From: Lachnospiraceae bacterium A4
Lineage (GTDB): Bacteria; Bacillota; Clostridia; Lachnospirales; Lachnospiraceae
Length of the DNA: 43,007 nt
Direction of reading: 5' to 3'
NCBI GenBank assembly: GCA_000403215.2
Contig: KE159527.1
Span: 779,751 to 822,757 of the forward strand
The notes under the pieces: model-generated
What the model was told of the DNA's origin: nothing
The model's input: only the letters and a program-made list of their open reading frames with translations
The model's database searches: none
Made by a program: the position numbers and the translations under genes
Shown: in pieces, positions 1 to 43,007 of the stretch
How the letters are laid out: every line of letters begins with the position of its first letter
Numbering within the stretch: position 1 is the first letter of the stretch

Positions 1-129
1 AAGTCCAGCTAAGAAATGTCAATAAGTAATTTGAGAAATTTATTAAAAAAAATTTATTTGTGCCAGTTTCTAAAAAAGGGTAACTTTAATAAACCCACCT
101 GTGTGGAAATTTAAAATTATGTCTGGCAT

Positions 130-286
130 TTAGGCTGCATTGTCTGGTTTTGAAGGATGGTCAACTTCATAGCGTTTACAATGCTCCTGTGGTGTGATCA
201 TTTCAAACGGCTTATTATCCCTGAGCATGGCAAAAATGATGTTGCAGATTTTATGCATCACAGCCCCGACAGCCACATTTTTTTTT
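130..286 (-). pseudogene. Out-of-frame C-terminal tail of the IS110 transposase
   Basis: Reading with one A removed from the A9 run (278-286) gives KKKNVAVGAVMHKICNIIF and about 45 further codons ending at a TAA at 130-132. This is the normal IS110 C-terminal helix region (the family shows a VAxGAxxRK/MHKI-like segment and ends soon after). With this tail the transposase would be about 444 residues instead of 404. The tail has no start or ribosome binding site of its own. Confidence 0.75.
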
Positions 287-1465
287 CTTGCTCCTGCATT
301 TGTCGGTATAGTAACTATGAATGACTGGGTTTACGGGCATTTTCGTACCCCTATCAACTTTAAGGTTATTGAGTGCCGCCATATGCAGGATGCGTCTGGC
401 AAGGCTGGAACCCCTCTTGGACATATGTACCCTGTCCCCATTGAATTTGCCTGACTGTTTTACAGCAGGATCCAGTCCAAAGTAGGCATAAAGTTTTTTA
501 GGGGAAGAAAACAGTTCAAAGGAACCCATTTCTGCAATCAGCACAACTGCGCTCAGGAAACCTACACCCCGCAGGGACTGGATAAGGCAGATCTGGTTAT
601 GGATCGGTTTTCCCTGTAATCCATCCACTGCTTTATGGAGCTCTTCAAGTATGGAATCAAGATGTTTCTGGTACTCACGGTAAGTTTCTATATACAGCCT
701 GATTCGGAGGGCATTACTTGGGAGTGCACGTCCAAAAACAGCGGCGTCTTCTGCAGCGATAAAAATGGCCTCATATTTGGAGAGGGCATATTTTTCACCA
801 AAATGTGCAGTTTCCCTGATTGTTTTGACAATCTCGTCCTTTGCTGCGGCAAGCATGTCCGTAGCAAGGGGGTATGATTCAAGAAGTTTAAGGGAAGTCA
901 GTGTCGTGATTTTGCTGAATACCTGCAGGTATGCGGGAAAGGACACCTTAAGTTCCGCATTCAGTTTCAGGACAACAGCAGACTGCAGATCTTTGTAGTA
1001 ATAGTAGTCGCGCACCAGGTTCCGAAGGTCGATGATTTCGTCATCAGGGACGATAGAAGTCTTAAGAGAAGCATCAAGCCCAACCCTTGCTGCCTTTTTT
1101 GAATCAAATTTATCATTATGCAGTTTCCTTATGTTCGAATTTGTGCTATTCTTAGTAATGATAGGATTAATGACGGAGCAGTCAAAACCCTTATCATGTA
1201 GGAAGCACAGAAGCGGGATGTGGTATATCCCGGTAGACTCGAGGAAGCAGCGGCTTTTGAGAGAATACATTTCCTGTGCTTCCTTTATTTTTGTGACGGC
1301 GAGCTCCCGGGACTGCGGATCGGAATGTATGATCTTAAACGGCTTACCGGTAAGCGTGCCATTGGGGAGCATGATGGACATCCAGGTGAAATCTGCGCCG
1401 ACATCAAGTCCGACTGAGAGATAAGGTATGCAGTTAAGCATCTGAAGTACTTTCTGGTATTGCAT
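251..1465 (-). CDS. IS110-family transposase, DEDD recombinase, C-terminus frameshifted
   Basis: The protein matches IS110 transposases: an N-terminal RuvC-like DEDD domain (LDVGADFTW, then ESTGIY, then NDKFDSKKAARVGLD) and a C-terminal Tnp_IS116/IS110 domain (SLRGVGFLSAVVLIAEMG, then LYAYFGLDP, then the serine motif KRGSSLARR). I chose the ATG at 1465 rather than an upstream ATG at 1513 because a GGAAAGG ribosome binding site lies just before it and the extra residues are unlike the family. The frame ends at 251 after a lysine run encoded by nine A residues (278-286 on the plus strand). The expected family C-terminus continues in the next frame to 130. Either the copy is damaged or slippage on the A9 run makes the full protein. 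Confidence 0.85.
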   Translation of the reverse strand: MQYQKVLQMLNCIPYLSVGLDVGADFTWMSIMLPNGTLTGKPFKIIHSDPQSRELAVTKIKEAQEMYSLKSRCFLESTGIYHIPLLCFLHDKGFDCSVINPIITKNSTNSNIRKLHNDKFDSKKAARVGLDASLKTSIVPDDEIIDLRNLVRDYYYYKDLQSAVVLKLNAELKVSFPAYLQVFSKITTLTSLKLLESYPLATDMLAAAKDEIVKTIRETAHFGEKYALSKYEAIFIAAEDAAVFGRALPSNALRIRLYIETYREYQKHLDSILEELHKAVDGLQGKPIHNQICLIQSLRGVGFLSAVVLIAEMGSFELFSSPKKLYAYFGLDPAVKQSGKFNGDRVHMSKRGSSLARRILHMAALNNLKVDRGTKMPVNPVIHSYYTDKCRSKKKKCGCRGCDA

Positions 1466-1514
1466 GGTATATATCCTTTCCGGCAGGCATCCATTTCCAA
1501 AAGGCGGATACACA

Positions 1515-1715
1515 ACCTAGCGGCTTATACAGGTATAGCCTGGGGCTTCCCAACCAGCCAAAACATAAATCACCACCGAATGGACTGACAGACTTTCTAA
1601 GAGGTATGGCCAGTGGAAAACCACTGGTTCCCAAGGAGGAAACGTCAATGATCCTGCCTTCGATGATTATACCTCAATATTTTGTCTGGTGCATTAAGGA
1701 AACCTCAGACATGAT
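1515..1715 (-). ncRNA. Candidate IS110 bridge RNA in the transposase leader
   Basis: IS110-group elements transcribe a structured bridge RNA from the non-coding DNA upstream of the transposase; its loops pair with target and donor DNA. Here the leader has three local hairpins: 1522-1540 (GGC-TATAC with GTATA-GCC, one bulge), 1610-1627 (CCAGTGG, loop AAAA, CCACTGG) and 1684-1710 (GTCTG with CAGAC, extended by GT/AC across a bulge). No convincing open frame fills the interval. Position and hairpins are seen; the bridge RNA role is inferred from the family. RNA ends are guesses. Confidence 0.45.
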
Positions 1716-1799
1716 AAATCTTTTTATTGACAGCATCTGATGGTGGAAGGAATATTCCCCTTCAGCTATCTGTTTGACTTGTCTTTGTAACTTATTAAC

Positions 1800-1818
1800 T
1801 ATAGCTCTTGTTGCTATA
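1800..1818. promoter_or_regulatory. Inverted repeat just upstream of the integrase
   Basis: TATAGC and GCTATA form a perfect 6-bp inverted repeat around a 7-base spacer, ending 12 bases before the integrase ribosome binding site (AGGAGG at 1832). It could be an operator or a short leader hairpin controlling integrase expression. No clear -35/-10 pair is visible here. Confidence 0.3.
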
Positions 1819-1843
1819 TCATTATTATACTAGGAGGAATAAA

Positions 1844-3079
1844 ATGGAGAAGAAAAGAAATGCAAAAGGTGAAGGAAGTTTTACCGTTAATTCGGATGGA
1901 ACAGTAACTCACAGAAAAAGTGTTGGGTATAAGCCGAATGGAGGGCGTAAAGTATTAACAGTAACTGCATCTAGTAAAGCAGCTTGTATCAGAGAAATGA
2001 AAAAGAAAGAGGCAGCATGGAACAAACAGCAAAAGGCAGGAAGTATGACGACAGGAATTACAGTCGTAGAATTGTGCCAGATTCATTTGAATTATCAAAT
2101 GGATCAAGGAGAACTGAAAGCAAAGTCGATTGATCGCAGAGAATGTACCATTGAAAAACACATTGCTGATTATCCGTTGGGGAGAATGCAAGTACAGTCT
2201 GTTAAAGTGGCGGATATAGATACACATGTGACAGAACTAGTGCAGGAAAACAGATTATCAGCCTCATCTATAGAAAAAGTGGTGGATGTATTAAATGCGG
2301 CTTTCCATTGGGCAATAATTCGTGGGGAATTGGAGTTTAATCCAGTTGCGCCAATTAAGCCGACTTTGGTGAAACGTATTCAAAAAATGTGGCAGAAATC
2401 AGCAAATGAAGCTGATGTTGATGTTCTTTCGGTGGAGGAACAACAGGCGTTTGAAAAGGAGGCGTCTTTGATAAATCCTCATAATGGAGAAATGAAGTAT
2501 GCGGCAGGAATGTATGGGTTGCTGCTCTTACATACAGGTATGCGTTGCGGAGAAATGCTGGCATTGCGTTGGAAGGATGTTGACTGGAAGGAAGGCTATC
2601 TGACAATTGAGAAAAGTCGGTCTATGGCAAAAAACAGAGATAATATGGATGCCTGTAATAATAAATATGTGATGGTGGAAGGGACAACAAAGAATGAAAA
2701 AGCACGAAAAATTAAATTGACAGAGAAGGCATTAAACATTTTAAATCTTATAAAATTACATAGTCCCAGTAATTGTGATGAGGAATTGATCGTAAAGACA
2801 CGTACTGGGAATCCTAATACAGCAACCAATCTGGAACATAGGATGGTAACGATATTTAGCAACGCAGGATTGAAAGATTTATCAGGCGGGCTTCATATTT
2901 TCCGTAGGACGTTTGCAACCAGAATGTATGAAAAAGGTGCGCGTGTCAAAGAAATTGCAGCATACATTGGAGACTTGGAATCTACAACAGAACGGTATTA
3001 TATCGCCGTGCGAAAAAAAGTTAAGGAAGGAAACGGGGTTCATCAGGTTGTAATGGTCCCGGGGTCTGATAAAGGATAA
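1844..3079 (+). CDS. Tyrosine recombinase / integrase of an integrative element
   Basis: A 411-residue site-specific recombinase. Catalytic residues are visible: R234 in HTGMRCGEM, H351 and R354 in HIFRRTFATRM, and the nucleophile Y385 in TTERYYIAV. The N-terminus (KGEGSF...DGTVTHRKSVGYK) resembles the AP2-like arm-binding domain of phage and ICE integrases, followed by a SAM-like core-binding domain at about residues 60-165. I chose ATG 1844 because TAGGAGG lies 6-7 bases upstream; an in-frame TTG at 1808 has no such site. The gene points towards a tRNA 3' fragment about 900 bp downstream, the usual arrangement of an integrase near its attachment site. Base composition is AT-rich compared with the region after 6 kb. 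Confidence 0.93.
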   Translation: MEKKRNAKGEGSFTVNSDGTVTHRKSVGYKPNGGRKVLTVTASSKAACIREMKKKEAAWNKQQKAGSMTTGITVVELCQIHLNYQMDQGELKAKSIDRRECTIEKHIADYPLGRMQVQSVKVADIDTHVTELVQENRLSASSIEKVVDVLNAAFHWAIIRGELEFNPVAPIKPTLVKRIQKMWQKSANEADVDVLSVEEQQAFEKEASLINPHNGEMKYAAGMYGLLLLHTGMRCGEMLALRWKDVDWKEGYLTIEKSRSMAKNRDNMDACNNKYVMVEGTTKNEKARKIKLTEKALNILNLIKLHSPSNCDEELIVKTRTGNPNTATNLEHRMVTIFSNAGLKDLSGGLHIFRRTFATRMYEKGARVKEIAAYIGDLESTTERYYIAVRKKVKEGNGVHQVVMVPGSDKG

Positions 3080-3087
3080 ATTCTTTC

Positions 3088-3116
3088 TTGTGGAATGAGT
3101 GTTTAAAGTGTATAAT
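3088..3116 (+). promoter_or_regulatory. Promoter for the toxin-antitoxin pair
   Basis: TTGTGG (3088-3093), a 17-bp spacer and TATAAT (3111-3116) stand 38 bp before the antitoxin start, between the integrase stop and the antitoxin. This suggests the pair is transcribed independently of the integrase. Prediction from consensus only. Confidence 0.5.
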
Positions 3117-3154
3117 TTCATTATAAAGATTCATCTGACAGAAGGGAGAACAAT

Positions 3155-3436
3155 ATGGAGAGTGCAAAGATAGAAATCAGTGTTCCAAAAGAGATGATAA
3201 TATATGTGAACAGCAAGGATAAAAAGGAAGAGTTGAAACGGAATGCATTAATCCTATATCCTTATATAAAGGATCTGACAATTTCACATGGCAGAGCTGC
3301 TGAAATTCTTGGTATCAGGAAACTTGACTTAATTACATTATACAATGAAATAGGACTTCCCTATTTAAATATGGATATTTCAGAGGTTGAGGAGGATGTC
3401 AAAACATATCAAGCAATACAAAGGAGAATCAGATGA
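3155..3436 (+). CDS. UPF0175-type antitoxin
   Basis: A 93-residue protein that resembles UPF0175 family antitoxins: a short N-terminal strand (IEISVPKEM), a central helix-turn-helix-like segment (ISHGRAAEILGIRKLDLITL) and an acidic C-terminal tail (DISEVEEDV). In known loci this family is encoded directly before a DUF3368 PIN-domain protein, which is exactly the case here; the stop overlaps the toxin start in ATGA. The likely role is to bind and silence the toxin and to repress its own promoter. A GAAGGGAG site precedes the start. It is probably a stability module for the integrative element. Confidence 0.8.
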   Translation: MESAKIEISVPKEMIIYVNSKDKKEELKRNALILYPYIKDLTISHGRAAEILGIRKLDLITLYNEIGLPYLNMDISEVEEDVKTYQAIQRRIR

Positions 3437-3930
3437 TAGTAGTTTCGGATGCAACCCCTGTTATATCACTGTTAAAAATCAATCAGCTTAATTTGCTTCA
3501 TGGTTTATTTCAGGAGGTGTTAATACCACAAGCTGTATATGATGAGTTGACTTTAAATCCTGCATTTGAAAAAGAAGCTATACAGATAAAGGAATGTACT
3601 TTTATTACGAAAGTTGAGGTTGGACAGGAATCCTCTGTTAATTTATTCCAGCGGGTTACAGGATTAGACAGGGGAGAAAGTGAAGCGATTATTTATACAG
3701 ATAACGAAGGTGCAGATCTGATTTTAATGGATGAGATAAAAGGAAGAAAAGTTGCAGTACAGATGGGGCTTAATGTTATGGGAACTCTCGGTATTCTTTT
3801 AGAGGCATATGAGCAGAAGCTTTTATCTAGGGAAGAGATATTTTCTGGTCTGGACATTCTGAAAAATAGCAGGAGATTTATTAGTGAAGCGTTGTATAAA
3901 CAACTAATTGAAAAGATCAATAACCGTTAG
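3433..3930 (+). CDS. DUF3368 PIN-domain toxin (putative ribonuclease)
   Basis: A 165-residue protein with the DUF3368/PIN layout: N-terminal VVSDATPVISLL carrying the first metal-binding aspartate, a middle GLDRGESEAII with conserved acidic residues, and ILMDEIKGRKVA with another aspartate, followed by GTLGILLEAY, which is characteristic of the family. PIN proteins are Mg-dependent RNases; as the partner of the upstream UPF0175 protein it is the predicted toxin. The frame is intact and the acidic residues are retained, so it is likely active. It is the last gene of the integrative element before the attachment site. Confidence 0.82.
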   Translation: MIVVSDATPVISLLKINQLNLLHGLFQEVLIPQAVYDELTLNPAFEKEAIQIKECTFITKVEVGQESSVNLFQRVTGLDRGESEAIIYTDNEGADLILMDEIKGRKVAVQMGLNVMGTLGILLEAYEQKLLSREEIFSGLDILKNSRRFISEALYKQLIEKINNR

Positions 3931-3948
3931 GTCAATCAATAGGTCAAT
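3928..3948 (+). repeat. Direct repeat TAGGTCAAT next to the attachment site
   Basis: TAGGTCAAT occurs at 3928-3936 and again at 3940-3948, spaced exactly 12 bp apart, overlapping the toxin stop codon and about 60-80 bp from the tRNA fragment. Paired short direct repeats near an element end are typical arm-type sites bound by the N-terminal domain of tyrosine integrases. The repeat is seen; the binding role is inference. Confidence 0.4.
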
Positions 3949-4005
3949 TTCCTTTTGGGCTATTGAAAAAACCCCGGAAATAAAGGATAAAAAAGCATTC
4001 ATATT

Positions 4006-4053
4006 ACGGACTCTGACTCCGTCATTTCAAGGTTCGAATCCTTGTAGCGCTGC
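4006..4053 (+). other. tRNA-Gln(CTG) 3' fragment, right attachment site (att)
   Basis: The sequence folds as the anticodon arm onward of tRNA-Gln: stem ACGGA/TCCGT with loop CTCTGAC (anticodon CTG), variable CATTT, T arm CAAGG-TTCGAAT-CCTTG and a 3' acceptor strand TAGCGCT. No D arm or matching 5' acceptor strand precedes it, so it is not a functional tRNA. A 3' tRNA piece beside an integrase is the usual signature of an element inserted in a tRNA gene. Since the fragment reads on the plus strand, the intact tRNA should lie at the other, left end, outside this window. Confidence 0.8.
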
Positions 4054-4058
4054 TTTAA

Positions 4059-4088
4059 AACCTCAGCAGAAACAGTGCTGAGGTTTTT
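4059..4088 (+). terminator. Rho-independent terminator after the tRNA fragment
   Basis: AACCTCAGCA, a 7-base loop and TGCTGAGGTT form a perfect 10-bp stem followed by a T run. It was probably the native terminator of the tRNA-Gln gene and now marks the chromosomal side of the attachment site. Confidence 0.85.
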
Positions 4089-4103
4089 GTATGTTTTGAT
4101 AAG

Positions 4104-4265
4104 CTAGTATTTACGCGGGTCATAAGGTTTTGGAGACACGGTAACTTCATAGAAACCTGTTGAATGAAAAATTACTGTAATCGAAGCGTTTTCCGTTTTT
4201 TCCTGAAAATTCTTAGATGATTCTGATGGATAGGTCAACAGACCAATGACAATAGAGGAACTGTT
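4104..4265 (-). pseudogene. Remnant of a minus-strand gene (C-terminal 53 codons)
   Basis: Between an in-frame TGA (4266-4268) and a TAG (4104-4106) the minus strand encodes a protein-like stretch ending VTVSPKPYDPRKY, with no ATG start. It looks like the C-terminal end of a longer gene whose front half has been lost. I do not recognise the family. It could also be a chance open frame. Confidence 0.25.
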
Positions 4266-4504
4266 TCACAAGATTTATGGCATTCTAATAGAAAAAGACA
4301 GTTCCAGACATTCTTAAATAACATCAGAGATTCGCGGTTGCATGACAAGATTGAAAAAAAAGAAGGACTATGGTAAGATGGTTTCAGAAGAAAGGATTTG
4401 CTTTATTGAATATTGAGCACCATAAAAATGTTATGCGGCAGATATTCGGTAAGATAAATCTCTGACAAACAGATAAAATAAAAGGGAGTCTGACAAACAA
4501 AAGA
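4266..4504. other. Intergenic stretch with short degenerate coding remnants
   Basis: No intact gene is visible. The plus strand shows short protein-like pieces in different frames, for example a 23-codon piece beginning MTIEELFHKIYGIL at about 4248 and a piece with NIRDSRLHDKIEKK at about 4317. These suggest a decayed gene near the element junction. I see no promoter or RNA structure that I would defend. Confidence 0.3.
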
Positions 4505-5275
4505 ATGGAAAAGAAGAATACAATAAAAGACTTAGAGAATACCCAGAAAGTACACGAAAACTCAGATTCTCCAAAACAGGAAACAGACAACCCGCACGAC
4601 AAAGGCTACAAGAGAATCTTTTCCATCAAAAAGAATTTTCTTGATTTTATCAAAAAATATATTGCCTTTGACTGGATGATGGAGCTGACAGAAAAAGACC
4701 TTGAGCTGATTGACAAGGAATTTATCACAGAACTGTTTGGAAACTATGCTGTGGATTTTGAATATGTGCTGGTTTCAATCAAGAATCTGGACACAGCACA
4801 AATCAGACAGAGCAATACGCTTGTGGACAACATCTTTCTTGCAGACAAAAAGCGGACACGGAAAGAATGGACAGAGAACATGACGGAGCTGCTACAGCGG
4901 ATCAGGGAAATGGAAACAGAAGATCTAAATGAGTGGATCACATGGTTTTCGAATGTAATAAGGAAACTGAATGAGGAAGAGCGTACGCTATTGATAGAAC
5001 AGATCAGGAAAGGAGATGAAAGGCTTATGTGTAGTTCATTTGAAAGACTGCTGATGAAAGAAAATGCACAGGGAAGGAAACAAGGAAAAATTGAAGGAAA
5101 AATTGAAGCTGTCCTAGAACTTCTTGAAGAACTAGGAGAACCTTCCGAGACACTGAGAAAATATATAATGGAGCAGACGGATTTAGAATTACTAAGTAAA
5201 TGGCATAAAATAGCAGCTAGGACAGAAAGTATAGAAGAATTTGAAGAATCTATAGGTCTGGTGCAATTACAGTAA
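4505..5275 (+). CDS. Rpn-family (PD-(D/E)XK transposase-like) protein lacking its catalytic core
   Basis: The 256-residue protein carries both ends of an Rpn/YhgA-like protein. The N-terminal part (DKGYKRIFSIKKNFLDFIKKYI, then MMELTEKDLELIDKEFITELF, residues about 35-80) jumps at about residue 80-85 straight into the usual C-terminal half (YVLVSIKNLDTAQIRQSN, then NMTELLQRIREME, then RKQGKIEGKIEAVLELLEELG). The middle segment that normally carries the D...ExK nuclease residues is missing, consistent with an in-frame internal deletion. It therefore should not cut DNA. It may be a decaying gene or an inhibitory partner of full-length paralogs. The start is uncertain: GGGAG lies 16 bp upstream, farther than usual. 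Confidence 0.65.
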   Translation: MEKKNTIKDLENTQKVHENSDSPKQETDNPHDKGYKRIFSIKKNFLDFIKKYIAFDWMMELTEKDLELIDKEFITELFGNYAVDFEYVLVSIKNLDTAQIRQSNTLVDNIFLADKKRTRKEWTENMTELLQRIREMETEDLNEWITWFSNVIRKLNEEERTLLIEQIRKGDERLMCSSFERLLMKENAQGRKQGKIEGKIEAVLELLEELGEPSETLRKYIMEQTDLELLSKWHKIAARTESIEEFEESIGLVQLQ

Positions 5276-5280
5276 AGAAT

Positions 5281-5630
5281 ATCAAAAAGAGGAATATCTT
5301 TGTGTACACAGGGTATGCCTCTTTTGATGCATACGGGCACCCCAAGGAAGCATGTCAGCAGAAGCTGGCGGGTGCCCGGCGCGGGAGTAGGGGAGAAGGT
5401 CATTCTCCTACTGGATTGCACACGGACGCGGAGAGGAAATAAGCAGCAAAAGCTGCCCGAGTGTGGGGAAAATAATCCTTTTCGGCTTAAATGTCCACAT
5501 GTACCCAAAGAAAGATGCCAGCGAAGCTTGTGGGTGTCCATCGCACATACAGGGAAGCTTCTGCTTTTTTCTTTCATTGCACACGTATTTCCCAGTGAAA
5601 AAATCAGAGGCCGGCATGAAAAGAGTACAG
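5281..5630 (+). repeat. Diverged tandem copy of a hairpin-rich intergenic repeat
   Basis: Two related units of about 150-160 bp fill the gap between the Rpn-like gene and the next promoter. Unit 1 has CACCCCAAGGAAGCATG then CAGCAGAAGCTGGCGGGTG (about 5338-5374); unit 2 has TACCCAAAGAAAGATG then CCAGCGAAGCTTGTGGGTG (about 5501-5537). ATTGCACACG recurs at about 5414 and 5578. Unit 1 has a perfect outer stem CGGGCACCC (5334-5342) with GGGTGCCCG (5370-5378) and an inner CAGC/GCTG stem; unit 2 keeps similar but weaker pairing. A further imperfect hairpin (5281-5328, CAAAAAGAGG with CCTCTTTTG) precedes them. I see no convincing gene here. Confidence 0.5.
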
Positions 5631-5665
5631 ATAAAAATAAAAGCAAAAATATAAAAGAATTATAG

Positions 5666-5694
5666 TTGTCATATGCGCCAAATGCAATTATAAT
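5666..5694 (+). promoter_or_regulatory. Promoter of the macrodomain-HD-Wadjet gene run
   Basis: TTGTCA (5666-5671), a spacer of exactly 17 bp and a perfect TATAAT (5689-5694) lie 34 bp before the first gene of the run. From here to 16,832 all genes are on the plus strand, with gaps no larger than 30 bp. It is the best promoter candidate for the whole cluster. Confidence 0.65.
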
Positions 5695-5728
5695 GAAAAA
5701 TACAGAATCAGCAGGGAAGGAAGTTCCA

Positions 5729-6154
5729 ATGAAACGGGGAAAATTGAGACGAATTTCGGTGGACGGTAGACGTTATCGGTGGAATTACATGTATGACGAT
5801 ATGGATTTTTCCAATTATCCGTATTCTTATTATGTATTTGTGCCAGAAGAAAACCAGCGGTTCAAAATTAGAGTTTATTTTACAAAATATGAGCCACAGA
5901 TGAAGCTGGATGCATACTTGTATAGAGGGACACTCTGCCAAGATAGCGGAGAACAGGCAGTGATGAATTTGTGCAGACCCTTTTTTGCAGCGCAGGTAAT
6001 CAAGTATGTTTTTGCACATTGCTGTCAGGACACAGATGTGGGAGAGGTTGAAATCAGAGATGGGGAAGCGATCTTAGAAAAGCTGGGATATTCAGATTTT
6101 TATCGGATATGCGATGCAAGAGATTTTGAAGATAGCCATAAAGCGACTGTTTAG
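5729..6154 (+). CDS. Hypothetical protein, first gene of the Wadjet-containing run
   Basis: A 141-residue soluble protein that I do not recognise. It begins MKRGKLRRISVDGRRYRW and is rich in aromatic residues in its first half (YMYDDMDFSNYPYSYYVFV), with a beta-rich look, then a helical C-terminal half. No signal peptide, membrane segment or cysteine motif is evident. I chose ATG 5729 because GGGAAGGAAG lies just upstream and the promoter at 5666-5694 leaves no room for the longer frame. The next gene starts 27 bp downstream. Its position at the head of a run that includes a macrodomain protein and a complete Wadjet system makes it a candidate accessory gene, but there is no direct evidence for that. 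Confidence 0.65.
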   Translation: MKRGKLRRISVDGRRYRWNYMYDDMDFSNYPYSYYVFVPEENQRFKIRVYFTKYEPQMKLDAYLYRGTLCQDSGEQAVMNLCRPFFAAQVIKYVFAHCCQDTDVGEVEIRDGEAILEKLGYSDFYRICDARDFEDSHKATV

Positions 6155-6181
6155 AAAAACAAAATGTAGAGGAGAGAGCCA

Positions 6182-6694
6182 ATGATACAGCTTGTGAGGG
6201 GAGATATTACAAAACTTACCAATGTGGACGCCATTGTCAATGCTGCAAACAGCAGCCTGCTTGGCGGCGGAGGCGTTGACGGGGCGATACACAGGGCAGC
6301 AGGACCAGAGCTGCTGTTTGAGTGCCGTCTGCTTGGCGGCTGCAAGACAGGACAGGCGAAGCTGACCAAAGCATACCGGCTGCCATGCAGCTATATTATT
6401 CACACGGTTGGACCTGTCTGGAACGGCGGAAGCCATAACGAGGACAGGCTGCTTGCGGACTGTTATCATAATTCACTCAAACTGGCAGCAGAGCATGGGA
6501 TCAAAAGGATTGCCTTTCCTTCTATTTCTACAGGGATCTATGCATTTCCAGTCGAGCGGGCAGCAAAAATTGCGATAGGAACGGTCCGGCAGTTTTTGCA
6601 GGAAAATCCAGATTTGTTTGAGCAGGTTCTATGGGTGCTGTTTGATGAAAAGACGGAGGCTGCTTATCAGAAGGCGGTGTCAGATGGGCAGTAA
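6182..6694 (+). CDS. Macrodomain protein, O-acetyl-ADP-ribose deacetylase type
   Basis: This 170-residue protein is a single macrodomain of the MacroD/YmdB type. Seen motifs are GDIT (residues 7-10), [20 protein letters not shown] (15-34, with N20, N23 and D33 as expected active-site residues), the IIHTVGPVW strand and [12 protein letters not shown]. Family members hydrolyse O-acetyl-ADP-ribose or remove mono-ADP-ribose from acidic residues, and some act on nucleic-acid ADP-ribosylation. GAGGAGAG precedes the start. The next gene starts 11 bp before its stop, so translation is probably coupled. In this context it could serve metabolism or defence; the sequence does not decide. Confidence 0.92.
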
Positions 6695-7256
6695 AGATAG
6701 TTTGATTATGCTGTTGGGAATGCTCATCGTCGGCGGACCATACGCACTGCTGATCGCTGGCGGGCTGTTTGTGAATGCGAATGAAAAAAGATATATGGCA
6801 GCGCAGCGAAGCACGGGCAGGGACAAACAGCGCATGCTTGATTTTATGCAGATTGTGATGAAGGAATATTATGGGGATTATACATATGTGGCAGGGGGCA
6901 ACAGGATATCGACAGGCAGATATTCGGCGAACTATTATCCATATATTGTGGGCTTTAACGAGAAAGATCTGGTCATTATTTCTTATACTGCACGGAATGG
7001 CGCATTGATTTGCAGAAATGTTCTGCCGGTTGACTGGAACTGTATGCGTTTAAAATACCATGTTTTTTCGAAAGGTGTGAAGCTTATTTTGATACTGGGA
7101 AAAACGAAACTGCGGATTAAAGTCAACCGTGTTGTGATGTCAGACGGCTCGGAAAAATTTGATACGCCACTTGGCATTTTTCAGGAGAACGAGGTGGACA
7201 TGCTCATTATAAGCCTATTGCGGATGCAGAAAAAGACACGGACAGGAGTATCATAG
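6684..7256 (+). CDS. Membrane-anchored protein of unknown function
   Basis: A 190-residue protein with one N-terminal hydrophobic segment (residues about 6-24, [20 protein letters not shown]) followed by a basic, probably cytoplasmic domain with alternating strands ([19 protein letters not shown], then [17 protein letters not shown]), which might be a PH-like fold. I chose ATG 6684 over the upstream in-frame start at 6618 because the longer version would lie inside the macrodomain gene. It overlaps that gene by 11 bp and ends 4 bp before the next membrane protein, so the three are likely translated together. I do not recognise a family. Confidence 0.65.
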
Positions 7257-7260
7257 AGAG

Positions 7261-8166
7261 ATGTATCGAAGAACGTTAAAGACGATGCTCGTGGTTGTTG
7301 CATCGTGCGCTGGAATCAGCATTTTGCTTTTGGAGTTTATGTTTTGGTGCTTTGGGGAATGGCGCATTTGGATGGCGGCATTTCGCGAGCCGGTTGACTT
7401 GTTTTCATCTTCGAGTGATTTGACGCAGCTTGAGGAGCTCGATGTCGTCAGAGGAACAGTTCGAGTGTTAGGCGGAAGTTATTCGTATACATACGACAAC
7501 GGTATTCAGGATACCGCGTTTTATTTTGTGCTGCCAATTGATACTGCGCAGGAGACTTTCTATATGGGAATCCGGGAGACAAGGGGCAGAAAGGAGGATT
7601 TTCGCAAGCTGGCTGTGCGGTCTAAGCATGACGTAAAGCCAATGAGGATTGTTATGGGAAATCCTTGGGAGGATGACTTTTTGAAGCAGGAGGAACAAGT
7701 TTTAGGGGAGCCCATTAATATAGAAGGATTTGTTCAAAAAATGGATGAAAATCAATATCGGCGTTTTCTCACATGGCTGGAAAAATCTGGATATTACGAA
7801 CCTGAGCCGTCTGACAGACAGATAGACGAATCACAGATGAAACAGTTCCTTCCGTATTTTATTGAGGAGGCTGATATTGCGTATTGCCAAAAGGCAGCAA
7901 AGGGAGCGTGCCTTGCGGTTTTAGCAGGCATGATGCTGCTTGCAGGCAGCGCAGCGGCGGTGATTTTCCAGAAAAGACGGCGGGAAAGGCAGCAGTATGT
8001 GACCATTCACGGGACGGTCTATTTAAAAGCGCATTTAGAGCCAGTCAATGATCTGGTGATGAACATTGAGTTGCTGCTGGCTGTACAGGCACTCAGCAGG
8101 ATTACAGGGCTGGACATGACGGCGGCAGAAAAAGTGATCAGGCGCTGGGACCGGTATTGGTATTAG
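7261..8166 (+). CDS. Two-pass membrane protein of unknown function
   Basis: A 301-residue protein with a membrane segment near the N-terminus (residues about 8-30, TMLVVVASCAGISILLLEFM), a 180-residue loop with many strands and acidic residues, and a second membrane segment at about 215-238 (GACLAVLAGMMLLAGSAAAV) followed by RRRERQQYV and a C-terminal cytoplasmic tail. By the positive-inside rule the middle domain would lie outside the cell. It follows the preceding membrane protein by 4 bp, suggesting they work as a pair. I do not recognise the family and assign no function. Confidence 0.7.
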   Translation: MYRRTLKTMLVVVASCAGISILLLEFMFWCFGEWRIWMAAFREPVDLFSSSSDLTQLEELDVVRGTVRVLGGSYSYTYDNGIQDTAFYFVLPIDTAQETFYMGIRETRGRKEDFRKLAVRSKHDVKPMRIVMGNPWEDDFLKQEEQVLGEPINIEGFVQKMDENQYRRFLTWLEKSGYYEPEPSDRQIDESQMKQFLPYFIEEADIAYCQKAAKGACLAVLAGMMLLAGSAAAVIFQKRRRERQQYVTIHGTVYLKAHLEPVNDLVMNIELLLAVQALSRITGLDMTAAEKVIRRWDRYWY

Positions 8167-8196
8167 CGTATTGTGCTAGAAGGAGAATATTTGAAC

Positions 8197-8982
8197 ATGA
8201 AAATGAACAGACAGCGGGCGATCAAAGCATTTCAGGACTATACCAGTCACTATGACGTGAACGACGAAAAAGTAAAACTGAAAATAGATCACACATACAG
8301 GGTAAGCAGTCTCTGCCAGCAGATTGCAGTGCAGTCAGGTTTTGACAAGGACGAGACAGAACTAGCGTGGCTGACAGGGCTGCTGCACGATGTCGGTCGT
8401 TTTGAGCAGCTCAGGCGATATGGCACATTTATGGATGCGCAGTCCATCGACCATGCAGAGTTTGGCGCAGATATTTTATTCAAAGAAGGAAAAATCAGAG
8501 ATTACATCGAGGATGCTTCGGAGGATGAACTGCTCGAAAAGGCAGTGCGGTGCCACAGCGCGTACCGCGTGCCTGCGCAGTATACGGCGCGGGAGAAAAA
8601 ATTTGCAGACCTGCTGCGCGATGCAGATAAAATTGATATTCTAAAGGTTAATATTATCGTGCCGCTCGAGGAGATTTACAACGTGACCACGTATGAGCTC
8701 AAACACTGTCAGGTGACACAGGAGGTTATGCAGGCATTTTATGAGGAGCACGCAGTGCTTCGAAGCTTGAAAAAGACGCCTGTTGACAATGTGGTTGGCC
8801 ACATTTCACTGGTGTATGAGCTGGTCTATCCCATAAGCTGCAAGCTGGTGTCCGAGCAGGGGTACTTGGACCAGCTTATGAATTTTCAGTCCGAGCTGCC
8901 ACAGACCAATGCGCAGTTTGCAAAGATTCGGGAGAAGATGGCGGCGTATTTAAAACAGAAAGAGATTAGCATGATTTTATGA
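8197..8982 (+). CDS. HD-domain metal-dependent phosphohydrolase
   Basis: A 261-residue protein with the classical HD signature: H32 in IDHTYRV, H64-D65 in LLHDVGRFE, a further H86, H120 in VRCHSAYR and D144 in RDADKIDIL. These residues bind metal in HD hydrolases acting on nucleotides or cyclic nucleotides; the substrate cannot be told from the sequence. I chose ATG 8197 (AAGGAG 11 bp upstream) over an upstream GTG at 8173, which would leave no ribosome binding site. The stop codon overlaps the jetD start (ATGA at 8979), so the HD protein and JetD are translationally coupled. HD proteins are common in immune loci, but this could also be a housekeeping enzyme caught in the run. Confidence 0.9.
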   Translation: MKMNRQRAIKAFQDYTSHYDVNDEKVKLKIDHTYRVSSLCQQIAVQSGFDKDETELAWLTGLLHDVGRFEQLRRYGTFMDAQSIDHAEFGADILFKEGKIRDYIEDASEDELLEKAVRCHSAYRVPAQYTAREKKFADLLRDADKIDILKVNIIVPLEEIYNVTTYELKHCQVTQEVMQAFYEEHAVLRSLKKTPVDNVVGHISLVYELVYPISCKLVSEQGYLDQLMNFQSELPQTNAQFAKIREKMAAYLKQKEISMIL

Positions 8983-10031
8983 AAAAAATACATCTCGATG
9001 CCCTTTCGGCAAAATACAACATATCCGAATACAAAGCGCTTTACGCCAAAATCATCGCGCTGCTTCAAGACAACAAAATAAAGCCGGTAAAAGCGTCAGG
9101 AACCAATGGAAAATCGCCAGCCTTATACAAGGAATACTGGATTATAGAAGAAAAGCAGGATATGTCCAGCTATCTAAATGAACTAAACTATGCGCTGGTG
9201 CCGTCGATTTCGACAGACTATTACCGCGCGCACATCAGCCAGTACCTTGAGGACAGACCTTGGGTGCTGCTGCTAAATGACTATCTCAAACAGGGCAATT
9301 TTATGACACAAATGTCAGAAAATGAGCGCAGCTTTGACATCTGGCACCGGGAAAAGTTCTTGAAGCAGGAGCAGGGAAAAAAGATTTTAAAGCGCTGCGG
9401 ACTAGAGACAGGGGTTTTAAATTATTACAGAACGACCGAGCCGGTTGCGTATTATTGTGCGACGCGGCAGACACCGCAAAAACTGCTGGTCATCGAAAAT
9501 AAAGATACGTTTTACAGTATGCGCAGGTGTTTGATGGGCAGCCAGCCGCTGAGAAGTGCATCTGGTAAAAACAGGACGGACAGCGCGCTGCGGACAATCT
9601 GCGGGGAACCGGTCGGCACGTTGATATATGGTGCGGGAAAAGGAATCATTGCGGCATTTTCTGATTTGGAACTCAGCGGTGAGCCCTACATGACAGCGCC
9701 GGAGAACACGGTTCTTTACTTTGGTGATCTGGACTATGAGGGAATTGGCATCTATGAACATTTTGCGGCGGAGTATGGGGAACAGTATGACATTGCGGTT
9801 TTTAAAAATGCCTATGTGCAGATGCTTGCAAAGGCAAAGTGCATTGGCATAGACTGCCTTCCGAGGACAAAGGAGGGGCAGAACCGAAAACTTGATCATG
9901 TGTTTTTTAGCCAGTTTTCACAGGCACAGCAGGACAACATCAAAGAAATACTGGAATGCGGCAGATATATTCCGCAGGAGATTTTGAATATAGAGGATAT
10001 GCAGTCAACTGATGTACAGTATAAGGAGTAA
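8979..10031 (+). CDS. jetD: Wadjet type II nuclease subunit JetD (Toprim, DUF2220)
   Basis: A 350-residue protein. The C-terminal half is a DUF2220 Toprim domain: the Toprim glutamate is E173 in LLVIENKDTF and the DxD pair is D250/D252 in YFGDLDYEGIG. The N-terminal part has winged-helix character (residues about 15-55). JetD is the Topo VI-like nuclease of the Wadjet complex, which cuts small circular DNA after the SMC motor has extruded it. All metal-binding acidic residues are present, so it should be active. It lies first, before jetA, whereas jetD is last in the commonly described jetABCD order. Only 2 bp separate it from jetA. Confidence 0.9.
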   Translation: MKKIHLDALSAKYNISEYKALYAKIIALLQDNKIKPVKASGTNGKSPALYKEYWIIEEKQDMSSYLNELNYALVPSISTDYYRAHISQYLEDRPWVLLLNDYLKQGNFMTQMSENERSFDIWHREKFLKQEQGKKILKRCGLETGVLNYYRTTEPVAYYCATRQTPQKLLVIENKDTFYSMRRCLMGSQPLRSASGKNRTDSALRTICGEPVGTLIYGAGKGIIAAFSDLELSGEPYMTAPENTVLYFGDLDYEGIGIYEHFAAEYGEQYDIAVFKNAYVQMLAKAKCIGIDCLPRTKEGQNRKLDHVFFSQFSQAQQDNIKEILECGRYIPQEILNIEDMQSTDVQYKE

Positions 10032-10033
10032 AA

Positions 10034-11668
10034 ATGCAGTATGAATTTTTAAAGCAGTTTTCCAAAAGAATGAAGCATGTCGGCATGTACGCACTCCTTC
10101 TGCAAAACAGCATGGCAAAACAGACGTGGAAGCAATACGGATTTATGAAGGCGGACGAACAGATTAATGTGATTTTTGCGGTTATGCTGTATATTATGGA
10201 GCAGTCCCTGCGGGAAGTGCACTGCACGATGGACGATATAGGGGCGTACATTGATACCCTCAATGCCAGTTATTTTCAGAAAAGCATGTCCTATGACGAC
10301 TGCAAGAAGCTTGGGGATTTTGTGGTGAACGTGATTCTGTCCAACGAGGGCAGAGCGATGTACTTTGAGGGGTATGATTTCGACAGCAGGATATACAAAT
10401 CCATGAATATCAGCTATATTGCAAATCGTGTCGTCTATGTGGAGGAGGGGGTCAGGCGCACCACCTATCATTTGACGGAGGACGGCTATAATCTGATGCT
10501 GTCCACGCTTGAAATCGAGAACAATATGAAGCTCACAATCCATGAGATGATCTTTAAGATGCATCTGGAAAAGCAGAGCTATGACAAAGCAGTTGACGAA
10601 GTCAAGAACATATTTAATTATATGCGGATACAGCTTCAGAAAATAGAGGAGGCAATGCTGCGCGTGCGGCGCAATGCGCTGAGTTATTCAGTTGCAGACT
10701 ATGAGGCGCTGATGCTGGAAAATATGGAAACCATCGGTGACACGAAGGAAAAGTTTACAGGATACCGCGAGATGGTCCGGCTCAGGGCATCTGAGCTCGA
10801 ACAGCAGAATATCAATGTGCGCAAGCTAGATGCCAAGGAGGAGGAAAAACTGGAAAACCTGCGCAGTATTGAACGCTATCTGAACCGCTCGCTCGACGAG
10901 CACCAGAAGATTTTAAACCTGCATTTTGATTTGAAATTACTGTATGACAGGGAATTGCAGTCACTTGCCCAGATGTCGCTGATTCAGCGGTTCTCCATTC
11001 GGACAGAACTCTATGACAAGCTCTTAGAGCAGCCGCAGTATTTGGAAAATATTGATCTTTTTTTCAGACCGCTGTTTCACCAGCAGCTTCCCAAAATCTA
11101 CAATCTAAACAAATGTATGGAGCTGCAGCGCCCTGTTAGGAAAAAGGCGGAGGAGGACACCGCAGAGCTTCTTGACTTTGACGAGAGACAGTGGCAGGAG
11201 GAGTTGGAACGCAAAAAGAAAAAGAGACTCCAGCAATATGAGAACAGTCTGGCATTCATTATAGATGCAGCACTCGACAAAGGCAGCCTGTCCATGAGCG
11301 AACTAAAAGGGCTGTTGGAACAAAATCGGGCGGCGCAGGAAATCTGCATTCCATCTATTGATGTGTTCAAGGAGATTATGGTGGAACTGATGAAAAACCG
11401 TGAAATCTGCATCGAGACACTGCGAAAAGAAAAAAGTGAGTTTATTACCGAACAGGCAAACGATTTTCAATTAAATGACATGCTGCTCTCACTGACAGAG
11501 AAACACGCAGGAAATGGCAAAGACAGGAGTGTAATTCAGAAAATCTGCACAGAGCGCATGCACGATGGAACGGTGGTCGCGTTTGAGCGCGTGCCGGACG
11601 CTTCTGGAAACGAACGGACAATCCGGTGTACAAATGTTGTGATCCGCATTGAGCAGAAGAAACTATAG
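10034..11668 (+). CDS. jetA: Wadjet type II subunit JetA (DUF5716, kleisin-like)
   Basis: A 544-residue soluble, largely helical protein. It fits the Wadjet type II JetA family by size, by its position directly before a 242-residue JetB-like protein and an SMC-like ATPase, and by its content: an N-terminal winged-helix-like part (YEFLKQFSKRMKHVGMYALL), a long helical middle (residues about 165-320, with heptad-like stretches such as EEKLENLRSIERYLNRSLDE) and a C-terminal wHTH-like part (residues about 405-500). JetA is the kleisin that bridges the SMC heads, comparable to MukF. GGAG stands 7 bp before ATG 10034. I recognise the family mainly from context and the N-terminus, so I am slightly less sure than for JetC and JetD. 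Confidence 0.85.
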   Translation: MQYEFLKQFSKRMKHVGMYALLLQNSMAKQTWKQYGFMKADEQINVIFAVMLYIMEQSLREVHCTMDDIGAYIDTLNASYFQKSMSYDDCKKLGDFVVNVILSNEGRAMYFEGYDFDSRIYKSMNISYIANRVVYVEEGVRRTTYHLTEDGYNLMLSTLEIENNMKLTIHEMIFKMHLEKQSYDKAVDEVKNIFNYMRIQLQKIEEAMLRVRRNALSYSVADYEALMLENMETIGDTKEKFTGYREMVRLRASELEQQNINVRKLDAKEEEKLENLRSIERYLNRSLDEHQKILNLHFDLKLLYDRELQSLAQMSLIQRFSIRTELYDKLLEQPQYLENIDLFFRPLFHQQLPKIYNLNKCMELQRPVRKKAEEDTAELLDFDERQWQEELERKKKKRLQQYENSLAFIIDAALDKGSLSMSELKGLLEQNRAAQEICIPSIDVFKEIMVELMKNREICIETLRKEKSEFITEQANDFQLNDMLLSLTEKHAGNGKDRSVIQKICTERMHDGTVVAFERVPDASGNERTIRCTNVVIRIEQKKL

Positions 11669-11677
11669 GAGGAGAAA

Positions 11678-12406
11678 ATGGCATACGAAATAGAAGAAAT
11701 ACGCCTCAGCCAGCAGATATTTTATTACCTTCTTGAGCACTTTGAGCTGCGGGAGGAGGCATCAACCGGGCTTTACAGGGCATATGTGGAAAATGAGCAG
11801 GTGCAGCTTCTGGTCAAGAGTCAGGGAGAGGAGGCGCGCAGCAGCATTGAGCGGTACGGCGACGTGATTTATCTGATTCCAAAAGAGGAGAATGTTTTCT
11901 TGGGCTTTTCGAAGGCAAAATTAAAGGAAATACTCTGTAAATCGGGCGGTACAGACAAGGATTTTTATCTGTCGCAGTTTGTGATTCTGACACTGCTGTC
12001 AGAATTTTACGACGGTCAGGGCGCAAGTGCCAAGTCCAGAGATTATATTCGTGTAGGAGAGCTGCAAAACTGCGTGACGGATCGTCTCAAAAATGGTGTT
12101 GAGAACACCTCCGACGAGGAGGAGGAAAAGAAGGGGCTGGCTTTCCGCAATATGCAGGAGGCATATGAGTCGCTCAAATCCGATGAGCGCGGCTCGCGGG
12201 CACGCACGACAAAGGAGGGATTTCTTCACCATATTTTTGTGTTTCTCGAGAATCAGGGCTTAATAGAATATGTTCAGGAGGACGAGATGCTCAAGACAAC
12301 AAAGAAGCTCGACAACCTGATGGACTGGAAACTGCTGAATCAAAATAATTACCAGAGACTCTGTAAAATATTATCGGGAGACAGCCAGGGAGGCGGCGAT
12401 GAGTAA
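11678..12406 (+). CDS. jetB: Wadjet type II subunit JetB (DUF6063, KITE/MukE-like)
   Basis: A 242-residue acidic protein located between JetA and the SMC ATPase, as expected for JetB, the MukE-like KITE subunit that binds the kleisin. Visible parts are an N-terminal helix (IRLSQQIFYYLLEHFELREE), a strand pair (VIYLIPKEENVFLGFSKAKL), an acidic linker (SDEEEEKKG, about residue 145) and a C-terminal winged-helix-like end (GFLHHIFVFLENQGLIEYVQ). TAGGAGG lies just upstream of ATG 11678. The gene overlaps jetC by 8 bp, which implies coupled translation and fixed stoichiometry. Confidence 0.85.
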   Translation: MAYEIEEIRLSQQIFYYLLEHFELREEASTGLYRAYVENEQVQLLVKSQGEEARSSIERYGDVIYLIPKEENVFLGFSKAKLKEILCKSGGTDKDFYLSQFVILTLLSEFYDGQGASAKSRDYIRVGELQNCVTDRLKNGVENTSDEEEEKKGLAFRNMQEAYESLKSDERGSRARTTKEGFLHHIFVFLENQGLIEYVQEDEMLKTTKKLDNLMDWKLLNQNNYQRLCKILSGDSQGGGDE

Positions 12407-15400
12407 AATAAACGCAGTGAGATTGATTAATCTGAACTATAACAACAATACTATGCGCGTCAGCGACGACATCTTCCAGATGCAGGGGCGCAGTACGCTG
12501 ATGTCATTGCAGAACGGGGGCGGCAAGTCTGTGCTGGTGCAGATGATGACCGCCCCGTTTGTACACAGGCGGTTCTGGGACGCGAAGGACAGACCGTTTG
12601 AGAGCTACTTTACGACCAGCAAACCGACTTTTATCATGGTGGAGTGGCAGCTGGACCGCGGCGCGGGCTACTGTCTGGCGGGCATGATGGTGCGCAGAAG
12701 CCAGCTTTCAGAGGAGGACGAGGACAACCGTCTTGAGATGGTCAATTTCATCTGTGAGTACAGCGGCAGATGTGCGCAGGATCTTTACCATATGCCCGTG
12801 GTTGAGAAAAAGAATAAAGAGCTTGTCTTAAAAAGCTACCGCGAGTGCAGACAGCTTTTTGAGACCTACAAGAAAGACCACGCACTTAAATTTTTCTGTT
12901 ATGACATGAACAACAGCGCCCAGTACAGACAGTATTTTGAGAAGCTTGCAGAGTACCAGATCTATTACAGGGAGTGGGAAAATATTATTCGAAAGATTAA
13001 TCTGGAGGAATCGGGGCTCTCTAAGCTTTTTTCGGACTGCCGCGATGAAAAAGGACTCATAGAAAAGTGGTTTCTGGATGTGGTGGAGAGCAAACTCAAC
13101 AAAGAAAAAGACCGCATGAAGGAATTTCAGAGCATCATAGAGAAATACATCATTTCTTACAAGGCAAACCAGTCGAAGATCGAGCGCAGAAATACCATTC
13201 GCCAGTTTAAGGAGGACGCGGTGGAGATTGCCGCCTGCGCCGAGGAGTACAAGCTTGCAACGGACGCGGCGGGGGAGCAGGAAAACAATATTGCAGGTTT
13301 TCGCACTGAGCTAGCGCGCATGGAGACAGCGCAGAATGACGTGAAAAACGCGCTGCTTGACGACAAGAACTCCTGTTCCGATGAGCTAGCGCGCATCGAG
13401 TATGAAAAATATTCTTATGAAATACAATGCCTGACGGATACGCTTTTGTTTCATGTGGGCAACCGTGACATGATTGGCATGGAGCGTGACGCCTTGGAGG
13501 AGGAGACACAGCAAATCGAGACGCTGCTGCACAAAATCGAGCTGTCGAAGCAGAACGCGCAGGTTCAGGAGCTCCTGCAGGACGAGCGCCTTCTCAAAGA
13601 ACGGCTCAAGGTGCTGCATGAGGGGGAGGGGCAGCTCGAACCTGAACGGAGGGCGCTTGGAAATACGCTTTGCATGTATTATGAACAGCTTGCCGCCGGG
13701 CTTGCAATACAGATTCAGCAGAATGAGAGCGCGTATCAGCAGGAGGCACAAAAGCAGCAGGAGTTTCTGGACAGGCAGCAGTGGCTGGACAACACGATAA
13801 TCGGGCTCATCACACAAATCAGTACCTGCAAGGAACGAATGAATGGTTTTGGCCGCATTGAGGACAGCTTTCAGGAGGAATTTCAGGAAACGTTCGTCCG
13901 CAATATTGTGGGCGAATACGAGCCGGGGTTTTTGGAGATCAAAGGCAGGCAGTATCAAAAGGAGCTGGAGGAGCACACAAGAAGCTGTACTGCGCACAAA
14001 AAGCAGCTCGACGAGGCAAACGAACGGCAAAAGTCCCTGCTGCGCGATATCGAGGACCGGCAGCAGGAACGAATCCGTCAGGAGTTTATGCTGGCGGAGC
14101 TGGAACAGGAGCATACAGAATTAGAGCAGGAGTTTGCAGAACGCCTTGTCATGATGCGCTACTTCGATCTTTCTGAAAGTGAGCCGTGGAATATGGACAA
14201 GCTTCTTGCCGCTGCCGACAGGAAACTTGCCGTGTGCGAGCAGGCAAAACGTATGCTGGAAAAAGAGGAGGACACGCTGCAAAAGGAGTATGTGCGCATC
14301 ACGCAGGGAAAAGTGCTCGAACTGCCAAAAGAGCTGCTTTCGCTGTTTGGCAGACTCGACATCAACATCGTTTACGGCATGGACTGGCTGCGCAAAAATG
14401 GTTACTCCGCGCAGAAAAATGAGGAGATTGTGCGCAGACAGCCGTTTCTGCCATATGCCTTGGTTTTGTCAAAGCAGGATTTGAACACGCTTGCTGCACA
14501 CGACAGGGAAGTCTACACCTCCTTTCCAGTGCCCATCATACTGCGCGAGCAGCTTGAGGCGTGCATGGCATCACAGGTAGGCGGACTGCTCGCGCTGCAA
14601 GACGTACATTTCCTGATGTGGTTTAATGAAAAGCTGCTTGACGAGGACGCGCTGCGCCGGCTGGCAGCGGAGAAGGAACAGCAGTTACAGGACAAAAGGA
14701 AACAGACCGCGACGCGCAAAAAGGAGTATGAGGAGTATTTTGAAAAAAGGGAGCGCTTGAAAAATCAAAGGCTCACGCGGGAAATATACGACAAAAACAT
14801 GACACAGATGTCAGAAATGAAAGATTTGTTAGAAGCGCTCACCAAAACGCTGCACACATTAAGGGCAGATGCCCAGAAGAATGAGGAGCTGGTCGGCAGC
14901 CTGACAGCCACGATTGCCGCCGAACAGCGTTTGATCGAAAAGCTGCAAAAACGTGAGAAAGCCTTCGCCCTGTTTTGCAAGGAATATGAAAGCTATGTAG
15001 AATGTATGGCGCTGATGAATCGCAGCCAAAAAGAAAAGGAGCGGCACGAACAGAACCGCAAACTTGTCAAAGATGCAGCCGAGGCAGGCAGGGAGCGCAT
15101 GAAAAGTATTGAGCGCGCGCTGGCAGAGCTTGACAGAAGAAATCTGGACTATAAAAAGAAGTGCAGCGTTTATGAGCCATACCGCACGGCAGCGTCTCCT
15201 GCTGTGGAATCAGAATCAAAATCAGAAGAAATCCCGTTGCCGGCGTCCATACATGAGAAAGAGGCACGGTTTGAGGCAATTACCTCCAAAATGTCCATGC
15301 AGGTGCAGGATTTGGAAAAGCAGCTGCAAAAAACTGCTGTAACACTGAACAGACAGCAAAGTGAACTCGAACGGCTTTCCAAAAAATACCGCCTTGCAGA

Positions 15401-16832
15401 ACAGGACTGGGCGGGGCTCATCTATGATGAGAAGGAGGAGACACACCAAGAAATACTTCTCGAGGACAGGCGCAGTAAATGGAAGCTCAAAGACAGGCAG
15501 TGGAATGAGGAGGACAAGGAAACAGCCGTCTGCCAAAGCCGCATCAGTGCCAAAAAGAAGGATATGCTTGAAAAGTGCGGCACGGAGGAGCCGCTTGCAA
15601 AAGACCAAATCAAAACGACAGAATTTGCGTCGGCAGTCAATCAACTGCACTTTCGCCTCCAGAATATCGAGGAGGACATCAAAAAGGTGGACCAGCGCCT
15701 GAAGGCACTGGGCGAAAATCTGAGTACCCTCGCGGCGTATGAGGATTTTGTGTGCCGCCATGAGCCGCAGTGGGAGACGGATATCTCACTGCTCGGCACC
15801 AAAGAGCTGCGCGATTTCCAAGGACGGCTGCTGCGCGATTACAGGAATCTGAAAGAAGCGTGTGCGCACAAAAAGAGCCGGCTGACCGCCTGTCTCTACA
15901 AGCTGATGCAAAAGGATATTTACCAAGAGGATTATTACAGAAAACCGCTTGATTCCATGCTTTCTCTGACGGACAATGCGGTCTTGACGCTGGCACAGCT
16001 TGATACGACGCTGCAATCTTATGACAGCCAGATGGAAAAGCTTGCAGTGGACATTTCCCTTGTGGAGAAGGAGCGTTCGCGCATCACAGAGCTGCTGGGG
16101 GAGTACTGCCAAGACGTGCACCGCAATCTGGGACAGATTGACAGCAATTCAACCATCACCATTCGGGAAAAGCCGGTCAAGATGTTAAGATTACAGCTTC
16201 CGGACTGGTCAGAGCAGGAGGGAATGTACCGTTTAAAACTGGGCGATTTCCTCGATGAGCTGACAGCGAAGGGGATTGAGATCTTGGAGAAAAATGAGAA
16301 TCCGCAGGAATATTTTGGCACGAGAATCACGACGCGCAACCTTTATGACAGCATTGTCGGAATTGGCAATGTACAAATAAAATTATATAAAATCGAGGCA
16401 CAGCGCGAGTATCCGATTACTTGGGCACAGGCAGCAAAAAACTCTGGCGGTGAGGGATTTTTGACTGCATTTGTCCTTCTTTCCAGTCTGCTGTATTATA
16501 TGCGCCGCGACGAGACGGACATCTTTGCAGACCGCAACGAGGGCAAGGTGCTTGTCATGGACAATCCCTTTGCCCAGACCAATGCCGCGCATCTGCTCAA
16601 GCCCCTGATGGATATGGCAGACAAGATGAACACGCAGCTCATTTGTTTTTCAGGGCTGGGCGGCTCTTCCATCTATGAACGGTTTGACAATATTTATGTG
16701 CTCAATCTTGTCGCGTCGAAGCTGCGCGGCGGTATGCAGTATTTACGCGGAGAGCATCTGCGCGGCACGGAGGAGGAGCTGCTCGTGAGCGCCCAGTTCG
16801 AAGTGATTGGGCAGGAGAAGCTGGTCTTTTAA
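12399..16832 (+). CDS. jetC: Wadjet type II SMC-like ATPase JetC
   Basis: A 1,477-residue SMC/MukB-like motor. Seen: Walker A QNGGGKSV (K43, S44) after an N-terminal LINLNYNN strand; two long coiled-coil arms rich in E, K, Q and R (residues about 210-640 and 740-1240); a compact hinge at about 640-735; the ABC signature NSGGEGF (S1349-E1352); and Walker B VLVMDNPFAQTN with D1388. The residue after the Walker B aspartate is N, where SMC proteins usually have the catalytic E. JetC extrudes DNA loops and presents small circles to JetD. The frame is intact over its full length. It starts inside the end of jetB. Confidence 0.94.
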   Translation: MSKINAVRLINLNYNNNTMRVSDDIFQMQGRSTLMSLQNGGGKSVLVQMMTAPFVHRRFWDAKDRPFESYFTTSKPTFIMVEWQLDRGAGYCLAGMMVRRSQLSEEDEDNRLEMVNFICEYSGRCAQDLYHMPVVEKKNKELVLKSYRECRQLFETYKKDHALKFFCYDMNNSAQYRQYFEKLAEYQIYYREWENIIRKINLEESGLSKLFSDCRDEKGLIEKWFLDVVESKLNKEKDRMKEFQSIIEKYIISYKANQSKIERRNTIRQFKEDAVEIAACAEEYKLATDAAGEQENNIAGFRTELARMETAQNDVKNALLDDKNSCSDELARIEYEKYSYEIQCLTDTLLFHVGNRDMIGMERDALEEETQQIETLLHKIELSKQNAQVQELLQDERLLKERLKVLHEGEGQLEPERRALGNTLCMYYEQLAAGLAIQIQQNESAYQQEAQKQQEFLDRQQWLDNTIIGLITQISTCKERMNGFGRIEDSFQEEFQETFVRNIVGEYEPGFLEIKGRQYQKELEEHTRSCTAHKKQLDEANERQKSLLRDIEDRQQERIRQEFMLAELEQEHTELEQEFAERLVMMRYFDLSESEPWNMDKLLAAADRKLAVCEQAKRMLEKEEDTLQKEYVRITQGKVLELPKELLSLFGRLDINIVYGMDWLRKNGYSAQKNEEIVRRQPFLPYALVLSKQDLNTLAAHDREVYTSFPVPIILREQLEACMASQVGGLLALQDVHFLMWFNEKLLDEDALRRLAAEKEQQLQDKRKQTATRKKEYEEYFEKRERLKNQRLTREIYDKNMTQMSEMKDLLEALTKTLHTLRADAQKNEELVGSLTATIAAEQRLIEKLQKREKAFALFCKEYESYVECMALMNRSQKEKERHEQNRKLVKDAAEAGRERMKSIERALAELDRRNLDYKKKCSVYEPYRTAASPAVESESKSEEIPLPASIHEKEARFEAITSKMSMQVQDLEKQLQKTAVTLNRQQSELERLSKKYRLAEQDWAGLIYDEKEETHQEILLEDRRSKWKLKDRQWNEEDKETAVCQSRISAKKKDMLEKCGTEEPLAKDQIKTTEFASAVNQLHFRLQNIEEDIKKVDQRLKALGENLSTLAAYEDFVCRHEPQWETDISLLGTKELRDFQGRLLRDYRNLKEACAHKKSRLTACLYKLMQKDIYQEDYYRKPLDSMLSLTDNAVLTLAQLDTTLQSYDSQMEKLAVDISLVEKERSRITELLGEYCQDVHRNLGQIDSNSTITIREKPVKMLRLQLPDWSEQEGMYRLKLGDFLDELTAKGIEILEKNENPQEYFGTRITTRNLYDSIVGIGNVQIKLYKIEAQREYPITWAQAAKNSGGEGFLTAFVLLSSLLYYMRRDETDIFADRNEGKVLVMDNPFAQTNAAHLLKPLMDMADKMNTQLICFSGLGGSSIYERFDNIYVLNLVASKLRGGMQYLRGEHLRGTEEELLVSAQFEVIGQEKLVF

Positions 16833-16911
16833 TACCATCAAAAAAGAGTTTTAGATAAAAGAGTAGACAAAAGATTTAGACAAAAGACATAGATCAAAGA
16901 GGTTTAGACAC

Positions 16912-17964
16912 ATGAAGAAAAAAAGTACAGCCGCCGCGCTTCTTCTTGCAGCGGTACTGCTGATACCCGCCTGCACAGAGCAGCGCGCGGTGCAGGTTCA
17001 CATCGGTGATGAGACACAGGAAAGCCGCCCCGCAGAGGAGGCAGTTTATGAAGGAATGCTCTCCGAGCTTGTGGCAAACGGCGGGAAAAACACATATGAC
17101 ACATTAAATGTGGCAACCTACATCACGAAAGTAGAAGATACGTACTTTATCGCAGACTGTTATCACAACCAGATTATTTACAATCAAAATCTGACAGATC
17201 CGCTCAGTCAGTGGCGTGTACTGACAAACGAAGTCCACTATGCGCATACGATCGCTTCGGACGGCGTTATGCTTCTTGCCGATGACACGGAAAACAACCG
17301 TCTGCTGGCATTTCAGAGAACCGACGACGGCTATGTGCATACCCAGACGCTCGAAAACATCGGAATGCGCCCGCATTATGTACAGTACGATGCCAAGAAT
17401 CAGGTGTTTATGGCATGGAGCTCCATCACGGGTGAAATGTATCTGATCAAAAAGGCAGAGCACCCAGATGCGCGTGGGATTTATCCGCTCTATGTGGATA
17501 AAATTCTGAAAATTGATGAATTATATGGGGTTTATGTGCGTTCGTTTACGGTGATGGAGGACGGGATTTACTTTGTGTCAGGACATAACAACCAGAAGAT
17601 TATCAAAGCCGCGTTCAACAGCAGCCGTGACGGGTTTGATATATTGAAGGAATACCAAGTGGCAGATCAGGCGGCTGGCATGGTACAGCTTGTGAAGATT
17701 GGGGATTTTTACTATATTACCATATCGACAGACAATCAGGAGAATCAGGACGATGCAACCATACTCAGGACGGACCGTCTTGAGAAGCTCTCCGACGGAA
17801 GTTATGAGGAGATTTATGACCAGTTTGGCGTGTCGGGCGGAACGCCGTATTATATTACACAAATCGAGGGCAGATATTATATGACGCATCACAGAACCAA
17901 TGAAAATATTATCGCGTTTGACATCAATCAAAACCAGATTGAGCATGTGGAAGTGATTTATTAG
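16912..17964 (+). CDS. Putative lipoprotein with repeated strand motifs
   Basis: A 350-residue protein with a lipoprotein signal: MKKK, a hydrophobic stretch, and a lipobox LIPAC with the modified cysteine at residue 21. The mature part shows recurring units of the type VEDTYFIADC, DGVMLLADDTENNRLLAF, EDGIYFVSGHNNQKII and GDFYYITISTDN, spaced 45-60 residues apart, which suggests a beta-propeller. The function is unknown; it would sit on the outer face of the membrane. It begins 79 bp after jetC, across an A-rich gap with no obvious terminator, so it could be cotranscribed with the Wadjet genes, though nothing suggests it belongs to the defence system. It ends at a strong terminator. Confidence 0.75.
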   Translation: MKKKSTAAALLLAAVLLIPACTEQRAVQVHIGDETQESRPAEEAVYEGMLSELVANGGKNTYDTLNVATYITKVEDTYFIADCYHNQIIYNQNLTDPLSQWRVLTNEVHYAHTIASDGVMLLADDTENNRLLAFQRTDDGYVHTQTLENIGMRPHYVQYDAKNQVFMAWSSITGEMYLIKKAEHPDARGIYPLYVDKILKIDELYGVYVRSFTVMEDGIYFVSGHNNQKIIKAAFNSSRDGFDILKEYQVADQAAGMVQLVKIGDFYYITISTDNQENQDDATILRTDRLEKLSDGSYEEIYDQFGVSGGTPYYITQIEGRYYMTHHRTNENIIAFDINQNQIEHVEVIY

Positions 17965-17986
17965 AAAAGCATATGATTCTGCGTGC

Positions 17987-18033
17987 TGGACTTGTCGGAA
18001 TGTTATCGCATTTTCCGGCAAGTCCATGTTTTT
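17987..18033. terminator. Terminator closing the Wadjet-lipoprotein run, shared with the convergent gene
   Basis: TGGACTTGTCGGAA (17987-18000) pairs with TTCCGGCAAGTCCA (18013-18026), 14 bp with one G-T pair, loop of 12 bases, then TGTTTTTA. It stands between two convergent genes and can serve both directions in part, though the T run favours the plus strand. Confidence 0.8.
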
Positions 18034-18073
18034 ATGCACAGCTCCATGCAGAGGAAGTATGCCGCAAAAGATT

Positions 18074-19825
18074 TCAAATAAAAGGCGATACAATCAGCAG
18101 CGGCAGCGCATAGAAGGCGGCATACGCATAGCGGAACTCGGCGGCGACAGGGGTTGCGATGCATAAGGTGAGCATCAGCAGTAGAACGGGCAGGCAGACC
18201 AGCGCGCTTGCGGGTTTACCCATGCGCAGCCCGAGTGCTCCGAGCAGTATCAGTGCCCACAGCAGAAAGCCCATACTCCATAACAGCCCGTATAAAGGAA
18301 TCATCTCAGGGAGTTTGAACAGGAGTTCTTTTATTTTGATAATAACATTTCCGCGGATCAGGGGCTGCCAGCGAAGGCCAAACTCATTTGGATAGATGCC
18401 GTCCGCAAGACCGACCTCACAGGCGACATCGGGATACCAGTACCCATTTGTCTGCGCTGTATACGCGTCAAAATAAGCTTTAGGATGCGCGATGCCGATG
18501 GAGAGCCATATTTTGAAAAATTCGTCCTTGTCCGCCTCGAGCGTGCGGATTCCCTTCTGACGGATCAGGTTCTTGATGTTGTCGGAACAATCAGGCTGGT
18601 ACGCCGCCGCAATCTGCTCTACATCCATTAACTGATCGACATAAGCCGCCTCGTGTTCCGTGAGCGATTCCCCGTTTGCAATGACGCGGGCAATCTGCTG
18701 CACGGGGATGGACAGGGATTCCACAAAGTCCGCCTGTGGGATTTCATATACATGCATCACCGGATATTTGACGAATAATACAAGCGCCAGTATGGTGAGA
18801 TGGACAGGCACCATGACTTTAAGCCACTTGCGGTAGACAAGCAGAATCAGCGGCACAGACACGACAAAAGCGTACCAGCCGTTTGTGCGCAGCAGGCAGA
18901 GCAGTGTGCCTGACAGCACATAGGGAAGCAGCAGCGTAAAATATTCGCTGATTAGCAGTTTGGGGACAGCGTCGGCGGAGGAGGCACAACTGCCGCGCAG
19001 CAGAAACCGCATCAAGGCCGCGCAGAAGATGGTCATACAGCCCGCAAATGGAATGTCCTTCCACATCGTGACGGCAAAGGCGCCATTGTAGGGCATCAGT
19101 GCATAAAAGCCTATGGTGATGAGCAGCACAGGCATCATGATATCCGCTTTTTGCAGTGTCCGCACGACATAGCCGGCGGCAAGCGCCATGAATATCATCT
19201 GTGCGAGCGTGTACAGCGCAAGTCCGGTATGCGCATCTCCTGTGACGGAAAGCCCGAGATTGTAAAACATGCCGATCAGTGCCGTGTGCACGATGGCGTG
19301 GTGGTTGCTCAGCTCATAGGCGCCAATGACCTGCGCATATTGGTTGATGCTGTCAGGCGTCATGACGCCGGGATACTCATATAGAAAATAGGGCAGCCAG
19401 CACAACAGGCAGACCAGCGCTGCCAGATAGGGAATCCATGCGTAGGAGTACCCGGATCCAGTGAGCGTGACACTTGATGCCGCCTGCAAAAACCAGATGG
19501 TTAGATAATAGTAGATCATAAAAAGTCCTGCGCCTGTCAGCAGCAGAATGCCTGCGCAGAACAGCCCGCTCGACATGCCGCCTAAGATGGTCTGATACGC
19601 CGCCGCCAGCGTAAAGCTGCTAAACAGCACGCTGACGAGCACAGAGAGGGTCATATCCCCGGAAAGGATATGGCTCTCAATCCGGTCGCTGTGCAGCTTT
19701 TTAAATACATACAGCAAAATCAGGAACAAAATGAGCGAGCACGGATTTTTCGTGGACATTCCCGTGACGCGCATTATGGCAAAAAGCGACAAAAAAGTTT
19801 TGACAAAAATCTTGAGATAATACAT
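18074..19825 (-). CDS. Polytopic membrane protein, DUF6020-like
   Basis: A 583-residue protein with about 12 hydrophobic segments and a loop motif YEYPGVMTPDSINQYAQV followed by NHHAIVHTALIGMFY, which resembles DUF6020 family proteins. These have a GT-C glycosyltransferase-like architecture: a first extracytoplasmic loop with an aspartate and a larger soluble segment (residues about 365-480, IPQADFVESLSIPVQQIARV onward) before the last membrane segments. The activity is not established; a role in cell-surface polymer synthesis is an inference. GGAGG lies 7 bp before the ATG at 19825. It is transcribed divergently from hisC and convergently to the lipoprotein gene. Confidence 0.7.
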   Translation of the reverse strand: MYYLKIFVKTFLSLFAIMRVTGMSTKNPCSLILFLILLYVFKKLHSDRIESHILSGDMTLSVLVSVLFSSFTLAAAYQTILGGMSSGLFCAGILLLTGAGLFMIYYYLTIWFLQAASSVTLTGSGYSYAWIPYLAALVCLLCWLPYFLYEYPGVMTPDSINQYAQVIGAYELSNHHAIVHTALIGMFYNLGLSVTGDAHTGLALYTLAQMIFMALAAGYVVRTLQKADIMMPVLLITIGFYALMPYNGAFAVTMWKDIPFAGCMTIFCAALMRFLLRGSCASSADAVPKLLISEYFTLLLPYVLSGTLLCLLRTNGWYAFVVSVPLILLVYRKWLKVMVPVHLTILALVLFVKYPVMHVYEIPQADFVESLSIPVQQIARVIANGESLTEHEAAYVDQLMDVEQIAAAYQPDCSDNIKNLIRQKGIRTLEADKDEFFKIWLSIGIAHPKAYFDAYTAQTNGYWYPDVACEVGLADGIYPNEFGLRWQPLIRGNVIIKIKELLFKLPEMIPLYGLLWSMGFLLWALILLGALGLRMGKPASALVCLPVLLLMLTLCIATPVAAEFRYAYAAFYALPLLIVSPFI

Positions 19826-19919
19826 ATTGAACCTCCGCTTTAGTATAAGGATTTCAGATTCATGGAAAAATATACTATATTTTAATACTAGAATGAAATT
19901 CTTTTGGAGTCAACAGACA

Positions 19920-19948
19920 TTGCATAAACTTCCAAAATTTGTTATGAT
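19920..19948 (+). promoter_or_regulatory. Promoter of hisC
   Basis: TTGCAT (19920-19925), a 17-bp spacer and TATGAT (19943-19948) lie 38 bp before the hisC start in the divergent intergenic gap. Two mismatches to the -35/-10 consensus in total at -35 and one at -10. Confidence 0.6.
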
Positions 19949-19986
19949 GAAGATGTTGTTGTTTACAAAAAAAGGAGTGACAGATT

Positions 19987-21042
19987 GTGAAGAACTGGGA
20001 AAATCATGTACGGAAGGTAGTGCCCTATGTGGCGGGAGAACAGCCCAAAGAGCAGGACGTGATCAAGCTGAATACGAATGAAAATCCTTATCCCCCGGCG
20101 CCGGGCGTTGAGAAAGTGATACAGAACTTTGACTGTGAGGTGCTGCGCAAGTATCCAGACCCCGATGTGTCTGCGCTTACCAGTGCGCTTGCAAAGCAGT
20201 ACGGATTAGACCGCGGACAAGTGTTTGTCGGCGTCGGCTCTGATGATGTGTTAGCCATGTCTTTTCTGACATTTTTTAATTCCGGGAAGCCGGTTTTGTT
20301 CCCGGATATTACGTATTCTTTTTATGATGTATGGGCGGACTTGTACAGGATACCCTATGAATGTCAGCCGCTGGACGAAGATTTTTGTATCAAAAAAGAA
20401 GATTATATGAAGCCAAACGGCGGCATTGTCCTCGCAAATCCCAATGCGCCGACAGGTGTCATGACAGAGCTGGCAGTGATCGAGGAGATCATCGCGGCAA
20501 ATCAGGACGTGGTGGTCATTGTAGATGAGGCGTATGTGGACTTTGACGGCAGAAGCTGTGTGCCGCTGATCGAAAAATATGACAACCTGCTTGTGGTGCA
20601 GACGTTCTCGAAGTCGCGCGCGCTGGCGGGAATGCGCATCGGCTATGCGATGGGCAGTCAAAAATTGATTCAATATCTAAAGGATGTGAAATTCTCTTTT
20701 AATTCGTATACGATGAATGCGCTCACGATAGCCGCAGGGGTGGCATCACTGGCAGATGAGGCGTATTTCAGGCAGAATCTTGCCAAGGTCGTCGCGACGA
20801 GAGAGCGCGCGAAAAAAGAGCTTGCAAGACTTGGCTTTGTGTTTGGTGATTCCAAGACCAATTTTATTTTCGCCGCGCACAAAACCGTTCCAGCGCAGGA
20901 GATTTTTGAGGCGCTGCGTGCCAGCAAGATTTATGTGCGGCATTGGAATAAGCCGCGCATTGCCAATTATCTGCGCATTTCGGTCGGGACAGACGAGGAG
21001 ATGGACAGGCTGTTTGCATTTCTTGAACAGTATCTAACATGA
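19987..21042 (+). CDS. hisC: Histidinol-phosphate aminotransferase
   Basis: A 351-residue fold-type I PLP aminotransferase, the normal HisC length. Visible motifs: LNTNENPYPP at the N-terminus (substrate binding), ANPNAPTG (residues about 150), VDEAYVDFDG with the PLP-ring aspartate, TFSKSRALAGMRIGYA with the PLP lysine K209, and the C-terminal YLRISVGTDEEMDRL with the carboxylate-binding arginine. It converts imidazole-acetol phosphate and glutamate to histidinol phosphate in histidine synthesis. The start is GTG 19987 with AAAGGAG 9 bp upstream. No other his gene is in the window, so it lies apart from a his operon here; HisC-like enzymes may also act on aromatic amino acids. Confidence 0.93.
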   Translation: MKNWENHVRKVVPYVAGEQPKEQDVIKLNTNENPYPPAPGVEKVIQNFDCEVLRKYPDPDVSALTSALAKQYGLDRGQVFVGVGSDDVLAMSFLTFFNSGKPVLFPDITYSFYDVWADLYRIPYECQPLDEDFCIKKEDYMKPNGGIVLANPNAPTGVMTELAVIEEIIAANQDVVVIVDEAYVDFDGRSCVPLIEKYDNLLVVQTFSKSRALAGMRIGYAMGSQKLIQYLKDVKFSFNSYTMNALTIAAGVASLADEAYFRQNLAKVVATRERAKKELARLGFVFGDSKTNFIFAAHKTVPAQEIFEALRASKIYVRHWNKPRIANYLRISVGTDEEMDRLFAFLEQYLT

Positions 21043-21087
21043 TTATTATGAAAAAATAATATCAATTAAGAAAGGATTATAGCTTTA

Positions 21088-21948
21088 ATGATGAAAGAGT
21101 TTATCGTAAATATTTTGAGGGGAATGGTCATTGGCATTGCGAATGTGATTCCGGGCGTGAGCGGCGGAACCATGATGGTGTCAATGGGCATTTATGACAG
21201 GTTGATTCTGGTGCTGACGCATTTTATCAAGCGCATGAAGGAGGCCATTGCGCTGCTGGTTCCCATTGGAATAGGCATGCTGCTGTCAATTGCCATTTTT
21301 GCAAAAATATTTTCAGAAGTGTTGTTCCCGCGGTTTCCGTTGCAGACCAATCTGTTTTTTATCGGTTTGATTCTGGGCGGTCTGCCTGTCATCTATGGCA
21401 AGGTGAAGGGCAACAGTATCAAGATTCCGCAGATTCTCGCGTTTGTGCTGTTTTTTGTCATGGTGGTCGGCTTTGCCCTTGTCGGGGAGGGCGGTGACGC
21501 GAGCGCAGATATCTCTTTTAGCGTGGTCAATGTGATCAAGCTCTTTGGCGTCGGCATTATTGCGGCGGCTACGATGGTGATTCCCGGCGTGAGCGGCTCT
21601 ATGATTATGATGATTCTTGGCTATTACAATACAATTATTGATACGATTAACGATTTTATCAATGCGCTCAAGAATTTTGACATCACGGCGATGCTGGAGA
21701 CCTTTGTCGTGCTGGTGCCGTTTGGCATCGGCGTGGTGGTCGGCGTTGTCGCAGTGGCAAAGCTGATTGAGTTTATGTTAAAAAAGTATCCGCTCGTGAC
21801 CTACTGGGCGATTATCGGCCTGATCGTGGCATCGCCGTTTGCGATTCTGATTATGATGCAGGTGGGCGCCATCGGTATAGTGGAGATTCTCACAGGTGTT
21901 GTGCTGCTTGCGGTCGGTTTCCTGATTTCACTAAAATTAGGAGCGTAA
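21088..21948 (+). CDS. DUF368 / PopT-like undecaprenyl phosphate carrier
   Basis: A 286-residue polytopic membrane protein of the DUF368 family. The family hallmark is present twice: ANVIPGVSGGTMM (residues 19-31) and ATMVIPGVSGSMIMM (about residue 160-175), as expected for an inverted-repeat transporter with two re-entrant hairpins. DUF368 proteins (PopT) were shown to flip undecaprenyl phosphate back across the membrane so it can be reused for peptidoglycan and polymer synthesis. Two adjacent ATG codons (21088 and 21091) follow AAAGGATTA. It lies 45 bp after hisC and 58 bp before a methyltransferase gene. Confidence 0.9.
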   Translation: MMKEFIVNILRGMVIGIANVIPGVSGGTMMVSMGIYDRLILVLTHFIKRMKEAIALLVPIGIGMLLSIAIFAKIFSEVLFPRFPLQTNLFFIGLILGGLPVIYGKVKGNSIKIPQILAFVLFFVMVVGFALVGEGGDASADISFSVVNVIKLFGVGIIAAATMVIPGVSGSMIMMILGYYNTIIDTINDFINALKNFDITAMLETFVVLVPFGIGVVVGVVAVAKLIEFMLKKYPLVTYWAIIGLIVASPFAILIMMQVGAIGIVEILTGVVLLAVGFLISLKLGA

Positions 21949-22006
21949 GGAAATTTTGAAAATAAGAAAAGTTTGAAAATAAGAGACGTTTGGAGAATAT
22001 GAAAAT

Positions 22007-22780
22007 ATGGAAGCATATACAGGATTTGCCGGCGTGTATGACTTGCTGATGGATGAGACGCCCTACGGGCAGTGGTGTGAGAATGTCGTACATGAGCTTC
22101 AAAAATATGGTATCTGCGATGGTCTGCTGCTTGAGCTGGGCTGCGGTACGGGGACACTGACGGAGCTTCTCGCCCAAAAGGGGTATGACATGATCGGCGT
22201 GGACTGCTCGGAGGAAATGCTCAATATTGCCTGTGACAAGAGAGCGCAGTCGGGGCAGGATATCCTGTATTTACGGCAGGATATGCGTTCCTTTGAGCTG
22301 TATGGGACGGTGCGGGCAGTGGTGAGTGTGTGCGACAGCCTGAATTATCTGCTGGAGGAGGAGGAGTTGGCGGCATGTTTTCGTCTGGTCAGCAATTATC
22401 TTGACCCCAAAGGGATTTTCTTCTTTGATTTCAACACGAGATACAAGTATGAGACGGTGATTGGCGACAGCGTGATTGCGGAAAACCGTGAGGATTGCAG
22501 CTTTATCTGGGAGAATTATTTCGACCCGGAGGGCGGTATCAATGAGTATGATCTGACAGTGTTTGTCAAAAACCGGGAAAGGTCAGAGCGCGGATTGGAA
22601 CTTTTTTCTAGGTTTCAGGAGGTGCATTTCCAGCGGGGATATACATTAGAAGAAATAAAATCGCTGCTGGGGCGCGCCGGACTGTCATTTGTCAGGGCGT
22701 ATGATGCCGACACACTGGGGGAAGTGACCGCGCAGAGCGAGCGGATTTACTGTGTTGCGCAGGAAAAAATGAAGGAATAA
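22007..22780 (+). CDS. Class I SAM-dependent methyltransferase
   Basis: A 257-residue protein with the Rossmann methyltransferase motifs: motif I LLELGCGTGTLTELL (residues about 44-58), acidic motif II MIGVDCSEEML, motif III YLRQDMRSFEL, and motif IV AVVSVCDSLNYLL with a typical post-IV FFFDFNTRYKYE. The substrate is not identifiable; this type (often annotated as a generic YfiF/Methyltransf_25 protein) acts on small molecules or RNA. It is flanked by the DUF368 gene and hslO and is probably cotranscribed with both. hslO begins 20 bp after it. Confidence 0.88.
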   Translation: MEAYTGFAGVYDLLMDETPYGQWCENVVHELQKYGICDGLLLELGCGTGTLTELLAQKGYDMIGVDCSEEMLNIACDKRAQSGQDILYLRQDMRSFELYGTVRAVVSVCDSLNYLLEEEELAACFRLVSNYLDPKGIFFFDFNTRYKYETVIGDSVIAENREDCSFIWENYFDPEGGINEYDLTVFVKNRERSERGLELFSRFQEVHFQRGYTLEEIKSLLGRAGLSFVRAYDADTLGEVTAQSERIYCVAQEKMKE

Positions 22781-22800
22781 AGGATATAAGGAGAATGCGT

Positions 22801-23682
22801 ATGAAAGACTATATCGTGCGTGCAACGGCGGCAAATGCACAGATCAGAGCCTTTGCGATGACTTCGCGGGCGCTGGTGGAGGAGGCGCGGCGGGTTCATG
22901 AGCTTAGCCCTGTGATCACGGCTGCACTGGGGCGTCTGCTGACAGCGGGCGCTATGATGGGCAGTATGCTCAAGGGGGAGAAGGACGTGCTGACAATGCA
23001 GATTCATTGTGATGGACCGGTGCGCGGACTTGCTGTCACGGCAGATGCGAAGGCAAATGTCAAGGGGACTGCGTTAGCGCCGCAGGTGATGCTGCCGCCG
23101 AACGGACTTGGAAAGCTGGATGTGGGCGGCGCCGTGGGAAGCGGGATTCTGAGTGTGATCAAGGACATGGGATTAAAAGAGCCTTACGTTGGACAGACAC
23201 AGCTGCAGACTGGCGAAATCGCAGAGGACCTCACCTATTATTTTGCAACCTCTGAGCAGGTGCCGTCTGCGGTCGGGCTGGGCGTTTTGATGGAGAAGGA
23301 CAACACCGTCAGGCAGGCAGGCGGTTTTATCCTGCAATTGATGCCCTTTGCGGAGGACGAGACGATCAATGCCCTGGAAGAAAAGCTCAGGACGATGGAC
23401 AGCGTGACCAATATTCTTGATGCTGGCAGTACGCCGGAACAGCTTCTTGAGCTTCTTCTGGGGGATTTGGGACTGGAAATCAATGATACGATACCGGCAC
23501 AGTATCATTGTGACTGCTGCCGTGAGCGTGTTGAGCGCGCCATCATCAGCATCGGAAAAAAGGATATTCAGGAGATGCTTGATGACGGCAAGCCGGTGGA
23601 GGTGCGATGCCAGTTCTGCGATAAAATCTACAACTTTGAGGTAGAGGACCTCGAAAAGATGCTCACGGAGGCCAGATCATAG
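22801..23682 (+). CDS. hslO: Redox-regulated chaperone Hsp33
   Basis: A 293-residue Hsp33. Seen: the N-terminal DYIVRATAANAQIRAFAMTS, the family segments GRLLTAGAMMGSMLKGE and GGAVGSGILSVIKDMGLKEP, and the C-terminal zinc switch with a CxC pair (YHCDC) and a CxxC pair (CQFC) that bind zinc when reduced and release it under oxidative stress, activating holdase activity in the cytoplasm. I chose ATG 22801 because GGAG (22790-22793) is 7 bp upstream; an ATG at 22795 is only 1 bp from that site. It ends 10 bp before the convergent minus-strand gene. Confidence 0.95.
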   Translation: MKDYIVRATAANAQIRAFAMTSRALVEEARRVHELSPVITAALGRLLTAGAMMGSMLKGEKDVLTMQIHCDGPVRGLAVTADAKANVKGTALAPQVMLPPNGLGKLDVGGAVGSGILSVIKDMGLKEPYVGQTQLQTGEIAEDLTYYFATSEQVPSAVGLGVLMEKDNTVRQAGGFILQLMPFAEDETINALEEKLRTMDSVTNILDAGSTPEQLLELLLGDLGLEINDTIPAQYHCDCCRERVERAIISIGKKDIQEMLDDGKPVEVRCQFCDKIYNFEVEDLEKMLTEARS

Positions 23683-23692
23683 GCACGGTACG

Positions 23693-24304
23693 TTAATATA
23701 ATGTTCCAGTCTCGGGGCGGTCAGCATTCTCTGACACAGCGGCTTTGTCTAAGGCGGCAGTGATCGCCTGCATCAGCAGCATTGAGGTATAGCGGTTCTC
23801 CTCACCATAGCTGACATTTTCAATACTTTGCTCGGCTAAGATGACTGCTGAGAGCTCAGAGAGCGTGGGGCTCATCAGCGGATATAAGGTCGTCACAGAC
23901 TCGTCAAGGTTTGTCAGGGTGATGGAATTGATGTGGTCCTTGTCTACGGCAACCTGTAGCTCTACATGCGCTGTGCCAAGCAGCAGTGTGCTGGAATAAA
24001 TGCCGGGAACGTAAATATTCCGGGCGGTTGTATTCGTGTCCGTCACAGTGCTGGAGGTCTGGTTTGCGCCGTCCGGGGCAGTGGCGGAGGGGGCTGTGTC
24101 AGGCGTGGTCTGAGAGGGTGTCTGCGGCAGCATCTGTTCTGGCGTCTCCTCTGCATTCTGGGCAGGAACAGGAGAAGCAGCGTCTTTGGCGGGCATAAAA
24201 AGAGAGACTGCAACCATTATGATAAGTACACTCACAACCAGAAGCACAAGTGCATAGACAATTTCCTTTGAGCGAAGTACAACGATTTTGGTGTTAGAGC
24301 TCAT
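23693..24304 (-). CDS. Membrane-anchored FMN-binding-domain-like protein
   Basis: A 203-residue protein with one N-terminal membrane anchor (residues about 16-36, YALVLLVVSVLIIMVAVSLF), a linker of about 60 residues rich in P, T, S and A, and a C-terminal domain (residues about 98-190: YVPGIYSS, AHVELQVAVDKDHINSITL, YTSMLLMQAITAALDKA) that follows the layout of the FMN-bind domain of RnfG/NqrC and related proteins. The usual SGAT flavinylation motif is replaced by NVSYGEENRYTS, so covalent FMN attachment is not expected. It is read divergently from glnA, with GGAG 7 bp before ATG 24304. The location is extracytoplasmic; the function is unknown. Confidence 0.6.
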   Translation of the reverse strand: MSSNTKIVVLRSKEIVYALVLLVVSVLIIMVAVSLFMPAKDAASPVPAQNAEETPEQMLPQTPSQTTPDTAPSATAPDGANQTSSTVTDTNTTARNIYVPGIYSSTLLLGTAHVELQVAVDKDHINSITLTNLDESVTTLYPLMSPTLSELSAVILAEQSIENVSYGEENRYTSMLLMQAITAALDKAAVSENADRPETGTLY

Positions 24305-24405
24305 GTAACAACTCCATTTTTGTTCTTTTTATAATGGTATGAAGGTCATGCCCGGAATATGCTTTGGGGCTGGCAAAAAAGTTTGATCGGAAAGGGATAC
24401 AGCGT

Positions 24406-25737
24406 ATGGCAAAATATACAAAACAGGATATCATCACGATGGTGGAGGAAGAGGATGTAGAGTTTATCCGTATGCAGTTTACGGATATAGAAGGAAATTT
24501 TAAGAATGTGGCAATCACGTCAAGCCAGCTTGAAAAGGCGCTGGGCAACGACTGTATGTTTGACTGTTCGCTTGTCGAGGGCATGCTGCCCACGGACAAT
24601 GCGGACATGTTTCTGTATCCGGACTTGGACACGTTTACAATCTTTCCATGGAGACCCCAGCAGGGAAAAGTGGCGCGCTTTATCTGCGATGTATACCGCG
24701 CAGACCGCACTCCTTTTGAGAGTGACTGCCGTTATATCCTCAAGAAAGCGCTGCGGGAAGCTGCCCAGATGGGATATACCTTTGAAGTGGGGCCGGAGTG
24801 TGAGTTCTTTTTGTTTAATGCAGATGAGAATGGCAGACCCACGACAAATACCAATGAGCAGGCAGGATTTTTTGATATGGGACCGCTTGATAACGGTGAG
24901 AATGCACGGCGCGATATTGTGCTGACGCTGGAGGATATGGGCTTTGAGGTGGAGGCGTCGCACCATGAGAAGGCGCCGTCCCAGCATGAAGTGGATTTCC
25001 GCTATGATGAGGCGCTCGCGACGGCGGACAACATTATGACGTTCAAACTTGCGGTCAAGACGATTGCCAAGCATCATGGCCTGCACGGAACCTTTATGCC
25101 CAAACCGCGTATGGAGTTCTGCGGCTCTGGTATGCATATCAACATGTCTCTGAGCAAGGACGGCAGAAATATTTTTGATGATCCTGCTGATGAAAATGGA
25201 CTGAGCAGGGAAGCCTATTATTTTATGGGGGGACTGATGAAGCACGTCAAGGGAATCTGTGCCGTGACAAATCCTCTGGTCAACTCCTACAAGCGGCTTC
25301 GTCCGGGGTTTGAGGCGCCGGTGTATATCGCGTGGAGTACACTTGGCGCGAACACGCTGATACGCGTGCCCAATATCCGCGGCGAGCACACGAGAATCGA
25401 GCTGCGCAGTCCAGATCCCTCCGCAAATCCTTATCTTGCAATCGCGGCGTGCCTGATGGCGGGGCTTGACGGAATCAAAAACCAGATTGAGCCAGAGGAC
25501 AAAGTGATGGATAATATCAATGTGATTTCGGAGGAGGAGGCGCTAAGGCGCGGCATCAGAAAGCTGCCCACAGACCTTCTCGAAGCGTGTGAGGAGATGA
25601 GGAAGGACCCGCTTTTGAAGGAATTGCTTGGAGAACGTGTGTTTGAACAGTATTATGACTCCAAAATTGCGGCGTGGAAGGAGTACGACGCGCAGGTGAC
25701 AAGCTGGGAGATTGAAGCTTATTTGTATAAAATCTAA
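24406..25737 (+). CDS. glnA: Glutamine synthetase, type I
   Basis: A 443-residue GSI-alpha type enzyme, matching the Bacillus/Clostridia length. Visible: FTDIEGNFKNVAI, DCSLVEGMLPTDNADMFL (N-terminal beta-grasp with the active-site aspartate loop), VGPECEFFLF with metal-binding glutamates, GSGMHINMSLSKDG, NSYKRLRPGFEAPVYIAWS (ATP and glutamate binding), and RIELRSPDPSANPYLAIAA. It makes glutamine from glutamate, ammonia and ATP. The adenylylation tyrosine region of the beta type is absent. ATG 24406 has GGAAAGGG just upstream; an in-frame upstream start at 24364 is less well supported. An ANTAR regulator follows 59 bp downstream. Confidence 0.95.
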   Translation: MAKYTKQDIITMVEEEDVEFIRMQFTDIEGNFKNVAITSSQLEKALGNDCMFDCSLVEGMLPTDNADMFLYPDLDTFTIFPWRPQQGKVARFICDVYRADRTPFESDCRYILKKALREAAQMGYTFEVGPECEFFLFNADENGRPTTNTNEQAGFFDMGPLDNGENARRDIVLTLEDMGFEVEASHHEKAPSQHEVDFRYDEALATADNIMTFKLAVKTIAKHHGLHGTFMPKPRMEFCGSGMHINMSLSKDGRNIFDDPADENGLSREAYYFMGGLMKHVKGICAVTNPLVNSYKRLRPGFEAPVYIAWSTLGANTLIRVPNIRGEHTRIELRSPDPSANPYLAIAACLMAGLDGIKNQIEPEDKVMDNINVISEEEALRRGIRKLPTDLLEACEEMRKDPLLKELLGERVFEQYYDSKIAAWKEYDAQVTSWEIEAYLYKI

Positions 25738-25796
25738 GGACACCATTCCATTACAGTGAAAAGAAGTACTGTTTCATAGGATTTGGGGGTGTACGG

Positions 25797-26342
25797 TTGA
25801 CAAATATTATAGTAGCTTTTGCCAAGCTGGAGGATGCCAGACGTATCAAAAACATTCTGGTCAAAAGCGGATTTGGCGTGACGGCAGTGTGCACCTCCGG
25901 CGCACAGGCACTGGGCTATGCCGATGAATTTCATGATGGGCTCATCATCGCGGGCTACCGGCTGGCGGACATGATCTGTGCCGAGTTAAAGCGCAGTCTG
26001 CCTGAGGGCTTTGAGATGGTGGTGATGGCGTCACAGCGGGTGCTTGCCGAGGTTCAGGGCGACGGAATCATCGGGCTTGCCATGCCGCTCAAAGTGCATG
26101 AGCTGGTCAGCACAGTCGATATGCTGTCACAGGGCATTGTCCGGCGCAGAAAAAAGCGGCGGGAGAAGCCGAAGGTACGCGATGAGAAGGAGGCTGCCAT
26201 CATCGCGGGCGCAAAGCAGCTTTTGATGGCAAGAAATAACATGACGGAGGAGGAGGCACACCGCTATCTGCAAAAACACAGTATGGACAATGGCACAAAT
26301 CTCGTAGAGACGGCGCAGATGCTTCTGGCGTTAAAGCAATAA
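25797..26342 (+). CDS. ANTAR-domain response regulator, probable nitrogen antiterminator
   Basis: A 181-residue protein with an N-terminal receiver-like domain (residues about 3-120, TNIIVAFAKLEDARRIKNIL) and a C-terminal ANTAR RNA-binding domain (about 135-180, AKQLLMARNNMTEEEAHRYL ... NLVETAQMLLAL). The typical receiver phospho-acceptor is unclear: DGLIIAGYRL lies where the acceptor strand should be, with no obvious DD/D/K set. ANTAR proteins bind paired hairpins in leader RNA and prevent termination. An ANTAR regulator next to glnA occurs in other Clostridia (for example nitR of Clostridium acetobutylicum). The start is TTG 25797 after GGGGGTG. Gap to manC is 26 bp. Confidence 0.88.
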   Translation: MTNIIVAFAKLEDARRIKNILVKSGFGVTAVCTSGAQALGYADEFHDGLIIAGYRLADMICAELKRSLPEGFEMVVMASQRVLAEVQGDGIIGLAMPLKVHELVSTVDMLSQGIVRRRKKRREKPKVRDEKEAAIIAGAKQLLMARNNMTEEEAHRYLQKHSMDNGTNLVETAQMLLALKQ

Positions 26343-26368
26343 ACCAGTATCGTGGAAGGAGAGAAAAG

Positions 26369-27700
26369 ATGAATATCGTTTTACTATCAGGTGGCTCAGG
26401 AAAGCGTCTCTGGCCGCTGTCCAATGAAATCCGCTCAAAGCAGTTTCTAAAGCTGCTCAGCGATGCAAATGGCAGTCATGAGTCGATGGTACAGCGCGTG
26501 TACCGCCAGATTACGCAGGCGGGAATCCAAGCAAATATCGTCGTCGCGACATCGGCGACACAGGTGGAGTCGATTAAGGGACAGTTGCCGGACGATGTAG
26601 ATGTCGTGGTAGAGCCAGAGCGCAGGAATACTTTTCCTGCAATCGTGCTTGCCGCGTCGTATCTGGAATCCAAAAAGCAGATGGACCCGGAGGAGACCGT
26701 CATCGTGCTTCCCGTGGACCCTTATGTGGAGGTGGCATATTTTGAAACCTTTAAAAAGATGGATGCGCGCGTGCAGCAGGGAGGGGCAGATCTTGTCCTG
26801 ATGGGGATAAAACCGTCCTACCCTTCGGAAAAATACGGTTACATCATACCCGGAGCGGGCGGAAGCGTGATCGGCTTCAAGGAAAAGCCCGACGAGGCCT
26901 CGGCAAAAACTTTAATTGAGCAGGGCGCGCTCTGGAATGCGGGCGTGTTTGCCTTCAAGCTAAAGTATTTGATGAAAATTGCAGACAATTATTTGGACAG
27001 CAGGGAATTTGATGATGTTGTGGCGAATTATGCCAGTCTGAAAAAAGACAGCTTTGACTATGAGGTGGTCGAGAAGGCGGACGCGCTCGCAGTCATTCCA
27101 TACAGCGGTGAGTGGAAAGATATCGGCACATGGAACACGCTCACCGAGGAGATGCAGGAGGAGAGCATCGGCGATGTGGTTCTGGGGGAGGCGTGCATCA
27201 ATACCCATGTGATCAATGAATTGTCGATTCCTGTCGTGGCGCTTGGCACGCAGAATCTGGTGATCGCTGCGGGGCAGGATGGTATACTGGTATCAGATAA
27301 GCACAAAAGTTCGTATATCAAGCCGTATGTGGAGAATATTGACAACCGTCCAATGTATGAGGAGCGCCGCTGGGGAGAGTACAAGGTGTATGACTACAGC
27401 CAGTATGCCGACGGGACGAAATCTCTCACAAAGCATGTGACCATCAATGCGGGCTGCGCACAGGACTATCATGTGCACCGCTATAAAGATGAGGTGATCA
27501 CCGTGGCAAACGGCGAGGGTGAGCTTGTTGTGGACGGCTGCCTGATGAAATTGTCGCGCGGGGATTCCATCTCGATTCGGCGGGGGCAGAAGCACGCAAT
27601 CCGGGCGTTTCAGGATTTGCAGCTCATATCGGTACAGATCAGCGAGGACAACACAGAGAACGACACGGAAGTGTTCGGCTGGAGTTGGTCAGAAACATGA
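26369..27700 (+). CDS. manC: Mannose-1-phosphate guanylyltransferase with C-terminal cupin
   Basis: A 443-residue two-domain protein. The N-terminal half (residues 1-about 260) is a nucleotidyltransferase with the signature LSGGSGKRLWPLS and the sugar-phosphate motif FKEKPDEAS. The C-terminal part (about 325-440) is a cupin of the mannose-6-phosphate isomerase type II fold: YKVYDYSQYADG, then DYHVHRYKDEVI with histidines, then IRRGQKHAIRA. It forms GDP-mannose from mannose-1-phosphate and GTP for surface polysaccharides. AAGGAGAG precedes ATG 26369. The linker between the domains is long, and the cupin may or may not be an active isomerase. Confidence 0.9.
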   Translation: MNIVLLSGGSGKRLWPLSNEIRSKQFLKLLSDANGSHESMVQRVYRQITQAGIQANIVVATSATQVESIKGQLPDDVDVVVEPERRNTFPAIVLAASYLESKKQMDPEETVIVLPVDPYVEVAYFETFKKMDARVQQGGADLVLMGIKPSYPSEKYGYIIPGAGGSVIGFKEKPDEASAKTLIEQGALWNAGVFAFKLKYLMKIADNYLDSREFDDVVANYASLKKDSFDYEVVEKADALAVIPYSGEWKDIGTWNTLTEEMQEESIGDVVLGEACINTHVINELSIPVVALGTQNLVIAAGQDGILVSDKHKSSYIKPYVENIDNRPMYEERRWGEYKVYDYSQYADGTKSLTKHVTINAGCAQDYHVHRYKDEVITVANGEGELVVDGCLMKLSRGDSISIRRGQKHAIRAFQDLQLISVQISEDNTENDTEVFGWSWSET

Positions 27701-27731
27701 GAGGAACGTTAGAAAATAGAGGTATAAGACG

Positions 27732-28601
27732 ATGAAATTTACAAAAATGCATGGGTGCGGTAACGATTATATCTATGTCAATGGCTTTGCGGAGCAGATT
27801 GCTGCGGACAGAAAACCAGCGCTGGTGCGCAGGCTCAGCGACAGGCATTTTGGAATCGGCGGGGACGGCGTAATTTTTATTAATCCGGGAAAGCGTGCCA
27901 GTTTTGAGATGGAAATGTACAATGCGGACGGCACGAGGGCACAGATGTGCGGAAACGGAATCCGCTGTGTGGCAAAGTATGTGTATGATTACGGCTTGAC
28001 AGACCAGACCAGCATTACAATAGAAAGCTTTGGACAAGTGAAGTATCTTTGCCTCACGCTGGGCGCGGACGGCAAGGTATCGACGGTACGGGTGAATATG
28101 GGCGCACCGATTTTGACCGCATCAGAGATTCCTGTGGTGTCTGGCAATGAGCAGGTCGTTGATGAGGACATCGAGGTGGACGGGCAGCACTACAAAATGA
28201 CATGCGTGTCAATGGGCAATCCCCATGCAATCGTATTTTTGAAGCATTTGTTAGATTTTGATATAGAAAGTTTTGAAATAGAAAAAATAGGCCCCCACTT
28301 TGAGCATCACACACGCTTTCCAGAGCGGGTAAACACAGAGTTTGTGCGCGTTATTGACAGAAATACTGTTCAGATGCGCGTCTGGGAACGCGGGACTGGC
28401 GAGACGCTTGCATGTGGAACCGGGTGCTGCGCAACCGTTGTCGCCTGCGTGTTAAATGGCCTGACAGACACCAAAGTTACAGTGAAGGTGCTCGGCGGCG
28501 AGCTTCTGTGCGAGTGGGAGCAGACAGAGAACCTTGTCTATATGACGGGCCCGGCGGAGACTGTGTTTGACGGTGAGATCGCGTTGCAGGAGGAAATGTG
28601 A
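27732..28601 (+). CDS. dapF: Diaminopimelate epimerase
   Basis: A 289-residue enzyme with both catalytic cysteines in their motifs: C73 in QMCGNGIRC and C228 in ACGTGCCATVVA, and the N-terminal TKMHGCGNDYIYVNG. It converts LL- to meso-diaminopimelate for lysine and peptidoglycan synthesis. GGTATAAGACG precedes ATG 27732, a weak ribosome binding site. The next gene, an MBOAT acyltransferase, starts 1 bp after its stop codon, so the surface-modification cassette is translationally linked to dapF. Confidence 0.95.
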   Translation: MKFTKMHGCGNDYIYVNGFAEQIAADRKPALVRRLSDRHFGIGGDGVIFINPGKRASFEMEMYNADGTRAQMCGNGIRCVAKYVYDYGLTDQTSITIESFGQVKYLCLTLGADGKVSTVRVNMGAPILTASEIPVVSGNEQVVDEDIEVDGQHYKMTCVSMGNPHAIVFLKHLLDFDIESFEIEKIGPHFEHHTRFPERVNTEFVRVIDRNTVQMRVWERGTGETLACGTGCCATVVACVLNGLTDTKVTVKVLGGELLCEWEQTENLVYMTGPAETVFDGEIALQEEM

Positions 28602-28602
28602 G

Positions 28603-30012
28603 ATGCTTTTCCCTAGTGAGGTTTTTTTGTTTGTATTTTTTCCAATCGTGCTGGTGGTCTACTATGCATTGTTGCGAAAGACAAAAACGCTGAAAAATAT
28701 ATTTCTGCTGGCGGCAAGCCTTTTTTTCTATGCGTGGGGTGAGCCGACGTATGTTTTTTTGATGATTGCAACGATTCTGGTCAATTGGATTTTTGGTATT
28801 TATGTGGATGTGTTCCGCGACAAAAAGGCAGTGGTCACGGTGCTGTTTGTGCTGCTGGTGGCGGTCAATATCGGCACGCTGGGATGGTTTAAGTACAGTG
28901 AGTTTACGGTATTGCAGATCAACCGTTTCCTGCACACGAATATTCCAGTGCCGATCGTGCCGCTGCCGATAGGCATTTCCTTCTATACGTTTCAGGCGAT
29001 GTCGTATGTGATTGATGTGTACCGGCGCCGTGGAAAAGTCCAGAAAAATCCTTTGCAGGTAGGGCTGTATATCGCACTGTTTCCACAGTTAATTGCGGGC
29101 CCCATCGTGCGCTATGAGACGATTGCAGAGCAGATTGACCACCGCACGGAAACCTTTGCAGATTTTTCGGCGGGTGTCACCAGATTCTGCATTGGTCTTG
29201 GCAAAAAGGTGCTGGTCGCAAACAACATGGCAGTGATCGCGGACAATGCGTTTGGACTGATTATCAACCATGAGTTTCAGGCGTCTATGGGCATGGCGTG
29301 GCTTGGCGCGGTCGCGTATACACTCCAAATCTTTTTTGATTTTTCTGGATATTCGGATATGGCAATTGGCCTTGGGCAGATGTTTGGATTCCATTTTGAG
29401 GAGAACTTTAACTATCCCTATATTTCCAAGACTGTGTCGGAGTTCTGGCGCAGATGGCACATATCCATGCAGACATGGTTTCGGGATTATGTGTATTTTC
29501 CAATGGGCGGCAGTAGGGTTTCGAAGCCGAGGGTGATTCTCAACTTATTTGTCGTGTGGCTGCTGACGGGCATGTGGCATGGTGCGAACTGGACTTTTAT
29601 TGCGTGGGGGCTCATGTATTTTGTGATTCTGACGGTTGAGAAGCTGACAGGGCTTGGCAAGAAAAATTACTGGTGGGGCCATCTGTACACAATGGTTCTG
29701 GTGATTATCGGCTGGGTGATTTTCCGCTCGACGGGCATGGGAAATGCTATTTTGTACATCAAGGCAATGTTTGGCATCGGTGCGAAGGGAATTATTGACA
29801 AGGCAGTCTGGGCATATATCGCCCAGAACTGGATATACTTTGTATTTGCAATCATTGGCTGTGCGCCGGTTATGCCGTGGATTGACAAAAAACAAAAAGA
29901 CAGCCAGATCTGGCAGATTGTCTATGCAGCGGGGCTTGTGGTGTGTCTGGTGGTCAGCGTATCGTTTATCTGCAACAATGCGTACAACCCGTTTATATAC
30001 TTTAATTTCTGA
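28603..30012 (+). CDS. MBOAT-family O-acyltransferase (AlgI/PatA-like), copy 1
   Basis: A 469-residue polytopic membrane protein. Family signatures: FYAWGEPTYVFLM near the N-terminus, PIGISFYTFQAMSYVIDVYR, LFPQLIAGPIVRYE, DFSGYSDMAIGLG, EFWRRWHISMQTWFRDYVYF and the histidine motif TGMWHGANWTFIAWG. It moves an acetyl group across the membrane to a partner protein that transfers it to an extracellular polymer. I chose ATG 28603 because GCAGGAGG lies 8 bp upstream. The AlgJ-like partner follows 79 bp downstream. A homologous cassette lies at 33,259-35,963. Confidence 0.94.
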   Translation: MLFPSEVFLFVFFPIVLVVYYALLRKTKTLKNIFLLAASLFFYAWGEPTYVFLMIATILVNWIFGIYVDVFRDKKAVVTVLFVLLVAVNIGTLGWFKYSEFTVLQINRFLHTNIPVPIVPLPIGISFYTFQAMSYVIDVYRRRGKVQKNPLQVGLYIALFPQLIAGPIVRYETIAEQIDHRTETFADFSAGVTRFCIGLGKKVLVANNMAVIADNAFGLIINHEFQASMGMAWLGAVAYTLQIFFDFSGYSDMAIGLGQMFGFHFEENFNYPYISKTVSEFWRRWHISMQTWFRDYVYFPMGGSRVSKPRVILNLFVVWLLTGMWHGANWTFIAWGLMYFVILTVEKLTGLGKKNYWWGHLYTMVLVIIGWVIFRSTGMGNAILYIKAMFGIGAKGIIDKAVWAYIAQNWIYFVFAIIGCAPVMPWIDKKQKDSQIWQIVYAAGLVVCLVVSVSFICNNAYNPFIYFNF

Positions 30013-30091
30013 TTTAAAGATTTTTCATCATAGATTTTTATCGCAGATCTTTATATCTGATTTGGAAAGGTTGGAAAGGACAGGAGATGAA

Positions 30092-31210
30092 ATGAAGAAC
30101 AGGGACAGATGGATTACGATTGCTTTTCTCATTTTTATACTGGTGATACCGCTTGTGACTGTGGTGCGCACGCTGCTGCCAAGCCAGCAGGAGAGTGCGC
30201 TGACGGACGAGGAACAGGCAGTCCTAGAGCAAAACGGAACCTTGGCCAATGGGGCACAGACAAACACAAAGGACGAGACGGGGCAGGGTACTGCGTCCAA
30301 GGAGACTGGATTTGCCAGACTACAGAAGGCGGTCAATCAATTTACGGACTCTTTATTTGGGCGCACGAAGCTGATCGGCTTTAATACAGAGCTGACTTCG
30401 CTGCTCACCGGAGGGACTTATATTGAGTCCACGCAGACGCTCATGGGAAAAAATAATATGTTTTTCTATAAGACGGAGCTGGACGGACATCCGATTTGGG
30501 ATTATATGGGCATCAACCATTTTACGCAGGAGGAGATGGCGGCGATTGCGGCAAATCTCGCGGCGACAAGAGAGCATCTGGCGGCAAGAAATATTGAGTT
30601 CTATACCATGTGTATTCCCAACAAAGAGATTATCTATGCAGAGAATATGCCGGATACCATCGCGAGGGTCAATGAAGTTTCCCGCGGGGAGCAGTTGGCG
30701 GACTATCTGCATGAGAATACGGATTTGGTGTTTGTCTATCCCAAGGAAGCATTGATGGCGAACAAGGACAAAGCGCCGCTTTATTACATTACGGATTCCC
30801 ACAGCAATCAGATCGGGGCATTTGTGAATATGCAGGAGTTTTTCAGGACGGTTTACGGCACGCATGCGGAGATGGACTCGGTGCGTTTTCGTACTGATGC
30901 GACAGATTACTCAGGGGATCTTGTCATGATGGCGGGGCTGGCGGACAAATACAAACTAGATACCGTGTATGTGTTTGAGCCGGATTCAGCGGACAAGGCG
31001 CAGTATCATGATCAGGTGCTGCTGTATGTCGGGGATTCCTTTGGCGGCTTTCTATCGCAGATCTGCAAGGGATACTATAAGGAGGTTTACTGGGAGGACG
31101 CGCGGGATTTCCAGTACAGTATGCTCGACCGGTACGAGCCAGATGTCGTGATCTGGGAGCGCGCGGAGAGGTACTGCGAAGTGTTTCGCGAGCCAATTTT
31201 AATAAAATAG
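30092..31210 (+). CDS. AlgJ/AlgX-like (SGNH-type) acetyltransferase partner, copy 1
   Basis: A 372-residue protein with one N-terminal signal-anchor (residues about 9-28, ITIAFLIFILVIPLVTVVRT) and an extracellular domain. ITDSHSNQIGAF carries the D-x-H pair typical of AlgJ/DHHW proteins and YVGDSFGGFL carries the GDS serine block, giving a complete Ser-His-Asp set. It accepts acetyl groups from the MBOAT partner and transfers them to a surface polymer. The start at ATG 30092 follows GGACAGGAG; longer frames upstream would overlap the MBOAT gene. Expressed with copy 1 of the MBOAT gene. Confidence 0.85.
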   Translation: MKNRDRWITIAFLIFILVIPLVTVVRTLLPSQQESALTDEEQAVLEQNGTLANGAQTNTKDETGQGTASKETGFARLQKAVNQFTDSLFGRTKLIGFNTELTSLLTGGTYIESTQTLMGKNNMFFYKTELDGHPIWDYMGINHFTQEEMAAIAANLAATREHLAARNIEFYTMCIPNKEIIYAENMPDTIARVNEVSRGEQLADYLHENTDLVFVYPKEALMANKDKAPLYYITDSHSNQIGAFVNMQEFFRTVYGTHAEMDSVRFRTDATDYSGDLVMMAGLADKYKLDTVYVFEPDSADKAQYHDQVLLYVGDSFGGFLSQICKGYYKEVYWEDARDFQYSMLDRYEPDVVIWERAERYCEVFREPILIK

Positions 31211-31273
31211 AAAATACTACCATAAAAATACACATGAAGAAACGTATCTATAATGTACTGGGAGGGGGTCCGT

Positions 31274-31807
31274 GTGGAGGAAAAACAGTTCGATGCGTGC
31301 ATGAAACGCATGAAGTCTGGCGACAAGGGTGCACTGCACGAAATTTATGAGGCGTATCTTGGATATATTTATGCCATTGTACGCCAAACTGTATCAAACC
31401 GTGAGGACGCGGAGGATGTCACCAGTGAGTTTTTTATGAAGCTATGGCGGCTTGCAGATACATACCGTGGCGGGAATGGACACCATGCATGGATGGCGGC
31501 GATTGCCCGGAATATGGCAGTTGATCTCATGAGAAAGACAAAGCGTGAAATCTTGACAGAGCAGTTTGCAGACAACATGACGGAGACGGCGTCGGAGGCG
31601 TGTGTCGAGCAGGAGGTGCTCTCAGACCTGAGCCTGCGGCAGGCACTGGACGCGCTAAAGCCGTCGGAGCAGCAGGTGGTACACCTAAAGATTATGGGAG
31701 AACTGACTTTTCAGGAGATAGCAGATATTCTTAAAATTCCACTTGGAACAGTAACTTGGCGATATCAGAATGCGATCAAAAAGTTGAGGAGATACGGTTA
31801 TGAGTAA
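31274..31807 (+). CDS. ECF-type sigma factor
   Basis: A 177-residue sigma-70 family protein of extracytoplasmic-function type. Region 2 (residues about 20-90) contains YIYAIVRQTVSNREDAEDV and FFMKLWRLADTYRG, then AWMAAIARNMAVDLMRK; region 4 (about 120-175) contains ALDALKPSEQQVVHLKIMG and FQEIADILKIPLGTVTWRYQ. I chose GTG 31274 after GGGAGGGGG; an ATG at 31253 upstream adds only seven residues. The start of the next gene overlaps its stop by 8 bp, as usual for a sigma/anti-sigma pair. It probably controls nearby surface genes, but no matching promoter set was established. Confidence 0.92.
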   Translation: MEEKQFDACMKRMKSGDKGALHEIYEAYLGYIYAIVRQTVSNREDAEDVTSEFFMKLWRLADTYRGGNGHHAWMAAIARNMAVDLMRKTKREILTEQFADNMTETASEACVEQEVLSDLSLRQALDALKPSEQQVVHLKIMGELTFQEIADILKIPLGTVTWRYQNAIKKLRRYGYE

Positions 31808-32513
31808 GGATTTGGAAAAAGAATACAGGGCGCTTATGGACAGTGAAGCACCTAATCTGTGGGCACGCATTGAAGCCGGGCTCGAGGAAAAAGAAAAACC
31901 AGCGGGACGCAAAAGGCATCGTATCAAACTATGGGCAGGCTTGGCGGCAGCATGTGCGTGTGCGGCAGTATGTATTCCTGTTATGAAGAGCTGTCTGCCG
32001 CTTAGCGGCGGCGCTACGTACACAGCAGAACCAGCCCGAAATGATACAGTATCTATAGAATGCGTACCACAGGCGGCAGCGCTGCCAGCGGAAGGCGCGG
32101 AGTCTGCGGCCGAGGCAGTGCAGGAGAACAGTGTGCGTTCGGCGGCTGAAAATGGGGAAGATACTTGTATGCTGGAGGATTCGGACGAGGTTTTGTCAGG
32201 CGCTATGGACAATGGAGCGGGCGCACTGGCTGGGGCACTGCAGGAGAACAACAGTTTTGTTGTCACGGCAGAGATTCTTGACATAGATCTTCGCCTGAAC
32301 AGCGGCATTGTGTATCTTGCCAAAGTGGTCTCATCGGAGGACGAGGCAGTGCAGGCGGGCAGTGAGATCAAAATCTTTCGTTCTGCGCTGGCTGCGGAGG
32401 GTATGATCACGCTGGAACAGTCCCGGACGTATGAGCTGACGCTTATGAAAGAGGCGGCACAGGGTGAGGAGGAGGTGCCAAGCTACACATTGCAGTCCGC
32501 AGCAAAACCGTAA
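31800..32513 (+). CDS. Putative anti-sigma factor, single-pass membrane protein
   Basis: A 237-residue protein overlapping the sigma factor gene by 8 bp. It has an acidic cytoplasmic N-terminus (about 1-42, EKEYRALMDSEAPNLWARIE), which could hold the sigma factor, a basic KRHRIK patch, one membrane segment (about 45-61, LWAGLAAACACAAVCIPV) and an extracellular domain of about 170 residues with low-complexity A/E/S-rich sequence followed by a small folded part (FVVTAEILDIDLRLNSG, then KIFRSALAAEG). No zinc HXXXCXXC motif is present. The role comes from position and topology, not from a recognised domain. Confidence 0.65.
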   Translation: MSKDLEKEYRALMDSEAPNLWARIEAGLEEKEKPAGRKRHRIKLWAGLAAACACAAVCIPVMKSCLPLSGGATYTAEPARNDTVSIECVPQAAALPAEGAESAAEAVQENSVRSAAENGEDTCMLEDSDEVLSGAMDNGAGALAGALQENNSFVVTAEILDIDLRLNSGIVYLAKVVSSEDEAVQAGSEIKIFRSALAAEGMITLEQSRTYELTLMKEAAQGEEEVPSYTLQSAAKP

Positions 32514-32634
32514 TGCAGTCTTACAATACACAAAAGTTTTTCACGGGCCATATGAATACTTATGAAGCTTCAAGGAAACAATGAGAGTACCGAGGTATAT
32601 GAAGAGGGTATTTGTAGAAAAAGGAGGGTAATTT

Positions 32635-33243
32635 ATGAAAAAGAGGACAATTATGAATAAAATAGGAATCGCAGCAATCCTGATGACACTTTCCCTGTCA
32701 ATGCTGACAGGCTGCGGAAACAGCGGCGACAGGACTTCCGATGAGGTATCGACGGAGGAAAATGCAGATACAGCAGGCATGGTGCATCTAAACAGTGCGG
32801 ACGAAGTGTCTGCATTTATGGACGAGGTATATGGGGGCGTGGCAGAGGACCTGCTCCCGATGGAGGTATCGACGACGGAGCTTGACTTGGGGGATACGGA
32901 CATGATTTCGTATCATACGGGTCTGTCAGACTTGGACGGTATCGAGGGCATTTATCTGTCTGAGTCGATGATGTCCTCGACAGCCTACAGTGCTGTGTAC
33001 ATCAGAACTACCGATGAAGCCGACGCAGAGGCGATTCGCCAGCAGCTTATGGACAACATCAATCCTGCAAAATGGATTTGTGTCACAGCAGAACAACAGT
33101 ACGCAGTTTTGCTTGGAAATGATATCTTTTTCGTGATGGGACATCAGGACACGGCATCAGCGGTGCTTGAGAAGGCAATCGCGGCGGCGGAATCGCGCAG
33201 TATGAAGGTTTCTGACAAGCTTGAGAAGGCAAATCCAATATAA
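32635..33243 (+). CDS. DUF4358-like lipoprotein
   Basis: A 202-residue secreted lipoprotein. The signal sequence ends in a lipobox LTGC (cysteine at residue 27), followed by an acidic linker (SDEVSTEENADT). The mature domain shows a pattern common to DUF4358 proteins: an N-terminal helix, a TELDLGDTDMISYHTG strand region, a short SESMMSSTAYSAVYI segment and helix ADAEAIRQQLMDN. These proteins are often found next to MBOAT/DHHW cassettes in Lachnospiraceae, as here, suggesting a role in surface acetylation; direct proof is lacking. AGGAGGG lies 8 bp before ATG 32635. The next MBOAT gene starts 15 bp later. Confidence 0.75.
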   Translation: MKKRTIMNKIGIAAILMTLSLSMLTGCGNSGDRTSDEVSTEENADTAGMVHLNSADEVSAFMDEVYGGVAEDLLPMEVSTTELDLGDTDMISYHTGLSDLDGIEGIYLSESMMSSTAYSAVYIRTTDEADAEAIRQQLMDNINPAKWICVTAEQQYAVLLGNDIFFVMGHQDTASAVLEKAIAAAESRSMKVSDKLEKANPI

Positions 33244-33258
33244 GCGGGAGAGGCACGT

Positions 33259-34716
33259 ATGCTGTTTTCAAGTATTACATTCTTATATTTATTTCTGCCA
33301 TTTACCATACTGCTCTATTTCTTCGTGCCGCAGAAAGGGCGGAATTTAGTACTGCTTGCGATGTCGCTTCTGTTCTATGCATGGGGGGAACCAGTGTATG
33401 TGCTCCTCATGCTCGCACAGATCGTCATCTCCTATGTACTTTTGTGGTTTGTGGACAGGTTCAGGGGAAGAAGAGCAGCCGGAATATTTTATATTCTGTC
33501 TGTTCTTTTGCCGTTTGCGGCATTATTTTACTTCAAATATTTTCAGTTTTTTATGGATGTGGTGTTTGGCATCAAGACAAAGACGATCGCGCTTCCAATC
33601 GGGATTTCGTTCTACACATTTCAGATTGTAAGCTATTGTGTAGACGTGTACCACGACAGGGTAGCGCGGCAGAAAAATCTTGTCACCTATGCGGCTTATG
33701 TGACGCTGTTTCCGCAATTGGTAGCAGGGCCGATTGTGCGCTACAGCGAGATTGAGCGCACGCTCACAAAGGGAATCGACTTCTCAGCATTTCATGAAAA
33801 CTTTGAGCGGGGCGTGGTGCGCTTTGCAGTCGGTCTGGGCAAAAAGGTGCTGATTGCAAACGTGATTGGTGAGTTTGTGGCGGAGGTCGCAGCCCTTGGC
33901 ACGCGCAGTCTGGCACTGTCATGGGCGTATGCGGTCGCCGTGTCGCTACAGATTTATTTTGATTTTTCAGGGTATTCGGATATGGCGATCGGCTTAGGCG
34001 GTATTCTTGGCTTTTCTTTCCCGGAGAATTTCAGATACCCGTTTATTTCTGGAAGCGTGACGGAGTTTTGGCGGCGGTGGCACATCACGCTCGGCGCGTG
34101 GTTCCGGGACTACGTTTATATCCCGATGGGCGGCAACCGGGTCCGTATGGCAAGATGGATTTTGAATATTCTTGTCGTCTGGCTGTTCACAGGACTGTGG
34201 CATGGGGCAGGCTGGAACTTCATTACGTGGGGGCTTTTGTTTGCTGTATTACTTGTCATGGAAAAAGGCGTGGGCAGACTGTTTGGCGGCAGGGAGGTTC
34301 TGGAGAAGAGCCATGCCGTGAAGGCAGCAGCCATTTTGAAGCATGGGTATGTGGTCTTTGTGATTCTTGTCAGTTTCCTGATCTTTCACAATGACAGCCT
34401 GACGGGCGCCTTGGCAGACATTCAGTCGCTGTTTGCACAGGGAAGTCTGATTGCGAGGGAGGCCAGCAGCGTGGAGCGCGCGGTATTTGCATATGTGCTG
34501 CAAAACCGCTTCGTGATACTGTGTATTGGCTTGATTGGGTCAACGCCGCTGCCGCTGTGGCTTTGGACGAAGCTGCAAAAAAGGCTTCAGTCAAGCACGG
34601 TTGGGGACAGGGTAGTGCATGTGCTCATGGGTGTGCTGGTGCTGGTACTCATGGCGCTTTGCACGGCCTATTTAATTGATGGCTCGTTCAATCCGTTTTT
34701 GTATTTCCGATTTTAA
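33259..34716 (+). CDS. MBOAT-family O-acyltransferase (AlgI/PatA-like), copy 2
   Basis: A 485-residue polytopic membrane protein homologous to the product of the gene at 28,603. The same motifs occur in order: FYAWGEPVYVLLM, PIGISFYTFQIVSYCVDVYH, LFPQLVAGPIVRYSE, FDFSGYSDMAIGLGG, EFWRRWHITLGAWFRDYVYI and TGLWHGAGWNFITWG with the catalytic-site histidine. It should export acetyl groups across the membrane. Sequence identity to copy 1 is clear in the motifs and low in the loops, so it is an old duplication or separate acquisition, not a recent copy. Its DHHW partner starts 53 bp downstream. Confidence 0.94.
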   Translation: MLFSSITFLYLFLPFTILLYFFVPQKGRNLVLLAMSLLFYAWGEPVYVLLMLAQIVISYVLLWFVDRFRGRRAAGIFYILSVLLPFAALFYFKYFQFFMDVVFGIKTKTIALPIGISFYTFQIVSYCVDVYHDRVARQKNLVTYAAYVTLFPQLVAGPIVRYSEIERTLTKGIDFSAFHENFERGVVRFAVGLGKKVLIANVIGEFVAEVAALGTRSLALSWAYAVAVSLQIYFDFSGYSDMAIGLGGILGFSFPENFRYPFISGSVTEFWRRWHITLGAWFRDYVYIPMGGNRVRMARWILNILVVWLFTGLWHGAGWNFITWGLLFAVLLVMEKGVGRLFGGREVLEKSHAVKAAAILKHGYVVFVILVSFLIFHNDSLTGALADIQSLFAQGSLIAREASSVERAVFAYVLQNRFVILCIGLIGSTPLPLWLWTKLQKRLQSSTVGDRVVHVLMGVLVLVLMALCTAYLIDGSFNPFLYFRF

Positions 34717-34769
34717 AGTGCGATGGATAAAGCCGCTTGTTTGCTTATGGTATTGGTTTTGGAGGTGGT

Positions 34770-35963
34770 ATGGTGAAAGCGTGTAAGTGGAAGCAGCGCA
34801 TTACGATTTATGGGTTTGTGCTCTGTCTGGTGAGTATGATGGTACTGATGGTGATTTCCCCGAAGGAGACAATCTCTCGCGCGGAACGCCGCCGTCTGGC
34901 GGAGAAGCCCAGACTCACGGCAAAGAATCTGCTGGAAAAATCCTTTATGGACGATACAGAGAAGTATCTGCTCGACCACTTCCCATTTCGTGACGGGCTT
35001 CGGCGCATCAAGGCGTATTTTGCCTATGATGTCTTGCAGCAGAAAGAAAATAATGACATCTATGTCACGGACGGACACGCGGCGAAGCTGGAGTATCCGC
35101 TGAATGAGGCGTCTGTAAAGCGGCTTGCCGCGAAGATGAAGGGGCTGCGGCAGCAGTATTTTCCAGAGCAGACCGCATGGTATGCCATCGTGCCGGACAA
35201 GAATTTTTTTCTGGCGCAGCCAAATGGTTTTCCGTCGTTGGATTATGAGCGCATGAGCAGTTTGCTGTCGCAGGAGCTTGGCGCAGCCAGTGCATTTCGG
35301 TACATGGAGATTATGTCAGATCTGACGATTGACGACTATTACCGCACAGACACGCACTGGCGTCAGGAGAGGATTCTTGACGTTGCGCGCCGTGCGGCGG
35401 ACACGCTCGGCGCGGGAGAATTTTTGTCTTTTTCCTCGGAGGGGCAGGCAGCGTTTACGCAAAATCAAATCAAGAATTTTTATGGCGTCTATTACGGTCA
35501 GGCGGCGCTTCCTATGGACCCGGACACGATCGTATATCTCACCAGCGAAGTGACAGACGCGGCGCGGGTGTGGAGTTTGGAGGAAAACATGCAGAGCGGC
35601 AAAAACGCTGGCAAGGTGGTGCTGCCGGACGAGGAGGGGGCAGTCTGGAAGGCGGTCTACCAGACAGAAAAGCTAGAGGACGGCAAGAGCCTTGACATGT
35701 ATGATGTGTTTGTGGGCGGTGCGTCGTCCTTGCAGATACTGCGGAGTCCAAAGGCAGCCACGCAGCGGCGCTTGATCATCTTCCGCGACTCGTATACCAG
35801 CAGCCTTGCGCCGCTTTTACTGGAGGCGTATGGCGAGATTGTGCTGATTGATTTGCGCTATATCGACGCAGCGCGGATTGGGACGTATGTTGATTTCGCG
35901 GGGGCGGATATTTTGTTTTTGTATAATACGTCGATAGTCAATCACTCGGAGATGTTGAAGTGA
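34770..35963 (+). CDS. DHHW-family (AlgJ-like) acetyltransferase partner, copy 2
   Basis: A 397-residue protein with an N-terminal signal-anchor (about residues 10-30, TIYGFVLCLVSMMVLMVISP) and an extracellular domain. The DTHW motif (YYRTDTHWRQERILD) and a serine block IIFRDSYTSSLAP, in which RDS replaces the GDS of copy 1, mark the DHHW family. An initial region with ERRRLAEKPRLT and FRDGLRRIKAYFAYD is also typical. It would transfer acetyl groups to a surface polymer. ATG 34770 follows GGAGG with a 4-base spacer; GTG 34773 would have better spacing and may be the real start. Confidence 0.82.
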   Translation: MVKACKWKQRITIYGFVLCLVSMMVLMVISPKETISRAERRRLAEKPRLTAKNLLEKSFMDDTEKYLLDHFPFRDGLRRIKAYFAYDVLQQKENNDIYVTDGHAAKLEYPLNEASVKRLAAKMKGLRQQYFPEQTAWYAIVPDKNFFLAQPNGFPSLDYERMSSLLSQELGAASAFRYMEIMSDLTIDDYYRTDTHWRQERILDVARRAADTLGAGEFLSFSSEGQAAFTQNQIKNFYGVYYGQAALPMDPDTIVYLTSEVTDAARVWSLEENMQSGKNAGKVVLPDEEGAVWKAVYQTEKLEDGKSLDMYDVFVGGASSLQILRSPKAATQRRLIIFRDSYTSSLAPLLLEAYGEIVLIDLRYIDAARIGTYVDFAGADILFLYNTSIVNHSEMLK

Positions 35964-36127
35964 TGAATGTTTTATGAGCGTAATTGGGTAACAGGACTGT
36001 GATGGAAAAATCCTGAATATTTTTCGGACCAAATCTGTTTTGGTACTGATATAGGTGCTGTGTTTCTGTATAATATTGCTGGAATAATTTTTGCAACAGG
36101 TTATTTGCAAGTATCGACATTTACATT

Positions 36128-36163
36128 TTGACGCAGATTTCCTTTTTATAATATGACCGGTCA
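36128..36163 (+). promoter_or_regulatory. Candidate promoter with overlapping palindrome upstream of the RHS gene
   Basis: TTGACG (36128-36133) and TATAAT (36147-36152) are present, but their spacing is only 13 bp, so the real -10 may be ATATGA at 36151 (17 bp). A perfect 10-bp palindrome TGACCGGTCA lies at 36154-36163, just past the TATAAT, at a typical operator position. RBS AAAAAGGAG (36172-36180) precedes the ATG by 9 bp. The rest of 35,964-36,127 has small AT-rich hairpins (36005-36025, 36028-36044) and no gene. Confidence 0.35.
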
Positions 36164-36189
36164 AAAAAGATAAAAAGGAGACAGAAGAA

Positions 36190-39100
36190 ATGGCAACTAA
36201 AATCAATATTTCCTATTCATTGAAACAGAATGGAATTGTGTCGTGCTGGTGGCACAGTGTGGCAGGGGCAAATCGCTATTCAGCATTTATCAGACTGGTA
36301 GCTAATGGAAAAGCAATCGGTACAAGCTTTACCGCGGCGACAGAGTGCTTATCAAGTGAGAAAGTCATAGCAGGTGGTGTATACAGAATCATTGTATCGG
36401 CTCGTGATGCCAAAAATTACGAAATTGGATATGGAGAGCTGAGATTTACAGTTCCAAGTGATTTTTATGCAAGAAACCTCACGGCACCAACCAGAGTAAA
36501 GGCGGTGCCCGGCACAGAATCTGTACAGATAAGTTTTGACAGTGTGAGTGGTGCACTTAGTTATGATGTGTGGTTTGACGGCAAGATTTATAACACGACG
36601 CGGACCAATTATACGGTTACAGGACTGATCCCTAATTCATCGCATTCTTATATGGTACGTGCAAAAAATAGTAATGTGACAGGACCATATAGTGCGACAC
36701 AAACTGTTGTAACCACTGCGAAACTTCCAGAAGTGCCCACTGGTTTAAAAAAGAGTGCTACAGAAAATTCAGCAACAGTCAGTTGGAATGCTGTGGGTGG
36801 TGCAGCCAGCTATGATTTGAAATTTAATGGCAGTGTGTACAACCAGACGGGAACCAGCAAAACATTTACCGGCTTGACTTCGGGAACCAGTTACAAATTT
36901 CAGGTTCGGGCCAAAAATTCGAGTGGAACCAGTGCATACAGTTCAGAACAGACCGTGGCCACAGCTCCTAAGGCACCGTCGAATATTAGTGCGTCCAGTA
37001 CAAGCAGTACTGTAACAGTCAGCTGGACTAGGGTGACAGGGGCAGGCAGTTATATCATTAACTTTAATAATAAAAACTACACTGCGGCAGGCGTCAGCTC
37101 ATCACTGACCATCAGCGGACTTCAGCCCAAGACTACGTATAGCTATAAAATTTGCAGCGTCGGCGCGGATGGTACTGGTAATTATAGCTCTGTGAGGAGT
37201 GTGACAACACAGGCGCAGACCTTTCAGGCTCCGACAGGCATTACCAAAAAGTCAACGGATAATTCCGTGACAATCAGCTGGAGTCCGGTTTCTGGTGCAA
37301 CCGGCTACGATCTGAAATTTAATGGAAGTGTATACAGTGAAACAGGAACTACCAGAACTTTTACAGGATTAAATGCAAACACGGGCTATAGATTTCAGGT
37401 TCGTGCCAAAAAGACTGGAATCACAGGTACTTACAGTGCAGAACAGACAGTGACCACAGCACCCAGAACACCATCTGTGAGCAGTGTAGAGGCGACACAT
37501 GATACCGCGACTGTCAAATGGGATGCCGTCCCGGGTGCAACCGGCTATGATTTGAAATTCAATGGTACAGTCTACTCGGTTCCATCCAGCCAGACATCCA
37601 AGACAGTGACTGGATTACAGCCAAAAACCAGCTATTCCTATCAGATTTGTGCCAAAAATGCAGACGGAACAGGAACATACAGCGCACAGAGATCAATCCA
37701 GACACAGCCTAAGCTGCCGGAAGCACCCAGCAGCATAACAGCAGTAAACACCGAAAATTCTACAGAATTAAAGTGGAATAGTGTGAGCGGCGCGACAGGT
37801 TATGATGTCATGTTTAACGGACGCATGACGAGCGTATCAGGTACCAGCAAGAAATATACTGGATTAAGTGCAAATACCAAATATCCATATAAAGTACGTT
37901 CAAAAAATTCTGATGGCGCTGGTGAGTACAGTTCAGAGATAACAGCCCAGACAGCTCCGAAACCACCGACCGGTGTGAAGGCAGTTACAGATGAAGATTC
38001 TGCAAATCTTAGCTGGGACAGCTCATCTGGTGCGACAGGCTATGAAGTAGATGCAGATGGAAAAAAATACAGTGCAACAGGAAATTCACATAAAGTGAGC
38101 GGACTCTCGCCAAACACCAGTCATACCTTCAAAGTGAGCGCCAAAAATGCGGGAGGAACCAGTACACCAAGCTCTTCCAAAAGCGCAAAAACAACACCAA
38201 AAGCCCCTGCCTCACCGAAAGCAGCCGCCACAAAAAACAGCGTGACTGTGAGTTGGCCATCTGTGAGCGGGGCAACGAGCTACGATGTAATGTTTGACGG
38301 AAAAACTTACAGAACGACAGGGACTTCAAAAAGTATTACGGGATTGTCTCCGAATACCAGTCATACCTATGCAGTGCGTTGCAACAATGCTGACGGCTCG
38401 AGTAGATATGGCGCAGAAAACCGTGTGTCCACATTGCCGTCAGCACCGTCAATGCCCTCTGGCATCAATGCGACAGCCTCGAAAAATGCAGTGACGGTGA
38501 GCTGGCAGGCTGTGAGCGGGGCGGATAATTATGATCTGGAATTTAATGGGACGACCTATAAAGTAACAGGAACTTCGAAAAGTATATCAGGGCTGGCAGA
38601 AGGAACAAGATACTACTACAGGCTGAGAGCAAACAACGCCGGTGGATCAAGCTCCTACACATCAAGCAGATCGGTGGTGACATTGATGAGTCCGCCTGCG
38701 GCACCGGCAAATGTGCATGCAAGTTCAACGCATGATACAGCGACAGTCAGCTGGTATCCCGCAGCCAGAGCGACAAGTTATAATATGGTATTTAATGGCA
38801 CTGGCTATAGTGTAAGCGGAACTTCACAAACCGTCAGAGGACTCAGGCCCGACACAAATTATTCTTACAAGGTATGTGCAGTCAATTCGGGCGGTTCAAG
38901 CGCATATTCATCAGGCACTGTCAGAACTCAGATACAACCGCCTGCGGTGCCGGAAAATGTCACAGCGTCTGCAACCAAGGATACAGCCGCTGTCAAGTGG
39001 GACCCTGTGAGTGGGGCAACTGGGTATGATCTTTTGTTCGACGGAACGCTTCACAGCACGACAGAGCCAGCTAAGACTGTCACAGGACTGAAACCCGGAA

Positions 39101-42100
39101 AGGACTATACCTATCAAGTACGGGCGAAAAATGCAGGCGGTCCCGGCAGCTACAATCCAGTGCAGACAGTTCATACGGCTGAGATCAAGAAAGACACTCA
39201 TGTTCCGCCAAGGAGACACAAGAGAAGATATCCCAATGGAAAACAACTTTATACAGAGCTTGATCCTGTTAATGTTGTTACAGGCGCTTTTATGTGGCAG
39301 CATACTTGGCTCGGACGAAATGGCAAAGACAATCTTGAATTTGTCCCGATGTATGAGTCACAGCGAGGCAGCCATTACGGAAAAATGGGAAATAAGTGGA
39401 CACATTCTCTGAACTATATGCTTTATGCAGACGATACATATGTATACTTCGAGACACCCGACGGCAGCATCATTCCTTTTTACAGGACAGGAGAAAAACA
39501 GCACGATCTGGCAGAAGGTGTTCATTCTACATACAGGCTGAAACGCGATGAGAATTTTAATTATTATGTGACAGACCTTGATGGTACAGAGTACCATTAT
39601 GACCACAGCAGTCATCTTGCTTCTGTTATAGAGGATGGTCTCACAGAGTACCGTATCCAGACAGATCAGGATGGTAAAATACTGGAAATTGCCGGCAGGC
39701 ATGGCGAGAAACTGAAATTTACGTATCAGAATGGATATCTCGCCAAAGTGGCGGACGAGACAGGAAACGAGGTCAGCCTGCTGTACAAGGACAAGTGCCT
39801 TGCAGCCATTCGAAATGCGGAGGAGGACAGCATCAGCTTCACCTACGACGCAGACGGCAATCTGCTGACGATCACGGACTTCAATGGCGCAGGGTATCTG
39901 ACGAACACATATGATCAGAAACAGCGTATCGTCAAACAGGTTGTGGCTGGCAGAGTTGAATACCGTGTGGTCTATGATGAAGTAAACCGGGAGACTTATT
40001 TCCATACAGGAGACAAATATTTTACCAAATACACCTACGACGCAGACGGCAATGTCACAGAAATCAGCAACGACAAGACCGGAATCCGTAATAAATTTGA
40101 CAGCTATGGCAGAATCACAGAACAGACAGATGTATTTGGCAATGTCACGGGGATGACCTATGACAGCTGCGGACGCATGAACAGCATCACCTATCCCGAT
40201 GAGACGACAGAAAAGGTGAGCTATAACCAGCAGAATCAGCCAACGTGCGTCGAGAACAGGGACAAGACCACAACGCGCTATACATATGACGACAGGAACA
40301 ACATAACCGCCATAACGGATGAAAATGGCAATACCAGTGTCTATGAATATGATGAGCAGGACAATCTCATCGCCTTTACAGACAAAAATGGCGCCAAGTG
40401 GCAGTATACCTATGACAGCAATAACCATTTACAGGAAGCGTCGGACTGTCTTGGCAACAGATATCAGTACGGGCATGATGCGGCAGGGCGGCTTGTTTCC
40501 TATACGTCTCCTACAGGCAGTGTGGTTGCATACACCTATTCTAAAGATGGAAGCCTGCTGAGCATGACGGACGCCGACGGGGAGGTGCTGTACAGCTATG
40601 ACGCAAACGGAAGCTGCACCAGCATCACGGACAGAATGGGGCATAAACAACAGTTTGCCTACAATGAGGCAGGACAGCTGATATCTGCCACAGACGCGAT
40701 GGGCGCAGTACATACCTTTATATATGATGATGAAGGAAATCTAAAGTCTGAGAAGGATGCACTGGCGTATCAGGAAAGCTGCCAGCGGAACCAGTGGGGC
40801 AGTGTGACCTCCTACACCGACAAAAACGGCAATACAACCAGCTATACTTTTGACGATGCCGACAGGCTTACCGTGGTGAGAAATGCAGCGGGCGGAGAGC
40901 TTCGCTATGCTTATGACATCATGGGACAGGTGACAGCTGTGACCGACGAAAGGGGACACAATACGTCATATCTGTATGATCATGCAGGCAATGTCACAAA
41001 AGTGACAGATCCGCTTGACAACACAGTGACCTACACCTATGACGGAAATGGCAACATTCTGAGCATGACCGACGAGGAGGGCATTGTCACAGAATACAGC
41101 TATGATAGTAGTGACAGGCTGCTCTCCATCACAAGAGAGGAAGAAAGCATAAGCTTTGCTTATGATGAACTGGGCAGACTCATCTCTGTCGAGGATTCCT
41201 GCGGACATACAGAGACCGCGGACTATGACGGAGAGGACAGACTCACCGCCTATGAGGATAAAGAAAACAATCGAACCACCTACACCTATGACAGTGCGGG
41301 ACGCATCACAGCGGAGACGGCGCCCAATGGAGCCATCACAAAATATACCTATGACAAAAATGGCAACTGTCTTGCAGTCGAGGATGCGCTCGGGCACAAA
41401 ACTACCTATGAATATGATGCCAATAACCGCCTGACAAAAGTGACCGATGCGGCAGAGAACTGCGTCACATACGACTATGACGCGAGAGGAATGCTCACCA
41501 CTGTGACAGATGCCAATAATGGCACAACGGTATATGAGTATGACGGCAATGGGAATTTAGTGAAGGAGACAGACCCCGCAGGCGGTACAAAACAGTATAC
41601 ATACGACCGTCTGAACAGAATTACCCGAATCACAGATGAGGAGGGACATGTTAGCGCCTGCGAGTACGATGCGTCGGGCAACATGACAAAGTATATTGAT
41701 GCCAATGGCAATAGCTGGACCTATACCTATGATGCCATGGACAGAATGACAACAGCCGCGGACAAAGACGGCGCAGGCATCACGATGGAATACACGGCAT
41801 CGGGCAGACTGTCATCTGTCACAGACCAGGAGGGCGCAAGGACAGACTATACCTATGACCGCAGAGGCAGGCTCACAAAACTCTCCGATGCCAGCGGCAG
41901 CAGCCTGACCTACACCTATGATGCGATGGGCAGGGTGCTCACGCAGACTGATGCACTTGGCAATACCACGACATGCGCCTACTCACCAAACGGCAGTCTG
42001 ACCAAACTAACCATGGCGGAGGGCGAGACGGTCGAGTACACCTACAATGCACTTGGACAGGTTGAAACGATGTGCGATACACTCGGCAATCTCACAACCT

Positions 42101-43007
42101 ACACACACGATGCGCTCGGACAGGTGACGGGTATCACAGATGCCATCGGAAATACGACGGCATTTACCTACACCGCAGACGGCAGAATCGCCACGGTGAT
42201 AGACGCGCTCGGAAACACGACCGCATATGAGTATGACGGAAACGGCAACCTAATGTCCGTGACAGACGCCCTCGGCAATCAAACGGCGTTTGAGTATGAC
42301 GCACTGAATAACTGCATCAAGGAATACAGAGATGCGGGCGAAGAAAAGACATGCATCACACTGTACCAGTATGATAAACGCAGCCGCATGATCAAAGAAA
42401 TCAATCCGTTATTGGAGGAATGCAGCTACAGCTATGACGGAAACGGCAATCTCACAGAGATCGTGGATGAGGAGCAGAACCACATCGCAGTGACCTATGA
42501 TCTGAATAACCTTCCGACAAGCATCCAGTACGGCACAGACAAGACAGTGAACTACCGCTACAACAGCCGCGGTCAGTTAGTGGAGATGCAGGACTGGACG
42601 GGAACGACGGCGTTCTCGCGTGACATACTCGGCAGACTCACAAAAGTAAAAGACCCAGATGGAAGAGAAACCGGCTATGAATACGATGCAATGGGAAACC
42701 GCACAGGCATTCTCTATCCAGATGGCAGCAGATCGGCATTTTCCTTTGACAAAAATGACAGGCTCAAAAAGATCACCGATGCAGCGCTTGGGACAACTGC
42801 ATACGACTACGACAAGGTGGGAAACCTGATCAAAGCCGTACAGCCTGGAAACACCGTGGCATATACTTATGACAAAAATAATCGTCCAGTATCGCTGAGC
42901 CGCCAGTTTGGTGAGACAATCCGTATCGGCGAACAGATCACTTATGATGCCCTTGGGCGCATCACACAGCATAACAGTACGTCAGAAACACCCGAATATG
43001 CCCGCAG
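36190..43007 (+). CDS. Giant FN3-repeat plus RHS/YD-repeat protein, C-terminus outside window
   Basis: One uninterrupted frame of 2,272 codons runs from ATG 36190 past the window end. Residues 1-1,000 are about 12 fibronectin type III-like repeats, the first diverged. RHS sequence begins at about residue 1025 with DPVNVVTGAF, followed by a DUF6531-like region (FVPMYESQRGSHYGKMGNKW) and then dozens of YD repeats (YTYDANG/AxGxLTxVTD type) to the end. RHS shells enclose a C-terminal toxin released by self-cleavage; that part is not in the window. No Sec signal peptide is visible at MATKINISYSLKQNGIVSCW, so export may use another route or an upstream start. Codon use is like the neighbours. Confidence 0.92.
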   Translation, partial: MATKINISYSLKQNGIVSCWWHSVAGANRYSAFIRLVANGKAIGTSFTAATECLSSEKVIAGGVYRIIVSARDAKNYEIGYGELRFTVPSDFYARNLTAPTRVKAVPGTESVQISFDSVSGALSYDVWFDGKIYNTTRTNYTVTGLIPNSSHSYMVRAKNSNVTGPYSATQTVVTTAKLPEVPTGLKKSATENSATVSWNAVGGAASYDLKFNGSVYNQTGTSKTFTGLTSGTSYKFQVRAKNSSGTSAYSSEQTVATAPKAPSNISASSTSSTVTVSWTRVTGAGSYIINFNNKNYTAAGVSSSLTISGLQPKTTYSYKICSVGADGTGNYSSVRSVTTQAQTFQAPTGITKKSTDNSVTISWSPVSGATGYDLKFNGSVYSETGTTRTFTGLNANTGYRFQVRAKKTGITGTYSAEQTVTTAPRTPSVSSVEATHDTATVKWDAVPGATGYDLKFNGTVYSVPSSQTSKTVTGLQPKTSYSYQICAKNADGTGTYSAQRSIQTQPKLPEAPSSITAVNTENSTELKWNSVSGATGYDVMFNGRMTSVSGTSKKYTGLSANTKYPYKVRSKNSDGAGEYSSEITAQTAPKPPTGVKAVTDEDSANLSWDSSSGATGYEVDADGKKYSATGNSHKVSGLSPNTSHTFKVSAKNAGGTSTPSSSKSAKTTPKAPASPKAAATKNSVTVSWPSVSGATSYDVMFDGKTYRTTGTSKSITGLSPNTSHTYAVRCNNADGSSRYGAENRVSTLPSAPSMPSGINATASKNAVTVSWQAVSGADNYDLEFNGTTYKVTGTSKSISGLAEGTRYYYRLRANNAGGSSSYTSSRSVVTLMSPPAAPANVHASSTHDTATVSWYPAARATSYNMVFNGTGYSVSGTSQTVRGLRPDTNYSYKVCAVNSGGSSAYSSGTVRTQIQPPAVPENVTASATKDTAAVKWDPVSGATGYDLLFDGTLHSTTEPAKTVTGLKPGKDYTYQVRAKNAGGPGSYNPVQTVHTAEIKKDTHVPPRRHKRRYPNGKQLYTELDPVNVVTGAFMWQHTWLGRNGKDNLEFVPMYESQRGSHYGKMGNKWTHSLNYMLYADDTYVYFETPDGSIIPFYRTGEKQHDLAEGVHSTYRLKRDENFNYYVTDLDGTEYHYDHSSHLASVIEDGLTEYRIQTDQDGKILEIAGRHGEKLKFTYQNGYLAKVADETGNEVSLLYKDKCLAAIRNAEEDSISFTYDADGNLLTITDFNGAGYLTNTYDQKQRIVKQVVAGRVEYRVVYDEVNRETYFHTGDKYFTKYTYDADGNVTEISNDKTGIRNKFDSYGRITEQTDVFGNVTGMTYDSCGRMNSITYPDETTEKVSYNQQNQPTCVENRDKTTTRYTYDDRNNITAITDENGNTSVYEYDEQDNLIAFTDKNGAKWQYTYDSNNHLQEASDCLGNRYQYGHDAAGRLVSYTSPTGSVVAYTYSKDGSLLSMTDADGEVLYSYDANGSCTSITDRMGHKQQFAYNEAGQLISATDAMGAVHTFIYDDEGNLKSEKDALAYQESCQRNQWGSVTSYTDKNGNTTSYTFDDADRLTVVRNAAGGELRYAYDIMGQVTAVTDERGHNTSYLYDHAGNVTKVTDPLDNTVTYTYDGNGNILSMTDEEGIVTEYSYDSSDRLLSITREEESISFAYDELGRLISVEDSCGHTETADYDGEDRLTAYEDKENNRTTYTYDSAGRITAETAPNGAITKYTYDKNGNCLAVEDALGHKTTYEYDANNRLTKVTDAAENCVTYDYDARGMLTTVTDANNGTTVYEYDGNGNLVKETDPAGGTKQYTYDRLNRITRITDEEGHVSACEYDASGNMTKYIDANGNSWTYTYDAMDRMTTAADKDGAGITMEYTASGRLSSVTDQEGARTDYTYDRRGRLTKLSDASGSSLTYTYDAMGRVLTQTDALGNTTTCAYSPNGSLTKLTMAEGETVEYTYNALGQVETMCDTLGNLTTYTHDALGQVTGITDAIGNTTAFTYTADGRIATVIDALGNTTAYEYDGNGNLMSVTDALGNQTAFEYDALNNCIKEYRDAGEEKTCITLYQYDKRSRMIKEINPLLEECSYSYDGNGNLTEIVDEEQNHIAVTYDLNNLPTSIQYGTDKTVNYRYNSRGQLVEMQDWTGTTAFSRDILGRLTKVKDPDGRETGYEYDAMGNRTGILYPDGSRSAFSFDKNDRLKKITDAALGTTAYDYDKVGNLIKAVQPGNTVAYTYDKNNRPVSLSRQFGETIRIGEQITYDALGRITQHNSTSETPEYAR
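36486..39186 (+). repeat. Eleven tandem FN3-encoding repeats (about 246 bp each)
   Basis: Units begin near 36,486, 36,724, 36,976, 37,222, 37,470, 37,713, 37,963, 38,203, 38,449, 38,696 and 38,938. Each encodes a conserved pattern: proline-rich entry, SATVSWxxVSGATGYDLKFNG, a central TGTSKTFTGLxPxTxYxY and an exit VRAKNxxGTSxYSSxxTVTT. Units differ in many positions but keep W, Y and the GL-P core. They probably form a stalk that holds the RHS shell away from the cell or packs at its base. Confidence 0.85.
39800..43007 (+). repeat. YD-repeat array of the RHS shell
   Basis: At least 35 repeats of about 20-21 codons, each with a core of the form YTYDxxGxLTxVTDxxGNxT (examples: YTYDGNGNILSMTDEEG, YEYDANNRLTKVTDA, YTYDAMGRVLTQTDALG). 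These build the beta-sheet spiral of RHS/teneurin shells. The array is still running at the last base, so the RHS core signature and the toxin must lie beyond it. Repetition makes this stretch prone to recombination. Confidence 0.85.

Follow-up and report, generated by a model that had tools for sequence, protein, structure and literature searches.

The window, a 43,007-nucleotide stretch of the genome of Lachnospiraceae bacterium A4, carries a Wadjet system directly behind a gene for an HD-domain hydrolase (HD), which is itself preceded by four further genes on the same strand. This arrangement raises the question of whether the upstream genes work with Wadjet or are merely its neighbours. 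We favour, with a probability of roughly 75%, the explanation that a type III Wadjet came to lie behind a resident HD gene in the ancestor of one clade, was inherited by descent thereafter, and is expressed on the HD transcript.

A complete type III Wadjet behind an HD-domain gene

Nine genes, from a small open reading frame (orf57) to jetC, follow one another on the plus strand, no gap exceeding 30 bp (Table 1), with overlaps between the macrodomain gene and mem1 (11 bp) and between jetB and jetC (8 bp). Both the single-strand run with its short gaps and the four-base overlap of HD and jetD had been described in an earlier sequence-only reading of this locus, and the ORF coordinates confirmed them. 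The operon ends at position 16832, beyond the limit of 12406 given in that reading.

Table 1. Features of the gene run, with positions in the window
Feature	Position	Strand	Basis and remarks
Putative promoter-like site TTGTCA-17-TATAAT	5666..5694	+	Consensus scan, 11/12
orf57, 141 aa	5729..6154	+	ORF; gap to macrodomain gene 27 bp
Macrodomain protein (macro), O-acetyl-ADP-ribose deacetylase type	6182..6694	+	PF01661 E 1.3e-47; NCBIfam NF001664 above cut-off
mem1, about 190 aa	6684..7256	+	ORF; one N-terminal hydrophobic segment (hydropathy); next gap 4 bp
DUF6709 membrane protein	7261..8166	+	PF20456 E 1.9e-9; two hydrophobic segments (hydropathy); next gap 30 bp
HD-domain metal-dependent phosphohydrolase, 261 aa	8197..8982	+	PF01966 E 2e-11; AlphaFold model pLDDT 91.8
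ATGA stop/start overlap of HD and jetD	8979..8982	+	Sequence; spacing -4
jetD, type III Wadjet Toprim nuclease	8979..10031	+	PADLOC JetD3 E 5e-118; gap to jetA 2 bp
jetA, type III (kleisin)	10034..11668	+	PADLOC JetA3 E 3e-259; gap to jetB 9 bp
jetB, type III (KITE)	11678..12406	+	PADLOC JetB3 E 2e-125; PF19539
jetC, type III SMC-like ATPase	12399..16832	+	PADLOC JetC3 E 0; motifs GGGKS (at 40), NSGGE (at 1348), VLVMDNP (at 1384)

The Wadjet system is complete, with jetD, jetA, jetB and jetC contiguous from 8979 to 16832. All four proteins had their best matches to the type III models of PADLOC, along nearly their whole length. The type II label originally given to this system was thus wrong, and a type II Wadjet was ruled out, since matches to type I or II models were obtained for JetD only, at E 3e-5 or weaker. 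What sets the window apart from other type III Wadjets is the HD gene ahead of jetD and overlapping it, an arrangement confined to one genus clade in the sets that we searched.

Residues E173, D250 and D252 of JetD, which we take to be the acidic residues of the Toprim domain, are invariant among 13 aligned sequences. The three motifs of JetC are presumably those of an SMC/ABC ATPase, and the strict Walker A pattern GxxxxGK[ST] had no match in this protein. Compared with the sister genome G172, dN/dS was low for HD (0.10), jetD (0.15), jetA (0.07), jetB (0.06) and jetC (0.12). Eight genome pairs were compared in this way; saturation of dS affected the comparisons of HD with G180 and G185 and of orf57 with G152, and the HD value of 0.33 for G176/G178 cannot be relied on, the automatic start codon having been placed upstream of the conserved one. 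Passages of PMC10586767 describe conserved acidic Toprim residues in JetD and indicate that Wadjet work to date has mostly concerned type I. Little attention has gone to types II and III. According to PMC10586767 and PMC12287153, Wadjet has been tested in B. subtilis as a laboratory host.

Distribution and descent of the HD-jetD junction

We surveyed 38 genomes of the genus, nearly all of them drafts in many contigs. Seventeen of them carry jetD, and in 11 of these HD lies directly 5′ of it; the 11 are found among the 13 genus genomes of a single clade of the jetD tree. Adjacent copies also group together in the HD tree (31 of 33 sequences; those of G167 and G177, masked or partial, were dropped) and in the jetA tree. 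On the rpoB tree, which covers 33 of the 38 genomes (G154, G162, G177, G179 and G185 were left out), all junction genomes fall on one side, comprising 19 genomes. The same tree requires at least five changes of the adjacent state, so that losses or moves have to be assumed beside a single origin. With this provision, the trees fit one origin of the junction followed by inheritance, while the flanking genes changed.

The junction is also unusually tight. In 8 of the 11 junction loci the spacing of HD and jetD does not exceed 30 bp, whereas among loci that lack HD but have a same-strand upstream gene 7 of 57 are so close (Fisher p 1e-4, although the 11 loci are related and the test ignores this). 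Four-base overlaps occur in three of the 11, and the longest gaps are those of G178 (266 bp) and G170 (115 bp); automatic ORF starts are approximate, hence these figures carry some error.

No junction was seen beyond the genus. A 150-genome sample of the family contains 12 other genomes with jetD, and none displayed it: six had no HD homologue at E 1e-15, and in the remaining six HD lay 1.8 Mb away (G046) or on a different contig. The six genomes without a homologue argue against a general need of Wadjet for HD, as judged from sequence. Among the best 80 of 149 public relatives of JetD, the junction was present in 10 loci, all matching genus genomes already counted, and the other 70 (five of them from genus genomes) gave no HD homologue, with at least 2 kb of upstream sequence available in 66 and at least 8 kb in 50. 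All four jet genes were matched in 75 of these 80 loci, PADLOC typing having been applied to the Wadjet of the window only. Spread of the pair by mobile elements was rejected, as no relative of HD or JetD was detected in viral contigs; a search of plasmids with JetD returned a single distant match, to a plasmid of Pontibacillus (26.6%).

Loci without HD provide a point of comparison. Where an upstream gene was visible, it lay on the same strand as jetD in 57 of 69 cases, against a local baseline of 207 of 315 (p 0.003), and within 150 bp of jetD in 35 of the 69. Such Wadjets thus often follow closely on a gene of the same strand. An ODP/flavodoxin gene lies directly 5′ in four loci and one gene further upstream in two more (Pfam was run on two of these six), and this flavodoxin-type gene plays elsewhere the part that HD plays ahead of the Wadjet described here.

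Alternative readings of the gene run

In the HD protein, H32, H64, D65, H86, H120, D142 and D144, which we take to include the H...HD...D metal ligands, are invariant among 19 aligned sequences, and both the fold and the metal-binding residues are common to HD phosphohydrolases of the YqeK/SP1746 and YedJ kind. Foldseek gave a probability of 1.0 against the structures of SP1746, BH1327 and YqeK, but these are generic HD fold matches and weak ones (best E 0.022, none at or below 0.001; TM 0.35-0.48 and 13-18% identity for the first four), and no relative by sequence was found in the PDB at E 0.01. Naming a substrate from structures was rejected for these reasons. Fixed neighbours were likewise discarded as a clue to function, as no constant neighbour of HD was seen across 16 family loci outside the genus (HD was present in 37 such genomes, of which 16 were sampled). 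Within the genus the gene is near-core, being present in 33 of 38 genomes, with or without Wadjet. HD is probably an independent housekeeping-type phosphohydrolase acting on a nucleotide.

The strongest alternative is that HD is a clade-specific accessory working with JetD, for instance by controlling a nucleotide signal or pool, and that the pair is under selection. The tight spacing speaks for it, as does the persistence of the junction over an rpoB divergence reaching down to 82.7% nucleotide identity, with differing upstream and downstream flanks. Moreover, in four of the 10 junction loci that show both genes, more than 1 kb has come between jetD and jetA while HD-jetD persisted. Co-occurrence may point in the same direction: HD is present in 17 of 17 jetD genomes of the genus against 16 of 21 without jetD (p 0.053), and in 6 of 12 against 31 of 137 in the family sample (p 0.073), both tests ignoring relatedness. 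Co-occurrence, spacing and persistence together thus leave room for a functional link. An accessory, however, would be expected beside Wadjet in independent lineages and absent or degenerate where Wadjet is missing. In the sets searched HD was found beside Wadjet in one genus only, and 16 genus genomes keep HD without any jetD match, with metal ligands intact in the seven of these sequences that were aligned. Also against it, jetD of the junction clade is sited away from HD in G153 and in G152, where Wadjet looks decayed; half of the 12 other jetD genomes of the family sample have no HD homologue at E 1e-15; and the unrelated ODP/flavodoxin gene displays a comparable 5′ association. We consider such an accessory role unlikely. 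The more specific proposal that the HD of this clade is a dedicated, translationally coupled partner of JetD, whose nucleotide processing tunes or licenses type III plasmid cleavage, appears quite unlikely; this proposal points to HD-JetD being kept more faithfully than jetD-jetA.

A second alternative is that the closeness is positional only, with a jetD promoter inside HD and neighbours unrelated in expression. A scan of the junction region (7900-9100) found, on the plus strand, a single promoter-like site, which matches 9 of 12 consensus positions and lies inside HD (8633-8660), and no terminator-like site. The jetABC genes of G168 would require a separate promoter, since an antisense block lies between them and HD-jetD. 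In contrast, no plus-strand promoter-like site was found near the junction in G178 and G170, the two relatives scanned, and the three junction loci with four-base overlaps speak against independent expression. We regard this reading as very unlikely. Because 11 of the 17 jetD genomes of the genus share the junction, and because it is unusually tight, HD and Wadjet are probably co-transcribed in the junction clade. The promoter proposed ahead of orf57 is plausible, as one of just two sites to match 11 of 12 positions in the 16 kb that were scanned, but it is a candidate site alone: the same 16 kb contained 43 promoter-like sites, against 25.6 in shuffles. Inside the run lie plus-strand promoter-like sites matching 9-10 of 12 positions (the best at 6909-6938), together with four terminator-like sites on the same strand, all weak (6378, 6747, 7500 and 9433), terminator-like sites numbering 17 in all against 13.6 in shuffles.

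The sequence-only reading had gone further and proposed that the macrodomain and membrane proteins, together with HD, form an accessory set of Wadjet. The part of this proposal that stood is the conserved, tight HD-jetD junction of the clade, but the wider set runs into the refuting observation named in that reading itself: HD is present in 16 genus genomes without a jetD match, and the macrodomain gene likewise stands beside HD in close relatives that have no adjacent Wadjet. orf57 had no Pfam, PADLOC or NCBIfam match and has five homologues in genus loci (66-78% identical), while mem1 had no Pfam match. The macrodomain protein has the full domain of O-acetyl-ADP-ribose deacetylases, with an NCBIfam equivalog score above the cut-off, but its place beside HD is patchy: the macrodomain gene and HD occur together without adjacent Wadjet in G152, G154, G155, G180 and G185, the last four having no jetD match at all. 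All five upstream genes, HD included, are present in G152. Conversely, G151 has the junction with a broken macrodomain frame and a fragment only of mem1, and G163, G159, G165, G176 and G170 have it without the full upstream set in the available sequence (the contigs of G176 and G159 end within 4 kb upstream). The DUF6709 gene was found in seven of 38 genomes, apart from HD in two of them (G155 and G185), and its dN/dS of 0.40 is higher than those of HD and the jet genes. In favour of a single module are the one strand and short gaps of the window, the order kept in G178 with other genes inserted, and G172, where one contig starts inside the DUF6709 gene before HD and another carries the macrodomain gene and the start of the DUF6709 gene, so that the order is probably macro-DUF6709-HD-jetDABC across a contig break. 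On the distribution of its genes in the genus we reject the reading of the whole run, orf57-macro-mem1-DUF6709-HD-jetDABC, as one accessory module, which is highly improbable.

Origin of the junction and its meaning

We postulate that a complete type III Wadjet operon landed directly downstream of a chromosomal HD-hydrolase gene in the clade ancestor, and that the junction was then passed on by descent within this one clade of the genus. The jet genes would probably be expressed from the HD transcript, and in the window the ATGA overlap may couple the translation of jetD to that of HD. The Wadjet itself would act in the known way, with circular DNA extruded by JetABC and cut by JetD, while orf57, the macrodomain gene and the two membrane protein genes would be patchy passengers upstream of HD and no parts of Wadjet. 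The pairing of HD and jetD has been inherited in one bacterial group and seems not to be a feature of Wadjet at large.

A junction as tight as that of an operon can hence be mistaken for a defence accessory when all that was inherited is the neighbourhood. This clade offers natural controls, namely HD with Wadjet, HD alone, and Wadjet away from HD, which suit a test of partner recruitment by type III Wadjets. If HD proved necessary, it would represent a new layer of control on Wadjet.

The gene run and its Wadjet genes

The sequence-only reading described one strand-consistent run of closely spaced genes, with the gene of an HD-domain phosphohydrolase (HD) overlapping jetD by 4 bp. Both points hold: from orf57 through the macrodomain gene (macro), the membrane protein genes mem1 and DUF6709, HD, jetD, jetA and jetB to jetC, all genes lie on the plus strand with every gap 30 bp or less, and the overlap is an ATGA common to HD and jetD. 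The end of the run had been placed at 12406; jetC extends past that, to 16832. The type II label was also wrong, since JetD, JetA, JetB and JetC score best against the PADLOC type III models. The proposed promoter fits the consensus well (11/12), but promoter-like matches outnumber those in shuffles across the whole 16 kb scanned (43 observed vs 25.6). Within the run, a consensus scan of the plus strand returned weaker promoter-like sites (9-10/12) and four weak terminator-like sites, each of which looks too weak to split the run by itself.

The Wadjet system of the window looks intact. JetD residues E173, D250 and D252 are kept in 13/13 aligned sequences, the motifs GGGKS, NSGGE and VLVMDNP are present in JetC, which gave no match to the strict Walker A pattern, and dN/dS between the window and its sister genome G172 is 0.06-0.15 for HD and the four jet genes and 0.40 for DUF6709. 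One JetD stretch, residues ~187-206, is highly variable in length among close relatives, ranging from almost missing to longer than the copy of the window (JetD alignment A1).

HD encodes a phosphohydrolase of 261 residues whose ligand residues are invariant in 19/19 aligned sequences. Its predicted structure is confident (pLDDT 91.8) and resembles the YqeK/SP1746 and YedJ structures in a generic manner only (best E 0.022); no relative by sequence was found in the PDB. The macro product is of the O-acetyl-ADP-ribose deacetylase type, mem1 and DUF6709 have one and two hydrophobic segments, respectively, and orf57 is without a family match. Upstream of the run, a stretch of lower G+C (0.35-0.43) carries putative mobility genes and a two-gene pair, all named from the look of their sequence; genes homologous to the two (53% and 57%) are located directly upstream of jetD in genome G162.

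Features of the window and of related loci (L, locus labels; G, genome labels)
Feature	Sequence	Coordinates
IS110-like transposase, site-specific integrase and pair resembling antitoxin and PIN toxin	window	251-3930
Homologues of this pair	L129 (G162)	
Proposed promoter	window	5666-5694
JetD variable stretch	window	9537-9596
C5 cytosine methylase and Vsr endonuclease gene	L093 (G151)	69-1669
jetD-jetA insert block	L097	3430-7857
jetD-jetA insert block	L100	9376-11812
jetD-jetA insert block	L095	3294-8167
macro of G180	L110	9067-9564
ODP/flavodoxin gene	L163, L177, L185, L188, L194, L197	

Distribution and history of the HD-jetD junction

Among the 38 genomes of the genus, the window's own included, HD occurs in 33 and jetD in 17. 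Conservation of the junction, with HD immediately 5' of jetD on the same strand, was borne out in 11 of these 17 (G000, G151, G159, G163, G165, G168, G170, G172, G175, G176 and G178), with gaps, in order of size, of -20, -4, -4, -4, -1, 9, 19, 27, 66, 115 and 266 bp, but did not extend outside the genus in the sets searched. The remaining six (G152, G153, G161, G162, G166 and G171) have HD and jetD on separate contigs with other neighbours, and 16 of the 22 HD genes located away from jetD belong to genomes without a jetD match. In the family sample (150 genomes, window included), HD homologues were found in 38 genomes, jetD in 13 and both in 7, with adjacency in the window genome only. A public-genome scan with the JetD alignment, of which the best 80 of 149 relatives were kept, placed HD upstream of JetD in 10 loci, all matching genus genomes already counted; no HD homologue was found in the other 70, whose upstream flank reached 8 kb or more in 50 loci and 2 kb or more in 66.

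On a midpoint-rooted rpoB tree of 33 genomes, all 11 junction genomes share the same side of the root, which holds 19 genomes, and the adjacent state requires at least 5 changes. Junction copies are grouped in the HD, jetD and jetA trees (3, 3 and 2 changes, respectively), in which many branches are weakly supported and gain and loss are indistinguishable. Judging from these trees, a single origin followed by descent, with later losses or moves, would be a fitting history. The junction is old, because rpoB identity among the 11 genomes falls to 82.7%. The gene upstream of HD differs among junction loci (DUF6709, macro, glutamine synthetase III and others). Where the gene that follows jetC is visible, it differs too, except in G172, which matches the window. 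In G151, the C5 cytosine methylase and Vsr endonuclease genes directly downstream of jetC are suggestive of a defence island.

Other 5' neighbours of jetD

A minority reading is that HD and JetD form a dedicated partnership. Their spacing is unusually tight, at 30 bp or less in 8/11 junction loci vs 7/57 loci with a same-strand neighbour other than HD (p 1e-4, relatedness ignored). The junction also survives in four loci (G168, G175, G176 and G178) with more than 1 kb between jetD and jetA, both genes being visible in 10 of the 11 junction loci. Between jetD and jetA, G176 and G178 carry an ABC-2 type transporter cassette in sense orientation, accompanied in G176 by a radical SAM gene, whereas the block in G168 is antisense and encodes an ABC protein, a transglutaminase-like protein and a methyltransferase. 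Against such a partnership, close same-strand 5' neighbours are common for these Wadjets: an upstream gene is visible in 69 loci without HD, and of these 57 have it on the strand of jetD (local baseline 207/315, p 0.003) and 35 have it within 150 bp. Moreover, an ODP/flavodoxin gene unrelated to HD, presumably flavodiiron-type and assigned with Pfam run on 2 of 6 loci, directly precedes jetD on the same strand in four loci (JetD identity 62-71%) and is the second gene upstream in two more. This is apparently a second inherited 5' association, comparable to that of HD, and thus inherited 5' neighbours seem to arise without HD.

The upstream genes and expression of the run

The proposal that macro and the membrane genes form a Wadjet accessory set was contradicted by their distribution in the genus, where macro, mem1, DUF6709 and orf57 do not follow Wadjet. 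Of the 33 HD loci examined, 11 have a macro homologue upstream in the orientation of HD, 6 with an adjacent jetD and 5 without, and G154, G155, G180 and G185 have macro-HD with no jetD match anywhere in the genome. G152 displays orf57-macro-mem1-DUF6709-HD followed by genes other than jetD, its decayed-looking Wadjet being on another contig, and the macro frame of G151 is broken though its HD-jetD junction is intact. DUF6709 is present in 7/38 genomes. Lateral movement of macro is suggested by G180, whose macro is 91% identical to that of the window while the adjoining HD is 77% identical. That the whole upstream run and Wadjet constitute one module is very improbable, even with the same order, including insertions, in G178 and with the contigs of G172 breaking inside DUF6709, macro lying on the far side.

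Near the junction, no plus-strand promoter-like site was found in the two loci with the longest gaps, the sole relatives scanned, and one weak site (9/12) lies inside HD of the window. Among the matches listed, the Wadjet literature, judged mainly from titles and abstract openings, apparently does not describe an HD-Wadjet junction. The jet genes would most likely ride on the HD transcript, the ATGA overlap most likely coupling translation of jetD to that of HD, and the action of Wadjet itself would be as described in PMC10586767 and PMC12287153.
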